Below are positions 1 through 60,014 of a DNA stretch of 60,014 bases, one piece after another. Position 1 is the first letter of the stretch; each line of letters starts with the position of its first letter. Under the pieces are notes generated by a model. It was not told the DNA's origin and made no database searches. It was given only the letters and a program-made list of their open reading frames with translations. The position numbers were made by a program, and so were the translations under genes. The stretch covers positions 1 through 60,014 of the forward strand of contig JANQQW010000035.1 of assembly GCA_028284885.1 (NCBI GenBank). The letters are read 5' to 3'. The stretch is from Planctomycetaceae bacterium (lineage in GTDB: Bacteria > Planctomycetota > Planctomycetia > Planctomycetales > Planctomycetaceae).

Positions 1-71
1 GACGGCCGAACACGGCTCGGCTCACGAGCTTCGTTCGTGGCCTTCCGTGGCCACTCACTTCGCTGCCTGCA

Positions 72-134
72 CTGCCCCCTGACACCTGACTCCTGCCCCC
101 TGATCCCCGACCTCTGCCCCCTGGCACTCCCGTG
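72..134. repeat. Degenerate 21-bp direct repeat, three copies
   Basis: An 11-base core, CTGCCCCCTGA (last base G in copy 3), begins at 72, 93 and 114, so the period is exactly 21 bases. The spacers are degenerate C-rich sequence related to CCCTGACC. The third unit runs into the GTG start of the MCE gene at 132. Pyrimidine-rich CCCCTGA-type blocks between genes seem familiar from planctomycete chromosomes, but that is recollection. No function is assigned. Confidence 0.6.
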
Positions 135-1289
135 TCCGAACGCCAACTTCGATTTCGAGTCGGACTCTTCGTCCTCGTCGCGATGGTCGCGCTCGGGTGG
201 CTCGTGTTCCAGTTCGGCAAGCTGCACAAGCTGCTGGAACCGGGGTACGCGATCGCCGTGCACGTTCCGTCGGCCGAGGGCGTACACCCCGGGACCGGCG
301 TCCGGCAGCACGGCATCGTCGTCGGCCGGGTCAAGGAGATCCGTTTCGACGAGCAACGGGGCGGCGTGCTGCTCGTCGTCAACGTGGACGGTGAGCACAA
401 GCTGCGGACGGGGACGAAGGCGAAACTGGTCACGTCGCTGCTCGGAGCGACCTCGATCGACCTCGTGCCCGGGACGGGCGACGACTACCTGCCGCCCAAC
501 TCCCTGCTGAAGGGAACGCCGGCGGCGGACCCGTTCGAGATCGTCAACCGAATGGAGGAGCGGGTCGCCACCACGCTCGAGTCGTTCGAGGCGACGAGCA
601 CGCAGTGGGGCCAGGTGGGCGAGAACGTCAACACGCTCATCGAGGGGAACGAGGACCGGCTGCACGACGTCGTCGAGCGGTCGGCGGTCGCCCTCGAGGA
701 GTTCGCCGCGACGATGAAGTCCGCGAACCTCGCCATGCAGAGCGCGGACCGGCTGCTCGGCGACCCGGAGATGCAGAAGCACATTCGGGAGACGTTGGAG
801 ACGCTGCCGAAGCTCGCCGGCGACACGCGCGAGGCGGTCACCGCGATGCGGGCGGCCGTCACGTCGGTCGAGAAGAACCTCGAGAACCTCGAGGACGCGA
901 CCGCCCCGATCGCCGAGCACAGCCGGACCATCGTCGCCAAGCTCGACAAGACGCTGTCCAACCTGCAGTCGGTCTCGGACGACCTCGACGAGTTCTCCCG
1001 GACGATTCGCGAGGAAGAGGGAACGGTGCAGAAACTCATGACCGACCCGAAGCTCTACAACAACCTGAACAACTCGGCCGCCTCGTTGGCGGCCCTGATG
1101 CGGAACCTGGAACCGGCCGTCCGGGACCTGCGGATCTTCTCCGACAAGGTCGCCCGCCACCCCGAGCTGATCGGCGTCGGCGGTGCGCTCCGCGGCAGCT
1201 CCGGCGTGAAGGAGGCGCCGTCGGACAAGCAGGCCGTGCCGGTCCGTCGGGCCAGCGGAACCCCCCGCGCGGCCGTGCCCCGCCGTTGA
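132..1289 (+). CDS. MCE/MlaD family protein, membrane-anchored
   Basis: This 385-residue protein probably belongs to an MCE-type lipid transport system that moves phospholipid between inner and outer membranes. An N-terminal membrane helix lies at about residues 9-27, followed by an MCE (MlaD-like) domain at about 38-120 with the family's GVRQHGIVVGRV-type segment. A long helical or coiled-coil region covers about 135-350, and the tail is basic and proline-rich. The GTG start gives a natural membrane anchor. The MlaE and MlaF partners are not in the window and may lie upstream. The next gene is an LPS-export-type permease, which supports an envelope role. The family call is firm; the substrate is unknown. 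Confidence 0.85.
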   Translation: MSERQLRFRVGLFVLVAMVALGWLVFQFGKLHKLLEPGYAIAVHVPSAEGVHPGTGVRQHGIVVGRVKEIRFDEQRGGVLLVVNVDGEHKLRTGTKAKLVTSLLGATSIDLVPGTGDDYLPPNSLLKGTPAADPFEIVNRMEERVATTLESFEATSTQWGQVGENVNTLIEGNEDRLHDVVERSAVALEEFAATMKSANLAMQSADRLLGDPEMQKHIRETLETLPKLAGDTREAVTAMRAAVTSVEKNLENLEDATAPIAEHSRTIVAKLDKTLSNLQSVSDDLDEFSRTIREEEGTVQKLMTDPKLYNNLNNSAASLAALMRNLEPAVRDLRIFSDKVARHPELIGVGGALRGSSGVKEAPSDKQAVPVRRASGTPRAAVPRR

Positions 1290-1395
1290 ACCGGCTGCCG
1301 GCAATCGCCGTTCCCCCGGTTCCCGATCCCCGCTATCCTCCCCGCCCGCGCGAGACCGAGCGCGGCACCGTCGACGACGTGCAGGGACGCACCCC

Positions 1396-2505
1396 GTGAC
1401 GATCTACGACCGCTACCTCCTCCGCAGCTTCCTGTGGATCCTGGTGATCTGCTTCGTCTCGACGTTCGGGCTGTTCGTCGTCATCGACCTGATGGACAAT
1501 TTCGACGACTTCGTGACGAACACCGGCGAGGGGGGGAAGGCGAAGCTCGCGTGGAACATCGCGTTCTACTACGGGCACTTTGCGTTCTTCTTCTTCGACG
1601 CCGCCGGGCGGGCGCTGGCGATCGTCGCCGCGATGACGCTCCTGATCCTGCTGGAACGGGGTGGGGAACTGAAGCCACTGCTCGCGGCCGGCATCCCGAC
1701 CTACCGGATCGCCGTGCCGGTCCTGGTGGGGGCCGTCATCGTCAACCTGTTGCACGTGGTGAACGCCGAGGTCGTCATCCCGCGGATCGCGCACCACAAG
1801 TACGACGCCCGCGGCAAGCACGAGGGGACCGCCCACACGGTCGAGGCGGCCTACGACCACTCGACCGGGCTGCTGTTCGACGGCTCGGAGGTGCACATCG
1901 GCCAGCACCGGGTGGACGACCCCAAGTTCCTGCTGCCGGCCCCGTCCGCCGTCCACGAACTCGTCACCATCCGGGGGCGCGAGGCGGTCTACTTCGCGAA
2001 CAAGGGGGGCTGGGTCGTGCGGGACGCCGAACCCGCCTTCGCGCGGATTCCGCTGACGACCGCCGGCCGGGAGCTCGTCAAGCCGATCAAGGACTCCGCC
2101 GACGTCTTCGTCGTCGGGTCGATCACGCCGGCGGATCTGTACCGCGGGACGGAGAGCGCGAGCATGCTCTCGACCCCCGACCTCGTCCGTCGCATCAAGA
2201 GCCCCAGCCACAGCTGGATTCTCGCCCGGCAACTGGTGCTCAGCTTCCACCAGCGGATGGTCGGCTCGCTGGTGAACGTGGTCTGCATCCTGCTCGTCAT
2301 CCCGCTGATGATCCGCCGGCACAGCCGGGGCATGGTGCAGAACTCCGCCCTCTGCATCGCCGTGATGGGCGGGCTCTTCGGCGTCTACCACGGCTTCGCG
2401 TACCTCGGGTACTTCAACCTCGTCTCGCCGGCGTTGTCGGCGTGGGGGCCGTTCATCGCCTGCGGTACGACGTTCGCCTGGATCAGCGACCTCGTGCAAA
2501 CCTGA
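1396..2505 (+). CDS. LptF/LptG family permease
   Basis: This 369-residue membrane protein belongs to the YjgP/YjgQ (LptF/LptG) family, whose members form the inner-membrane part of the LptB2FG lipopolysaccharide exporter. The family architecture is visible: the N-terminal amphipathic segment IYDRYLLRSFLWIL, membrane helices at about 10-35, 60-80 and 100-120, a periplasmic domain at about 125-280, and three C-terminal helices. Only one permease is present, so the partner must be elsewhere. The GTG start was chosen because it begins right at the conserved IYDRYLL segment. The neighbours are the MCE gene upstream and a glycosyltransferase 9 bases downstream. LptF and LptG cannot be told apart from this sequence alone. 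Confidence 0.85.
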   Translation: MTIYDRYLLRSFLWILVICFVSTFGLFVVIDLMDNFDDFVTNTGEGGKAKLAWNIAFYYGHFAFFFFDAAGRALAIVAAMTLLILLERGGELKPLLAAGIPTYRIAVPVLVGAVIVNLLHVVNAEVVIPRIAHHKYDARGKHEGTAHTVEAAYDHSTGLLFDGSEVHIGQHRVDDPKFLLPAPSAVHELVTIRGREAVYFANKGGWVVRDAEPAFARIPLTTAGRELVKPIKDSADVFVVGSITPADLYRGTESASMLSTPDLVRRIKSPSHSWILARQLVLSFHQRMVGSLVNVVCILLVIPLMIRRHSRGMVQNSALCIAVMGGLFGVYHGFAYLGYFNLVSPALSAWGPFIACGTTFAWISDLVQT

Positions 2506-2514
2506 CGTGCCCGC

Positions 2515-4110
2515 ATGACGCAGCCCACCGTCGAGTTCTCCGAGAACCTCACCGGCGCGACGACCGGAACGTGGACGAAGCGGTTCGTCCTGATGCTCGG
2601 TGGCGTGCTCGTGTTCCGGTTCGTCTACGCGGCCGTCGTGCCGCTCGACCTGATCTCGGACGAGTCGTACTACTGGGAGTGGTCCCGCCGCCCGGCGCTG
2701 GGCTACTACAGCAAGCCGCCGATGGTCGCCTGGCTGATCGCCGCCTCGACGAACCTGTTCGGTTCCTCGGAGTTGACCGTGCGGCTGCCGGCCGTGCTGC
2801 TGAGCACGCTCGGCCTGGTGCCGGTCTTCCTGTTGGCCCGGCGGATGTACGACGAGCAGGTCGCGTTCTGGACGGCGGTCGCCTTCCTCGCCTCGCCGGG
2901 GGGCGTCGTCTCCGGACTGCTGATGACGATCGACGCGCCGCTGCTCTGCTTCTGGGGCACGGCGACGTACGCCGTCTGGCGGATGCTCGAGCCGGACTCG
3001 AATTGGGGCCGCTGGTGTCTGCTGGCAACGCTCGCGACCGGGTTGGGGCTGCTGTCGAAGCAGACGATGCTCGCGCTGCCGGCCCTCGTGGGCCTGTTCC
3101 TGCTCGTGCAACGCGATGACCGCCGGCAACTGGGGCGGCCCGCGGTCTGGTTGTGGGGGCTCGCGAGTCTGGCGTTCCTGCTCCCCGTGTTGTGGTGGAA
3201 CTCGCAGAACGGCTGGATCACCTTCGAGCACACGAGGCACCACTTCGGATCGGAGACGGTCACGCTCGGCAAGCGACTCGGTCGGGCAGGCGAGTACCTG
3301 GGCGGGCAGTTCGGCGTGCTGTCACCCGTGACCTGCTGGCTGGTCGCGGTCGCGTTCGCCGGGGCGTTCGCCGTGTTCCCGCGACTGCAGCGGCGGGAGC
3401 GATTCCTGCTGCTGCTGAGCGGCCTGCCGCTGTACGGGGTGTTCGCGCTCAGCTTCACCCAGCGTGTGCAGCCGAACTGGCCGGCCCCGTTCTACGTCGC
3501 GGGTGTTCTGCTGACGGTCGCCTGGGTGCACGGCCGGTTCGAGCTGGCGACGTGGACGACCCGGTTCCGGGCTGGCTTTCGCCGCGGGCTCGTCGTCGGC
3601 GCCGCGTGTGCCGTCGTGACGATGGCGATTCCATTCGTCGTGCGGCCGGCGAAGATCGCGGGCGGCCCGCTCGACCCCACACGCCGGCTGAGTGGCTGGG
3701 AGGAACTGGGACGCCGCGTCGAGGACGTTCGTGCTGGACTGCCGGCCCGCGACCGGACGTTCCTCGTGACCGTGGGCGACCGGGCGACCGCGAGCGAACT
3801 CGCGTTCTACCTGCCGGACCGGCCGCGCGTGCACCGCTGGAACACGGGCAACCGGATCGAGTCCCAGTACGAGTTGTGGCCACGGCCGGACGAGGTCGGC
3901 TGGGACTCGTTGATCGTCGTCCCCGCGGAGGTCGCTCTGCCGGAGGAGCTCTCCCGAGCCTACGAACGGGTCGCCCCGGTCCGGACGGTGACCGTGCCGC
4001 TGGGGAACGACAGCGAGCGGACGTACGAGTTGTTCCTCGGCGAGGGGTTCCGCGGTTGGCCGAAACCCGCGCCGCTGGCCGCCCTCGAGGCCGAACGCCG
4101 CCGCGGCTGA
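2515..4110 (+). CDS. GT39/ArnT-like membrane glycosyltransferase
   Basis: This 531-residue integral membrane protein resembles ArnT/PMT (GT39, GT-C fold) enzymes, which transfer a sugar from a polyprenyl-phosphate donor to lipid or protein. The signature DESYYWEWSR (about residues 43-52) carries the acidic catalytic motif of the first periplasmic loop. The segment YYSKPPMVAWL follows, as in ArnT relatives. About ten to twelve hydrophobic helices lie in the first 375 residues, followed by a soluble C-terminal domain of about 150 residues. It starts 9 bases after the LptF/G-like gene and is probably in the same operon. Donor and acceptor cannot be inferred. Confidence 0.85.
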   Translation: MTQPTVEFSENLTGATTGTWTKRFVLMLGGVLVFRFVYAAVVPLDLISDESYYWEWSRRPALGYYSKPPMVAWLIAASTNLFGSSELTVRLPAVLLSTLGLVPVFLLARRMYDEQVAFWTAVAFLASPGGVVSGLLMTIDAPLLCFWGTATYAVWRMLEPDSNWGRWCLLATLATGLGLLSKQTMLALPALVGLFLLVQRDDRRQLGRPAVWLWGLASLAFLLPVLWWNSQNGWITFEHTRHHFGSETVTLGKRLGRAGEYLGGQFGVLSPVTCWLVAVAFAGAFAVFPRLQRRERFLLLLSGLPLYGVFALSFTQRVQPNWPAPFYVAGVLLTVAWVHGRFELATWTTRFRAGFRRGLVVGAACAVVTMAIPFVVRPAKIAGGPLDPTRRLSGWEELGRRVEDVRAGLPARDRTFLVTVGDRATASELAFYLPDRPRVHRWNTGNRIESQYELWPRPDEVGWDSLIVVPAEVALPEELSRAYERVAPVRTVTVPLGNDSERTYELFLGEGFRGWPKPAPLAALEAERRRG

Positions 4111-4234
4111 ATAGGACGAACGGCCGAATCGGTGATTGAAGGGTGGTCTGTCTACGGGTAGTCTCTCGTGTAGGTGCTCCAACGGGGGTTCTTCCCCGAG
4201 TCGTTCCGACACGCCTGCAACGAAGAGGTGTCCG

Positions 4235-5206
4235 ATGTCCCGTCCGAGTCGTCGTGGTTTCACCCTGATCGAACTGTTGGTGGTGATCGCGATCATCGCG
4301 ATCCTGATCGCCCTGCTGCTGCCGGCCGTGCAGCAGGCTCGCGAGGCCGCTCGCCGGTCCTCCTGCAAGGCGAACCTGAAGCAGCTGGGCATCGGCCTCC
4401 ACAACTACCACGACACCTTCGGTCGCTTCTGCCGCGGCGGCGGCGGGCCACACAGCCGGGCGAGCGAGTACAGCGGCCTGATCTCGCTGCTGCCGACGAT
4501 CGAGCAGAACGCGCTCTTCGAACTCTGGGAGAACGGCGCGTATCCGCGGTCCTGGACCGGTGGTCCGGAGAACGTCACGCAGGTGTCGGTCTTCCTCTGC
4601 CCGTCCGATCCCGTCCCGGCGCCGCACGGTTCCGCCGGCGGCAGCGCTCAGAAGAACTACTTCTTCTGCTATGGCACCACGGCCGCGGGCAACTACAACC
4701 AGGCGACCACCGGGTTGTTTGGCATCGAGTCCTACAGCCGCTTCCGCGACATCACCGACGGATCGAGCAACACGATCGCCTTGTCCGAACGGGCCCACCG
4801 GCAGGGGGGCAGCGACGTGCTCGGCAACACGCGGCACAGCGTCACCCCGCTCGACAAGTCGCAGTGCCTGTCCCACGTCAACGGGAACGTCTACGACGAC
4901 TCGGCGAGCATCGTCAGCTGGAGCGCGGGGTCGCTGTGGTCGTTCGGGCACCCGCACTGGAACGCGTTCACGACCATCACCGCCCCCAACGGTCCCTCCT
5001 GTTCGACGGGCGGCGACAACCCGAGCAACCAGTCCGGCATCTGGTCCGCCAGCAGCCGGCACACCGGCGGCGTGCAGGTCGTGATGGCCGACGGGGCCGT
5101 CCGGTTCATCAGCGAGAACATCGACTCGAACGGCGGGCCGTCCGGCTTCGGACTGTGGGGCTCGCTCGGCACGCGCGCCGGCGGCGAAGTCGTCGAACTG
5201 CCGTGA
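4235..5206 (+). CDS. DUF1559 type IV pilin-like secreted protein
   Basis: This 323-residue protein is a typical planctomycete DUF1559 protein. The N-terminus has a prepilin peptidase site and pilin helix, [19 protein letters not shown], followed by the [14 protein letters not shown] helix. The C-terminal domain contains the GLYNYHD-type and [14 protein letters not shown] motifs common in this family (here [13 protein letters not shown]). The ATG at 4235 has an AAGAGG ribosome binding site, and an in-frame upstream ATG at 4136 would bury the pilin signal behind 33 residues. DUF1559 proteins are abundant in planctomycetes and are thought to form pseudopili or surface structures; the role of this copy is unknown. 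Confidence 0.92.
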
Positions 5207-5228
5207 CCGGCTGTCGGAGTCTGCGGGC

Positions 5229-5684
5229 ATGAAGATCGTTCAGAGTCTGGCACTCCTCGCGACCTCGTTCGCGGTGGGGTGCGGCGGGGTCGCCTCGAAG
5301 GACCAGGCCGAGACCGTTCCGGTCGCCGGCACGGTCGTCTACGAGGGCCAGCCGGTCGCCGACGCCGTCGTCACGTTTCACGGGGGGCCACGGCAGGCGG
5401 TCGGTCGGACCGACGAACGGGGCCGCTTCGTCCTCCGGACCTACGAGGCGGGCGACGGGGCCACGGTCGGCAGTCACGTCGTGACGGTGACGAAGTACGC
5501 GGGGGGATCGGCCGACTCGGGCGACGAACCGGTCTCCATGGAGGCCGCGATGAACCAGCCGACCAGCCCTGGGCCGCCGGAGAACGTGTTGCCACAGAAG
5601 TACGCCGATCCGGCCGCGGGGACTCTCGTGCTCGAGGTCACGGCGGACGGAGAGAACGACTTCGAGGTCGAACTCTCCGACTGA
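5229..5684 (+). CDS. Small lipoprotein with transthyretin/CNA-B-like fold
   Basis: This 151-residue protein has a signal peptide ending in a lipobox (AVGCGG, lipidated Cys at 18). The mature part starts with the repeat-like segment VPVAGTVVYEGQPVADAVVTF and a GRTDERGRFVL turn. This pattern is typical of carboxypeptidase-regulatory-like or transthyretin-like beta-sandwich lipoproteins, which are very common in planctomycetes and usually follow a DUF1559 gene, as here (22 bases downstream). It probably sits in the periplasm or on the outer membrane. No enzymatic motif is visible. The family call is by pattern; the function is unknown. Confidence 0.85.
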   Translation: MKIVQSLALLATSFAVGCGGVASKDQAETVPVAGTVVYEGQPVADAVVTFHGGPRQAVGRTDERGRFVLRTYEAGDGATVGSHVVTVTKYAGGSADSGDEPVSMEAAMNQPTSPGPPENVLPQKYADPAAGTLVLEVTADGENDFEVELSD

Positions 5685-5695
5685 GCAAGGCCCGG

Positions 5696-7540
5696 TCAGC
5701 GCTTCCGCGGCGGCCGTCCGAAGTACTCCAGGCGGCGGTTGACGACGTCGTTCCGAGCGCCCGGCTTCAGTTCGCTCGGCGCGAAGTCGATGCCGGGGCC
5801 GCCGTCGCGGAGGAAGACGACGGCATTCAGGATCAGCCCCGCCTCGGTGCCGGACTTCGTCGAGGAGAGGGCGTCCAGCACCGTCGGCTTCGGGTCTCCC
5901 TCGCCGAGGATCGCGAGGAACTCGGCCGCCCGCACACGGACGAGCGGCTCGTCGTCCTGCAGCAGCTCGACCGCGCGAATGGCGAGGCTCTTCGCCTCCT
6001 CGCCGAACGAGGCACAGACCGTGAGGGCCCAGTAGCGGGCCCACTTGCTCTCGGAGACGATCGCCGTCTCCAACGGTCGCTTCGCCTGGTCGAACGGGAG
6101 CAGGGCGAGGTCGGCGACGTCGGCCAGCCGGTCGATCTCCTCGGCGTGCTTCCGCCCGAACTCGGCGGCGTTCGGGGCGGCCTCGTCGACGATCACGCTC
6201 TCCGGGTAGAAGCTGAGGTCGGGAAGCGCTCGCTCGATCGCGCCGAGTCGCTGCCGCAAACGGTGCAGATCGGCCGTGTGCTCGGGGTTCCCGGCGAGAT
6301 TCCGCGTCTCGTACGGATCGGCCTCCACGTCGTAGAGCGCCTCGACCGGCTTCGGCTCGAAGAACGTTCGCTGCGTCTCGTCGAGCTTGCCGGCCCGGAA
6401 CAGCTCCCGCCACTCCTGGTAGGCGAGCATCCGGTACCGGTAGTTGTTCTGCAGGCCGTCCGGGTAGAACGGCTCGTAGTTGCGGACGTACTTGAACTTT
6501 CCCTTCCGCAGCGTGCGGACGAAGTCGCTCTTCTCGTCGAAGCGGTCGGCGTGCCCGAACGTCTCGTCCCGCGACTCGACGTCCGCCTTCGTGATCCCCT
6601 CGCCGAGGAACGCCCGGCCGTCCATTGAAGCGGGCGGCTTCACGCCGGCGAGATTCAGCACGGTCGGCCCGAAGTCGACGAAGCTGACGAACCCTTCGGC
6701 CCGCGAGCCGGACTCGTACGGGACCAGCTTCCGCCACTTCTCCGGTATCCGGACGACGAGCGGCACGTGCAGCCCCGTCTCGTGCGTGTACCCCTTGCTG
6801 CCCGGCAGCACGCCGCCGTGGTCGCCGAAGTAGAAGACGATCGTCTCCTCCAGCAACCCGTCCTCCTCGAGCTGCCTCACGACCTGGCCGATCTGCGCGT
6901 CAACGGCCTTCATGCGGTCGAAGTAGCGGGCGTAGGTGTACCGGAACGTCGGAGTGTCCGGGTGAACGGGGGCGATCTTGACGGCGGCCAGGTCGGTCTC
7001 GGTCTTCGTGGTCGCCATCGTCTTGGGGGGGAAGTGCAGCGAGCTCTCGTGGGAGACGCCGAACGACTGCATGTGGAAGAACGGCTGGTCCTTCCGCGGC
7101 CGCTTCCGCCACGTCGCCTTCTTCGAGGACTCGTCCCAGACGCCGTCGGCGACGACGTTGAAGTCGGTCTTCGAGTTGTTCGTGGTGTAGTAGCCCGCCT
7201 CTCGCAGGTGGGCGGGGAACAGCTTCGCACCGTCGGGCAGGGCGACCGGCTTCAGCTTGCGGTGGTAGTGCGCGCCGATCCGGGGGCCGTACGTGCCGGT
7301 CTGCAGCGTCGTCCGTGCGACCGAGCAGACCGGGGCGTTCGAGAAGGCGTGCTCGAAGACGACGCCGTCCGCCGCCATCGCCTCGACGCTGGGCATCTTC
7401 CCCAGCTCGTGCCCGTACAGCCGGGCGTAGTGAACCGAGTTGTCCTCCGAGACGAGCCAGACCACGTTCGGCCGGTCCGCGGCGAACAGCACGGACGACG
7501 AGACCGAGGCGAGAACGGCCAGCAGCAGCGAGCACTTCAC
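5696..7540 (-). CDS. Secreted sulfatase with C-terminal HEAT-like tail
   Basis: This 614-residue alkaline-phosphatase-superfamily sulfatase has a signal peptide (residues 1-21, ending VLFAA). NVVWLVSEDNS supplies the first metal ligands, and FYFGDHGG a further one. The formylglycine position reads CSVARTTL: the Cys and Arg are there, but the usual Pro or Ala two residues after Cys is Val. The last 130 residues look like HEAT-type helical pairs (ARYWALTVCASFGE, RVRAAEFLAILGEGD). It starts with GTG after an AAGGA site. It lies downstream of a sigma/anti-sigma pair on the same strand. The substrate is likely a sulfated polysaccharide, which is inference. Confidence 0.88.
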   Translation of the reverse strand: MKCSLLLAVLASVSSSVLFAADRPNVVWLVSEDNSVHYARLYGHELGKMPSVEAMAADGVVFEHAFSNAPVCSVARTTLQTGTYGPRIGAHYHRKLKPVALPDGAKLFPAHLREAGYYTTNNSKTDFNVVADGVWDESSKKATWRKRPRKDQPFFHMQSFGVSHESSLHFPPKTMATTKTETDLAAVKIAPVHPDTPTFRYTYARYFDRMKAVDAQIGQVVRQLEEDGLLEETIVFYFGDHGGVLPGSKGYTHETGLHVPLVVRIPEKWRKLVPYESGSRAEGFVSFVDFGPTVLNLAGVKPPASMDGRAFLGEGITKADVESRDETFGHADRFDEKSDFVRTLRKGKFKYVRNYEPFYPDGLQNNYRYRMLAYQEWRELFRAGKLDETQRTFFEPKPVEALYDVEADPYETRNLAGNPEHTADLHRLRQRLGAIERALPDLSFYPESVIVDEAAPNAAEFGRKHAEEIDRLADVADLALLPFDQAKRPLETAIVSESKWARYWALTVCASFGEEAKSLAIRAVELLQDDEPLVRVRAAEFLAILGEGDPKPTVLDALSSTKSGTEAGLILNAVVFLRDGGPGIDFAPSELKPGARNDVVNRRLEYFGRPPRKR

Positions 7541-7640
7541 GGCAGGTTCCTTCGACGGGGCGAGTCACGACGTCGCCGCATCGTACCGTCCGCCGAGACG
7601 CCGCCGCCACGCGACACCGCTCTCGGACCGCCGTCGACGG

Positions 7641-8330
7641 TCAGAGCAGTTCGGCCGAGTCGCCGAGGGCGTCCCAGTCGAACGGGCCGGACGTCTGCGT
7701 GATGTGGTCGCCCGGAGCCGGCTCGGCGTGGCAGACGAGACACGACTTGGCGAGAGCGACCGGACGAGCTTCCGGCTCGGCGTTCGGCTGATGGCAGTGG
7801 GAGCAGCACTGCCAGACGCCTCGACTCGTCCCGGCGACCGTGAAGGTCGGCCGGCAGTCGTCGGCCGTGCCGAGAGCGACCAGACGGTCCGCGTGCGAGT
7901 CGTCGAGGAGCTGCAGTGCGGCCGTCGGGCGTGCGCCGTTCCCGGACGCCGGTTGGCCGCGCTGCAAGGAGACGAGTCCGGCCCCGATCATCACGCCCGC
8001 GATACAAACCGCGGCGAGCGCCAACACGGTCGGTCGCGTGCGAACCGGAGTGGTCGGGCGAGTTTCGCGGGCGACCGTCGGCCGTTCCCGGACGACGACC
8101 GCGCCTTCGCCCGCGACGACCGGCAGCCGGCCCTCGTAGCTGGGCAACGCGTCGGCCTCGTCGTCGGCGAGAACCTCGTGCCAGAGATCGACGGCGGGCC
8201 GCATCGCCTCGGCGAGGCGGCGGCAGTCGTGGCACGCTGCCAGGTGCCGCTCGAGGGCGGCGTCCGTGTCGGCGTCGCCCGTCGGGAACGGGCCACGCGT
8301 CAGTAGGTCGAAGGCGATGTCGCAGTTCAC
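7641..8330 (-). CDS. Transmembrane anti-sigma factor with two CxxCH motifs
   Basis: This 229-residue protein begins one base after the stop of the ECF sigma gene, the usual place for its anti-sigma factor. The cytoplasmic part has a zinc anti-sigma motif H29-x3-C33-x2-C36 (HLAACHDC). A single membrane helix lies at about 102-121. The external part contains two CxxCH motifs, C176-C179-H180 and C197-C200-H201, just after an extra Cys (175). CxxCH is the covalent haem c attachment motif, so the sensor half may be a small dihaem domain; a zinc site is the alternative. A GTG start is used. Anti-sigma role: strong from context. Haem: inference. Confidence 0.8.
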   Translation of the reverse strand: MNCDIAFDLLTRGPFPTGDADTDAALERHLAACHDCRRLAEAMRPAVDLWHEVLADDEADALPSYEGRLPVVAGEGAVVVRERPTVARETRPTTPVRTRPTVLALAAVCIAGVMIGAGLVSLQRGQPASGNGARPTAALQLLDDSHADRLVALGTADDCRPTFTVAGTSRGVWQCCSHCHQPNAEPEARPVALAKSCLVCHAEPAPGDHITQTSGPFDWDALGDSAELL

Positions 8331-8331
8331 G

Positions 8332-8961
8332 TCACACCTCGTCGTTCGTGTCGGTGCACTCGGCCAGTTCGGCGAGCGCCTCGGTCTCGGTCACGATCGT
8401 CGCCAGTCGCACGAGCCCCTTGCGGACCCGGTTCTTGGCCGTCCCCAGCGAGCAGCCGGTCGCGTCGGCGATCTCCTGGAACTTCAACTCCGCGAAGAAC
8501 CGCAGCCGTAGCGCGTCCGCCTCGGTCGTCGGCAACCGGTCGAGCGACCGCTCCAGCAACTCGTCCCGCTCCTTCGCCAGCAGCACGGTCGTCGGCGAAG
8601 GACTCCCACTCGCAGGATCGATCCCGCGTTCCGTCGCGTCCCCGGTCGTCTCCGACCAGCCCCGCACGCTCGGCTTGCGGCTGTGCTTCGCGTGGTTTCG
8701 TTTGCAGCCGTTCAGCAGGATCGTCCACAGCCACGTGCGGAAGCTGTACCGGGAGTCGTACGTCGCCAGCGAGCGGTGAGCGGAGAGGAACGTCTCCTGC
8801 ACGACGTCCTCGGCCCGGTCCGCGTCCCGCAGGCGACTTCGAGCGACGCTCAGCAGCGGCCGACGATACCGTTGGAACAGCACGCGGAACGCCTCGTCGC
8901 TGCCGTCGAGCGCGGCGGCGACCAGTTCTCCGTCGGTTCCGGATGCGTTCGGCTGGGACAC
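8332..8961 (-). CDS. ECF-type RNA polymerase sigma factor
   Basis: This 209-residue sigma-70 family protein of the extracytoplasmic-function class contains only regions 2 and 4. Region 2 is at about residues 25-95 with ADRAEDVVQETFLSAHRSL and the RTWLWTILLNGCKR segment. Region 4 is at about 140-190, with LPTTEADALRLRFFAEL and a helix-turn-helix FQEIADATGCSLGTAKNRVR. It should direct RNA polymerase to a specific promoter set when released from the anti-sigma factor encoded immediately downstream. The target regulon is not known; the sulfatase downstream is a plausible member. Confidence 0.92.
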   Translation of the reverse strand: MSQPNASGTDGELVAAALDGSDEAFRVLFQRYRRPLLSVARSRLRDADRAEDVVQETFLSAHRSLATYDSRYSFRTWLWTILLNGCKRNHAKHSRKPSVRGWSETTGDATERGIDPASGSPSPTTVLLAKERDELLERSLDRLPTTEADALRLRFFAELKFQEIADATGCSLGTAKNRVRKGLVRLATIVTETEALAELAECTDTNDEV

Positions 8962-9040
8962 GCCTGCTCCAGGTGGCTGGCCTCAACCTGTTCTAGTCGC
9001 CGAGTGACGACAACGTCCAACGAATCCCGCGGATTCGTGG

Positions 9041-9982
9041 CTACTCGACGTCGAAGACGACGATCCCCTCGCCCCCCGCGGCGGCGGTCGTGCCGTCGGG
9101 GTGGAAGGCAATCGACCGGACGGGGCCGAGGTTCCAGTCGTACCTGGCCACCTCCCGACCGGCGGTCCAGTCCCACAGCCGCAGCGTGCGGTCCGTGCTG
9201 GCGGACGCGAGCAGCGGCAGCGTCGGGTGGAAGGCGACCGCGTTCACCCGTTGGTCGTGTCCCTTCAGATCCCGTGGCTCCGGCTTCGCCTCGCCGTCGA
9301 TCCGCCACATGCGGACCGTCCAGCCCATGGCCGCGGCCAGCGTGCGGCCGTCGGGGGAGAAGGCGAGCGACACCGGCTGCGTCGGCGTCAACAGTTTCCG
9401 CAGCCCCGGCCGGCCGATGCGACGGAGTTCGACCCGGCGTTGCTGGGCGATCGCGATCCGGTCCGGCTCGACCGGCGACCATGCGACCGCCGTCGCCCCA
9501 CTGCCGTCGGCACGGCCGACAGGGTTGGGGCTCGGCTCGAACGGCGAGTTCACGGCGACCTCGAACAGCAACGCCTCGCCACCGCCGCCGCTGGTGTACT
9601 TGTCCGCGGCTCCACTCAGGATGGTCGTGTGCTGGCCCGGCCCGACCGTCAGCGTGACGGGGGGCCGGGTGTGCCCGGTGAGCACGGCCGTCCAGCCGGT
9701 CGCCCGGTGGCCAGCGTGCACGTCGCCGCTCCCGGAGCCGAACACGAACCACTCGCCGCACGCGGAGTACGCGACGGCCCGCACGTAGTTCTGGCAGGCG
9801 TGCCGTTCCGTCGGACTGGAGTCCGCAGGCAGCTTCCAGTGCAGTACCTGCCCGCGACTGCGGCCCCGGCCGGCCGGCATCAAGCCGGTTCCCGCGGCGA
9901 GTTCCGTCCCGTCCGGCGAGTAGGCCAGCGAGGTGACCTGGTACTCCCGCGGCTCGGGCGGCCGCTCGTGCAACCGGAACAT
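9041..9982 (-). CDS. WD40-repeat beta-propeller protein
   Basis: This 313-residue protein consists of WD40 repeats, the clearest being KGHDQRVNAVAFHPTLPLLA with STDRTLRLWDW, and NLGPVRSIAFHPDGT. Others are YQVTSLAYSPDGTELAAG and QPVSLAFSPDGRTLAA. About six or seven blades can be drawn, enough for one propeller. There is no signal peptide, so it is probably cytoplasmic, possibly a protein-interaction scaffold. It starts 7 bases after the NUDIX gene and precedes the ECF sigma gene by 79 bases, all on the same strand. No enzymatic motif is seen. Confidence 0.85.
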   Translation of the reverse strand: MFRLHERPPEPREYQVTSLAYSPDGTELAAGTGLMPAGRGRSRGQVLHWKLPADSSPTERHACQNYVRAVAYSACGEWFVFGSGSGDVHAGHRATGWTAVLTGHTRPPVTLTVGPGQHTTILSGAADKYTSGGGGEALLFEVAVNSPFEPSPNPVGRADGSGATAVAWSPVEPDRIAIAQQRRVELRRIGRPGLRKLLTPTQPVSLAFSPDGRTLAAAMGWTVRMWRIDGEAKPEPRDLKGHDQRVNAVAFHPTLPLLASASTDRTLRLWDWTAGREVARYDWNLGPVRSIAFHPDGTTAAAGGEGIVVFDVE

Positions 9983-9989
9983 CGGCCCG

Positions 9990-10511
9990 CTACTTCATCG
10001 CGAAGAAGAGTCCTGCCCAGACCTTCGGGTCGATCATCGCCCCTTCGTCCTCTTTCGACTGCAGCCACTGCCGCACCCGCCGCAGGGGCACCAAGTGGAC
10101 GAGGATGTCCTCCGTGTCGTCCCCGCCGCCGCTCCCCTGCTTCCTCAGCCCCTCCGCGCGGACGAACGTGACGACCTCGCTGGAGAGGCCGGCCGACGGC
10201 GGGCCGGCGGTGAGGGCCACCATGGACTTCGCCCGGTAGCCGGTCTCCTCGTAGAACTCCCGTCGGGCGGCGGTCAGCAGGGACTCGTCCTCCTCGCCGG
10301 CGACGTCGCCCGCAAGGCCGGCCGGGAGTTCGATGCAGACGGAGTTGACCGGCTTGCGGTACTGCTCGACGAACAGCATCTCGCGGTCCTCCGTCACCGC
10401 CACGATCACGGCGACCGCCGTCGTCTTCAGCCGTTCGACGTACTCCCAGGTCCCGTCCTTCACGAGCCGCAACCACTTGCCGCGGCCGAGGGTCTTGGGC
10501 TTCGCTGGCAT
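9990..10511 (-). CDS. NUDIX hydrolase (ADP-ribose pyrophosphatase-like)
   Basis: This 173-residue NUDIX hydrolase would cleave a nucleoside diphosphate linked to another group. The Nudix box is visible as AARREFYEETGYRAK, preceded by ELPAGLAGD. The Gly-to-Glu spacing is slightly longer than canonical, as in many ADP-ribose pyrophosphatase relatives. The SAGLSSEVVTFVRAEGL segment fits that subgroup. The start at MPAKPKTLG was chosen because the protein then has normal length; longer in-frame extension would run into the divergent ThuA gene. It is the first gene of the minus-strand cluster with WD40, sigma and anti-sigma genes. Substrate preference is inferred only. Confidence 0.88.
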   Translation of the reverse strand: MPAKPKTLGRGKWLRLVKDGTWEYVERLKTTAVAVIVAVTEDREMLFVEQYRKPVNSVCIELPAGLAGDVAGEEDESLLTAARREFYEETGYRAKSMVALTAGPPSAGLSSEVVTFVRAEGLRKQGSGGGDDTEDILVHLVPLRRVRQWLQSKEDEGAMIDPKVWAGLFFAMK

Positions 10512-10617
10512 GGGCAACTCGCTTGGGAACGGGGCGCTTCGAGGGGTATCATCGTTTTCGAGCGGCCGTGCGGCAAACCCGCGTTCGCTCGTGCACGTCC
10601 CCGTCTCGGAGCCCACC

Positions 10618-11493
10618 ATGACACGCCGTCTGTTCGCCGGTCTCGTCCTGCTGACCACGTTCGCCCTGCTGGCTCCGCCCGCCCAGGCCGAGGGCAAGAC
10701 GAAGGCCAAAGTGCTGTTCCTCACGCAGAGCAAGGGCTTCACGCACGGCTCCGTCCGCCGCAGGGGCGAACTCGCCCCCGCCGAGATCGCCATGAAGCAA
10801 CTCGGCCAGCAGACCGGCCTGTTCGACGTCGACTGCAGCCAGGACGCCGCCGCCGACTTCACCAAGGAGAACCTCGCCCGGTACGACGTGGTGATGTTCT
10901 ACACGACCGGCGTGCTCCCCATCTCCGACGAGGCCCGCGAGTACTTCGTGAACGACTGGCTGAAGCAGAAGGGGCACGGCTTCATCGGCTTCCACTCCGC
11001 GACCGACACCTACCGCTTCAAGCCGGACCACAGGGACTTCGAGAAGCACAAGTGGTACATCGAGATCGCCGGCGGCTCGTTCAACGGGCACCCGTGGGGA
11101 GCCGGCTCGGACGTGGTGCTTCACGTGCACGACCCCTCGCACGCCGCCATGCAGCCCTTCGGCACCGAGTTCGAGCACAAGGACGAAATCTACCAGTACT
11201 ACAACTGGCACCCTGAGAACGTCCGCGTGCTGATGAGCCTGGACATGGGCAAGACGAAGCTGAAGAAGCCGTACCACGTGCCGGTCGCGTGGTGCCGCAG
11301 CTGGGGCGACGGGAAGATCTTCATGAACAACCTCGGCCACCGTGAGGACACGTGGACCAACGAGGCGTTCCTGAAGTCGACCGAGAACGCCGTCCGCTGG
11401 GTGCTGGGCGAACTCGAGGGCGAGACGACCCCGAACCCCGACGTCTCCAAGGCCTGGGACGAGAAGAGCAAGAAGGACGCCGGAGGGGCGTGA
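10618..11493 (+). CDS. Secreted ThuA domain protein
   Basis: This 291-residue protein belongs to the ThuA family, which has a class I glutamine amidotransferase-like fold and is linked to carbohydrate metabolism; many planctomycete members are secreted. Signal peptide: residues 1-24 (LLTTFALLAPPAQA). Motifs include KVLFLTQSKGFTHG, YDVVMFYTTGVLP, GFIGFHSATDTYRF and the late VPVAWCRSWGDGKIFMNNLG with GHRED, all typical. The start at MTRRLFAGL gives a complete signal peptide. It is monocistronic, divergent from the NUDIX gene and followed by a hairpin. Probably periplasmic sugar or glycoside metabolism. Confidence 0.9.
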   Translation: MTRRLFAGLVLLTTFALLAPPAQAEGKTKAKVLFLTQSKGFTHGSVRRRGELAPAEIAMKQLGQQTGLFDVDCSQDAAADFTKENLARYDVVMFYTTGVLPISDEAREYFVNDWLKQKGHGFIGFHSATDTYRFKPDHRDFEKHKWYIEIAGGSFNGHPWGAGSDVVLHVHDPSHAAMQPFGTEFEHKDEIYQYYNWHPENVRVLMSLDMGKTKLKKPYHVPVAWCRSWGDGKIFMNNLGHREDTWTNEAFLKSTENAVRWVLGELEGETTPNPDVSKAWDEKSKKDAGGA

Positions 11494-11517
11494 ACGTCCC
11501 AACCACCGGAAGTGCGA

Positions 11518-11548
11518 GAAGCCCGGCACCTCTACGTTGCCGGGCTTC
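11518..11548 (+). terminator. Intrinsic-terminator-like hairpin after ThuA gene
   Basis: A perfect 11-bp stem (GAAGCCCGGCA pairing with TGCCGGGCTTC) encloses a 9-base loop, 24 bases after the ThuA stop, and is followed by TT. The T tract is short, as is common at high GC. The hairpin lies between convergent genes and could serve both strands. Confidence 0.7.
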
Positions 11549-11665
11549 TTCATGCGCTCCCGGCGAGCCGGGAGGGGGCAGTTCCTGTCGGATGCACGTC
11601 GAGTGGAGTGGCACGCGTAACTGGCCGGCTCACACCGGCCGCTCGCCACCCGGTTCTCAACTGGT

Positions 11666-12790
11666 TCACGCCCCGAACCGCACGCAGTGGACCATCGGCA
11701 GGTGGGTCGAGACCGTGGTCCAGTCGTCGCCGCCGTTCTCGGTGACCCACAGGTTGCCGGTGGTGGAGCCCATGGCGAGGCGGTTGCCGGTGCGGTCGAC
11801 GTCGAGGGCGTGGCGATAGACGACGTCGTACGCGTGGGTCTGCGGCAGGCCGTTCGTCAGCGTGTCGAAGGTGTTGCCGCCGTCGCGGGTGCGGGTGACG
11901 ACGAACCGGCCGTCGACCGGGACGCGGCACTCGTCCTTCACGCCGGGGACGAACCAGGCGGTGTCGCCGTCGTCGGGGTGCGTGACGACCGCGAAGCCGA
12001 ACGTCGACGGGCCGGCCTCGGTGACCTGCTGCCAGTTCTCGCCGGCGTCGGTCGACCGGTAGATGCCGCAGTGGTGCTGCACCCACAGCGACTCGGGGCG
12101 GCTCGGGCAGCTGACGAGGCGGTGCGGGTCCTGCCCGTTCGGCTCGTCCGCCTTGTCGGGCGGCATGTAGTCGGCCGTCATACCGGACGTGCGGTGGTTC
12201 CACGTCTCGCCGCCGTCCTCGGTGACCCACACGCCGCCGCAGGAGATGGCGACCGTCACGTGACTGGAGTTCCGCGGGTGCACGGCGACGGAGTGGATGC
12301 CGGGGCTGTCCTTGCCGCCGCCGAACCACTGCCAACGGTCGTCGCGGTGCCACAGCGACTCGACGAGCTGCCACGAGTCGCCGCGGTCGGCGGAGTAGAA
12401 CAGGCCGCCCGGGATGGTGCCGGCCCACAGGAAGCCGGGCTGGTCCGGCCCGCCGGGCGTCAGCTCCCAGAACTCGCCGAGCTTGGAGAAGTCCCGCCGC
12501 GCGCCGAACTCGCCGGCCTCCGCCTGCTTCGCCTCGTCGGCCTCCGTGAACTCCGGGTAGGTCGGGACGGCCACCTCGGTCCACGTGCTCCCCTCGTCGT
12601 CGGAGCGGTGCAGCTTCACGCCGAAGTGCCCGTGGTCGAGGGCGACGTACAGCGTGCGGTCCCGCGGGTCCTGCAGCAGCATGGTCGCGTTGTCGCCGAG
12701 GAAGTCGACCTTCGAGACGGCCCAGCCGGACGGGCCGCGGTCGACGGTGAAGACCCCTTTGTGCGTGGCCACGTGTAGTCGTTCGCTCAT
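11666..12790 (-). CDS. Asp-box (BNR/sortilin-like) beta-propeller protein
   Basis: This 374-residue protein has at least six Asp-box type motifs (S/T-x-D-x-G-x-x-W/F): SDDEGSTW, SADRGDSW, TEDGGETW, STDAGENW, TRDGGNTF and TENGGDDW. Asp boxes cap blades of sialidase- or sortilin-type propellers. Blade ends such as GGVWVTEDGG are visible. There is no signal peptide, so it is probably cytoplasmic. Automatic annotation often calls such proteins exo-alpha-sialidase, but I see no RIP/FRIP motif or clear arginine triad, so enzymatic activity is not supported. It lies 22 bases downstream of a MoaD/ThiS-like gene, probably in one operon. The function is unknown. Confidence 0.8.
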   Translation of the reverse strand: MSERLHVATHKGVFTVDRGPSGWAVSKVDFLGDNATMLLQDPRDRTLYVALDHGHFGVKLHRSDDEGSTWTEVAVPTYPEFTEADEAKQAEAGEFGARRDFSKLGEFWELTPGGPDQPGFLWAGTIPGGLFYSADRGDSWQLVESLWHRDDRWQWFGGGKDSPGIHSVAVHPRNSSHVTVAISCGGVWVTEDGGETWNHRTSGMTADYMPPDKADEPNGQDPHRLVSCPSRPESLWVQHHCGIYRSTDAGENWQQVTEAGPSTFGFAVVTHPDDGDTAWFVPGVKDECRVPVDGRFVVTRTRDGGNTFDTLTNGLPQTHAYDVVYRHALDVDRTGNRLAMGSTTGNLWVTENGGDDWTTVSTHLPMVHCVRFGA

Positions 12791-12812
12791 GTCGCTTCTC
12801 GCAGGAAGTGGT

Positions 12813-13082
12813 TCAGCCGCCCGAGAGGGCCTGCATGACGTAGATCTCGCCGTCCGTCCGCACGGCGTCTCCCAGCCCGTCCCGGTCCTTCACCGGTTCG
12901 CCGTCGACGTAGACGACCATGTGCGTCCGCAGCCGGCCGTGCTCGTCCACCACGTACCCCCGCAGCTTGGGGTTCGCGGCGAAGACGGCGTCGAGTGCCG
13001 ACCGGACCGTCACTCCGGCGACGTCCGCCTCCGGGCAGTCGACGTGACGACGCAGGTTCGGCGTGAAGACGACGCGTGGCAC
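12813..13082 (-). CDS. MoaD/ThiS-family ubiquitin-like small protein
   Basis: This 89-residue protein has the size and beta-grasp pattern of MoaD/ThiS sulfur carriers: an N-terminal beta hairpin (PRVVFTPNLRRHVDCPEADV), a helix (VRSALDAVFAANPKLRGYVV), the strand HMVVYVDGEPVKDRDGL, then GEIYVMQALSGG. It ends exactly in Gly-Gly, the tail that is adenylated and thiocarboxylated, or used for conjugation. No molybdopterin or thiamine genes are nearby. The immediate downstream neighbour is the Asp-box propeller protein. It may be a sulfur carrier for an unknown pathway or a ubiquitin-like modifier; both are inference. Confidence 0.82.
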   Translation of the reverse strand: MPRVVFTPNLRRHVDCPEADVAGVTVRSALDAVFAANPKLRGYVVDEHGRLRTHMVVYVDGEPVKDRDGLGDAVRTDGEIYVMQALSGG

Positions 13083-13162
13083 GGCGGCCTCGGGCGGTGG
13101 ACGGAACGGCAGTCAGTCTGCCCGAACGTCCGCGTGAAGGCAACGCGTTTCCTGCGGGACAC

Positions 13163-13750
13163 TCAGCCGCGGAGTTGGTTCGTCGTGTGTCTCAGTCGGA
13201 ACGCGAACACGACCTGCGACACGCCTGCGAGGATCGCGAAGACCCCGAGAATCTGAAGGGCCACCAGGCCGGCCACCAGCGGCCGCAACGCGATCACGAC
13301 GCCGAACAGGATGGAGATCACGCCGGCGAGGACCATCCAGATCTCGCCGTCGATCTCCTTCCGGTGCCGGACGGCGACGACGATCTCCATGAAGCCGTTC
13401 GTGATCGCGGCGATGGCGAGGAGCAGCAGCAGGATCGTGATCATCAGGCCGGCGACGACCGGAGCGAAGACGTAGACGAGCCCGCCGAACAGGATGCCGA
13501 TCGCGCCGCGGCCGAGCGTCAGGCCGCGTGACTCGGTCTCGCCGATCAGCCCGGCGACGACGGCGAGCAGGCCGTCGAGCACGATGAAGACGCCGGCCAC
13601 CTTCATGTAGGCGACCGCCGTGAGGGCCGGTGCGGTGAAGGCGTAGCCACCCAGCACGAGCAGCAGCAGGCCGCGGACGAGTGCCACCCACCAGAGCTTG
13701 CCGAGCGAGTCGAGGATGATCTCGCGGGAGGAACCAACGTCGTCGGACAT
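13163..13750 (-). CDS. HdeD-like DUF308 membrane protein
   Basis: This 195-residue protein has six hydrophobic helices and matches the HdeD/DUF308 pattern: the opening helix WWVALVRGLLLLVLGGYAF, the repeated segment AVAYMKVAGVFIVLDGLLAV, and the later paralogous helix EIWMVLAGVISILFGVVIAL. E. coli HdeD is linked to acid resistance, but most homologues have no known role. The start at MSDDVGSS (13750) was preferred because upstream sequence is arginine-rich and lacks any domain. It is divergent from the MotB-like gene and 80 bases upstream of the MoaD-like gene. Confidence 0.85.
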   Translation of the reverse strand: MSDDVGSSREIILDSLGKLWWVALVRGLLLLVLGGYAFTAPALTAVAYMKVAGVFIVLDGLLAVVAGLIGETESRGLTLGRGAIGILFGGLVYVFAPVVAGLMITILLLLLAIAAITNGFMEIVVAVRHRKEIDGEIWMVLAGVISILFGVVIALRPLVAGLVALQILGVFAILAGVSQVVFAFRLRHTTNQLRG

Positions 13751-13968
13751 CTCACTTGCTCTGCGGGAAGGCGTGGCGTCTGCGGCTCGGACCGTGGGCT
13801 CGATCGTACCGCCCGTCCGGACGTCCCGCACCCCGGCGGTGACGGCACGACCAGCACAATCGGCAAGGTCCGCCGATTCGGCACCGGGTTCGACCGGAGA
13901 ACTGGACCCCGAGGGCGAGAACGGCCGAAGACGAACGGGCGGGGGAGAACGCGACCGGGAGATCGGAC

Positions 13969-14688
13969 ATGGAGGACGACGGACCGCCGGGCGTGCCGGA
14001 GTGGGTCGTGACGTACGGCGACATGATGTCGCTGCTGCTGACCTTCTTCATCATGCTCGTCTCGCTCAGCGAGGTCGTCGCGGACAAGAAGTTCCGTGCG
14101 ATGCTCGAGTCGTTGAACCAGCGGTTCGGCTACCACACCAGCGCGCCCGCGGCTCCCGGGAAGAACTTCCCGCTGAACTCGATGCTCGAGAAGCTGACGA
14201 CGCTGGGGGCCTACACCGACGCGGACGATGGCCGGGGGGGCATCAAGACGCGGGGCGTGGCCGGCGTCGACTTTCGCGTCTTCCGCAACCGCGCGGGCGA
14301 CGGGCTGCCGGTCGGCGAGCCGCTCCACTTCCCGGCGGACCGGACCGAGCCGACCGACGAGATGAGCCCGTTGCTGGACGACGTCGGCCGTCGCCTCGCC
14401 GGCATGCCGAACAAGGTCGAGGTGCACGGGCTCGTCGCCGCCGTCGAGACGTCCGACCTCGACGACCCGCAGGTCGAGACCGGCCGACGAAACCGCTGCT
14501 TCGAGCGAGCCCGGGCCGTCCGGGCGGCACTCGTCGCCCGCGGGGTCGAACCGGACCGGGTGCGGATCGTCGTCGACACGCGACACGTCGAGCACGACCC
14601 GACCCACGAGCTCACTCCGGGCGCGCGAGTGCAGGTCTTCGTGCTGGACACCCACACGTCCGACTTCGTCGGAAAAGGGGAAGGCTGA
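13969..14688 (+). CDS. MotB/OmpA-like protein, orphan
   Basis: This 239-residue protein has a MotB-type N-terminus: a short cytoplasmic leader and one membrane helix beginning EWVVTYGDMMSLLLTFFIML, with the conserved proton-channel Asp at residue 18. The C-terminal region (about 120-225) resembles an OmpA-like peptidoglycan-binding domain, with CFERARAVRAALVARGVEPD as the central helix. The usual GHTD segment is replaced (VHGLVAAVETSD) and the closing NRRV reads GARV. GGGAG lies 7 bases before the ATG. No MotA gene adjoins it. It could serve the flagellar motor or another MotAB-type proton-driven complex. Confidence 0.8.
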   Translation: MEDDGPPGVPEWVVTYGDMMSLLLTFFIMLVSLSEVVADKKFRAMLESLNQRFGYHTSAPAAPGKNFPLNSMLEKLTTLGAYTDADDGRGGIKTRGVAGVDFRVFRNRAGDGLPVGEPLHFPADRTEPTDEMSPLLDDVGRRLAGMPNKVEVHGLVAAVETSDLDDPQVETGRRNRCFERARAVRAALVARGVEPDRVRIVVDTRHVEHDPTHELTPGARVQVFVLDTHTSDFVGKGEG

Positions 14689-14724
14689 CGTCGCGACGCC
14701 GGGCTCGACGCGAGGCGGCCGCGC

Positions 14725-15144
14725 TCAGAGGTCCGTGTCGTCGATCTCGCGGTCGACGTCGTCCGACATCGTGCCGAGCACGTCGAGCGACGCACGGAGC
14801 GTCTCGTCGACCAAGCCGTCGACGACCTGTCCGAGCGGGTGGTCGCCCCCCACGTTCAGCTCCCAGTCGAACCCGAAACCGCCGGACAACGCGGCGAGTC
14901 CGTCACCGAGGGTGTGCAGGTCCGCGAGACGGTGCTCCTCGCCGGGCGGCACGGGTTCGTCGGCCGGTACGCCGAACTTGCTCGAACCGACCAGGTAGCC
15001 GTCCTCGCCGAGCGAGTCGAACGCGATCGGTTCGCACGCGATCCAGACGTACTTGGCGTTGAAGGCCTCGGCGGCGTGCGTGACGGCCGCGACGGTCCTC
15101 GGTTCCAACGGGATGAACGACCGGTAGTGGACGGCGATGCTCAC
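14725..15144 (-). CDS. Hypothetical protein, 139 aa
   Basis: I do not recognise this protein. It is soluble, with no signal peptide or membrane segment. It starts as a mixed alpha/beta domain (MSIAVHYRSFIPLEPRTVAA, then AKYVWIACEPIAFDSL) and ends very acidic (DDVDREIDDTDL). A GTG start is used. It lies 72 bases downstream of carB on the same strand and could be cotranscribed. Its composition is ordinary for the region, and no competing frame has homology, so I think it is a real gene. Confidence 0.6.
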   Translation of the reverse strand: MSIAVHYRSFIPLEPRTVAAVTHAAEAFNAKYVWIACEPIAFDSLGEDGYLVGSSKFGVPADEPVPPGEEHRLADLHTLGDGLAALSGGFGFDWELNVGGDHPLGQVVDGLVDETLRASLDVLGTMSDDVDREIDDTDL

Positions 15145-15216
15145 GTGAACGCCTCGAACGTTTCTCGGATCTTCGACACGACCGGCGGCCAGCTTCCGCC
15201 ATGCTCCCGGTGACGG

Positions 15217-18549
<3,333 letters not shown>

Positions 18550-18892
18550 GGGAGGCAGTCGAGGGTCAGGAGTCGAGAGCTGTGAACCGCGCGCGGACCC
18601 TCACCGGGGCGAGTGCGGGAGGCGTGAGGCAGCGGGCCTCGTGCAGATTTCACAGAGACTAACGACCGGGGTCGCAGATTCAAGATTCCGCCCCACCCGG
18701 CCCCGTCCCGTCGACGGGGGCCGGCGTTCGACGGCCGTTCCGCGAACTCGTCTTGCCGCGGAACGCGATTTCGCCAGAATCCCCGGTCCTCTCGCTGATT
18801 CACCCCCCACCGACCCCCGACTCCCCACCGAACGCCCGTGCGGCGGCGACTCCGCTGCGCACCGGCGGTCCCGCGTTCCGGACCCTTTACCC
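18550..18892. other. 343-bp divergent intergenic region, carB / glycosyltransferase
   Basis: No gene is supported here; the frames through it are arginine- and proline-rich without domains. It should hold both divergent promoters. A locally AT-richer patch lies at about 18644-18690. An imperfect inverted repeat at 18697-18724 (11-bp stem, one bulged G, 5-base loop, containing the palindrome CCCGTCGACGGG at 18707-18718) could be a regulatory hairpin. C-rich CCGACCCCCGACTCCCC-type sequence near 18810 recalls the repeat at the left edge. No confident -35/-10 pair was found. Confidence 0.5.
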
Positions 18893-19960
18893 ATGCGGAT
18901 CCTGTACGGCGCCTACGCGATGGGGCACGGGCACTTCTCGAAGGCGGCCGTCCTCGTGCCGCTGCTCGAGGCCCGGGGGCACGAGGTCCGCGTCGTCAGC
19001 TCCGGCGCGGACGACCCGCCGGCCGGCTACGCGTTCCGCTGGCACCGCCACTTCCCCGGCCTCGCCTACGCCGTGACCGACGGCCGCACCGACTACAAGG
19101 CGTCGTTCAAGCGCTGGGCGAAGGACGTCCCCCGTGTCGCCCGGCACCTGTGGCAACTCCGGCGGATCGCAAATGACTTCCAGCCCGACCTCGTGCTCAG
19201 CGACTTCGAGCCGCTCTCGGCGAACCCGTTCGTGAACACCGGCTGCGAGGTCGTGGCCCTCAGTCGGCAGGTCGCCCTCTGCGACGCCGGCATCCCGCTC
19301 CCGCCCGACGCCAGCTTCGAGCGGAAGATGACCAAGACGGTCACGCGGCTGTTCACCATCGGGGCGGACCGCAGCCTGGGCTACCACTACGAACCGGCCT
19401 CGTTCCGCTGCGTGCCTCCCGTCGTCCGGGCCGAGATCGACACCGTCCGGCCGACGGTCGACGAGCACGTTTTCGTCTACAACTCCGTCCGCGGCGGCGA
19501 AGGGGGATCGGCCGCGGAACTGCTCGACTGGGCGAACCGACGCCGACAGCGGGTCGTCGCGTACGGTTACAGGGACCACGACCGGGGCGAGTTCGGTCCC
19601 GTCACCTTCCGGGCGCCGTCGCGGCAGGGGCTGCTCGACGACCTCGCCTCGGCGAAGGCCGTCATGTGCACGGCCGGGCTCTCGACGCCGGTCGAGGCGA
19701 TCCTGCTGGGGAAGCCGGTTGCCGTGGTTCCCATCCCGGGTCACTTCGAGCAACTCGCGAACGGCTACCACCTGGACGCCGCCGGCCTCGCCAGCTGGTG
19801 TCCTCGCTGGGACTACGACCGCCTGCTCGAACTCGCCTCACCCGCCGCCGACCACCCGGCCCTCGACTGGCTCCGCACCCCCCCGGACCGCGTACTGGAC
19901 GTCGTCCTCGGCGAACGCACGCCCCGACCCGCCGAAGGAGTGGAACGCCGCGCCGCATAG
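18893..19960 (+). CDS. Glycosyltransferase, MurG-like (GT-B)
   Basis: This 355-residue GT-B protein starts MRILYGAYAMGHGHFSKAAV, the glycine-rich nucleotide-sugar loop seen in MurG-like and MJ1255-type glycosyltransferases. The N-domain continues with LEARGHEVRVVSSGAD and QPDLVLSDFEPLSA. The C-domain has the donor-binding part: KAVMCTAGLSTPVEAILLGK then PVAVVPIPGHFEQLANGYHL. It is complete and soluble with no signal peptide. The ATG at 18893 opens directly on the domain. It is tail-to-tail with an acyltransferase 25 bases away. Probably adds a sugar to a glycolipid or exopolysaccharide precursor; the substrate is unknown. Confidence 0.85.
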   Translation: MRILYGAYAMGHGHFSKAAVLVPLLEARGHEVRVVSSGADDPPAGYAFRWHRHFPGLAYAVTDGRTDYKASFKRWAKDVPRVARHLWQLRRIANDFQPDLVLSDFEPLSANPFVNTGCEVVALSRQVALCDAGIPLPPDASFERKMTKTVTRLFTIGADRSLGYHYEPASFRCVPPVVRAEIDTVRPTVDEHVFVYNSVRGGEGGSAAELLDWANRRRQRVVAYGYRDHDRGEFGPVTFRAPSRQGLLDDLASAKAVMCTAGLSTPVEAILLGKPVAVVPIPGHFEQLANGYHLDAAGLASWCPRWDYDRLLELASPAADHPALDWLRTPPDRVLDVVLGERTPRPAEGVERRAA

Positions 19961-19985
19961 CGGTTGTCGTTCGAAACGGCTCGAC

Positions 19986-21947
19986 TCAGTCGAACTCGAA
20001 GAGCGGCGCGAGGAGCAGCGCGCCGCGCCGCGACAGGTGCCACGGGTCGGAATACGCCTCCTCTCCGTCCACGACGACGACCGTCCGCCCCGACTCGTTC
20101 ACCAGAACGTCGACGGGATCGACGACCGTAACCCCGATGAGGTCGGCGAACACCTGGTCCGCAAGTCGACGATCCTCGTGGACCTCCTCGGCCGATGCGG
20201 CGAAAGACTGAGGATCAGCCGTCAGATGCGTGATGCGGCCGATTCCGCGTTCGCTCTGTCGAGGTACGCCGCGCATGACGAACACCTCGATCTCGACCTC
20301 CCGGAATCGGGCGACGACCTCGCGCAGTCCTCCCGCGACCGCGTCGGGCCCTTTGATCGAGTGGTCGTCCGACTTCAGGACGATGTACTTTCCGGCGTCG
20401 CAGTACATTGGCCAGTTCGCCACCAGCAAGACCGCTCTCGGCTTCTGCTCCAAGATCGCCTCGACCGTCGCCGTCGCCCACTCCGACGTCCGCTCCGGAC
20501 GGTTCTTCGTGTCCCGCTGAATGCCGAGGAGCGGTGGTTGGCCGCCCCAGAAGATCGCGAGTCCCGACTGACCGCGGCTCTTCAGGACGTGACTCACGAC
20601 CGGGGCGACGACCCGCGCATGGCTGTCGCCCCAAACCGCGACTTCGAGCGGGCCGCCGTCGACGCCCAGTCGGTACCACTCCCCCCGCTCGACTTGGTCG
20701 GTCTGGACGTTGGGAATCGTGTCGGGAGTCTCCAACGTCAGCGGGACTCTCCAGTCGCCGTGTTCCTCGTCGGCTTCCCGACGGATGGCGAGTCCCGGTA
20801 AGTCCGCCTGCCGTGCGGCGGGCGACACGAGTGTCGGCCACACGGCCACAACGACCGCACCGGCAAGGGTTGTGGCGAGGAGTTGTGTGTCCTGGCTGAG
20901 GAGTCGTCGGTTGCGGACGGGTTGTTCGACGAGTCTCCAGGAGAGGGTGGCGAGCACGAGCGAGGCGGCCCCGCAGGTCGCCTTCGACGCGAGGCCCGGC
21001 TCGCCGATCGACATGTAGTTCGTGAAGGCGACGACCGGCCAGTGGACGAGGTAGAGCGAGTACGAGATCAGTCCGACGAAGACGACCACGTGGTTGGAGA
21101 AGGCGAGGCCGGCGAGCGTGGGGGCGAGTCGTTCCTCGAGAGGACGGTCGTTCCCGAGGACGTACGCGGCCGCCCCGACGACCGGAAGAGCGGCAAAGAG
21201 CGACGGGAACGGCGTGTTCGGGTCGTACAGGAACGAGGCTGCGACGACGGCGGTGAGCCCGACGACCGCCAGCCCCTCGCGGAGCCAGCGGGGAGCCGGA
21301 CGACGGATCCAAGTGGTGGCGAGCAGCCCTCCAATCGCCAGTTCCCAGGCCCGCGCGGAGAGTACGAAGTACGAGTACCCGGGCGCGCGGGCGGTCAGGT
21401 CGCAGGCGTGCCAGAAGGAGAGAGCCGCGACGCCGACGAGCATCGCCGGCACGAGCAATCGTCTGGCGCGGGCGAGCGGGACCAACAGGAACGGGTAGGC
21501 GAGGTAGAACTGCTCCTCGACGGCGAGCGACCAGAAGTGCAGCAGCGGGGTCCGTTCGGCGGCCGGCTCGAAGTAGCCGACCTCGCCGGCGAAGAAGTGG
21601 TTGCTGGCGAAGACGAGGTGCCACTGGGCACTGGCGGCGAGACGCTCGAAGTCGCCGGGCGTCATCAGGACGGAGCCGACGAAGATCGTGAGGAGGAGCG
21701 TCACGATCATCGCGGGGGCGAGTCGCCGCAAGCGACGGGGGAAGAACCGCGTGAAGCAGAACTCCCCGGCGTCGAGGTCACGCAGGATCACTCGCGTGAC
21801 GAGGTACCCCGACAGCACGAAGAAGACGTCCACTCCGACGTACCCGCCCGGCACGAGCCGGGGGTCCAAGTGGTGTAGCAGCACCAGCAGCACCGCGAGC
21901 CCGCGGAGGCCGTCGAGTTCGGGACGGTAGCCGGGCTTGTCCTGCAC
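19986..21947 (-). CDS. Acyltransferase-3/SGNH fusion (OafA-like)
   Basis: This 653-residue protein has an N-terminal acyltransferase-3 membrane domain and a C-terminal SGNH hydrolase-type domain, the OafA architecture used for O-acylation of surface polysaccharide. The opening YRPELDGLRGLAVLLVLLHH and GYVGVDVFFVLSGYLVTRVI are diagnostic, and there are about ten helices to residue 370. The SGNH part has AVWGDSHARVVAPV (nucleophile Ser) and YSDPWHLSRRGA (Asp-His pair). The GTG at 21947 was chosen since it starts just before the domain; longer starts only add basic low-complexity sequence. It is divergent from a second fusion of the same type. Confidence 0.88.
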   Translation of the reverse strand: MQDKPGYRPELDGLRGLAVLLVLLHHLDPRLVPGGYVGVDVFFVLSGYLVTRVILRDLDAGEFCFTRFFPRRLRRLAPAMIVTLLLTIFVGSVLMTPGDFERLAASAQWHLVFASNHFFAGEVGYFEPAAERTPLLHFWSLAVEEQFYLAYPFLLVPLARARRLLVPAMLVGVAALSFWHACDLTARAPGYSYFVLSARAWELAIGGLLATTWIRRPAPRWLREGLAVVGLTAVVAASFLYDPNTPFPSLFAALPVVGAAAYVLGNDRPLEERLAPTLAGLAFSNHVVVFVGLISYSLYLVHWPVVAFTNYMSIGEPGLASKATCGAASLVLATLSWRLVEQPVRNRRLLSQDTQLLATTLAGAVVVAVWPTLVSPAARQADLPGLAIRREADEEHGDWRVPLTLETPDTIPNVQTDQVERGEWYRLGVDGGPLEVAVWGDSHARVVAPVVSHVLKSRGQSGLAIFWGGQPPLLGIQRDTKNRPERTSEWATATVEAILEQKPRAVLLVANWPMYCDAGKYIVLKSDDHSIKGPDAVAGGLREVVARFREVEIEVFVMRGVPRQSERGIGRITHLTADPQSFAASAEEVHEDRRLADQVFADLIGVTVVDPVDVLVNESGRTVVVVDGEEAYSDPWHLSRRGALLLAPLFEFD

Positions 21948-22217
21948 GACGAACTCGGTCTGGTCGAAGGGCTGACGATTGACGACCGAGAGATACCCGA
22001 AGCCCCTCGCCAAGTCGCCCCGTCCCGGACGACTTAACGTAATCCTCGTGCTGTGGGGGCCACGGAGACTTGGTACGCTTCGGGGCACGGCTGGGACGTT
22101 CGCACTCCGCAGCGACGCCCGTCGCGCGCGGCGACGGGGCCGTTCGCAGCGGTTTCTTCGAAGGGGCCGACCGGGAATCCAAACAGTCCCTTCATCAAGT
22201 CGCGCGATACTCCGACG

Positions 22218-24203
22218 ATGGATTCGTCGAGGGAACACCTTCCGCAGTTGGACGCCGTGCGCGGGGCCGCGTGTCTGGCCGTGCTCTTGGCCCACGCGAA
22301 CTCGACGGCGGCGCTGCAGTGGGTTCCCGACGTGACCGGGGTCGCGGGCGTTGGCCTGTTCTTCGCGCTGAGCGGCTTCTTGATCACGCGGATCCTGCTG
22401 CGGGAACGAGAGTCGAGCCGCAGCCTCACGGGGTTCTACCTCCGTCGCGTGGCTCGCATCTTCCCGGTCTACTACGGAACGCTCGCCGTCCTGTGGTGGG
22501 TCGCCCCGTCGGAAGAGATCGGCTGGGCAGCCGACTTCTCGTTCAACTGGCGGTACCTCGCGAACTCTCGTGACTACTTCCGCGGCGACGTGGCGGAGGC
22601 GACGCCGGTGGCCCACTTCTGGAGCCTGTGCGTCGAGGAGCACTTCTACTGGGTGTGGCCGGTTCTGCTGATGGGACTGCCGAAGTGGCCGACACGGTGC
22701 ATTCCGCCGCTGTTGATCCTCGGGACCCCGGCGATCGCGTACTTCGTCGGCGACTGTCTGTTGGCGTCCGGCTTCTCCGAGGAGGAGACGAACGGCCTGA
22801 TCTCGCGGATCACGGTCACGCAACTGACCGCGATCTCGATCGGTGCGTGGGCGGCGTTCGGGGAGGCCTGGCTCAAGGGACGCTCCGGTCGAGTGACGCG
22901 GTCGACGTCGGCCGGGCTCGCCCTCGTCGCGTTGGCGGCGGTCCTGTACGCGTCGGCCACCGACACGCTGCTTCCCCGGTACGCCACGTCGGGGTGGTTG
23001 CTGCACCTCGCCTGTGGTGGCCTCTTCCTGGTCTGTCTGTCGGCCGAGTGGCTGGGGCGGCTGACGTGGCTGTCACTCATCGGCCGGATCAGCTACGGCG
23101 CGTACCTGTTCCACCTGCCGGTCTACACGTGGCTCGGCGTCACGAAACCGGACGCCTCGCCCACCGCGGCGGCCGTCGCGTTCGTGGCAACACTCGTGCT
23201 GGCGACCGGCTCGTTCCTCTTCGTCGAACGACCGATCCTGCAGTGGGCACGTCGGCGAAGCTCTTCGGAACTCGCCTTCGGGCTCGGCGTGGCCGCGACC
23301 GGGGTCGTGCTGGGCGTGTTCCTCAACTCCTTCGTCCGGAGTGCCCGGGAGGTCGAGGCCGTCCTCTCAACGGTGAACGACGCCCCCGTCGTCCCGGCGG
23401 ACCGCGTTCGCCAAGTCGTCGTCGGCTCCTCCCACGGGGCCATGGGCATCTCCCCGCGAGAGTTGCCCCAGTACACCTACAACTTCGCGAGCAGTGGCCA
23501 GTGCCCCTGGTACGACGCCGAAATCGTGCTTCGACTGCTGGACCGGCTTCCCGAACTCGACCGGGTCGTCTGGGCTGTTTCCGAGTTCTCGCCGTGGCAC
23601 TCCAACGCCGAGTCCGTCGGAGCTCAACCGTGGAGACAGTCGCTGTACTACCACGGGTGGGGAATCCTGTCCCAGCGGCACGACGGTGACGAACGTCGGT
23701 ACGGCTACCCCGTCATCGCCAGTCGCCTCGGCGAGTTGGAGTCGATGAAGGCCAAGCGGAACATGGTCGAGGACGTGAACCTGGGATGGACACCCCGCGC
23801 CGGCGCCTACGACGGACCGTCGGCTCGCCTCCACGCGGCGGGGCACGAGCGGTGGTACGCCACCAACTCGACCAGGATGTGGAAGGAGACGCGGGACAAG
23901 GTCGTCGCCACGGCGAACGTCTGTCGCGAACGCGGTGTCGAAGTGGTCTTCGTGTGCACGCCGAAGACGTCCGCCTACTACGAGCACCTCGACCCCGAGA
24001 TGCGCCGCGAGTGGGAGAGGTGGGCCGCCGAGGTGACGACCGCCACCGGGTGCACGCTGCTCGACTACGGTTCGGATCCGCGGTTCGGCGAAGGCGACTT
24101 CTTCGACGCCACCCACCTCAACGAGGCGGGCGCCGTCCGGTTCTCACGGATCCTGGCGGCCGATCTCGGCAACGTCGCCGCCGACACCTCCGACCAGCGG
24201 TAG
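22218..24203 (+). CDS. Acyltransferase-3/SGNH-like fusion, second copy
   Basis: This 661-residue protein repeats the acyltransferase-3 plus SGNH-like plan. The N-domain starts HLPQLDAVRGAACLAVLLAH and has GLFFALSGFLITRILLRERE and SFNWRYLANSRDYF. The C-domain begins VVVGSSHGAMGIS, where GSSHG takes the place of GDSH, and ends with FDATHLNEAGAVRFSRILA (Asp-His pair). It is divergent from the preceding fusion with 270 bases between them, but the two C-terminal domains differ strongly, so they are not a recent duplication. Likely acylation of an exopolysaccharide or lipid-linked sugar; the acyl group and acceptor are unknown. Confidence 0.85.
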   Translation: MDSSREHLPQLDAVRGAACLAVLLAHANSTAALQWVPDVTGVAGVGLFFALSGFLITRILLRERESSRSLTGFYLRRVARIFPVYYGTLAVLWWVAPSEEIGWAADFSFNWRYLANSRDYFRGDVAEATPVAHFWSLCVEEHFYWVWPVLLMGLPKWPTRCIPPLLILGTPAIAYFVGDCLLASGFSEEETNGLISRITVTQLTAISIGAWAAFGEAWLKGRSGRVTRSTSAGLALVALAAVLYASATDTLLPRYATSGWLLHLACGGLFLVCLSAEWLGRLTWLSLIGRISYGAYLFHLPVYTWLGVTKPDASPTAAAVAFVATLVLATGSFLFVERPILQWARRRSSSELAFGLGVAATGVVLGVFLNSFVRSAREVEAVLSTVNDAPVVPADRVRQVVVGSSHGAMGISPRELPQYTYNFASSGQCPWYDAEIVLRLLDRLPELDRVVWAVSEFSPWHSNAESVGAQPWRQSLYYHGWGILSQRHDGDERRYGYPVIASRLGELESMKAKRNMVEDVNLGWTPRAGAYDGPSARLHAAGHERWYATNSTRMWKETRDKVVATANVCRERGVEVVFVCTPKTSAYYEHLDPEMRREWERWAAEVTTATGCTLLDYGSDPRFGEGDFFDATHLNEAGAVRFSRILAADLGNVAADTSDQR

Positions 24204-24256
24204 CGGTGCCTCGATCGACGCCAACGCAGGCAACCTCGACCGCACGACGTTCGCCG

Positions 24257-25819
24257 TCAGTCTGCTGGCCCACACACGACCGGGTTGGCGGACGGTGCCA
24301 CGGCGCGAAGGGCGGAGTCGATCATCGAGTCGAGCCCGTTCGTGGCCTCCGGGTGGGGGCTGATCGAGATCACGCGACCGTCGCCGAACCGTCCCGTCAC
24401 GATGGCCGGCGTGTCCACCATCGTCCCCTTCTGCGGCGGGTATCTCGACGTCTCGGTTCGGAAGTACGCGAGGACCTCGTAGGGCTCGAGGCCGGGATGG
24501 CCCTTTGGCGACACGATCGGCCCGTTGTGGTAGCGGACGTCGACGAACTCCGGGGTCTGCTCGAAGACCTGCCTCCCGGCGTCGGTCATCTCCATGCGGA
24601 CGTCGGCCCATCCGCCGCGGTACCACATCTGCTTTCGCCCGACCCCCTCGATCGTCCGCGATCCCGTGAAGACGCGTGTGTCGATCAAGTCGAGGGACCA
24701 GTCGTAGTGGGCCGAGCAGAGGAACGCCCCGGCGCAGATGCCGACGTAGCCGCCACCGCGTCGAACGAATCTCCGTACGGCCTTCGCACCGGACCTCCCG
24801 ATCGACTCGGCCTGCTGCGACCCGCTGCCTCCCGAGAAGATCACGACGTCGAACCGGGCGAGTGCCTCGGAGTGAACGTCGGCCGGTCGGAGGTGGGCGA
24901 CGTACACGTCCTTCGCCGAGTCGAGAACGCGGGTGACGTTCGCGACTCCCCGTTCCGAGGAACCCTCGCCGTCGAACAGTCCGACCGCCAGCCGGCCGTC
25001 TCGCTCGGTCGGGACGACGAGATCGACGCAGTCTCGGTCGATCATCCCGAGTTCACGCAGCGCGACGTTCATCATCGTGCGGTGCTGGTGGACCCTGACC
25101 GAGAGCCGCTGACGGTTGAACGTCGTCTCCAGGATCATGCCGCGGCAACCGAGTCGCCGGGTCGTCGCGCTGACGATGCCGGTCGAGACGGGGCCCCGGT
25201 CCAGACGGGTGAAGCGGCGGTCGGGGTCGGTGACGGTGGCGTTCGCCGCGGTCTGGATCCGTCGGGCGAGGGCCGTCGTCTGCTCGTCGTCGGCGTGGAT
25301 CACGCTCGAGCCGACGGACTTCTTCTCGCCCTCGGGCGGTTCGTGCGAGACGTTGAAGGCGAACCCCTCGTGGAGGTCGAAGATCCAGTCCGGCTCCGTG
25401 TCGAGCACGAACGCCCACAGTGCCGCCGCGATCTCGCCCTTCGCCGAACCGGTCGCGTGCTCGTCGCCGGGAAAGTCGCGATTGAGATCCCGTACGGCCG
25501 GCGGAGCGTCGGGGACGAAGCGTGTGTTCTGCTTCAAGCCGAGGACGTTCGCCGCCGGCACGACGACGAGCTTGCCCCGCACGACCGGCCAGTGGCGAAT
25601 CTGGTCCGCGGCCCGGTAGCCGGCCGGCTCGTTGCCGTGCATCCCTCCGACGACCAACACCGTCGGCCCGGGCACCTCCGTGTCGTGGACGTAGTACGGC
25701 GTCTGCCAGGGCCGACCCTCGCCGAGAGTCCCCGTCTCCCGCTCCGCCGCGTGACAGAGGGCGGGGAGGACACCAGCGAGCACGACCGCGAGAAGCATCC
25801 AAGAACGTAGTCGATCCAT
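24257..25819 (-). CDS. Fusion: M14-type carboxypeptidase + GATase1-like domain
   Basis: This 520-residue secreted protein joins two domains. After a signal peptide (1-24), residues 40-260 are a succinylglutamate-desuccinylase/M14-like zinc hydrolase: GGMHGNEPAGY (H61, E64), RDLNRDFPG, FDLHEGFAF (H150) and the catalytic-type Glu in GMILETTFNRQ (E231). Residues about 290-515 form a biotin-ligase-N/GATase1-like domain with FSGGSGSQQ, nucleophile-elbow Cys362 in YVGICAGAFLCS, and ISISPHPEATNG for His and Glu. The ATG at 25819 has a GAGGAG site 8 bases upstream; an ATG 33 bases earlier is less likely. Substrate unknown, perhaps amidated or peptidoglycan-derived amino compounds. Confidence 0.82.
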   Translation of the reverse strand: MDRLRSWMLLAVVLAGVLPALCHAAERETGTLGEGRPWQTPYYVHDTEVPGPTVLVVGGMHGNEPAGYRAADQIRHWPVVRGKLVVVPAANVLGLKQNTRFVPDAPPAVRDLNRDFPGDEHATGSAKGEIAAALWAFVLDTEPDWIFDLHEGFAFNVSHEPPEGEKKSVGSSVIHADDEQTTALARRIQTAANATVTDPDRRFTRLDRGPVSTGIVSATTRRLGCRGMILETTFNRQRLSVRVHQHRTMMNVALRELGMIDRDCVDLVVPTERDGRLAVGLFDGEGSSERGVANVTRVLDSAKDVYVAHLRPADVHSEALARFDVVIFSGGSGSQQAESIGRSGAKAVRRFVRRGGGYVGICAGAFLCSAHYDWSLDLIDTRVFTGSRTIEGVGRKQMWYRGGWADVRMEMTDAGRQVFEQTPEFVDVRYHNGPIVSPKGHPGLEPYEVLAYFRTETSRYPPQKGTMVDTPAIVTGRFGDGRVISISPHPEATNGLDSMIDSALRAVAPSANPVVCGPAD

Positions 25820-25941
25820 GCTGGCTGCTCCTCGCCGATCGCTCTTGTTCATTGTGGTCGAAGAGAGGTCGGCACCCTCGGGGCACCGCTCCTATGTCGC
25901 TCTGCACAAGCCTCGGCCGCCACAGTGCCCGGGTGCGCCCA

Positions 25942-26208
25942 TTAGCCGGAATGTCGTTCCGCGAGTTCCGTAGCCAGCCGCATGGTTCGGCCTCGCCGTT
26001 CGGGGGTCGGCGAGATTCCGAGCGACACGGTCTCGATCGTCCAGAGGTAACGGAATACGTCGTCCGTGGTCCCCCCGGTGCGCAGGAGGTTCTGGAGCCC
26101 AGGCGCGTATGAGTCGTACTCGTCGGTCCAGTCAGAGAACTCGCTGACCCCGATTGGATCCCAATCCTCCCAGAGAAGTCGGCGAATCTCTTCGAGGCTC
26201 AGACTCAC
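25942..26208 (-). CDS. Hypothetical protein, 88 aa, coupled to DUF1080 gene
   Basis: This short gene begins with GTG at 26208, and its GTGA overlaps the stop of the DUF1080 gene, which suggests translational coupling. The protein is acidic and soluble: an N-terminal helix LSLEEIRRLLWEDWDPIGV, then an aromatic segment (FSDWTDEYDSYAPGLQNLL) and a basic C-terminal helix. I associate the LLWEDWDPIGV-type opening with short uncharacterised bacterial proteins, but cannot name a family. No function is proposed. Confidence 0.65.
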   Translation of the reverse strand: MSLSLEEIRRLLWEDWDPIGVSEFSDWTDEYDSYAPGLQNLLRTGGTTDDVFRYLWTIETVSLGISPTPERRGRTMRLATELAERHSG

Positions 26209-26972
26209 TTCGCCGCCTCGACCTTCTTCTCCGGGTGCACGCCCACGGCGGTTTTCAGTTCGCGGATCCAGATGTTGCGGAAGCGGACGGGGTTGCCGTG
26301 GTTCTGGATGCGGATGGGGGCCTTGGCGGGGTGGTTCTTGGGGTAGGCGGCCGGGGCGGTGAACGAGGTGGGGCCCTGCAGCTCGAAGTGGTGGTGGGTC
26401 GCCACGCCGTTGTGCAGCACCGTCACGAAGCCGGGGCGGGCGAGGTCGCCGTTCTCGTCGAACCGCGGGGCCGTGAACAGGATGTCGTACGACTGCCACT
26501 CGCCCGGGCCGCGGCTGGCGTTCACCTGCGGCGGGGACTGCTTGTAGACGGCCGACGCCTGACCGTCGAAGTACGTCGTGTTCCCGAACGAGTCGAGAAT
26601 CTGTACCTCGTAGCGGTCCATCAGGAAGATGCCGCTGTTCCCGCGGCCCTGCCCGTTCCCCTTCACCTTCTCCGGCGTCGCCCACTCCACGTGCAGTTGG
26701 CAGTCGCCGAAGGACTCCTTCGTCTTGATGTTGGCCGGCCCGACCTGGGCGTAGCCGTTCTCGACCGTCCACTTGTCCCCCCCCTCGAAGGCGTCGAGGT
26801 TCGTGCCGTCGAAGAGAATCGTCGCGTCGGACGGCGGTGCCCCCGGCTCGGACCCTGGCGTGACGACCTTCGGCTCTTCCCACTTGATGCCGCTCTTGTA
26901 CTCCTGAGCGAACGCGGGAGCGGCGAGGAGGAGCAGGGCGGGCAGAACGGCGGCGGTGCGTGGCAGCGTCAT
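26205..26972 (-). CDS. Secreted DUF1080 (3-keto-disaccharide hydrolase) protein
   Basis: This 255-residue protein has a signal peptide (1-22, LLLLAAPAFA) and a single DUF1080 domain, a concanavalin-like beta sandwich. Key segments are DATILFDGTNLDAFEGGDKW, NIKTKESFGDCQLHVEW, RGNSGIFLMDRYEVQILDSF and RFRNIWIREL, all typical. The family is now tied to 3-keto-disaccharide hydrolysis and is abundant in planctomycetes. The start at MTLPRTAAVL gives a clean signal peptide. It overlaps the start of an 88-aa gene by four bases. Likely periplasmic carbohydrate degradation. Confidence 0.92.
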   Translation of the reverse strand: MTLPRTAAVLPALLLLAAPAFAQEYKSGIKWEEPKVVTPGSEPGAPPSDATILFDGTNLDAFEGGDKWTVENGYAQVGPANIKTKESFGDCQLHVEWATPEKVKGNGQGRGNSGIFLMDRYEVQILDSFGNTTYFDGQASAVYKQSPPQVNASRGPGEWQSYDILFTAPRFDENGDLARPGFVTVLHNGVATHHHFELQGPTSFTAPAAYPKNHPAKAPIRIQNHGNPVRFRNIWIRELKTAVGVHPEKKVEAAK

Positions 26973-27040
26973 GAGGAAGCCTCGGGCTGTGTGGTGCAGT
27001 AGGTGAGTCCGAGTCAGCGTGATGCCGCCTGCGGGGAGCG

Positions 27041-27316
27041 TCAACCCGGCAGCACGTCGTCGAGGGCCGAGACGGCGACCACCTCGGCGACGCTCAGCAG
27101 CACGCGGGCCCGGTTCGGACGGATGCCGAGCTCGCGGACCTGCACGACGTAGACCTCGCGAGTCGTCGTCGTGTCCTCGAGGTCGTGAACGTCGACCTCG
27201 ACGAGTTCGAGGTGGTCGCGGCCAACGCTCTGCAGTCGCCCGGCGACGACGTACCGGCTGCGGAGGTCGATGACGACCTCGCGGCCGACCAGGGACAGCA
27301 GCGGCTCGTCGCTCAC
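27041..27316 (-). CDS. Small Sm-like beta-barrel protein, coupled to ROK kinase
   Basis: This 91-residue protein starts with GTG at 27316, and the GTGA overlaps the ROK kinase stop, so the two genes are probably co-translated. The sequence SLVGREVVIDLRSRYVVAGR, then LQSVGRDHLELVEVDVHD and REVYVVQVRELGI alternates like the strands of an Sm/LSm-type small barrel. The resemblance is to the fold pattern and not to a specific family, and the conserved Hfq Sm2 motif is not evident. It might bind RNA or act as a protein module. No function is assigned. Confidence 0.65.
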   Translation of the reverse strand: MSDEPLLSLVGREVVIDLRSRYVVAGRLQSVGRDHLELVEVDVHDLEDTTTTREVYVVQVRELGIRPNRARVLLSVAEVVAVSALDDVLPG

Positions 27317-28356
27317 GACTTCGCCTCCTCCGTCGACGTCGCGGTCACGGGCGCTGGCTGCTCCTCGGCCGACTCGCCGAGCGTGTCGCGGGCCCAGGCG
27401 GCGGCTCCGCGGACACCGGCGTCGTCGCCCAGCCCGGCCACCTTCACGTCGAACGTGTCGGCGTAGGTCGGCAGCACCCGGTCGCGGGCCGTCTCCTTCA
27501 CCGTCTTGGCGAACAGCTTCGGCATCGCCTCGACGAGCCCGCCGCCGAGCACGATCACGTCGGGTGAGAGCAGGTGGACCACGCTGGCGACCGTCGTCCC
27601 GATCCGCTCGGCCGCCTCTCGGACGATGCGTTCGACGACCTCGTCGCCGTTCTCGACCGCGTCCTGCAGTGCACCGCTGCGAATGGCGCTCAGGTCGGTG
27701 CCGACCTTGTCGTGCAGTCGGGGGGCCTCGCCCCGGTAGGCGGCCTGGGCAGCCGCGGCCGCGATCGCCAACCGGCTCGCCCCGAGCTCGAGCACTCCGG
27801 CTCGGCTCGACCCGGAGAGGTATCCCTCCGGCGAGACGAAGACGTGGCCGATCTCCATCGCGCTGTAGACGGCCCCGCGGAGGATCTTGCCCTCGTAGAC
27901 GCAGCCGCCGCCGATGCCCGTGCCGGGGAAGACGCCCAGCACGCACCTCGCCCCCTTGCCGGCCCCGAACGCGTACTCCCCGTACACGCCGGCGTCCACG
28001 TCGTTCAGCACGGCGACCGGCCGGCCGAACTCGTTCTCCAACGACTCGCGGACGGGGACGTCGTGCCAGCCGAGGTTCGGGGCCTCGGCGATCACGCCCT
28101 CGTCCATCTTGATCGGGCCCGGACAGCCGATGCCGATGCCGCCGAGCTGGTCGACGTCGACCTTCGCCTCGTCGAGCGCGTCGCGGATGCCGCTGGCGAT
28201 CCGTTCGAGGCCGACCTTCTGGCCTTCGTGACCGCGGGTCTTCTTGCGACGGCGGCCGACGATCTCGAAGCTCGGGTCGAAGACGGCGGCCAGCATCTTG
28301 GTGCCACCGAGGTCGAAGCCGACCCAGTGGTCGCGTTTCTTCGCGGAGTCGCTCAC
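27313..28356 (-). CDS. ROK-family sugar kinase without zinc cysteines
   Basis: This 347-residue ROK protein is probably a glucokinase-like sugar kinase. It shows WVGFDLGGTKMLAAVFD (phosphate 1), the catalytic segment AVLNDVDAGVYGEY (D119), GVFPGTGIGGGCVYEG, and the sugar-binding EIGH (168-171). The usual zinc site CxCGxxGCxE that follows EIGH is absent: residues 178-190 (GYLSGSSRAGVLE) contain no Cys. Homologues normally need this zinc for structure, so it is an atypical member. There is no HTH domain, so it is not an NagC-type repressor. The downstream overlap couples it to a small Sm-like protein. Confidence 0.88.
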   Translation of the reverse strand: MSDSAKKRDHWVGFDLGGTKMLAAVFDPSFEIVGRRRKKTRGHEGQKVGLERIASGIRDALDEAKVDVDQLGGIGIGCPGPIKMDEGVIAEAPNLGWHDVPVRESLENEFGRPVAVLNDVDAGVYGEYAFGAGKGARCVLGVFPGTGIGGGCVYEGKILRGAVYSAMEIGHVFVSPEGYLSGSSRAGVLELGASRLAIAAAAAQAAYRGEAPRLHDKVGTDLSAIRSGALQDAVENGDEVVERIVREAAERIGTTVASVVHLLSPDVIVLGGGLVEAMPKLFAKTVKETARDRVLPTYADTFDVKVAGLGDDAGVRGAAAWARDTLGESAEEQPAPVTATSTEEAKS

Positions 28357-28474
28357 GTCGTCGTCCGTGGGGGCTGGGAACGTGCGGAGAATAGCAGACG
28401 TGGTGCGACGCGATAAACGAACGGCGTCGCCCGTCGGGACAACGGCGGCCGGCGGACGACCGGAACCGACCGGG

Positions 28475-28654
28475 TCACTCGCGTCGGGCCCACGCGGTCA
28501 CCCGGCCGTCGTCGAACTCGACTCGAATCACGTTCGGCACGCAGCAGACCGGGCAGTCCTCCACGTACTCCTGCGAGGAGCCCTGCGAGAGATCGACCGG
28601 GACGACGATCTCCTCGCCGCACGCGTCGCAGACGTAGCTGGCCTCGTCCTGCAT
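28475..28654 (-). CDS. CPXCG-type cysteine-rich small protein
   Basis: Reading the minus strand from ATG at 28654 gives 59 residues: MQDEASYVCDACGEEIVVPV opens it, then a DLSQGSSQEYVEDCPVCCVP segment and an acidic strand before ARRE. The two pairs CDAC and CPVC form a zinc-ribbon-like site. This matches the small CPXCG-motif cysteine-rich family seen in many bacteria, with length normal for it. It is 118 bases upstream of the ROK kinase on the same strand. The biological role is not known. Confidence 0.8.
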   Translation of the reverse strand: MQDEASYVCDACGEEIVVPVDLSQGSSQEYVEDCPVCCVPNVIRVEFDDGRVTAWARRE

Positions 28655-28763
28655 CCGTGGATCCTCGGGGTGGGGGTCGCTTCGTTCGGCGTGTCGCTGT
28701 TGGCAGGGGGATTCTTCTCAGGATACGATCGCGGGCCAACGCGGAAACACCGAAGGAGGGCCG

Positions 28764-29975
28764 ATGACGATCGACGAAGTGCGGGGGCAGTTGCTCGAGT
28801 CCGGGATTCTGGCTGCGAGCGAGATCGAAGCACGCTTCGCCGAGTGGACGGGGGGCGGCGCCCCGACCGACGACGGCGGGGCGTTCCTCGCGCACCTCGT
28901 CGACCGGGGGGCGGTCTCGCCGCTGCACCGTCGGCTGATCGAGGCGGGCGTCTCGTCCAATCCCCGGATCGGTCCCTACCGGCTGCTGGACGACGTCGCC
29001 GTCGGTCGGATCGGCCGGACGTTCCACGCCGTCCACGAGGAGTTCGACCAGCCGGTCTGTCTGAAGGTGTTCCCGGCGTCGCTCGCCGAGGACCCCGAGC
29101 AGGCCAGGAAGCTGGCCCGCGAGACCCGCGTCTCCATCCAGGTCGACGACCCGCACGTCGTGCGGACGTACCAGGTGGGACACGCGGGGCGGTTCGTGTT
29201 CCTCGTGCTGGAGCCGCTGGAGGGGGAGACCCTGGCCGCGCGACTGCGACGCGACACGAAGCTGCCGCCGCTCGAGGCGTACCGCGTCGGCCGGCAACTC
29301 GCCCTCGGCCTCGCCCACCTGCACGAACGAGAGATCGTGCACCGGGACGTGCAGCCGAAGAACGTCTGGCTGCACCGCGACGGGCGGGCCCTGCTGACGG
29401 AGTTGGCCGCCGCGAAGGACGCCTTCGAGCACCTCGACGTCGAAGAGGGGCAGGAGGCGGCCGGGTTCGTCTTCACCGAGGACGACCTCGTGAACTACGA
29501 CTTCCTCTCCCCGGAGCAGGGGGTCGACGTCTCGTTCGCGGACGAGCGGAGCGACCTGTACTCGCTGGGCTGCCTGCTGTACCGCTGCCTCACCGGGCAG
29601 GTGGTGTTCCCGGACGCCAACCCCGTCCGGAAGATGCTGCGGCACGCGCTCACGGAGTCGCCGAATGTCTCCCAGGTCGCCCCGGACGTGGGGGCCGACG
29701 CGGACGAGGTGGTGGCCACGCTGCTGGAGAAGGCCCCGGAAGACCGCTACCAGAAGGCGAGCGACGTCGCCTGGGCCGTCGAACAGTTGATCACGTCGGA
29801 CGTGGGTCGGGCCGTCGCGACCGACGAGATCAACCCGGACTTCCTCGCCTGGGCGAGTTCGACCCCCGACCTGACGACGGAGGAGGACGCGGGGGCGCTC
29901 GCCGGCGACCGTGAGTTCATCGACTTCCTCGAAGTGCTCGTCGAGGAGGAAGAAGAGGAGGAGTTGGCGACCTGA
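28764..29975 (+). CDS. Ser/Thr protein kinase-like protein, probable pseudokinase
   Basis: This 403-residue protein has a kinase fold at about residues 70-345 after an N-terminal helical region. It keeps the ATP-lysine (VCLKVFP, K101) and the HRD motif in IVHRDVQPKNVW (D195, N200), and has SPEQ and YSLGCLLYRCLTG motifs. The glycine loop is weak. The DFG motif is missing: the aligned position reads LLTELAAAKD (Thr212-Glu213-Leu214). The loss of the metal-binding Asp argues for a pseudokinase. The C-terminus is acidic (VEEEEEEELAT) and no membrane segment is present. It may be a scaffold or ligand-binding regulator. It is followed at 27 bases by a tiny membrane protein gene. Confidence 0.83.
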   Translation: MTIDEVRGQLLESGILAASEIEARFAEWTGGGAPTDDGGAFLAHLVDRGAVSPLHRRLIEAGVSSNPRIGPYRLLDDVAVGRIGRTFHAVHEEFDQPVCLKVFPASLAEDPEQARKLARETRVSIQVDDPHVVRTYQVGHAGRFVFLVLEPLEGETLAARLRRDTKLPPLEAYRVGRQLALGLAHLHEREIVHRDVQPKNVWLHRDGRALLTELAAAKDAFEHLDVEEGQEAAGFVFTEDDLVNYDFLSPEQGVDVSFADERSDLYSLGCLLYRCLTGQVVFPDANPVRKMLRHALTESPNVSQVAPDVGADADEVVATLLEKAPEDRYQKASDVAWAVEQLITSDVGRAVATDEINPDFLAWASSTPDLTTEEDAGALAGDREFIDFLEVLVEEEEEEELAT

Positions 29976-30002
29976 CCGGAACCGGGACGATCGAGGAGCG
30001 AC

Positions 30003-31177
<1,175 letters not shown>

Positions 31178-31281
31178 TCAGTCCTGCTCGTCGGTGGTGA
31201 ATCGAACGCTCAGCTCGAGGACTCCGTTCTACGGACCAGACGGGATCCTCGCCACGGTTCGACCTTGCGGCCCTTCGTTCG

Positions 31282-32064
31282 TCAGGCGGCCGAGGCCGGG
31301 CGGCGGGCCGACCCCGGCAGCTCGCTGGTGTCGTGGTAGCCGGTCACCTCGAAGCGGTCGCCGTGCTCGGCGACCAGCTTGCGGATGCGGTCGCGGGTCT
31401 CGCGACGCAGCGTGTCGTCGACGGCCGCCATCTCCGCCAACGCGTCGACCGGGTGCTCCGGGTCGTCGAGTTCGGCGCGAAGATAGTACGCGTCGCCGAC
31501 GTGGAGGAGCGCGCCGTCGTCGGTCTCGACGGCGACCCCGCAGTGCCCGAGCGTGTGCCCGAAGAGCGGGACGAGCTTGACGTCACACGACAGCGAGTGC
31601 TCGACCCGACGGGCCGGCAGCCCGAGGAACTCGCAGTCGTTCGTCGCGTAGGTCTTCCAGCGGACGCCGTGGTCGAACTGCACCGGGGAGTAGCGGAAGT
31701 GGCCGGACTCGACGGCCGCGATCTCCTCGGCCGAGACGTGGACCGTGGCGGTGGGGAAGTCCGCGAGGCCGCCCACGTGGTCGGGATCGCAGTGCGTGAC
31801 CACGACGTCGGCGACGATCTCGGGCGGCAGCCCCGACTCCTCGATCTGCCGTCGGGCCGTCAGCTCTTCGTGAAACTGGAAGCCGCCGACGCGGATCATC
31901 TCCGCCGGCACGCGGCCCTGCGGATCCGCGACGTCGGCGAGGCCGATGCCCGCATCGACGAGAACGGCCCGTTCGCCCTCCCGAATCAGCAGCCCGTGGC
32001 AGCACGCGGCCGGGTTCGGCGGCGCGTGCAACCAGCCCATGTTGAGATGCTCGATCGTCGGCAC
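31282..32064 (-). CDS. Metallo-beta-lactamase-fold hydrolase
   Basis: This 260-residue MBL-fold protein resembles lactonase-type or glyoxalase-II-like hydrolases. The metal motif reads VVVTHCDPDHVGGL, so the second His of HxHxDH is an Asp. Other ligand positions are visible in VPLFGHTLGHCGVAVE, LHVGDAYY and VTGYHDTSEL. The opening LNMGWLHAPPNPAACCHGLL has a Cys-Cys pair. There is no signal peptide, so it is cytoplasmic. A GTG start is used. The substrate is unknown. Confidence 0.85.
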   Translation of the reverse strand: MPTIEHLNMGWLHAPPNPAACCHGLLIREGERAVLVDAGIGLADVADPQGRVPAEMIRVGGFQFHEELTARRQIEESGLPPEIVADVVVTHCDPDHVGGLADFPTATVHVSAEEIAAVESGHFRYSPVQFDHGVRWKTYATNDCEFLGLPARRVEHSLSCDVKLVPLFGHTLGHCGVAVETDDGALLHVGDAYYLRAELDDPEHPVDALAEMAAVDDTLRRETRDRIRKLVAEHGDRFEVTGYHDTSELPGSARRPASAA

Positions 32065-32096
32065 GGGGTGCTCCGTCTCCTGGACGCGGCTCGGGC

Positions 32097-32747
32097 TCAG
32101 TTCGGCCGCTTCCCTCTGCCGGCGGCCTGGTCGAACAGGTCGCCGAGGCGGATCGTGAAGCCGGGGAGCAGGTCGCGGCCGTCGAGGGAACCGGACTCGT
32201 CGATCTGGACCGGTTCGCCGGTCGGCCGGTGGATCGTCGCCTGGCCGTTCGCCGGATCGACGACCCAGACGAGCTTCGCCCCGGCTTCGACGTACTCACG
32301 GGTCTTGCGGTCGATCTCGGCCGACGTGTTCGACCGCGACAGCACCTCGACAGCGAGATCGGGGTGCACGGGCCAGTACTCGTCGCGCGGCAGACGTTGA
32401 TCGGGGAACTGTTCCCACGAAACGAACGACAGTGCCGGGGCTCGGATCAAGTCGATCTGCATCCTGAGTTGGCCATCCCCCGCGAACACGAGTCCTAAGT
32501 CGTGCTGTTCGAGGAACCGCTCGATCGAGAACCCGAGCCGACCAGCGACGCGGGACTCCCAGGTCCCCATTGCCTTCTCCACCAAGGTGCCGTCGACGAG
32601 TTCGAGCGTGACGTCGCACGCGGCTTGGCAGCGCTCGAGGTCGTCGACGGTCGCGGTGCCGGGAGCCGGGGTCATGCGGATCCGCTCGAGCGGAACTCCT
32701 CCGAGCCGGTCCTGCATCTCGGCGGCGTTGGCGAAGGTGGTCGGCAC
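32097..32747 (-). CDS. Uma2 family (DUF820) restriction-endonuclease-like protein
   Basis: This 216-residue protein has the Uma2 pattern of the PD-(D/E)xK fold: CDVTLELVDGTLVEKAMGTW near the start, then WPVHPDLAVEVLSRSNTSAE, REYVEAGAKLVWVVDPANG and the C-terminal DLLPGFTIRLGDLF. The catalytic-type Asp and Glu-x-Leu (DLAVEVL) are kept. Uma2 genes are often duplicated in planctomycetes and cyanobacteria, and their role is unclear, although they are called putative endonucleases. It starts with GTG 5 bases after the M28 peptidase stop. Confidence 0.9.
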   Translation of the reverse strand: MPTTFANAAEMQDRLGGVPLERIRMTPAPGTATVDDLERCQAACDVTLELVDGTLVEKAMGTWESRVAGRLGFSIERFLEQHDLGLVFAGDGQLRMQIDLIRAPALSFVSWEQFPDQRLPRDEYWPVHPDLAVEVLSRSNTSAEIDRKTREYVEAGAKLVWVVDPANGQATIHRPTGEPVQIDESGSLDGRDLLPGFTIRLGDLFDQAAGRGKRPN

Positions 32748-32752
32748 GGGGC

Positions 32753-34636
32753 TCAGTTCTTGGGCTTGCCGAGGGTCACTTTCAGCTCGACCTTCTCCTT
32801 GCCCCGCTTGACGGTGACGTCGACCGTCTGGCCGGGCTTGTACTTTCGTAGGGCCTGGGCGAGGCTGTTGATGTCGGCGACGGGGACGCTGCCGAACTGG
32901 GTGATGACGTCCCCTTCCTTCATGCCGGCCTTCTCGGCGGGGGAGTCCGGGCTGGACCCGTTGATCTTCAGACCCAACACGTCGGCTCCGTAGTCCGGCT
33001 TCACGCCGAGGTAGGCCATCTGGCCGCCGGTGCGGGTGCTGCCGACGGAGACGTACTCGGGTCGTTCGTCGGCGGAGACGATCGCCCAGGTGACGTCGCC
33101 AGCGAAGTCGGTCACCTTCTGGAGCCCCTCGAAGTTGACGAGGTCCACGGTGTCGGCCGGCGTGTGGTACTCCTTGGTGGTGCCGGTGAAGAAGAACATG
33201 ACGGGCACCTTCTTGCCGACGAAGGCGGCCTGGTCGCTGCCGCCGCTGCCGCTGGCCTGCTTGGCGAGCTTGAACCCGTAGCCGGTGTTGAGTTCGTCGA
33301 GCAGCTTGCCGAACTCCCGGCCGGTACCGGCCCCCATCACGGTGAGCTTGTCGTTCCGGAGCCGGCCGATCATGTCGAAGTTGATCATGGCGACCGTCTT
33401 CTCGAGCGGGAAGACGGGGTTCTTGACGTAGTGCATGCTGCCGAGCAGGCCCCGTTCCTCGCCGCCGAAGCCGATGAAGACGACGCGGCGGCGCGGCTTG
33501 TCGCCGTTGGCGGCGAAGCGGCGGGCGATCTCGAGGATGGCCGCCGTGCCGGTGGCGTTGTCGTCGGCCCCGTTGTGCAGCTTGTTGCGGTCGGCTCCGC
33601 TGGCTCGCGAGCCGTACGGCCCGAAGCCGAGGTGGTCGTAGTGGGCGCCGACGACGACGGTCTCGTCCGCGAGCGGACCCTCGCCCTCGAGCACGCCGAT
33701 GACGTTCTCGACGGTGTCGGTGACCGTCTTGAACTCCGTCGAGACCTCGGCGGTCCAGCCGACGACCGGCTGTGAGATCGGCTTCAGTTCGGCGTCGATC
33801 GCCGTCTCCGCCGCGGCGAGCGACTCGATGTTCGCGTCACCGACGACCAGCGGGCTCGCGGCGAGCATCTCGTCGACGACGGACTGCTTCAGGAAGACGA
33901 ACGGGACGTCGGCCCGCTTCCAGCCGAACGACTGCGGGGTTCCGATGTCGTCCTTCCCCTTCTGCTTGGCGACGTGGTTGGGGTCGTTGACGAAGAGGAC
34001 GGCCGCGGCTCCGTGGTCCTTGGCCTGCTTCAGCTTGGTCTGGATGTAGCTGTGGTTGGTCGTCTTCTTGCCGTCGAAGAGGCTCTTCTCGTCGTCCTGC
34101 TGCGGTTCGTGGCGGAGGAAGACGACGACCTTACCCTTCACGTCGACGCCGGCGAAGTCGTCGTAGACCGCGGCCTCATCGGGGTCGGTGGAGTGGGGGT
34201 TGGTGAACTTGATGCCGTAGCCGGCGAAGACGATCTCGGCGTTCGCCTGGCCGCTGCCGCCGGCGGCGATGGGCTGGAACTGCTTGCCCTGCTGGAGTTC
34301 GAGCGTCTTGCCGTCGGGACCCTTGAGGACGACGGTGCTCTTGGCGCCCTGTTTGACGTCGTAGGGGACCTCGAAGTTCTGGAAGTAGCCGCCGTCGGTG
34401 CCGCCGGGCTTCAGGCCGATCTTCTGGAACTCGTCCCGGAGGAAGTCGGCCGCCTTCTGCAGTCCTTCGGTGCCGACGCCGCGGCCCTCGAGCTCGTCCG
34501 AGGCGAGGAACTTGACGTCCTTGGTCAGCCGCTCGAGCGAGGCCGCCTTGGTCTCGGCGGAGCGTTCCGCCGCGACGGCGGGGGCGACCGAGCAGGCGAC
34601 GGTCAGGACGAGGGCGTACAGGGGGAGGCGGGGCAT
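32753..34636 (-). CDS. Secreted M28 aminopeptidase with PA and PDZ domains
   Basis: This 627-residue protein has a signal peptide (1-22), a protease-associated domain at about 130-260 and an M28 zinc peptidase domain at about 300-510. The metal ligands are recognisable: VVGAHYDHLGFG (His, Asp), GADDNATGTAAILEIAR (Asp), GFGGEERGLLGS (catalytic and ligand Glu), INFDMIGRL (Asp) and KEYHTPADT (His). A C-terminal PDZ domain covers about 535-625 (GMKEGDVITQFG). It should release N-terminal amino acids from peptides outside the cytoplasm. It is first in a minus-strand group with Uma2, MBL and hemB. Confidence 0.93.
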   Translation of the reverse strand: MPRLPLYALVLTVACSVAPAVAAERSAETKAASLERLTKDVKFLASDELEGRGVGTEGLQKAADFLRDEFQKIGLKPGGTDGGYFQNFEVPYDVKQGAKSTVVLKGPDGKTLELQQGKQFQPIAAGGSGQANAEIVFAGYGIKFTNPHSTDPDEAAVYDDFAGVDVKGKVVVFLRHEPQQDDEKSLFDGKKTTNHSYIQTKLKQAKDHGAAAVLFVNDPNHVAKQKGKDDIGTPQSFGWKRADVPFVFLKQSVVDEMLAASPLVVGDANIESLAAAETAIDAELKPISQPVVGWTAEVSTEFKTVTDTVENVIGVLEGEGPLADETVVVGAHYDHLGFGPYGSRASGADRNKLHNGADDNATGTAAILEIARRFAANGDKPRRRVVFIGFGGEERGLLGSMHYVKNPVFPLEKTVAMINFDMIGRLRNDKLTVMGAGTGREFGKLLDELNTGYGFKLAKQASGSGGSDQAAFVGKKVPVMFFFTGTTKEYHTPADTVDLVNFEGLQKVTDFAGDVTWAIVSADERPEYVSVGSTRTGGQMAYLGVKPDYGADVLGLKINGSSPDSPAEKAGMKEGDVITQFGSVPVADINSLAQALRKYKPGQTVDVTVKRGKEKVELKVTLGKPKN

Positions 34637-34938
34637 GAAGTAGCTCCGGGGAACTGGCGAACTTCGCCATTGTCGGGGGCGAAGACGGGGGTGTCAAAGG
34701 TCGCGGCGGACCCTTGGTCGGCGCGTACCGCCGTCGTCTCGGTCGTGAAGGGGACGTGTGCCGCGAGGAAACCTGACAGGTGCGTCGCAGAACGTGTCCG
34801 ACTCCTGGTCGAGAACGACGCCGATTCGTTCATCCTTCCATCTTCGGCGTCGGAATGTTCTCATAAGCCATCGTTGTCGGTCGGAGTCCGGCGGCACCCC
34901 CCGCGTCCCACCATGTCTCGATCCCGAGAGGTTTCTCC
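34637..34938. other. 302-bp divergent intergenic region, M28 peptidase / PQQ propeller
   Basis: I see no gene here. The region lies between two divergent secreted-protein genes and must carry both promoters. A locally less GC-rich stretch lies at about 34830-34880 (TTCATCCTTCCATCTTCGG, then TTCTCATAAGCC). The PQQ-propeller ATG at 34939 has GAGAGG 7 bases upstream, and a second ATG follows directly. No convincing operator, terminator or -35/-10 pair was found. Confidence 0.5.
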
Positions 34939-37266
34939 ATGATGTTTCGATCGCAGAGGCTCGGTCGGCCCCGGACGCCGCTGTTGGCCGCCTGGCTCGT
35001 CGGCGCGACGGTTCTCACCCACGTGGCCGACGTCACGGCAGGCGACTGGGCCCACTGGCGCGGCCCCGAGCAGAACGGCATCTCCCGCGAGAAGAACCTG
35101 CCGGAGACCTTCACCCTCGCCGGCGGCAAGCGTGAAGAGGTCGACGGGCGGATCACCTTCACCATGCCGGAGACCGGCACGAACGTCGAGTGGGTCTCCT
35201 ACATCGGCGGGCGGGCCACGCCGATCGTGCTGAACGACAAGGTCTACCTCAACTGCAAGACGTGGCAGAACGCGGCTGCCCCACGGCAGAAGCTCGACGC
35301 CCGTCAGCAGGTCGTCTGCTGGGACGCCAAGACCGGCGAGGTGCTGTGGAAGGACGTCTTCAACGTCGCCCAGAGCGACATTCCGCACCCCCGCGTCGGC
35401 TGGGCCGCCCCCGTCGGCGACCCCGAGACCGGCAACGTCTACGTCCACACCGTCGACAGCCAGCTCAAGTGCTACTCCGGCGACGGCAAGCTGCTGTGGA
35501 ACCACGACATGACGGCCGAGTACGGCACCGTCACCGGCTACGGCGGCCGCACGCAGACCCCCATCATCGACGAGGACCGGCTCATCGTCAGCTTCCTCGC
35601 CGTCAACTGGGGCGACACCAAGGGGCCCGCCCCCAAGCACTTCTACTACGCGTTCGACAAGAACGACGGGAAGCTGCTGTGGGTCTCCGCCCCCGGCGGC
35701 AAGCCCGAGGACACCAACTACAGCTGCCCGATCGTCACCGTCGTCGACGGCCAGCGGTTGCTCATCGGCGGCAACGCGGACGGTGGCGTGTACGCCATGC
35801 AGGCCCGAACCGGGAAGCCCGTCTGGGGCTTCCGCATGTCTCGTCGGGGCCTGAACGCGAGCGTCGTCGTCGACGGTGGCACCGTCTTCGCCACGCACGG
35901 CGAGGACAACCTGAACACCAACGCCTTCGGTCGCGTCACCGCCATCGACGGCACGATGACCGGCGACCTCACGCCCGACGCCGTCGTCCCCGGCAAGAAC
36001 AAGGGGCAGATCTGGCGAGTCGACAACCTGAAGGCCGGGTACGCCAGCCCGCTCGTCAAGGACGGCATCCTCTACGTCGTCGACGACGGCGGCAACCTGA
36101 ACGCCTACGACTCCGAGACCGGCAAGTTCCTGTGGTTCTACGACGCCGGTACCGTCGGCAAGGGCTCGCCCGTCTGGGCGGACGGCAAGATCTACCTCAT
36201 GGAGGTCAGCGGCAACGTCCACATCGTGAAGCCCACGCGTGAGGGCTGTGAGCAGCTCTGCCGCGTCGAACTGCCCGCCGTCGATCCCTCGGCCGGCACC
36301 GACGAGATCTACGCCTCCCCGGCGGTCTCGAACGGTCGCGTGTTCCTCTGCACGCGGGACCGCATGATCTGCCTGAAGGTGCCGGACGCCGAGGTCGAGA
36401 GCGACCCCGTCCCGCCGTTGCCCGAGGAGAAGGCCGCCGAGAAGGACGCGGCCCTCGCCCAACTGGTCCCCTACGAGGTCACGCTGAAGAAGGGCGAGAC
36501 CGTCGACTACGAGGTCCGCACGTTTGACGCCAATGGGCGGATGCTCGCCAGCGTCGCCGCCGCCCCGGAGATCGTCGACGGCCTGGAGGGCGTCGCGTTC
36601 GAGGGGGCGACACTGAAGACCGACGGCATCGAGAAGGCGGTGGCCGGCAAGTTCGTCGCGAAGGTCGGCGACCTCGAGGCGACGGGCCGGGCGCGCGTGT
36701 TCCCGCCGCTGCCGTGGTCGTGGGACTTCGCCGAGTTCAAGGGGATCGCCGTCCCGCCGACGTGGGTCCGCGGCCACATCAAGGTGAAGCCGGCCGTCCT
36801 CGAAGACGAGCCGGTGATGAAGAACACCGAGCCGCCGAGCCGGCCCAGCATCTACATCTGGCTGGGGCCGACCGACATGAAGGACTACGTGATCCAGGCG
36901 GACTTCCGCTTCGAGGGGAAGCGGAAGCTCTCCTACGCCGGCATCACCAACCAGCGGTACAACTTCATCGCGAAGGCGAACACCAACAAGCTGCAGATCC
37001 AGAGCTGGGCCCCGCATCTGCGAATGGCCGAGACCAAGTCGATGCGGTTCAAGGACGGCATTTGGTACACGATGAAGTTCCAGGTCGACGTCGCGAACGG
37101 CGCGGCCGTCTGCAAGGGCAAGATCTGGGAACGGGAGAAGGCCGAGCCCGACGACTGGTCCCTCGTCGCCGAGGACCCGCACGCCAACGAGGCGGGCAGC
37201 CCGGGCCTCTACTTCTACTCGCTGAGCGACACCTACGTGGACAACGTCTCCGTCAAGGGAAAGTGA
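34939..37266 (+). CDS. Secreted PQQ-type beta-propeller with C-terminal lectin-like domain
   Basis: This 775-residue protein has a signal peptide (1-34), then a propeller of PQQ-dehydrogenase or BamB-type blades at about 35-490, opening with [20 protein letters not shown]. Typical blade ends are [17 protein letters not shown] and [19 protein letters not shown] helical linker follows, and about 590-775 resemble a concanavalin-like beta sandwich ([20 protein letters not shown] to [18 protein letters not shown]). No quinoprotein catalytic residues could be assigned, so a dehydrogenase function is not supported. It lies 4 bases upstream of a second propeller gene. Such PQQ-like proteins are abundant and uncharacterised in planctomycetes. 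Confidence 0.88.
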
Positions 37267-37270
37267 ATCG

Positions 37271-39196
37271 ATGACGCGCACCAACTGGTTCAGGGCGATC
37301 GCCCTGCTCGTGGCCGTGCTGATCGCCGGCTGCGGCGGAGGCACCGGCGAGCCGGCCGGCAACGGCGGCACCGGCGACGAGACCAACACCTCCACCGACG
37401 AGAACGGCGGCGAGTCCTCCACGGACGAGACCACCGACGAGGGCGGTGAAGGGGAGACGACCGAGGAAGAAACGACTGAGGAAGAGACGACCGAGGAGGA
37501 GTCCACGGAGGAGGAGACCTCCGCGACAGAACCGGCCGGCGAGCCGTCCGAGACGGCCGCCACCGAGACGAAGGTCACCGGCGACTGGGCCATGTGGGGC
37601 GGCACGGTCGGCCGCAACATGGTCAACGCCACCACCGGCGTCACCATCGACTTCGGCCCGGACACGGGGCGTCTCCTCTGGAGCAAGCCGGCCGGCTCGC
37701 AGGCGTACGCGAACCCGGTCGTCGCGGGCGGGCGGGTCTTCGTCGGGGCGAACAACGGGTCCGCCTACCGACCGAAGTACGACACCGAGACCGACCTCGG
37801 CGTCGTCCTCTGCTTCGACGAGAAGACCGGTGACCTGCAGTGGCAACTCTCGCGGACGAAACTCGCCGCCGGCCGCGTGAACGACTGGCCTGAGCAGGGC
37901 ATCTGCTCCACGCCCGTCGTCGAGGGCGAGCACCTCTACGTCGTCACCAACCGCGCCGAGATCATGTGCCTCGACGTCAACGGCCTCGCCAACGGCAACC
38001 AGGGGTTCGACGGCGAGACCGACACCGAGGCACAGGATGCCGACATCCTCTGGTCGCTCGACATGATCGAGGACCTCGGCGTCTTCCCGCACAACCTCGC
38101 CACCAGTTCGCCCGTCGTCTACGGCGACCACATCTTCATCGTGACGTCGAACGGTGTCGGCGAGGAGCACCTCGAGGTGCCCGCTCCGCGAGCGCCGAGC
38201 TTCATCGCCGTCAACAAGAAGACCGGTGAGCTCGTCTGGGAGGACAACACGCCGTTCGACGGCATCCTCCACGGCCAGTGGAGCTCGCCCGCCGTCGCCG
38301 AACTGGACGGCAAGGCCCAGATCCTGATGGCCGGCGGCGACGGCTGGCTGTTCTCGTTCGACCCCGCCGGCGACGGCGAGGGGGGCGGCAAGATCAACTG
38401 GAAGTTCGACCTGAACCCCAAGGACACCCACTGGCTGCTCGGGGGCGAGGGAACCCGCAACGCGATCATCTCCACCCCGGTGGTCGTGGACGACAGCGTC
38501 GTTCTCGCCGTCGGCCAGGACCCCGAGCACGGCAACGGCGTCGGCCACCTGTACCGCATCGCCCTCGACAAGACCGGTGACGTCAGCCCCGTGCTCGTCG
38601 TCGACGCGGACGGAGAAGTCGTCGACCCGCACGAGGAGGGCCAGCTCTACGACGAGACGAAGGGCCACCAGATCAAGCCGAACCCGAACTCGGCCCAGAT
38701 CTGGCACTTCGGCGGAGTCGACGACGAGGCCGGCACGGTCACCGGCAAGAAGGAGGGCATGATCTACCGCCGCACCATCTCCACGGTCGCCGTCTCCGAC
38801 GGCCTCGTGTTCGCCGCCGACCTGATGGGCTTCCTGCACTGCATCGACTTCGAGACCGGCAAGCGGTACTGGGAGTTCGACACCTTCGGCGAGATCTGGG
38901 GCTCCCCCATGGTCGTCGACGGCAAGGTGTTCCTGGGAGACGCCGAGGGAGACCTCACCGTCTTCGCGGCCAACAAGGGCGAGGAGAACGAGAAGGGCGA
39001 GGTCGAGGCGGTCGTGCTCACGCTCAACAAGCGTGGCAAGCCCGGGGCGATCGTGTTCCCCAACTCCATCTACAGCACGCCCACCGTCGCGAACGGCAAC
39101 ATGTACGTGACGGACCGCAACACGCTCTACGCCTTCGACGTCACTCCCGGCAACGACGAGAAGAAGACGGCTGCCGCCGAGAGCAGCGTGGAGTAG
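37271..39196 (+). CDS. PQQ-type beta-propeller lipoprotein with ETTEE-repeat linker
   Basis: This 641-residue protein has a lipobox (VLIAGCGGG) and should be lipidated. Residues about 25-100 form an acidic Thr/Glu/Gly-rich linker, including four ETTEE-type pentapeptides. The rest is a PQQ-type propeller: [55 protein letters not shown] and similar blades. It follows the preceding propeller gene by four bases, and so is almost surely in the same operon. The linker would hold the propeller away from the membrane. No catalytic role is assigned. A terminator-like hairpin follows. Confidence 0.88.
37454..37513 (+). repeat. In-frame 15-bp tandem repeat encoding ETTEE units
   Basis: Four consecutive 15-base units encode [15 protein letters not shown] and E-S-T-E-E inside the linker of the propeller lipoprotein. 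Unit length is a multiple of three, so copy number can change without frameshift. Third-position differences between units show it is not a recent expansion. Confidence 0.75.
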
Positions 39197-39217
39197 ACCT
39201 CAACGACGACCGACTCC

Positions 39218-39249
39218 ACGGGGCTCGCGGGACCACTCGCGAGCCCCGT
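39218..39249 (+). terminator. Intrinsic-terminator-like hairpin after propeller operon
   Basis: A perfect 12-bp stem (ACGGGGCTCGCG with CGCGAGCCCCGT) encloses an 8-base loop, 22 bases after the propeller lipoprotein stop, and is followed by TCG. The T tract is absent, so Rho-independent termination is likely but not certain. Confidence 0.65.
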
Positions 39250-39275
39250 TCGCTGCGCCCTGCCGTGGTGTCCGC

Positions 39276-40235
39276 ATGCCGATGTCCCTTCGCGAGTACC
39301 TCGAGTTCGTCCACGACAAGGACGCGCTCTGGCCGAAGCCCCCCCCGGTCGACCCGCCGCGGGCGAAGCCGTCGCTCGCACCGCTCCCCGGCGTCCGGGC
39401 CGTGGTCTGGAACGTCTACGGCACGCTCGTCCGCATCGCCGACGGCGAGCTGCTCCACGAGCACCCGCAGCAGCTCCGCATGCAGGTGGCGCTCGAGAAG
39501 ACGGTCGAGGAGTTCAACATGTGGAACAGCATGTACCGCACGGAGGAGGCTCCGTGGGAGTACATGTTCCAGCGGTGGAAGAACGCGCTCGACGAGGCCC
39601 GCCTCGCCGGCACGGGGCGCCGGGGGGACCTGCCCGCGTTCGACTCGGCTCGACTGTGGCGAAAGCTCGTCGCCCAGCTCGAGAAGAAGGAGTACGAGTA
39701 CGACCGTTCGGAGTACGGCGACCCGGACGAGCTCTCGGAGAAGATCGCCTACTTCTTCCACGCGAAACTCCAGGGAGCCGAGGCCGCCCCGAACGCCCTG
39801 CGGACGCTCCAGAGCGTCGCCGACGCAGGACTGAAGCAGGGGGTCGTCGGCAGCACGCAGGTCTTCACGCTGGCGCAGCTGCAACGGCTGCTGGGCGAGC
39901 AGGGGACCGTCCCGCCACCGGGCGAGCTGTTCGAGCCGGGGCTGCTCGTGCAGTCGCACCAGGTGGGGGCCCGGCCGCCGTCGCCGACGTACTGGGAGGC
40001 GGTGCTCGAACGGGTCGCCGGGCTCGACCTGCAGCCCGGGGAGGTGCTGTTCGTCGGCAGCGACGTGCCGACCGACCTCGCGGCCGCCCGGAAGCACGGG
40101 CTGCGGACCGCGCTCTACGCGGGTGACAAGCTCGGGCTGCGGGGGAAGCTTGCGGATCTCAAGAACCCGGCGTCCAAGCCCGATCGGCTGCTGACGGACC
40201 TTGCACAGGTCCGCGAGATCCTCACAATCGCGTGA
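39276..40235 (+). CDS. HAD-superfamily protein lacking the nucleophile Asp
   Basis: This 319-residue protein has a HAD (haloacid dehalogenase-type) fold. Motif I reads AVVWNVYGTLV with Asn46 at the position of the nucleophilic Asp. Motif II is GVVGSTQVFTL, and motif IV is VLFVGSDVPTDLAAARKHGL, which keeps the acidic residues. A helical cap lies between (about residues 65-170). Because the nucleophile is replaced, phosphatase or dehalogenase activity is doubtful unless the Asn is deamidated. It may be a binding protein. It is 31 bases upstream of a FabZ-like gene. Confidence 0.82.
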   Translation: MPMSLREYLEFVHDKDALWPKPPPVDPPRAKPSLAPLPGVRAVVWNVYGTLVRIADGELLHEHPQQLRMQVALEKTVEEFNMWNSMYRTEEAPWEYMFQRWKNALDEARLAGTGRRGDLPAFDSARLWRKLVAQLEKKEYEYDRSEYGDPDELSEKIAYFFHAKLQGAEAAPNALRTLQSVADAGLKQGVVGSTQVFTLAQLQRLLGEQGTVPPPGELFEPGLLVQSHQVGARPPSPTYWEAVLERVAGLDLQPGEVLFVGSDVPTDLAAARKHGLRTALYAGDKLGLRGKLADLKNPASKPDRLLTDLAQVREILTIA

Positions 40236-40266
40236 CCTCTCGGCTCCGTCTCCTGAAGTTCCAACG

Positions 40267-40767
40267 ATGCCCGCACCGCCCCTGTACGACTTCGACTCGT
40301 TCGACGAGGACAACGTCCTCTTCGACCTGCACGCCATCCGGCAGATCAACCCGCAGCGGGACGCGATGGAGCAGCTGACCGCCATCCTCAAGGTCGACAC
40401 CGAGGCGGACGGCGTCATCGGCTACAAGGACGTCACTCCGAACGAGTTCTGGGTCGAGGGGCACTTCCCCGGCTTCCCGCTGATGCCGGGCGTCGTCCTC
40501 TGCGAGGCGGCCGCCCAACTGGCCGGCTTCTACGCCCGCAAGTACGACAAGCTCGGCGGGGAGTTCCTCGGCTTCGGCGGCATGAACGAGGTCCGCTTCC
40601 GGGCCCCCGTCTACCCCCCCTGCCGACTGCTGCTGATGGCCCGCATGACGAAGCTCCGCCCCGGCCGCCGCGCCGAGTTCGAGTTCCAGGGCTACGTCGA
40701 GAAGAAGATGGTCTTCAACGGCGTGATGATCGGCGTCCCCATCAACCGCGACCACGGCATGTCCTGA
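40267..40767 (+). CDS. FabZ-like hotdog-fold dehydratase
   Basis: This 166-residue protein has the FabZ/FabA hotdog pattern. WVEGHFPGFPLMPGVVLCEA contains the catalytic His in HFPG, and the Glu in CEAAAQLAGFY. The N-terminus carries an extra stretch before the domain (YDFDSFDEDNVLFDLHAIRQ). It would dehydrate a beta-hydroxyacyl-ACP in fatty acid or related lipid synthesis. No other fatty acid genes adjoin, so a specialised role is possible. The start MPAPPLYDF was chosen as the first ATG directly before the conserved part. A hairpin follows. Confidence 0.85.
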   Translation: MPAPPLYDFDSFDEDNVLFDLHAIRQINPQRDAMEQLTAILKVDTEADGVIGYKDVTPNEFWVEGHFPGFPLMPGVVLCEAAAQLAGFYARKYDKLGGEFLGFGGMNEVRFRAPVYPPCRLLLMARMTKLRPGRRAEFEFQGYVEKKMVFNGVMIGVPINRDHGMS

Positions 40768-40773
40768 GGCGAG

Positions 40774-40793
40774 CGGCCGGTGTCAGCCGGCCG
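40774..40793 (+). terminator. Terminator-like hairpin after FabZ-like gene
   Basis: A 7-bp G/C stem (CGGCCGG with CCGGCCG) encloses a 6-base loop, seven bases after the FabZ-like stop, and is followed by GTTTCGTT. A second simple hairpin, GGGGGG/CCCCCC, occurs at 40845-40862 before the symporter gene. Confidence 0.6.
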
Positions 40794-40893
40794 GTTTCGT
40801 TCGGACGACAGTTCGGGCGTGACTTCTCGGGACCGCGCGTCACCGGGGGGCTGACACCCCCCGCTCGCCAGCTCCGTTCCGCCGATCCGTTCC

Positions 40894-41892
40894 ATGGGCC
40901 GACTTGCCAAGAACTGGTTCCTGGTCGGGCTCGGCGTCGTCATCCCGGTCGGCCTCGTGCTGGGGACCAACGGGTGGCGTCCGGTCGAGGGGCTGGCTCC
41001 GCGGGTCGCGACGGCGGCCGTGCTGTTCCTGATGGCGTTCAGTCTCGACAGCCGGCATCTCCGAGACTCGTTGCTCGCACCGTTCCCGGTGTTGTGGGCG
41101 TCGCTCGTGAACTACGGGCTGATCCCGCTGCTGGCGTGGCCCGTCGCGAGCGTGCAGTTGTCCGAGGGGCTGGCGGTCGGACTCGTCGCGGCGGCGGCGG
41201 CTCCCTGCACGATGGCGGCCGCGTCGGTCTGGACGCGACGCGCCGGCGGGAACGACGCCATCTCGTTGATGGTCACCCTGCTGACGAACACGGTCTGCTT
41301 CGCCGTCGCCCCGTTCTGGATGTGGCTCGCGGCCGGCAGCGAGATCGAACTGAGTCTCGGTGAGTTCGTGCTGCGGCTGCTCGTCGTGGTGCTCGTGCCG
41401 ACGATTCTCGGCCAAGCCGTGCGGGCGATCCCGGTCGCCGCGGCGTTCGCGACCCGCCGGAAACGGTTCGTCAGCGATCTCGCCCAGGCCACGATTCTGG
41501 TCTTGGTTCTGAACGGTGCGGTGAATGCCGGGTTCGGAATCGCGTCGGAGCGGGGCGGCGGGTCGCCGGGTGTCGCCGCCGTCGCCGTGGTCCTCGTGTC
41601 GTGCGTGGGCATCCACCTGCTGGCGATGCTCGTCTCCGGTCTCGGCTCCCGGGCGTTCGGATTTCGTCGTGCGGACCTGCTCGCCACGCTGTTCGCCGGC
41701 AGCCAGAAGACGCTGCCGGTGGGCCTGCTGCTGGCGACCGAGGCGGACGTGCCGTTCGCCCTGTTCCCGATCCTGATCTACCACGCGTCCCAGCTGTTCC
41801 TTGACACGTTCGTCGCCGACTGGGCGAGGCAGCCCGAGACCGACGCGGCTTCAGCCGACGACGAGACCGGACAACCGGGCGAGCCGGGGTAG
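40894..41892 (+). CDS. Bile acid:sodium symporter family (SBF-like) transporter
   Basis: This 332-residue membrane protein has about nine to ten helices and the SBF/PF13593-like pattern. It contains ATAAVLFLMAFSLDSRHLRD, the Pro-rich helix AAAAAPCTMAAASVWTRRAG, and the second repeat FAGSQKTLPVGLLLATEAD. Such proteins carry organic anions such as bile acids, pantoate or arsenite-like solutes with sodium, but the substrate here is unknown. Its 3' end overlaps the convergent dgkA gene by 42 bases. The start places an N-terminal positively charged residue pair before helix 1. Confidence 0.82.
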   Translation: MGRLAKNWFLVGLGVVIPVGLVLGTNGWRPVEGLAPRVATAAVLFLMAFSLDSRHLRDSLLAPFPVLWASLVNYGLIPLLAWPVASVQLSEGLAVGLVAAAAAPCTMAAASVWTRRAGGNDAISLMVTLLTNTVCFAVAPFWMWLAAGSEIELSLGEFVLRLLVVVLVPTILGQAVRAIPVAAAFATRRKRFVSDLAQATILVLVLNGAVNAGFGIASERGGGSPGVAAVAVVLVSCVGIHLLAMLVSGLGSRAFGFRRADLLATLFAGSQKTLPVGLLLATEADVPFALFPILIYHASQLFLDTFVADWARQPETDAASADDETGQPGEPG

Positions 41893-42255
41893 GAACACGA
41901 TCAGCCCGACGACGACGGCCGCGATCGCACCGCAGAGGACCGTCGCGGCAGCCGTGTCCTTCGCGACCTTCGCCCGCTCGTGCCAGTCCGGCGAGAGCAG
42001 GTCGACGAGCGCCTCGACCGCCGTGTTGAAGCACTCGGCCGCGAACACCAGTCCGATTACGACCACCAGCACCAGCCATTCGGCCCGCGAGAGCGCCACG
42101 TTGGTCCGCTGGAACGCGAGCCCGACCGCGACGACCGCGAGACCCACGACGAGGTGGACACGGGCGTTCCGCTGCGTCCGGAGAACGTACCCCAGCCCGG
42201 CGAAGGCGTCGCGGAAACTGGCCCACAGGGAACGGGGACGCACGGCTGGTCGCAT
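41851..42255 (-). CDS. dgkA: Diacylglycerol kinase (DgkA family)
   Basis: This 134-residue membrane protein matches prokaryotic diacylglycerol/undecaprenol kinase. It has three helices and the signature AAECFNTAVEALVDLL followed by ERAKVAKDTAAATVL. The N-terminal amphipathic segment SFRDAFAGLGYVLRTQRNAR also fits. It recycles diacylglycerol or phosphorylates undecaprenol at the inner membrane. It lies 22 bases downstream of a metallophosphoesterase gene on the same strand. Its end overlaps the convergent symporter gene. Confidence 0.92.
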   Translation of the reverse strand: MRPAVRPRSLWASFRDAFAGLGYVLRTQRNARVHLVVGLAVVAVGLAFQRTNVALSRAEWLVLVVVIGLVFAAECFNTAVEALVDLLSPDWHERAKVAKDTAAATVLCGAIAAVVVGLIVFLPRLARLSGLVVG

Positions 42256-42277
42256 CCGGCGAGGGAAATCGACGAAG

Positions 42278-43507
42278 TCAGGGTTCCATCATCGAAGGGG
42301 CGGCGTGGGATGCAACCGCCGCGGTCGCCGCGTGCTCCTCCTCGATCGCAGCCGACCGGAGAACCAGCTTGGCGATCTCCGGGCGGCAGTTCAGTCGCAA
42401 CGGGTGCTGGCCGGAGAGGCCCCGCGAGACGACGAGCGTCGTCGGCGGCCGGTCGAACGCCCCGGCCGCGTACCGGCAGCCGAAGCGGCTGGGACTGTAG
42501 ACCGGCCCGAACACCGGGAGCACGACCTGCCCGCCGTGGTTGTGGCCGCTCAGCATCAGGTCGACGCGTTGCCGACGGGCCCAGCCGAGGTTGTCCGGCG
42601 TGTGGCTGAGCAGCAGCCGGAACGTCGCGTTCGGCACGTCGTCGAAGTTCGGGGCGTCGCCCATCCATGGTCGCTCGTCGCCGCCGACGCCGATCGTCTC
42701 GCCCGCGTGCGAGAGCGGAACGGCTCGACCGGCGACGTCGGTCCAGCCGACGTCGGTCATGGCGTCCCGGATCGGCCCCGGTTGGTCGTACCGCCAGTCG
42801 TGGTTCCCGAGGATGAAGTACCGCCCGAGCGGTGCGGACAACGTGCCGAGCGTCGCCGGGATCCAGTCGAGCAGCCGGTTGTCGTCGACGACGTCCCCGG
42901 TGACCACGGCGACGTCCGCCTCGAGTTCACGGCTGGCGGCCATCACCTCGTCGAAGAACGCCCGTTCGAGCGTGCCGATGTAGTGCAGGTCCGAGAGGTG
43001 CAGGATCGAGAGACCGTCGAGCGCCGCCGGAAGCCCCGGCAGCCGGAAGGTCCGCTCGACGACGTCGAACTGGAACGCCTGGTTGCCGGGGACGTTCGCC
43101 AGCCAGCGGTACGGGCCGTCGGCGAGCGGCTTCCGCCCCAACCGGGTCTCGACGTCGACGACGTTCGACTCGTACGCGGTCTGCACCGACGGGGCGGACC
43201 GCGTCCACCACAGGACCGACGAGACCGCGAGCCCGGCCGCGCCGAGCCAGCAGACGCCGAGGAGGACCCACCCGAACGTCGGCAGGTCGGTCCAGGAACC
43301 TCCGAGCAGCAGTCGCGGCCCGCTGAGTCCGGGCCACCAGAGGAGGACCAGCGGGAACAGCAGGATCAGCACGTCGTGGACGTGCCGCGTCCCCTTGAGG
43401 ACGGACTCGCGCAGCCGTCGTGCGTGGAGGCGGTTGATCGCCTCGACCACGATCTTCGTGTGCCCCGCCACGGCGAGGAACAGCAGCAGGGCGTTGACGG
43501 CGGTCAC
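42278..43507 (-). CDS. Membrane metallophosphoesterase
   Basis: This calcineurin-like phosphoesterase (409 residues) has about four N-terminal hydrophobic helices and a soluble domain at about 150-395. All motifs are intact: ILHLSDLHYIG (DxH), VVTGDVVDDN (GDxxD), FILGNHDWRYD (GNHD), LLLSHTPD and LMLSGHNHGGQV (GHxH). The YkuE/LpxH-like context suggests lipid or nucleotide phosphates as substrates, which is inference. The start is uncertain: I chose GTG at 43507, just before the first helix, while in-frame ATGs at 43579 and 43612 would add low-complexity residues. It is probably in an operon with dgkA. Confidence 0.88.
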   Translation of the reverse strand: MTAVNALLLFLAVAGHTKIVVEAINRLHARRLRESVLKGTRHVHDVLILLFPLVLLWWPGLSGPRLLLGGSWTDLPTFGWVLLGVCWLGAAGLAVSSVLWWTRSAPSVQTAYESNVVDVETRLGRKPLADGPYRWLANVPGNQAFQFDVVERTFRLPGLPAALDGLSILHLSDLHYIGTLERAFFDEVMAASRELEADVAVVTGDVVDDNRLLDWIPATLGTLSAPLGRYFILGNHDWRYDQPGPIRDAMTDVGWTDVAGRAVPLSHAGETIGVGGDERPWMGDAPNFDDVPNATFRLLLSHTPDNLGWARRQRVDLMLSGHNHGGQVVLPVFGPVYSPSRFGCRYAAGAFDRPPTTLVVSRGLSGQHPLRLNCRPEIAKLVLRSAAIEEEHAATAAVASHAAPSMMEP

Positions 43508-43685
43508 GGGGAATGCGGCGTTCGGTGGCGGGTGGAGCGGCGCGGCCGAATCGTATCGAAGACTCGGCCGTCCCGACATAGGGGAACCGGTGGAACCGCC
43601 GCGTGGTGGCAAGACTCCCCGATCGCACTACCATGCCCCCGACGTCGGTTGACGCCGCGACACTCCGCATCGCTCCCGGGACGCC

Positions 43686-45503
43686 ATGGGCTACAAGTCA
43701 CTTCGCGAATGCGTGCTCGATCTGGAACGTACCGGGCATCTCGTGCGGATTCCCGTGGAGATCGACCCACATCTCGAGGCGGCGGAGGTGCACCGGCGTG
43801 TCTACGCGGCCGGCGGTCCCGCGTTGTTGTTCGAGCGTGTGAAGGGCTGCACGTTCCCGATGGTCTCGAACCTGTTCGGGACGATGGACCGGACGCGGTT
43901 CCTGTTTCGCGACGGGCTGGAGGCCGTCCGCCGGCTCGTCGAGCTGAAGGTCGACCCGACGGCCGCGCTGAAGGCGCCGTTCGGCACGCTGGGCCTGACG
44001 CCCACGCTCTTGAAGATGCTGCCCAAGCGCGTCTCGCGTGGGCCGGTTCTGGCGAACGAGACGAAGCTGACGTCGCTGCCGCAGCTGCAGTGCTGGCCGG
44101 ACGACGGCGGCCCGTTCGTCACGCTGCCGCTCGTCTACAGCGAGGATCCCGACCGGCCGGGACCGATGAAGTCGAACCTGGGCATGTACCGGGTGCAACT
44201 CGGCGGGAACGAGTACGAGCCGGACGGCGAGGTCGGGCTGCACTACCAGATCCACCGCAGCATCGGCGTGCACCACGCGGCGGCCATTCGGCGGGGCGAG
44301 CCGTTCAAGGTGAACGTGATCGTCGGCGGCACCCCGGCGATGATCCTCTCGGCCGTGATGCCGCTCCCCGAGGGCCTGTCCGAACTGACGTTCGCGGGAG
44401 CACTCGGCCAGCGGCGGATTCGCATGGTCCGGCAGGCGAACGGTCCGTCGGTCTACGCGGACGCCGACTTCGTGATCAGCGGGACGGTCGCTCCGGAGAC
44501 CAAGCCGGAGGGGCCGTTCGGCGACCACCTCGGGTACTACAGCCTCGCCCACGACTTCCCCGTGCTGCGCGTGGAGAAGGTGTACCACCGCGACGGGGCG
44601 ATTTGGCCGTTCACGGTCGTCGGTCGGCCCCCGCAGGAGGACACGTCGTTCGGCGAGATCATTCACGAGATCACCGGCCCCGCGATCCCGGCGGAGATCC
44701 CGGGCGTGCACGCGGTCCACGCGGTCGACGCGGCGGGCGTGCACCCGTTGCTGTTGGCGGTCGGCAGCGAACGGTACGTCCCGTACGCCGAGCGACGCCG
44801 ACCGCAGGAACTCCTGACCCAGGCGAACGCGATCCTCGGGCAGGGGCAGTTGTCGCTGGCGAAGTACCTGTTCGTCGTCGCCAAGGAGGACGATCCCGAC
44901 CTCGACATCCACGACATCGAGGCGTACCTCCGGCACGTGTTCGAGCGGGTGGACTGGGAGAACGACCTCCACTTCCAGACGCGAACGACGATCGACACGC
45001 TCGACTACACCGGCCACGGCTTCAACGAGGGCTCGAAGCTCGTCGTCGCCGCCGCGGGGCCGAGGCGGCGGGAACTCGCGACCGAGGTGCCGGGCGACCT
45101 GCCGCTGCCGAAGGAGATCGACGCTGCCCGGATGGTGATGCCGGGCGTCCTCGCGATCAGCGGGCCGACGTACGGCACGGAGCCGGCGGCCGCACGTCGC
45201 GTGGCGGACTCACTCGAACCGGTCGACGGCCTTCCGTTGATCGTGCTCGTCGACGACGCCGAGTTCACGGCTCGGTCGCTCGACAACTTCCTGTGGGTGA
45301 CGTTCACCCGGTCGAACCCGGCCGCCGACGTCGAGGGGGTCGGGGCGTTCGTCGAGCAGAAGCACTGGGGCTGCCGCGGGTCGCTGGTCGTCGATGCCCG
45401 GATCAAACCGCGGCATGCTCCGCCGCTGGTGGAGGATCCGGCCGTCACGCGCCGGGTGGACGAGTTGTTCGCCCGCGGCGGACCGCTGCACGGAATCGTG
45501 TGA
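43686..45503 (+). CDS. UbiD family decarboxylase
   Basis: This 605-residue protein belongs to the UbiD family of prenylated-FMN decarboxylases (menaquinone/ubiquinone-type or aromatic acid decarboxylases). Typical segments are SLRECVLDLERTGHLVRI, SNLGMYRVQLGG, HRSIGVHHAAAIRRGEPF, PEGPFGDHLGYYSLAHDFPV and, at the end, DARIKPRHAPPLVEDPAV. The Glu-Arg-Glu active-site region lies in the GPFGDH part. No UbiX gene is in the window. The start is an ATG, with upstream sequence carrying no conserved residues. The likely reaction is decarboxylation in quinone synthesis, unconfirmed. Confidence 0.9.
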   Translation: MGYKSLRECVLDLERTGHLVRIPVEIDPHLEAAEVHRRVYAAGGPALLFERVKGCTFPMVSNLFGTMDRTRFLFRDGLEAVRRLVELKVDPTAALKAPFGTLGLTPTLLKMLPKRVSRGPVLANETKLTSLPQLQCWPDDGGPFVTLPLVYSEDPDRPGPMKSNLGMYRVQLGGNEYEPDGEVGLHYQIHRSIGVHHAAAIRRGEPFKVNVIVGGTPAMILSAVMPLPEGLSELTFAGALGQRRIRMVRQANGPSVYADADFVISGTVAPETKPEGPFGDHLGYYSLAHDFPVLRVEKVYHRDGAIWPFTVVGRPPQEDTSFGEIIHEITGPAIPAEIPGVHAVHAVDAAGVHPLLLAVGSERYVPYAERRRPQELLTQANAILGQGQLSLAKYLFVVAKEDDPDLDIHDIEAYLRHVFERVDWENDLHFQTRTTIDTLDYTGHGFNEGSKLVVAAAGPRRRELATEVPGDLPLPKEIDAARMVMPGVLAISGPTYGTEPAAARRVADSLEPVDGLPLIVLVDDAEFTARSLDNFLWVTFTRSNPAADVEGVGAFVEQKHWGCRGSLVVDARIKPRHAPPLVEDPAVTRRVDELFARGGPLHGIV

Positions 45504-45506
45504 CGG

Positions 45507-45959
45507 TCAGTCGGACCTGCGTTGACTCGTCGGCACCTCCTCGAGTCGCCCGGTCTCCGGGTTCAACTCGAGCACCTTCGGCCGGACCGGCGTCGACTCC
45601 CGCTGCGGCGTGACGACGACGGGGGCGGGCGGCGGGGTCGGAGGCCGCCAGACGAGTGGCGTCTGGCCGGCGTACGGATCGACGTAGACGTTCCCAGGAA
45701 CGACGCCGACCGTGTTGACCCACCCTCGGTTCAGCCACGGTTGCCACCCGGGGTAGGGCAACGCCGTGCCGAGGCCGGGCCGGTGAATCGGCTGCACCGG
45801 TCGAACTGGGCCGAGCCAGCCGTTGGGCGACGGCGAACTCAGGTGTGGCGGGATGCCGGGCCCCGGCTTCACGAACCCGCGACGCAGTTGCGCCGAGGCG
45901 GGAGCCACGACGGAGAGAACGAGAATGGCAGCGACGAGACGACTCACGGCGGTCTCCAT
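45507..45959 (-). CDS. Secreted proline-rich hypothetical protein
   Basis: This 150-residue protein has a signal peptide (1-24, AAILVLSVVAPASAQ) and a mature part rich in Pro, Gly and Trp (PYPGWQPWLNRGW, RPPTPPPAPVVV). It resembles the many short low-complexity envelope proteins of planctomycetes and has no recognisable domain. The start METAVSRLVAA was chosen as the first Met before the hydrophobic core. It converges on the UbiD gene with three bases between stops. Its function is unknown. Confidence 0.6.
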   Translation of the reverse strand: METAVSRLVAAILVLSVVAPASAQLRRGFVKPGPGIPPHLSSPSPNGWLGPVRPVQPIHRPGLGTALPYPGWQPWLNRGWVNTVGVVPGNVYVDPYAGQTPLVWRPPTPPPAPVVVTPQRESTPVRPKVLELNPETGRLEEVPTSQRRSD

Positions 45960-46022
45960 CTCGAGGATGTCGTACGGCCCGAAGTCGAGTGTGCCGCGAC
46001 CGTCCTCGACGTGCAAGAAGCA

Positions 46023-46970
46023 TCAAGTGGAAACGGCCCACGGAAGCGGATCGCCGGCGAGTCCGGCCCGCAGGTTCTCGACCGTCATCTCCATCATGCG
46101 ACGACGCGTGCGGTCGGAGGCACTGCCGAGGTGCGGCGCGACGACGACGTTCTCCAGCGACAGCAGCGGGTGGTCGCGGGGCAGCGGCTCCGGCTCGGTG
46201 ACGTCGAGCCCCGCTCCGGCGATCCGGTTCTCGCGAAGGGCGTCGGTCAAGGCGGCCGTGTCGACGACCGCCCCCCGCGCGGTGTTGACGAGAACGGCGT
46301 CCGGCCGCATCCGTGCAAGCTCTGCTGCGCCGATCAACCCGGTCGTCTCCGGCGTGAGGGGGCAGTTCAGCACGACGTACTCGGACCGTTCGAGCAGTTC
46401 GTCGAAGGAGACGTAGCGGACGCCGAGCTCGCGTTCCGCGTCTTCGTCCCGGTTTCGGTTGTGGTAGACGATCTCCATGTCGAATGCGGCGGCCCGCTTG
46501 GCGACCTGTCGTCCGATGCGGCCCATGCCGACGATGCCCAACCGGGCCCCGGTCACCTCGCGACCGATCAGGATCGACGGGTCGAAGACGGTGAACTCCG
46601 GACCGCGGGCGAAGCGGTCGCCACGGACGACGTTGCGGGCGGTCGCGAGCAGCAGGGCGATCGTCATGTCGGCGGTCGAGGCGTCGAGGCAGCCGGGCGT
46701 GTTGCCCACCGGAATGCCGCGGCTCGCCGCGTCGGCGAGAACGACGTGGTCGACGCCCACCCCGTGGTTGCTGATCACCTTCAGCGCGGGTAGCCGGTCG
46801 AGCAACTCGCCGTCGACGCGGGGATGCCCGTAGGCGACGAGCCCGGTGATCCGTTCCCGTTCGGCGGCCGGGGCGTTCGTGGTGGTTTCCCACGGCAGGA
46901 CCTCGAACTCGTCTCCCAGCATCTCGCGGAGCGGTGCCGGGAGGTTGTCACCCAGAATCGTGTGCGGCAT
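46023..46970 (-). CDS. D-2-hydroxyacid dehydrogenase
   Basis: This 315-residue NAD(P)-dependent dehydrogenase belongs to the D-isomer 2-hydroxyacid family (glyoxylate reductase/phosphoglycerate dehydrogenase-like). The nucleotide fold is clear: LGIVGMGRIGRQVAKRAAAF. The catalytic triad can be placed in NTARGAVVDTAAL (Arg), LDVTEPEPLP (Glu) and VVAPHLGSASDRTR (His). It lacks the ACT regulatory domain of SerA. The substrate might be glyoxylate, hydroxypyruvate or a related 2-oxo acid. It is divergent from the LURP-one-like gene. Confidence 0.92.
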   Translation of the reverse strand: MPHTILGDNLPAPLREMLGDEFEVLPWETTTNAPAAERERITGLVAYGHPRVDGELLDRLPALKVISNHGVGVDHVVLADAASRGIPVGNTPGCLDASTADMTIALLLATARNVVRGDRFARGPEFTVFDPSILIGREVTGARLGIVGMGRIGRQVAKRAAAFDMEIVYHNRNRDEDAERELGVRYVSFDELLERSEYVVLNCPLTPETTGLIGAAELARMRPDAVLVNTARGAVVDTAALTDALRENRIAGAGLDVTEPEPLPRDHPLLSLENVVVAPHLGSASDRTRRRMMEMTVENLRAGLAGDPLPWAVST

Positions 46971-47072
46971 CGGGCGAATCCGTCATTCGTGGAGCGTGAC
47001 GCTGGAACCAACCTCGCCAAGCCGTATGCTGGGCGTCAACCCGTCCAGGCAAATCCCAGTCGCGAGTCCGAC

Positions 47073-47636
47073 ATGTCCGAGAGCAAGCAGTTCACGATCC
47101 GCCGGAACCTGTTCACGTTCCTCGGTGCGAAGTTCCAGATCTTCGACGCGAACGGGGACTTCGTCGCCGTCAGCAAGCAGAAGGCGTTCAAGCTGAAGGA
47201 GGACATCCGCCTCTACCGCGACGAGGAGATGAAGCAGGAGCTGCTCACGATCAAGGCCCGGTCGATCATCGACTTCTCGGCCGCGTACGACGTCTTCAAG
47301 TCGGCCGGCGGCGAGAAGATCGGGGCGCTCAAGCGGGAGGGCTTCAAGTCGATGCTCCGCGACGAGTGGGTCGTCATGGATCCCGAGGACAACGAGATCG
47401 GCCGGCTGAAGGAGGACAGCATGGGCATGGCCTTGCTCCGCCGGTTCCTGCCGATCATCCCGCAGAAGTTCTCTCTCAGCGACAACAGCGGGGCGGAACT
47501 CGCCACGTTCCAGACGCACTTCAACCCGTTCGTCCACAAGATGACGCTCACCGTGAGCCCCGGCGGCGGCATGTCGAACCACCTCGTGATGGCGACCGGC
47601 CTGCTGCTGATGGCGATCGAGGGGCGGCAGAAGTAG
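47073..47636 (+). CDS. LURP-one/scramblase-like family protein
   Basis: This 187-residue protein matches the LURP-one-related (Tubby-like/scramblase-like) fold: RRNLFTFLGAKFQIFDANGD opens a curved beta barrel and repeated strand motifs follow (EEMKQELLTIKARSIIDFSA, DEWVVMDPEDNEIGRLKED, KFSLSDNSGAELATFQTHF). The C-terminal hydrophobic helix (HLVMATGLLLMAIEG) fills the barrel in this fold. Bacterial members are uncharacterised and possibly membrane-associated. The start MSESKQF begins directly at the domain. It is 12 bases upstream of a methyltransferase gene. Confidence 0.8.
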   Translation: MSESKQFTIRRNLFTFLGAKFQIFDANGDFVAVSKQKAFKLKEDIRLYRDEEMKQELLTIKARSIIDFSAAYDVFKSAGGEKIGALKREGFKSMLRDEWVVMDPEDNEIGRLKEDSMGMALLRRFLPIIPQKFSLSDNSGAELATFQTHFNPFVHKMTLTVSPGGGMSNHLVMATGLLLMAIEGRQK

Positions 47637-47648
47637 GCCGCGCTCCGA

Positions 47649-48353
47649 ATGCCGGCCGACGGTTACGGGGAAGACGCGTCCCGCTACGCACTGCGTTCGG
47701 CGGACGGTACGGACGGACTCGCGTTCGCCGCCGTCGAACGCCGCGTTCGGGAGTCACGGCTGACCGGCCGCGCCCTCGACGCGGGCTGTGGTGCCGGCCG
47801 CTCGACACGGTTCCTGCAGTCGCTCGGCTTCGACGTGACGGGACTCGACGTCGACGAGGCGATGCTCGACCTCGCGCGGCGGGCGAGTCCCGAGCTCACG
47901 TTCCGTCACGTGGGGCACGAAGACCGTTTCCCGTTCCGAGAGTCCACCTTCGACGTCGTGCTCTCGACCTGGGTCGTCCTCGAACTGAAGACCGACGACG
48001 CGCTGCGAAGGTACCTCGCGGAGGTGGCTCGCGTGCTGCGGACCGACGGGACGGCCTTCGTCGTCGCGGACACGCCGGAGTTCTACGCCGGTCGGTGGCG
48101 GTCGTGCGAAGTCGACTTCCCGGAGAACGAGCCGCCGCTGGTCTCGGGGCAGCCGGTCCGCGTCCGGCTCGTTCCGGAGAACGTCGTCGTCGAAGACGTC
48201 TTCCGCTCGGACGAAGCGTACCGCGAGGCGTTTCGGGTCGCCGGGCTCGACGTCGTCGCCGCCCACCGTCCGGTCGCCAGCGAGGCGGAACCGGGGTGGT
48301 TCGACGAGGCGACGACCGCACCGTACGTCGTCTACGAGCTGGCGAGGCCCTGA
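47649..48353 (+). CDS. Class I SAM-dependent methyltransferase
   Basis: This 234-residue protein is a class I methyltransferase. The SAM loop ALDAGCGAGRSTRFLQSLG, the acidic residue of motif II in VTGLDVDEAMLDLAR and the post-motif STFDVVLSTWVVLELK are present, with the long insertion and C-terminal sheet usual for small-molecule methylases. It follows the LURP-one-like gene closely and probably shares its transcript. The acceptor is unknown. Confidence 0.88.
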   Translation: MPADGYGEDASRYALRSADGTDGLAFAAVERRVRESRLTGRALDAGCGAGRSTRFLQSLGFDVTGLDVDEAMLDLARRASPELTFRHVGHEDRFPFRESTFDVVLSTWVVLELKTDDALRRYLAEVARVLRTDGTAFVVADTPEFYAGRWRSCEVDFPENEPPLVSGQPVRVRLVPENVVVEDVFRSDEAYREAFRVAGLDVVAAHRPVASEAEPGWFDEATTAPYVVYELARP

Positions 48354-48357
48354 CTCG

Positions 48358-49062
48358 TCACGGTTCGATTGTCGTGGCCGCCCCGTCGAGTCGAACCGGC
48401 GCGACCGTCTCGGGGCCGGTCGGAGTGGGCAGTGGAGGCGCTGTGTTCTCGAGGCGTTCGCGTTCGAGTCGCTCTCGTTCGAGTCGCTCTCGACGTTCGA
48501 TCGCTCGGGAGAGCGGGCTGTTGCCACGGGGGCCGGTGCCGTCGCTGTCGTGTTGTGCGCGTCGCAGCGAGAGGCCGAAGTTGCCGCGCTCCCGCCAGCC
48601 GGCGTACCCCTCGACGAAGAAGCCGCGGTAGCTGACGAACGGCAGCCACAACAGCGGCCCGGAGTTCGTCACGGCCAGGTTGACCGGGCCGTTCTCGTTC
48701 CAGACGTTGTCGGCGTCGAGTCCGATCCGGTGGGTGTGTCGATCGGCCACACCCACCACGTAGTTCGTGAAGTTGTGGAACGGGTTCCGCATCAGCCAGG
48801 TCCGTTTGCGGACCTCGGGTTCGTCGTCCGGCCGCCACCACCACGGCAGCGGGCTGTCCGAGTTCTCGATCCACCACGCCGGGTTGGCCTTCCGGACGCC
48901 GAGCAGTTCACTGCTCGACTTGTCCGGCTGCTTCGGTTCGTAGTAGGCGTGGTGCGGCGAGTCCACGCGGCGGTGGGCGGCCACGTTCGACTGACCAGGC
49001 ACGACGGCGCACGCGGGCACCGCGACCACCAGGAAGACGAGAGCGAGCAGACGGGGGAACAC
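48358..49062 (-). CDS. Putative lipoprotein, hypothetical
   Basis: This 234-residue protein starts with GTG at 49062, with GGAGG 7 bases upstream. The signal peptide ends in a lipobox-like segment (VVAVPACAVV, Cys at 18). The mature part contains Trp-rich stretches (WWIENSDSPLPWWWRPD) and NPFHNFTNYVVGVADRHTHR, SYRGFFVEGYAGWRERGNFG. Near the C-terminus a charged repeat (RLERERLERERLE) comes from a 15-bp tandem duplication. I recognise no domain beyond the lipoprotein signal. It could be an outer-membrane lipoprotein. Confidence 0.62.
   Translation of the reverse strand: MFPRLLALVFLVVAVPACAVVPGQSNVAAHRRVDSPHHAYYEPKQPDKSSSELLGVRKANPAWWIENSDSPLPWWWRPDDEPEVRKRTWLMRNPFHNFTNYVVGVADRHTHRIGLDADNVWNENGPVNLAVTNSGPLLWLPFVSYRGFFVEGYAGWRERGNFGLSLRRAQHDSDGTGPRGNSPLSRAIERRERLERERLERERLENTAPPLPTPTGPETVAPVRLDGAATTIEP
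48461..48490. repeat. 15-bp tandem duplication in lipoprotein gene
   Basis: Two perfect adjacent copies of CGTTCGAGTCGCTCT lie at 48461-48475 and 48476-48490, encoding a repeated E-R-x-R-L helix segment on the minus strand. Flanking sequence carries weaker partial copies. The frame is conserved because the unit is a multiple of three. Confidence 0.8.
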
Positions 49063-49148
49063 GGTCGCCTCCGGATGGAGGGATCGGATGCCGAACGGCG
49101 AGACGGGGCGGGGGTTGTACCGCGACGAACGTGCGGCGCGAAGAGGTG

Positions 49149-49601
49149 TTAGTTCAGGTCTTCGGGCTTGAAGGGGGGCTCGTCGATCTCGAAGCTGGTC
49201 TCGCCGCGGTCGGTCGCGACCTCCTGCACGACGATCTCCACCTGCACGCCGTGCGGGAGCAGGATGCTCTTCTCCCCCGGAGTCTGCGTCGCCTCCTCCA
49301 GTTGCTCGGCCACTTGGACGTTCCCGTTGGCGCGGAAGCACTCGATGAGCGAACTCCACGCGAGCGGTCGATGCTGGGGGGCGACCGTGCCGGCAGCGAC
49401 CTGCAGCGACTCGATCGCCTCGTCGTACCGTTCGAGCTGCCGGAGCGCCTCGCCTCTGAGGAGGTCTCGCGGTGGTGAGAAGGGCCCGACGTCTTCGATC
49501 GACTCGATCTCGTCCAGGGCGGACCGTGCCATGCCGAGTTGCAGGTAGCCTTCCGCCGCGGCCAGTCGCCGCATGATGCGGTGTGCGTCTCGATGTTCCA
49601 T
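49149..49601 (-). CDS. TPR-like hypothetical protein
   Basis: This 150-residue soluble protein has an alpha-helical N-terminal two thirds resembling tetratricopeptide repeats: IMRRLAAAEGYLQLGMARSA, LRGEALRQLERYDEAIESLQ and PLAWSSLIECFRANGNVQVA. The C-terminal third is a short strand-rich acidic tail (VQVEIVVQEVA). The start MEHRDAHRI has GGAGAG upstream. It may be a protein-interaction module. No specific role is proposed. Confidence 0.7.
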   Translation of the reverse strand: MEHRDAHRIMRRLAAAEGYLQLGMARSALDEIESIEDVGPFSPPRDLLRGEALRQLERYDEAIESLQVAAGTVAPQHRPLAWSSLIECFRANGNVQVAEQLEEATQTPGEKSILLPHGVQVEIVVQEVATDRGETSFEIDEPPFKPEDLN

Positions 49602-49981
49602 GTTCTCGCCTCTCCATTGAACGGAGGGAGTTGCGGCGGGCGGGTTCGCCTGTCTTGGTCTACCCCGGAGGCATCCTATGCAAGCGGCGCGCCGCGACAC
49701 GGTCGCTACGTGGTCGATTCGACGTAAGGTGCTTTCTTGAAATGTGCTGCGGCGATCGTTGGTGGTCCTTCGCGGGCGAGACAATTGTCGGAATGACAGG
49801 CGAGCCGGGGTGAGTTGAAGGCTCAGCCTGCCGAAATTCAGGTATTCGGGATTCGAGACGGTCGCGTTGGATACACGTTTGCCGGTTGGCGACCGTAGAA
49901 TGCCGTCTGGCGATCGACACTCGGTCGTGTGCATGCAGTTCTGCGATTCCTGCACGGTTCCTCGCCGTTGGAGAGCCGAGA
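49602..49981. other. 380-bp divergent intergenic region, TPR-like / GntR genes
   Basis: No convincing gene is seen; frames through it are short and unlike neighbouring proteins. It is less GC-rich than its surroundings, especially 49720-49880, and should hold the promoters of both divergent genes. A perfect 10-bp palindrome, GACAATTGTC at 49780-49789, is a candidate operator for the adjacent GntR/FCD regulator. No confident -35/-10 hexamers could be paired. Confidence 0.5.
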
Positions 49982-50668
49982 ATGTCCGAACTCGGGACAC
50001 CGTTGGACCAGCCGTTGGCCGTTCGCGGCGACGTGCCGCTCTCGGAAGCGGTCTACGAGACACTGCTGGAGGCGATCCTGTCGGGAGCGCTCAAGCCGGG
50101 GGATCCGGTCAGCGAGATCGCTCTCTCTCGGCAACTCGAGGTCAGCCGGAGTCCGGTGCACGACGCGATCGTCCAGCTCGCCGGCGACGGACTGATCGTG
50201 CTGCGGCCCAACCGACGGCCGATCGTCGCCGCCTTCTCTCGCGAGGACGTGTTCCAGGTGTTCGAGGTGCGGACGATTCTGGAGGGGGCGGCCGCCGAGC
50301 GGGCCGCCGGGCGGATCGACCGGAGCACCCTCGACGGGTTTCGCAGCGAGTTGCAGGAACTCGCCGACTCGATCGACGACGACCCGGAGTGGATTCGTCG
50401 CTGGACCGACCACGACGAACGTTTCCACGAGGTGGTCGCCAACGCCTGCGGCAACCCGAGGCTGGCGGCCGACGTCGCCCGCTACCGGCTGCTGCACCGC
50501 GGCTTCAACAAGTTCCAGACGAGCACCGACTGTCTGGACCGGGCGGTCGAGGAACACCTCGCCATCATCGACGCCCTCGCCTCCCGCGACGCCGACCGTT
50601 CCCGCGAGGCGATGGTCACCCACGTCCGCGAGTGGCAGGCGTACTTCGTGAACCACATGCCGGGGTAG
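49982..50668 (+). CDS. GntR-family transcriptional regulator, FCD type
   Basis: This 228-residue regulator has an N-terminal winged helix-turn-helix (PVSEIALSRQLEVSRSPVHD, then GLIVLRPNRRPIVAAF) and a C-terminal FCD helical ligand domain (VRTILEGAAAERAAGRIDRS, HDERFHEVVANACGNPRL, VEEHLAIIDALASRDADRS), with the metal-binding Asp/His positions recognisable. FCD regulators usually bind a small organic acid and repress nearby catabolic genes. No adjacent metabolic operon suggests the effector. The ATG at 49982 fits the domain; an upstream in-frame ATG gives only a weakly basic leader. Confidence 0.9.
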   Translation: MSELGTPLDQPLAVRGDVPLSEAVYETLLEAILSGALKPGDPVSEIALSRQLEVSRSPVHDAIVQLAGDGLIVLRPNRRPIVAAFSREDVFQVFEVRTILEGAAAERAAGRIDRSTLDGFRSELQELADSIDDDPEWIRRWTDHDERFHEVVANACGNPRLAADVARYRLLHRGFNKFQTSTDCLDRAVEEHLAIIDALASRDADRSREAMVTHVREWQAYFVNHMPG

Positions 50669-50776
50669 GGGGGCAACGCGGGTGGTCGACGGTCCGTCGA
50701 CCGGCCTCGTTGACGACGCTCGTGGACACGAGTAGCGTGACCGTGGCCGGCGAACGACGGCGAACACGAGACCACC

Positions 50777-52609
50777 ATGCACGATCCCGAGCCTTCCGAG
50801 CGTCCCGATCCTCCGCTCGACGTCGCTGCGTCGTCGCCTCCGACGGCCCACGACACGTCGTCGGGGACGGGGGAGGCGCAGCCGACGATCGACGTCGCCG
50901 CGGCGATCGCCCAGTCCCCCACCGCCAGTGGTCGCCAGCCGCTCCCGTTGCGGGCGATCGGTCGTTACGAGTTGACGCGTGAGATCAGCCGCGGCGGCAT
51001 GGGAGTCGTCTACGAGGCGCGGGACGCCCAACTCGACCGGGTCGTCGCGCTCAAGGTCATCCTCACCGGGGAGTTCGCCTCCGATCAAGCCCGCCTCCGG
51101 TTCGAGACGGAGATGAAGACGGCCGCGTCGTTGAGGCACCCGAACATCGTCACCGTCTACGACGCAGGCGACGTGCAGGGGATTCCGTGGTTCGTGATGG
51201 AGTACGTCGAGGGGACGACGCTCGACGCGCTGGTCGGTTCGGCCGAGACGACGCCGGTGCAGGCGGCCGAGGTGGCGGCGAAGATCGCCGACGCGGTGGC
51301 GCACGCCCACGAGCGCGGCGTGCTGCACCGCGATCTGAAGCCGGCCAACGTGCTGGTCGACCTGGCGGGCAACCCGAAGGTCTCCGACTTCGGTCTGGCG
51401 AAGAACGTCGAGGCGAACGCCGGGGCGACGGCGACGGGCCAGGTGATCGGCACGCCCGGCTACATGCCGCCCGAACAGGCCCAAGGGCGTGGGGAGGACG
51501 TCTCCGAGGCGACCGACGTGTACGGCGTGGGGGCGGTTCTCTACGCCATGCTCGCGGGGCGTCCGCCGTTCAAGGAGAAGAGCGCGTTCGAGACGTTGCG
51601 GCGCAGCATCGACGAGCCGCCCGTGCCGCTCGGTTCGTTCGACGCCAACGTCCCCGCGGCGCTCGAGGCGATCACCATGAAGTGCCTCGAGAAGGACCCG
51701 TCGCGAAGGTACGCCTCGGCCTCGGCGCTCGCCGACGAACTGCGACGTTGGATCGCCGGCGAGGAGGTGCACGCGACCCCGGCCCCGAGGCGTCGTCGAA
51801 CGGGAGGAGCCTGGTGGGTGGCCGTGGCGGTCACGGCGGTCGTCGCCGCAGCCGTCGCCTGGTTCCCCCGCGAGAGCGAGTACGAACGGCTCCGCCGCGA
51901 GGAGGTGGCCCACGTCGTCCAGGAGCACCTGCGGACGCCGCCACGAGTCGAGACCGAACCACACCCCACGCGGGTGGAGGTCGATGCCCTCGAACCGGCG
52001 AACCCGTCGGCCTTCTTGCCGGTGTCGCGGCTGCAGATCTGGGACTTCCGGCCGTGGCAGAACGTGCCCGAGGAGCAACGGGACCAGCCGTTGAGCTCGG
52101 TCGTCGCCATCACGCGGGAGGTGCTGCGGAAGCAGAAGCCGGTCGACGTCTATCCCACGCAGTCGCGAACGACCGGGGTGGACGTGTTCCTTCGCAGCGA
52201 CTCGCACCCGGACCGGTTTCGCGTGCTGGCGGAGAAGGCCTCGTCGGTCGTGGGCGGCCAGTCGATGCAGTCTCGCCAACTCCTGATCGACGTCTCGGAC
52301 CGGCCGGTCGGCAGCGAGTTCGAGGTCGTCCGCAGGAGCACCTACTGGAACGGTTGCCAGCGTGACGACCAACGGTGGATCGGGACGATGGTCTACAGCC
52401 GTCCGTTCAAAGTGTCGTTCCTGGTGATCATGCCCGAGGGGAAGCCGTTCCGGTCGTACCAGCTGCGGGTCGCGGAGATCGACGGGGAGGGTTTGAAGCC
52501 GTACGAGGGCACGCAACTGGTGCTCGAGGACCCGGAACGCCAGTACCTGTTCTGGGAGATCGTCAAGCCGCTGCCGCAGCACGTCTACCGTGTCGACTGG
52601 GAGTGGTGA
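50777..52609 (+). CDS. Transmembrane Ser/Thr protein kinase
   Basis: This 610-residue protein has a disordered leader (1-60) and a complete kinase domain at about 64-330: GGMGVVYEARD glycine loop, K93 in VALKVI, HRDLKPANV (D186, N191), DFG at 204-206 and PGYMPPEQ. A single membrane helix lies at about 345-363. The outer region (about 365-610) has no domain that I recognise; it includes SRLQIWDFRPWQNVP and FKVSFLVIMPEGKPFRSYQL and may act as a sensor or effector part. The kinase motifs are all intact, so it should be active. Confidence 0.92.
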   Translation: MHDPEPSERPDPPLDVAASSPPTAHDTSSGTGEAQPTIDVAAAIAQSPTASGRQPLPLRAIGRYELTREISRGGMGVVYEARDAQLDRVVALKVILTGEFASDQARLRFETEMKTAASLRHPNIVTVYDAGDVQGIPWFVMEYVEGTTLDALVGSAETTPVQAAEVAAKIADAVAHAHERGVLHRDLKPANVLVDLAGNPKVSDFGLAKNVEANAGATATGQVIGTPGYMPPEQAQGRGEDVSEATDVYGVGAVLYAMLAGRPPFKEKSAFETLRRSIDEPPVPLGSFDANVPAALEAITMKCLEKDPSRRYASASALADELRRWIAGEEVHATPAPRRRRTGGAWWVAVAVTAVVAAAVAWFPRESEYERLRREEVAHVVQEHLRTPPRVETEPHPTRVEVDALEPANPSAFLPVSRLQIWDFRPWQNVPEEQRDQPLSSVVAITREVLRKQKPVDVYPTQSRTTGVDVFLRSDSHPDRFRVLAEKASSVVGGQSMQSRQLLIDVSDRPVGSEFEVVRRSTYWNGCQRDDQRWIGTMVYSRPFKVSFLVIMPEGKPFRSYQLRVAEIDGEGLKPYEGTQLVLEDPERQYLFWEIVKPLPQHVYRVDWEW

Positions 52610-52705
52610 CCAAAGCGTGTCGCCGCGACGGCCAACCACTCCACAGGCCCACTCGCCCCTGCGGTCGGCCGGCCAGCTGCACGGGGTCTGTCGGGCCTCG
52701 TGACT

Positions 52706-52945
52706 TCACGACGCCATCGCCGTGTCGACGTGTTCGATCGACTCGACGAGCGAGAGCCCGAGCATCTTGAACCGCTCGAAGACGCGGTCGTTCTCGTCGC
52801 CGAACTTGAAGACGACGACGGAGTTCTCGCCAACGCGAATCATCTCCGGGTGGCGCACGTCGTACTCGCGCCCGCTCGCCATCCGGATGCGGAACGGGCG
52901 AAACGGTTCCGCATCGACGTACTCGAAGACCGTCTCGCGGGTCAC
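52706..52945 (-). CDS. Hypothetical protein, 79 aa, tandem paralogue A
   Basis: This short protein starts with GTG at 52945, and its GTGA overlaps the stop of paralogue B, so translation is probably coupled. The core YVDAEPFRPFRIRMASGREY, then DVRHPEMIRVGENSVVVFKF is nearly the same as in B. The C-terminal segment (LGLSLVESIEHVD) also corresponds to B's IILIESIEPLE. It is soluble and strand-rich at the start. The family is uncharacterised; I have the impression that AEPFRPFRxRMASG-type proteins occur in other planctomycetes. Confidence 0.72.
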   Translation of the reverse strand: MTRETVFEYVDAEPFRPFRIRMASGREYDVRHPEMIRVGENSVVVFKFGDENDRVFERFKMLGLSLVESIEHVDTAMAS

Positions 52946-53193
52946 GTTTCGTCTCCGACCGACGACTTCTCCAACGGCTCGATCGACTCGATCAGGATGA
53001 TCGAGACCTCCCGCTCCCGTTCTCGCGACGCCTCGTCCGTGTCCATGGCGTTGAAGATGGTCGCCGTCGTGCAACCGACCTGGATCATCTCCGGGTGCCG
53101 GATGTCGAAGCGGGCGCCACTCGCCATGCGCACGCGGAACGGGCGAAACGGTTCGGCCGCAACGTAGTTCACGAGGCGGCACGTCGTCATCAT
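52942..53193 (-). CDS. Hypothetical protein, 83 aa, tandem paralogue B
   Basis: This protein opens MMTTCRLVNYVAAEPFRPFR and continues VRMASGARFDIRHPEMIQVG, clearly homologous to the adjacent gene A. The middle part differs (CTTATIFNAMDTDEASRERE). Either of two adjacent ATGs could start it. It overlaps gene A by four bases and lies 55 bases downstream of the aldehyde dehydrogenase gene. Its function is unknown. Confidence 0.72.
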   Translation of the reverse strand: MMTTCRLVNYVAAEPFRPFRVRMASGARFDIRHPEMIQVGCTTATIFNAMDTDEASREREREVSIILIESIEPLEKSSVGDET

Positions 53194-53248
53194 GGGACTT
53201 CTCCGAATCGACGTACGCCACCCGTCAGACGAGTTGACGGGAGCTCGG

Positions 53249-54736
53249 TCAACCGAGGCTCATCGTGACGGTCTTCAGTTCCGTGTAGTTGGCGAGGGCG
53301 GCCTCGCCGAGTTCGCGGCCGATGCCGGACATCTTGAAGCCGCCGAACGGGGCGGCGGCGTCGAACACGTCGTAGCAGTTCACCCAGACCGTGCCGGCCC
53401 GCAGCGAGTGGGCGAGGTGATGGGCCTTCTGCACGTCCTTCGTCCAGACCGCGGCGGCGAGGCCGTAGAACGTGTCGTTCCCGCGGCGGACGACCTCGTC
53501 GACGTCGTCGAACGGCAGGATGCACATCACCGGGCCGAAGATCTCCTCGCGGGCGATCGGCATGTCGTCGGTGACGTCGGTGAAGATCGTCGGCTCGACG
53601 AAGAAGCCCTTGTCGCCGTGCCGTTCGCCGCCGGTCAGCCGCTTCGCCCCGGCGTCGTCGCCCTTCTGTACGTAGTCGAGAATCTTGTCGAACTGGGCCT
53701 TGTCGACCTGCGGGCCCTGCGTGGTCTCCAGGTCGAACGGGTTCCCGAGCCGGCGACCCTGAGCGCGGTCGAGCATCTTCTCGACGAACTGGTCGTGGAC
53801 CGAACGCTCGACGAACAACCGGCTGCCTGCGGTGCAGCACTGCCCCTGGTTGAAGAACAGCCCGAACTCGGAACCGGCGACGGCGGCGTCGAGGTCGGCG
53901 TCGGCGAAGACGACGTTCGGGCTCTTCCCGCCCAGTTCGAACGTCAGCCGCTTCAGCGTGGCCGCCGCGTCACGCATGATCGCCTTGGCCGTCTCGGTGT
54001 GGCCGGTGAAGGCGACCTTGTCGATGCCCGGGTGCTTCACGACGGCGGCTCCGGCCGTTGGCCCGTAGCCCGGGACGATGTTGACGACCCCCGGCGGGAA
54101 GCCCGCCTCGATCATCAACTCGCCCAGCCGCAGGCAGGTCAGCGGCGTCTGCTCGGCCGGCTTCATCACGACCGTGCAACCCGCGGCGAGGGCCGGGGCG
54201 AACTTCCAGGCCGCCATCAGCAGCGGGAAGTTCCACGGAATGATCTGCCCGGCGACGCCGAGCGGCTCGCGCCTCGTGTAGCAGAAGTAGTCGCCGCGGA
54301 TCGGGACCGTGTCGCCGTGGATCTTGTCGGCCCAACCGGCGTAGTAGCGGAAGCAGTCGATGACGAGCGGCAGGTCGGCCGCGCGGCTGTCGCGGATCGG
54401 CTTGCCGTTGTCGAGCGTCTCCAGCGCGGCCAGCTCCTCGAGGTTCTCTTCGATGAGATCCGCCAGCCGGTACAGCAACTGCCCGCGGTCCCGGGCGTCG
54501 AGGTCCGGCCACGGTCCCGACTCGAACGCCCGTCGCGCAGCGGCCACGGCGCGCTCCACGTCCTCCGCATCTCCCTCGGCCACCTCGGCAATGACCTCCT
54601 CGGTTGCGGGGTTCAACGTGGCGAATGTCTTGCCACTCGCGGCATCGCACCATTCCCCGTCGATCAGCATCTTCACCTGCTTGACGGGCGGCGGCGTGAC
54701 GACAGCGGCATCCGTGGTTTCGACGATCGTGGCCAT
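53249..54736 (-). CDS. NAD(P)-dependent aldehyde dehydrogenase
   Basis: This 495-residue protein is a full-length aldehyde dehydrogenase. The cofactor and active-site segments are intact: [34 protein letters not shown], the general-base Glu in [19 protein letters not shown], the catalytic Cys in [13 protein letters not shown], and [16 protein letters not shown]. It should oxidise an aldehyde to a carboxylic acid (betaine-aldehyde or ALDH1-like group). The start at MATIVETTD was preferred; an in-frame ATG 30 bases upstream is also possible. It is monocistronic or leads into two small paralogous genes. Confidence 0.94.
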
Positions 54737-55034
54737 GGTGGCGTGCTCCAGAACGGGCGGATTCATGTGGTCAATCGCGGTATTCCGAGTGTAGCAGGTT
54801 GTGGTTCGGTTCGTGCACGGTCACGACGTCGAGCGGACGGAAAGGTCACGTGAGAAACGGCTTGTGGCCGCCCGCCTGCTGCGATCCGGTGGATTGGCCG
54901 TGCGAGACGCCGGGAGAACCCTCGGGATTCCGAACGAGTTTTCATCATTCCTTCGCAACACGGGCGACACGGTCCCCGTACACTTAGAACATCAGGCCCG
55001 ACAAGAGGTTGGGAACCTCGGTTGGACCAAGACC

Positions 55035-55340
55035 ATGCGACGGGCACGATTCCATCCCGGCGACCTCGTCATTCTCCTGCGGACCCAGCACGGCTCGGAG
55101 CCAGGGCCCGCAGCGAAGGGGATTGCTCCGTCTCGCGGCGGCGACCTGTACAGCTACGTCGTCGAGACCTACGCCATCGTCGTCGAAGTGACGGACGACG
55201 ACGAGTTGGTCCTGGAGTCGAAGTCCGGGGACCGCTTCCGCGTGCGGCACGACGATCTGAACGTCCGTCGCGCCGGATTCTGGGACCGCTGGCGACACCA
55301 CGACCGCTTTCCGCACACGTTCGACCCGAAGTCGGCGTGA
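55035..55340 (+). CDS. Hypothetical protein, 101 aa, SH3-like beta-rich
   Basis: This protein is strand-rich: RRARFHPGDLVILLRTQHGS, then DLYSYVVETYAIVVEVTDDD with ELVLESKSGDRFRVRHDDLN, and a basic aromatic tail (GFWDRWRHHDRFP). The pattern resembles a KOW/SH3-like barrel, and I have the impression that similar short proteins are found in other planctomycetes. Function unknown. The start at 55035 was chosen because upstream in-frame sequence is arginine-rich and unlike protein. Confidence 0.68.
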   Translation: MRRARFHPGDLVILLRTQHGSEPGPAAKGIAPSRGGDLYSYVVETYAIVVEVTDDDELVLESKSGDRFRVRHDDLNVRRAGFWDRWRHHDRFPHTFDPKSA

Positions 55341-55687
55341 GCACTCGTGCTTCGACCCTTTTCCGGGCGATCCGTCCTGCGCAGACTGAGCGTCTGGACT
55401 GACCGTTTCCGGCCGACCGGCTTTCGGGTGAACAATTCGGGAGAGCCGTCGAAGGAGTTTGCGTTTTCCCGACGTTCTGCGTACTACCGGTGGAACGCCA
55501 CGTTCTCCTGCTGACGCAACTCGACCAGCGCCCTCTCTCCGGGCACCCCACGTCGTCGACGTTCGACCGTTCGCACGGCGGGGACTCCGCGAAACCGAAA
55601 CCGACTCGGACATCCTGCTTCCACCGGCCGTCGTGTGGCGGCTGCAGGCTCGAGACCCCACGAATCCGTTCCAGCCAAGGTCCGGTC
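55341..55687. other. 347-bp intergenic region upstream of DUF58 operon
   Basis: I see no gene in this region; the frame running into the DUF58 gene has low-complexity, unlike-protein sequence upstream of its ATG. A small hairpin (CAGAC with GTCTG, about 55382-55396) follows the preceding gene and might help end its transcript. A local AT-richer patch at about 55420-55470 could hold the operon promoter, but the best hexamer pair is weak and is not annotated. Confidence 0.45.
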
Positions 55688-57022
55688 ATGCGCGACACGC
55701 AGCCAGCCGACTCCGCATCAGCGGTTCGGGAGTCCGGTCGCACCGCGGCGCCCGAGGCGAACCCGCAGAGCGACGGCGAGACGAGTTCGGCTGACGCGTT
55801 TCTCACGCACGACTTCTGCCCGTGGGCCAACCGTTGGTTCTACTGGATGAAGCAGCCGTTCGCGGCCCTGTCGCTGGCGGCGGCAATGGCGGCCTGCTGC
55901 GGGTTCTTCGTGGGGCCGTTCGCCCTGGTGCCGCTGGCCGGTTTGTTGCTCGTGTTGTTCCTCGGCTACGCGTGGCCGACGATCGCCGTGCGAGGGTTGA
56001 GCTGTTCCCTCTCCTTCGACCGTTCCCGTGCGACGGAGGGGCGATCGGTCACCGTTCGACTCCGGATCGAGAACCGGCTGCCGTTCCCTGTCTGGGGACT
56101 GTCGCTGGAACGGGGATTCGGAGCCGCCGACGAGGCAGCCGTGCTCGCGCTCGCCCAGGTTCCGGGGCGGGCGACGACCGAGTTCGAGTGGGAGTTCGAA
56201 CCGCCGATGCGGGGCGTCTACCCCGAGCAGGAGTCGCAACTGGTCACCGGTTTCCCGTTCGGCCTTCGCAAGGCGAGCCGCGTGGTCGAGTTCGACGGGA
56301 CGTTGCTCGTCCGGCCGCGTCTGTTCAAGCTCGACACGCTGCTCGACTCCGCCGACGTGCGACCGAGCGAGGACATTCTCTCCGAGGAGCGGATCGGCGA
56401 CGCCGGCGACATGATGGGAACCCGCCCGTTCCGGGACGGCGACTCGCTCCGGCGGGTCCACTGGGGACAGACGGCGCGGCACGGCAAGCTCGTCGTCTGC
56501 GAGCGCCAGGCCCCGGCGCTCTCGGCGGTTCGTGTGCTTCTCGACGTCGAGTCGAGTCGACACGTCGGGAGCGGTCCCGGATCGACGCTGGAGTGGTCCA
56601 TCCGTCTCGCAGCGAGCCTGTGTGCCGTGTACCACGGTCAGCACGCCCACGTGGACTGCCGAATCGGAAACGAACTCGTCTCGATCGGCGGACGTCCGGA
56701 CGGGATGGAGCGGTTCCTCGACCGGCTGGCCCGCATTCCGCGGGAAGGGACGAACGGGGGCGCGTGGTCGGCCCGCGGAAGTCGTGGGCAGGGACTGACG
56801 ATCTTCGTGGGCTCGGACCTCGTCGTCCATCCGCACGTTCGCGACCGGAGTCGCGGTGGGGACCTGCGGACCGTCGTCCTGCGGGCCGCGGCGTTCGACC
56901 GACGATCGCCGCCGGTCGAGGGAGGCGACTGTGGTTGCCGACCGACGATCGCTCTCGACGAGCCGGGCGCGGTCGAGACCCAGTTCCGGAAGCGGTGGGA
57001 GAGGCTTTGCCGTGTCGGATGA
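55688..57022 (+). CDS. DUF58 domain protein
   Basis: This 444-residue membrane protein has two close helices at about 60-100 (FAALSLAAAMAACCGFFVGP, LVPLAGLLLVLFLGYAWP), then a beta-sandwich segment and the DUF58 signature DMMGTRPFRDGDSLRRVHWG with QTARHGKLVVCE. DUF58 proteins are paired with MoxR ATPases and often transglutaminase-like proteins; the complex is thought to act on the envelope, and the mechanism is unclear. The start MRDTQPADS is the first ATG near the body. The following gene starts 11 bases before this stop. Confidence 0.9.
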   Translation: MRDTQPADSASAVRESGRTAAPEANPQSDGETSSADAFLTHDFCPWANRWFYWMKQPFAALSLAAAMAACCGFFVGPFALVPLAGLLLVLFLGYAWPTIAVRGLSCSLSFDRSRATEGRSVTVRLRIENRLPFPVWGLSLERGFGAADEAAVLALAQVPGRATTEFEWEFEPPMRGVYPEQESQLVTGFPFGLRKASRVVEFDGTLLVRPRLFKLDTLLDSADVRPSEDILSEERIGDAGDMMGTRPFRDGDSLRRVHWGQTARHGKLVVCERQAPALSAVRVLLDVESSRHVGSGPGSTLEWSIRLAASLCAVYHGQHAHVDCRIGNELVSIGGRPDGMERFLDRLARIPREGTNGGAWSARGSRGQGLTIFVGSDLVVHPHVRDRSRGGDLRTVVLRAAAFDRRSPPVEGGDCGCRPTIALDEPGAVETQFRKRWERLCRVG

Positions 57023-59381
57023 CGTTCCCAGAGTGCAGCCGCTGACCGTCGCACTCGCGCTGCTCGCTGCGCTCGCCTACGAGGTCGGGCGGTCGGACGG
57101 CGGCGACCGCCTCTCGATGGCGGCCGTCTTCCTCGGGATTGCGGCGGGTGTCGTGGTGTTGCACCTGTTGGCGATGCGACTCGAGCGCCGCGTGGCGTGG
57201 ACGCACCGCTTCGGCAACCCGATCGCCGTGGGCGTCGGCTTCGGCACGCTGGCGGTCGCCTACGTCCAGCGGATGTTCTTCGGGACCGGACTCCCGTTCG
57301 AGATGATGCTCGTCGCCGCGCTGCGGAACATCGTCCTCGTCACGGCCGTGCTGTCCTACGACCCGGCCTTCCGCCGGCCGACGGCGATCTTCGGCACCTT
57401 CACGATCGTCTTCGCGACGGCCCTCACGACCGACCCGCTGTTCTACGGGCTCGTCGTGCTGTACGCCGTGCTCGGCGTGTGGTGGTTGATGGGCACCTAC
57501 TGGAGCACGCTCCGGGTGAACCTGCTGCCCTCGACGGAGCAGCACCGGCCGACGCGGTGGATGCTGTCGCTGCCGATCCTCGTCGCCGGCTGCCTGCTGG
57601 CCATGCCGCTCGTGGCCCGCGACACGACCCGCGCCCTCATGGGCATTGCCCCGAGTTCCGGTGGCACCGGATCCTACGACCCGTTCGCCCGCGACGGCGT
57701 CGGCAACGGCGACATGCTCGTCGCCGGCGAAAAGGACATCCAGACCTTCGCCCCGATCGACAACGCGCCGTTCATGCAGTCGCACGACCCCAGCTTGTAC
57801 GACTGCTTCGACGAGAACTACGCCGAGCCGTTCATCCCGAAGAAGACGGAGCGGGCGATCTCGCTGCCGCAGGAGGCCCTCGCCGAACTCCGAGAACGGG
57901 AACTCTCGAAGACCGAGAAGGCGAACAGGCAGTTCTCGATCATGCGGAAGCACCCGAACGCCAAGCGACGAGGAGACGTCGACTCGATTCGCAACGATGC
58001 GCTGCTGTTCGTGGCCGGCCGCGTTCCCGTTCACCTGCGGCTGGCGGTCTACGACATCTTCGACGGAACGAGTTGGAGCATGGAGCCGATGCTCCCACAC
58101 CCGCCGCAGTTGCAGATCGCCGACGTGAACGAGAGGCCTTGGCTGCGGGTGAAGCGACACCTCGACCGGGACGAGTTTCGCGACGACGTGACGCACGCCG
58201 TCAAGTTCGTGAACCTGAAGACGAACCGCCTGCCCACGCCGCCGAACACGCTCGGGATCCACATCGACCAGGTCGACAGGGAGGACATGTTCCGGTGGGT
58301 TCAGCCGTCGATCGTGCGGATGTCGCGTGACCGGATTCCGTCCCTGCTCGTCGTGCACACGCACGCGGGCCTGGTCGATCCCGACGTTCTTGCCGAACGC
58401 ATCCCGGCCCCCCCGCACGCCCACCGACACCACGGCAGGCTGCCGACCGACGAGGCGACGAAGCGGATCGGCGAGTTGGCAGAGGAGTGGGTCGAGGGCG
58501 TCCCCCGCGGCTGGCCGCAGATCAACCGGATCGTCGAGCGGTTGCGGACCGACTACGTCCTCGACCACGCCGCCCGGCCGCCCCGGGACGCGGACTCCCC
58601 GGTGGCCCACTTCCTGTTCGAGTCCCGTCGCGGGCCGGACTACATGTTCGCGACGTCGGCCGTCCTCATGGTCCGCTCGCTCGGCTACTCGTGTCGGTAC
58701 GTCAGCGGCTTCTACGCCGACCCGGACGACTACGACCTTCGCTCCCGGCACACGCCGATCCGCTCCGACGACGTGCACGTCTGGGCCGAGGTCAACATCG
58801 GGGCCGACACGTGGATCACGATCGAGCCGACGCCGGGCTACGAAGTCCTCGGCCCCGAGCCGACCGTCTGGGACCGCACGGTCGAGATGGCCGTCGTCGT
58901 TGCCGCGTGGGTGACGCGAAACGCCGTGGCGTTGACGGTCACCTGCGTGCTGGTGACGCTCGTCTGGTGGTTCCGTGCCTCGCTCGCCGACTCCGGTCGC
59001 CGGCTCGCTTGGTCCTGGTGGCCGAGCCGTGACGAACGCTCGTCCGCTCTGCGTGCGTGGCGGATCGTGGAGCAGCGACTGGCCACCCTCGAACAACCTC
59101 GCCCGCCGGGCGTGACCCCGCGTGCCTGGGTCGCCGGCCGACTGCCGTGGTTGGAGCCGGACACGCGGGACCGCCTCCTCGAACTCGTCCGGCTGGCCGA
59201 GTGGGCGACGTACTCGATCGACTCGTCCCGACCGGAACGCGTCGATGCGAGCGTCTGCGACCAGGTCGTCCAACAGGACACGTTTCGTTCACTGCGGCGA
59301 ATGGCCCGTCGGGCCTCGTCCGACGGCGACGCCCGGTCCGCCGTCGCCCAACCTCGAACCTTGCAGGGATCCCTGTCGTGA
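57012..59381 (+). CDS. Transglutaminase-like membrane protein with Cys-to-Asp active site
   Basis: This 789-residue protein (GTG start inside the DUF58 gene) has about seven N-terminal helices to residue 210, a long periplasmic region, a transglutaminase-like core (about 500-620), a last helix near 635-660 and a C-terminal DUF4129-like helical tail. The architecture fits TgpA. In the core, SRRGPDYMFATSAVLMVRSL aligns with GxCxxFA, but the catalytic Cys is Asp543. His589 (VHVWAEVN) remains, and the third residue is Glu605 (TIEPTPGYE) instead of Asp. It is therefore probably not a transglutaminase. It is in a coupled operon with DUF58 and MoxR. Confidence 0.85.
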   Translation: MSDDVPRVQPLTVALALLAALAYEVGRSDGGDRLSMAAVFLGIAAGVVVLHLLAMRLERRVAWTHRFGNPIAVGVGFGTLAVAYVQRMFFGTGLPFEMMLVAALRNIVLVTAVLSYDPAFRRPTAIFGTFTIVFATALTTDPLFYGLVVLYAVLGVWWLMGTYWSTLRVNLLPSTEQHRPTRWMLSLPILVAGCLLAMPLVARDTTRALMGIAPSSGGTGSYDPFARDGVGNGDMLVAGEKDIQTFAPIDNAPFMQSHDPSLYDCFDENYAEPFIPKKTERAISLPQEALAELRERELSKTEKANRQFSIMRKHPNAKRRGDVDSIRNDALLFVAGRVPVHLRLAVYDIFDGTSWSMEPMLPHPPQLQIADVNERPWLRVKRHLDRDEFRDDVTHAVKFVNLKTNRLPTPPNTLGIHIDQVDREDMFRWVQPSIVRMSRDRIPSLLVVHTHAGLVDPDVLAERIPAPPHAHRHHGRLPTDEATKRIGELAEEWVEGVPRGWPQINRIVERLRTDYVLDHAARPPRDADSPVAHFLFESRRGPDYMFATSAVLMVRSLGYSCRYVSGFYADPDDYDLRSRHTPIRSDDVHVWAEVNIGADTWITIEPTPGYEVLGPEPTVWDRTVEMAVVVAAWVTRNAVALTVTCVLVTLVWWFRASLADSGRRLAWSWWPSRDERSSALRAWRIVEQRLATLEQPRPPGVTPRAWVAGRLPWLEPDTRDRLLELVRLAEWATYSIDSSRPERVDASVCDQVVQQDTFRSLRRMARRASSDGDARSAVAQPRTLQGSLS

Positions 59382-60014
59382 GTCGCGTCGAAACTCCCCC
59401 CGACGTCGAATCCCAGCGCGTGGCCGTCGGCCGCGTTCGCGACGCCTTGAACGGCGTGTTGCGTGGCAAGTCGGCCGTCGTCGAGAACGTCCTCGTCTGT
59501 CTGCTGGCCCGCGGGCACCTGCTCGTCGAGGACCGCCCCGGTCTCGGCAAGACGACGCTCGCGAAGGCGCTCGCCCGGGCGATCGGCGGCCGGTTCGCCC
59601 GCGTGCAGTGCACACCGGACCTGCTGCCCAGCGACATCACCGGGTTCAACGTCTACAACCAGCGGACGAGCGAGTTCGAGTTCCGCAAGGGGCCGGTCTT
59701 CGCCGACGTGCTCCTGGCCGACGAGATCAACCGGGCCACGCCCCGAACGCAGTCCGCGCTGCTCGAGGCGATGGCCGAACGCCAGGTCACGATCGACACC
59801 GAGCGGTTCGAGTTGTCGTCGGAGTTCTTCGTCATCGCCACGCAGAACCCCAACGAGCAGCACGGGACGTACCCGCTTCCGGAGGCGCAGCTCGACCGGT
59901 TCGCAATGAAGCTCAGCGTCGGCTACCCGGAACGCGGGGACGAAGTCGAGATGCTCGGGCTCGCGCTCGGCGAGGGTGAGGACCGGTCACGGACGGTCGA
60001 CACGGTGCTCGACG
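59378..60014 (+). CDS. MoxR-family AAA ATPase, partial (runs off right edge)
   Basis: This gene starts with GTG overlapping the transglutaminase-like stop in GTGA, and continues past the window end with 212 residues visible. The MoxR signature is clear: Walker A EDRPGLGKTTLAKALARAI, DLLPSDITGFNVYN, Walker B VLLADEINRATPRTQSALLE, and the sensor region FFVIATQNPNEQHGTYPLPE with AQLDRFAMKL. MoxR ATPases are chaperone-like partners of DUF58 and vWA proteins. Its position after DUF58 and transglutaminase genes is a variation on the common MoxR-DUF58-TG order. Confidence 0.92.
   Translation, partial: MSRVETPPDVESQRVAVGRVRDALNGVLRGKSAVVENVLVCLLARGHLLVEDRPGLGKTTLAKALARAIGGRFARVQCTPDLLPSDITGFNVYNQRTSEFEFRKGPVFADVLLADEINRATPRTQSALLEAMAERQVTIDTERFELSSEFFVIATQNPNEQHGTYPLPEAQLDRFAMKLSVGYPERGDEVEMLGLALGEGEDRSRTVDTVLD

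Follow-up and report, generated by a model that had tools for sequence, protein, structure and literature searches.

A conserved membrane anti-sigma factor of the Planctomycetia with an external CxxCH tail: a candidate haem c sensor beside an ECF sigma factor

Planctomycetes are very rich in ECF sigma factors, and for few of these is a signal known. The question raised by the stretch of DNA analysed here (60,014 nucleotides from a Planctomycetaceae bacterium, contig JANQQW010000035.1; hereafter ‘the window’) is whether one such factor might be governed by haem, given that the anti-sigma gene beside it encodes two copies of CxxCH, the usual haem-attachment motif of cytochromes, beyond a single membrane helix. 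A preliminary description of the locus had proposed that the protein could be a cytochrome-like redox or electron-transport sensor, with a neighbouring sulfatase as a possible target. The reading that we prefer, at a probability of roughly 0.6 as judged from sequence, is that the family is real and conserved and that the window protein is a haem-c-bearing membrane anti-sigma factor, whose tail acts as an extracytoplasmic sensor.

The two genes of the pair (Table 1) are separated by a single base between the sigma stop codon and the anti-sigma start codon (a GTG), exactly as had been described from the open reading frames. The sigma gene is matched in Pfam by sigma70 region 2 (E 1.6e-17) and region 4 (E 2.1e-11). 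The WD40-repeat and NUDIX genes that precede it possibly share one transcript with the pair, and a sulfatase gene follows the pair on the same strand after about 100 bases. The architecture attributed to the anti-sigma protein was likewise accurate to the residue (an H-x3-C-x2-C motif, one membrane helix and two CxxCH motifs beyond the membrane), and the interval 7728-7808 that had been singled out spans exactly C175 to H201. Elsewhere in the window (4136-5206, plus strand) lies a gene for a DUF1559 protein with a type IV pilin-like N-methylation motif; genes resembling it recur near the pair at other loci.

Table 1. Position of features in the window, with the loci of one recurrent gene context; A1-A4 are the family alignments defined in the text.
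Feature	Position or loci	Strand	Basis or remark
ECF sigma gene, 209 aa	8332..8961	(-)	sigma70 regions 2 and 4; Pfam and NCBIfam matches
Membrane anti-sigma factor gene with CxxCH tail, 229 aa	7641..8330	(-)	translation, NCBIfam match, family alignments A1-A4
Zinc anti-sigma motif H29-x3-C33-x2-C36, cytoplasmic domain	8223..8246	(-)	invariant in A1 and A3
Membrane helix, about residues 102-124	7959..8027	(-)	AlphaFold2 with alignment; hydrophobic stretch
C159, lone external Cys paired with a CxxCH unit	7854..7856	(-)	invariant in A1
C175-C176-S-H-C179-H180: first CxxCH (176-180) and preceding partner Cys175	7791..7808	(-)	subfamily I conservation
C197-L-V-C200-H201: second CxxCH, end of predicted helix 190-201	7728..7742	(-)	invariant in 25 subfamily I sequences
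WD40-repeat gene	9041-9982	(-)	ends 79 bases before sigma start
NUDIX gene	9990-10865	(-)	precedes WD40-repeat gene
mtd-/fae-like context loci	L063, L077, L079, L080, L083, L084, L088, L096		

Its adjacency to the sigma gene and its helical N-terminal domain with the H-x3-C-x2-C motif mark the window protein as a probable zinc anti-sigma factor of class I, for which inhibition of the sigma factor is predicted. The NCBIfam anti-sigma match (E 9e-6) lies below the curated cut-off, as does that of zf-HC2 in Pfam (E 0.041 in the window protein; best E 2.9e-4 among homologues), and in profile searches of the PDB both ChrR and chain B of the M. tuberculosis structure 3hug were matched at the stretch that holds the N-terminal zinc motif. 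An AlphaFold2 model built with a 25-sequence alignment places the helices of this domain at residues 3-12, 20-32, 34-42 and 44-53, with mean pLDDT values of 86-95 for residues 1-40 and 81 for residues 41-50. A single helix separates the cytoplasmic sigma-binding domain from the tail (the external domain being delimited by the hydrophobic membrane stretch), so that the tail is predicted to be extracytoplasmic. Within the tail, the same model has residues 176-179 in a short helix and residues 190-201 in another, which stops at the second CxxCH, with pLDDT values of about 50-73.

The family to which this protein belongs is both broad and divergent. The first search, over 59 relatives, yielded weak but widespread matches. 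As a profile of 201 positions, the alignment of those matches (A1; 27% mean column identity) detected the family in 70 of the 170 genomes of the window’s own family and, class-wide, in 96 of 398 Planctomycetia genomes, usually as one copy per genome; a stricter cut-off gave 27 matches over 392 genomes of the phylum, all but one inside the class, and the sole match outside it aligns only to profile positions 8-135 (of 201). Among the cultivated hosts is Blastopirellula marina DSM 3645 (L164). Ninety-two neighbourhoods were fetched (L149 was dropped as not being a family member), and a further 24 loci were found in genome contigs with a second alignment (A2), where a single-sequence query had returned no matches. 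Dropping sequences more than 70% identical reduced 116 proteins to 97, and 84 of these possess an external domain. In a tree of the family two subfamilies are split with support of 99/96: subfamily I, which includes the window protein (alignment A3; 25 sequences, 24% mean column identity), and subfamily II (alignment A4; 46 sequences, 20% mean identity).

Across that divergence the CxxCH motif is constant. All 84 non-redundant sequences that have an external domain contain it, 37 of them once and 47 twice. Histidine directly follows 131 of the 132 external CxxC motifs (the exception overlaps a CxxCH in L091), as compared with 22% of the CxxC motifs in other reading frames of at least 250 residues at the same loci, a control that may include some real cytochromes. 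Apart from CxxCH and its partner cysteines, conservation outside the membrane is slight: the only invariant external residues of A1 are C159, C176, C179 and H180; both CxxCH motifs provide the invariant external columns of A3, where C175 is at least 90% conserved; and in A4 the equivalent of C159 and one CxxCH are invariant. Because it is invariant among homologues that average just 20-27% identity, the motif is not a product of chance, and its invariance throughout the class indicates that selection acts upon it. That the window protein has a second CxxCH reflects its subfamily, for this motif is invariant in subfamily I and missing from most members of subfamily II; the number of motifs changes about three times on the tree.

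Equally regular is the presence of one additional external cysteine for each CxxCH. The ratio is exactly 1:1 in 70 of the 84 proteins and at least 1:1 in 82, the exceptions being L122 and L125 (genus g126), which keep both CxxCH motifs and have one and no extra cysteine, respectively. These two proteins have in common a His-Trp pair between the motifs, possibly a replacement ligand. Beyond the membrane no further invariant histidine or methionine occurs in A1, A3 or A4, and thus cysteine is the best candidate for the second ligand, if haem c is present.

The coupling of this tail to an ECF sigma factor is also a property of the family. A homologous sigma gene stands immediately upstream in 71 of the 78 fetched loci with an external domain (one other lies at a contig edge), most commonly with a 4-base overlap between the two genes; the expectation that the same fusion would be found beside ECF genes in other planctomycetes was therefore borne out. 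CxxCH homologues with no detectable adjacent sigma gene were also seen (L105, L106, L108, L109, L092 and L130). At 13 loci of family f11 (L132-L137, L141-L143 and L145-L148) the homologue stops just past the membrane helix and is devoid of CxxCH, and no related sigma gene occurs inside the fetched 20 kb; in most of these loci it is followed by a short gene that we take, from reading its sequence, to be PilZ-like. This absence, probably a single evolutionary event, suggests that tail and sigma factor were lost together and work together.

In the fetched loci the sigma gene is the only neighbour to be conserved family-wide. The suggestion that the downstream sulfatase might be the target did not survive this comparison, in which a sulfatase adjoins the pair in the window only and none is conserved beside it in other genera. 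Directly upstream of the sigma gene in five genera is an mtd-like gene, mostly with a preceding fae-like gene, which we presume to be C1 genes of tetrahydromethanopterin metabolism (Table 1); the window genome also has the Fae family, away from the pair, and this context is a lead only. A BamA-like gene is found downstream in three genera, and in g58 and g66 the downstream genes are BamA-like, DUF447-like and RFAP-synthase-like. In 11 loci of family f5 (L111-L121) the bipartite element GTATC-N15-GCGCTA, often with TAAT after it, precedes the sigma coding region at a variable distance of about 140-340 bases. At other positions in eight genomes it is no commoner than a reversed control, so that no regulon can be read from it, and it may be an ordinary promoter. 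A further candidate signal, ACCGA-N16-GCCG, was traced to the codons of the sigma N-terminus.

What, then, does the tail resemble? The search against cytochrome profiles that the preliminary description had called for gave a divided answer: cytochrome families do match, and the matches are weak and sub-threshold. In Pfam scans of subfamily I, Cytochrome_C7 is found in 13 of 25 sequences (best E 1.8e-4) and Paired_CXXCH_1 in 6 of 25 (best E 0.0032), and multihaem cytochrome families are the commonest external matches, again sub-threshold, in subfamily II; no external profile match reaches its curated cut-off among the matches listed. Searched against the PDB, A3 matched 15 sequences, mostly c-type cytochromes (MtrC-like, split-Soret and others) at E values of 0.03-0.5, while the search with subfamily II (A4) returned mostly noise and a few multihaem cytochromes at E values near 1. 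As none of these matches is significant alone, and all are driven by CxxCH, they speak for compatibility with cytochromes rather than membership. A Foldseek search of the PDB, for which the query was a model of low external confidence, returned only matches with E values above 7.

A predicted means of attaching haem is encoded in every genome tested. The cytochrome c assembly domain PF01578 is found above cut-off in one or more genes of all 80 other genomes tested, and in two genes of the window genome, where ResB is absent from the matches listed. Many of the PF01578 genes sit in open frames of about 1,200-1,400 residues, a length compatible with a fusion of the CcsBA type. Bacterial CcsBA, when purified, can load haem onto CXXCH peptides down to a 9-mer; both thiols and the histidine are required, and the neighbouring helix is not (PMC8112865). 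A CxxCH tail exported by these planctomycetes could thus plausibly serve as a substrate. Joint loss of the cytochrome assembly genes and the tail was not found: the f11 genomes that are devoid of the tail keep PF01578, and for that reason the attachment gene is a condition that the genomes satisfy and does not discriminate between explanations.

Taken together, the sensor proposed at the outset stands in one part and is provisional in the other: CxxCH is kept in all orthologues beside ECF genes, while haem binding is inferred for a tail that is modelled at low confidence. In the mechanism that we favour, the cytoplasmic zinc domain would hold the adjacent ECF sigma factor, and the external tail would be a minimal c-type cytochrome, with two haem c groups in the window protein and one in most of subfamily II, supplied with haem by the CcsA-type system of these genomes. 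The second axial ligand would most likely be the conserved extra cysteine that goes with each CxxCH, so that the haem would be His/Cys-ligated. The signal (redox or gas sensing) would consist in an altered redox state, ligand or loading of the haem, to be relayed through the membrane helix by conformational change or proteolysis such that the sigma factor is freed. Counting against this mechanism is the size of the shortest external domain, at 42 residues small for a folded monohaem cytochrome.

A second difficulty is that the conserved unit of one cysteine plus CxxCH offers three cysteines and one histidine, which also fits a tetrahedral zinc site. The main rival to haem c is accordingly a zinc module, in which a Cys3His site would be built from each lone cysteine and its CxxCH. 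The window protein would have two such sites and most of subfamily II a single one, and they would either shape the tail or free their zinc on oxidation. We consider this unlikely, and retain it as a serious alternative because the 1:1 ratio, with four ligands per site, fits such a site too. The very short external domains would suit a loop closed by zinc, and AlphaFold2 run without an alignment (mean pLDDT 43) produced short strands around the motifs, at pLDDT values below 60. Those ribbon-like strands are, however, largely gone once the alignment is supplied, and that model, of low confidence in its external part, displays no zinc ribbon or beta knuckles at either motif. The near-constant position of the histidine directly after CxxC is likewise awkward for this rival, since the binding of one zinc by an adjacent cysteine and histidine is unusual. 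In genus g126 both CxxCH motifs are kept where the partner cysteine is partly or wholly gone, and the external matches in Pfam and the PDB favour cytochromes over zinc families. Finally, with only about three changes in motif number on the tree, few independent events lie behind the 1:1 pattern, and it is therefore not strong evidence for either haem or zinc.

Less probable again is a thiol-disulfide switch, in which the lone cysteine would exchange with CxxC and the tail would report external oxidants with neither metal nor haem. The conserved external residues are all cysteines plus one histidine, and RsrA and ChrR (the latter a weak match here) are zinc anti-sigma factors that sense thiols or oxidants, both of which points are in its favour. 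Such a switch has no need, however, of the invariant histidine after the second cysteine, and haem attachment to an exported CxxCH is to be expected wherever a CcsBA-type system is present (as may be extrapolated from PMC8112865). Very improbable is a non-sensory tail, with the motif kept by descent, the pair regulated elsewhere and the nearby sulfatase as its target, for the motif is invariant class-wide despite the low identity, no sulfatase is kept beside the pair in other genera, and the 13 f11 loci lack both the tail and the sigma neighbour.

If the tail does carry haem c, external redox or gas chemistry would be linked to transcription through an anti-sigma factor, in one family with cultivated hosts, and the tail would offer a simple setting in which to examine haem c on a peptide scaffold of very few residues, with cysteine as a possible ligand. 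A more ambitious proposal, which we regard as tentative and somewhat less probable than its converse, is that of a class-wide system in which the anti-sigma factor is itself a c-type cytochrome with His/Cys haem, such that transcription would be set directly by external electron flow, by a gaseous ligand or by the status of cytochrome maturation.

The relation of this protein to known systems is one of partial likeness to several. With the class I zinc anti-sigma factors ChrR, RsrA, RslA and RsiW it shares the helical H-x3-C-x2-C domain and the adjacent ECF sigma gene, and with RsiW-like members the single membrane helix; to our knowledge, none of the four has an external CxxCH tail. A survey of class I anti-sigma domains from 2020 (PMC7406223) uses neither ‘heme’ nor ‘cytochrome’ in its main text, and the main text of a review of ECF and anti-sigma factors is likewise free of haem and cytochrome. 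An ECF sigma factor and a membrane anti-sigma factor are linked to haem in the cell-surface signalling of haem uptake, of the HasI/HasS/HasR and FecI/FecR type (PMC11442138). There, however, the signal is given by an outer-membrane receptor that binds free haem, whereas the window anti-sigma factor itself carries the haem c motif. The multihaem c-type cytochromes (c7/c3, MtrC-like and paired CXXCH) resemble the tail in having two close external CxxCH units and in weak profile similarity. In contrast to them, the tail is too short and divergent to be placed in any family, has no conserved distal histidine, and is fused to an anti-sigma domain.

The nearest precedent is found in the sCache_heme domains (DUF3365/Tll0287, GSU0582 and GSU0935), which are extracytoplasmic, of sensor type and possessed of a strictly conserved CXXCH. 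Tll0287 is a sensor-type domain with a Cys/His-ligated haem c, and near-total conservation of CXXCH has been taken as evidence of haem c in this group (PMC12889525). The sCache_heme domains differ in having a Cache fold and in their described outputs (kinases, chemoreceptors and cyclic-di-GMP enzymes); ‘sigma’ does not figure in the main text of the same paper (PMC12889525). The window protein has no Cache match in Pfam, and among the matches listed a Tll0287-like one occurs in a single member, at an E value of 0.98. Nor does a Cache fold appear around the CXXCH here, where external domains are as short as 42 residues and Foldseek, run on the low-confidence model, came back empty. A published anti-sigma factor with CXXCH, haem c or cytochrome c was not found in the open-access literature searched, in which an earlier mention is possible. 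With its strictly conserved motif, the tail suggests a previously undescribed kind of haem-based sensor, one that would steer transcription from outside the membrane.
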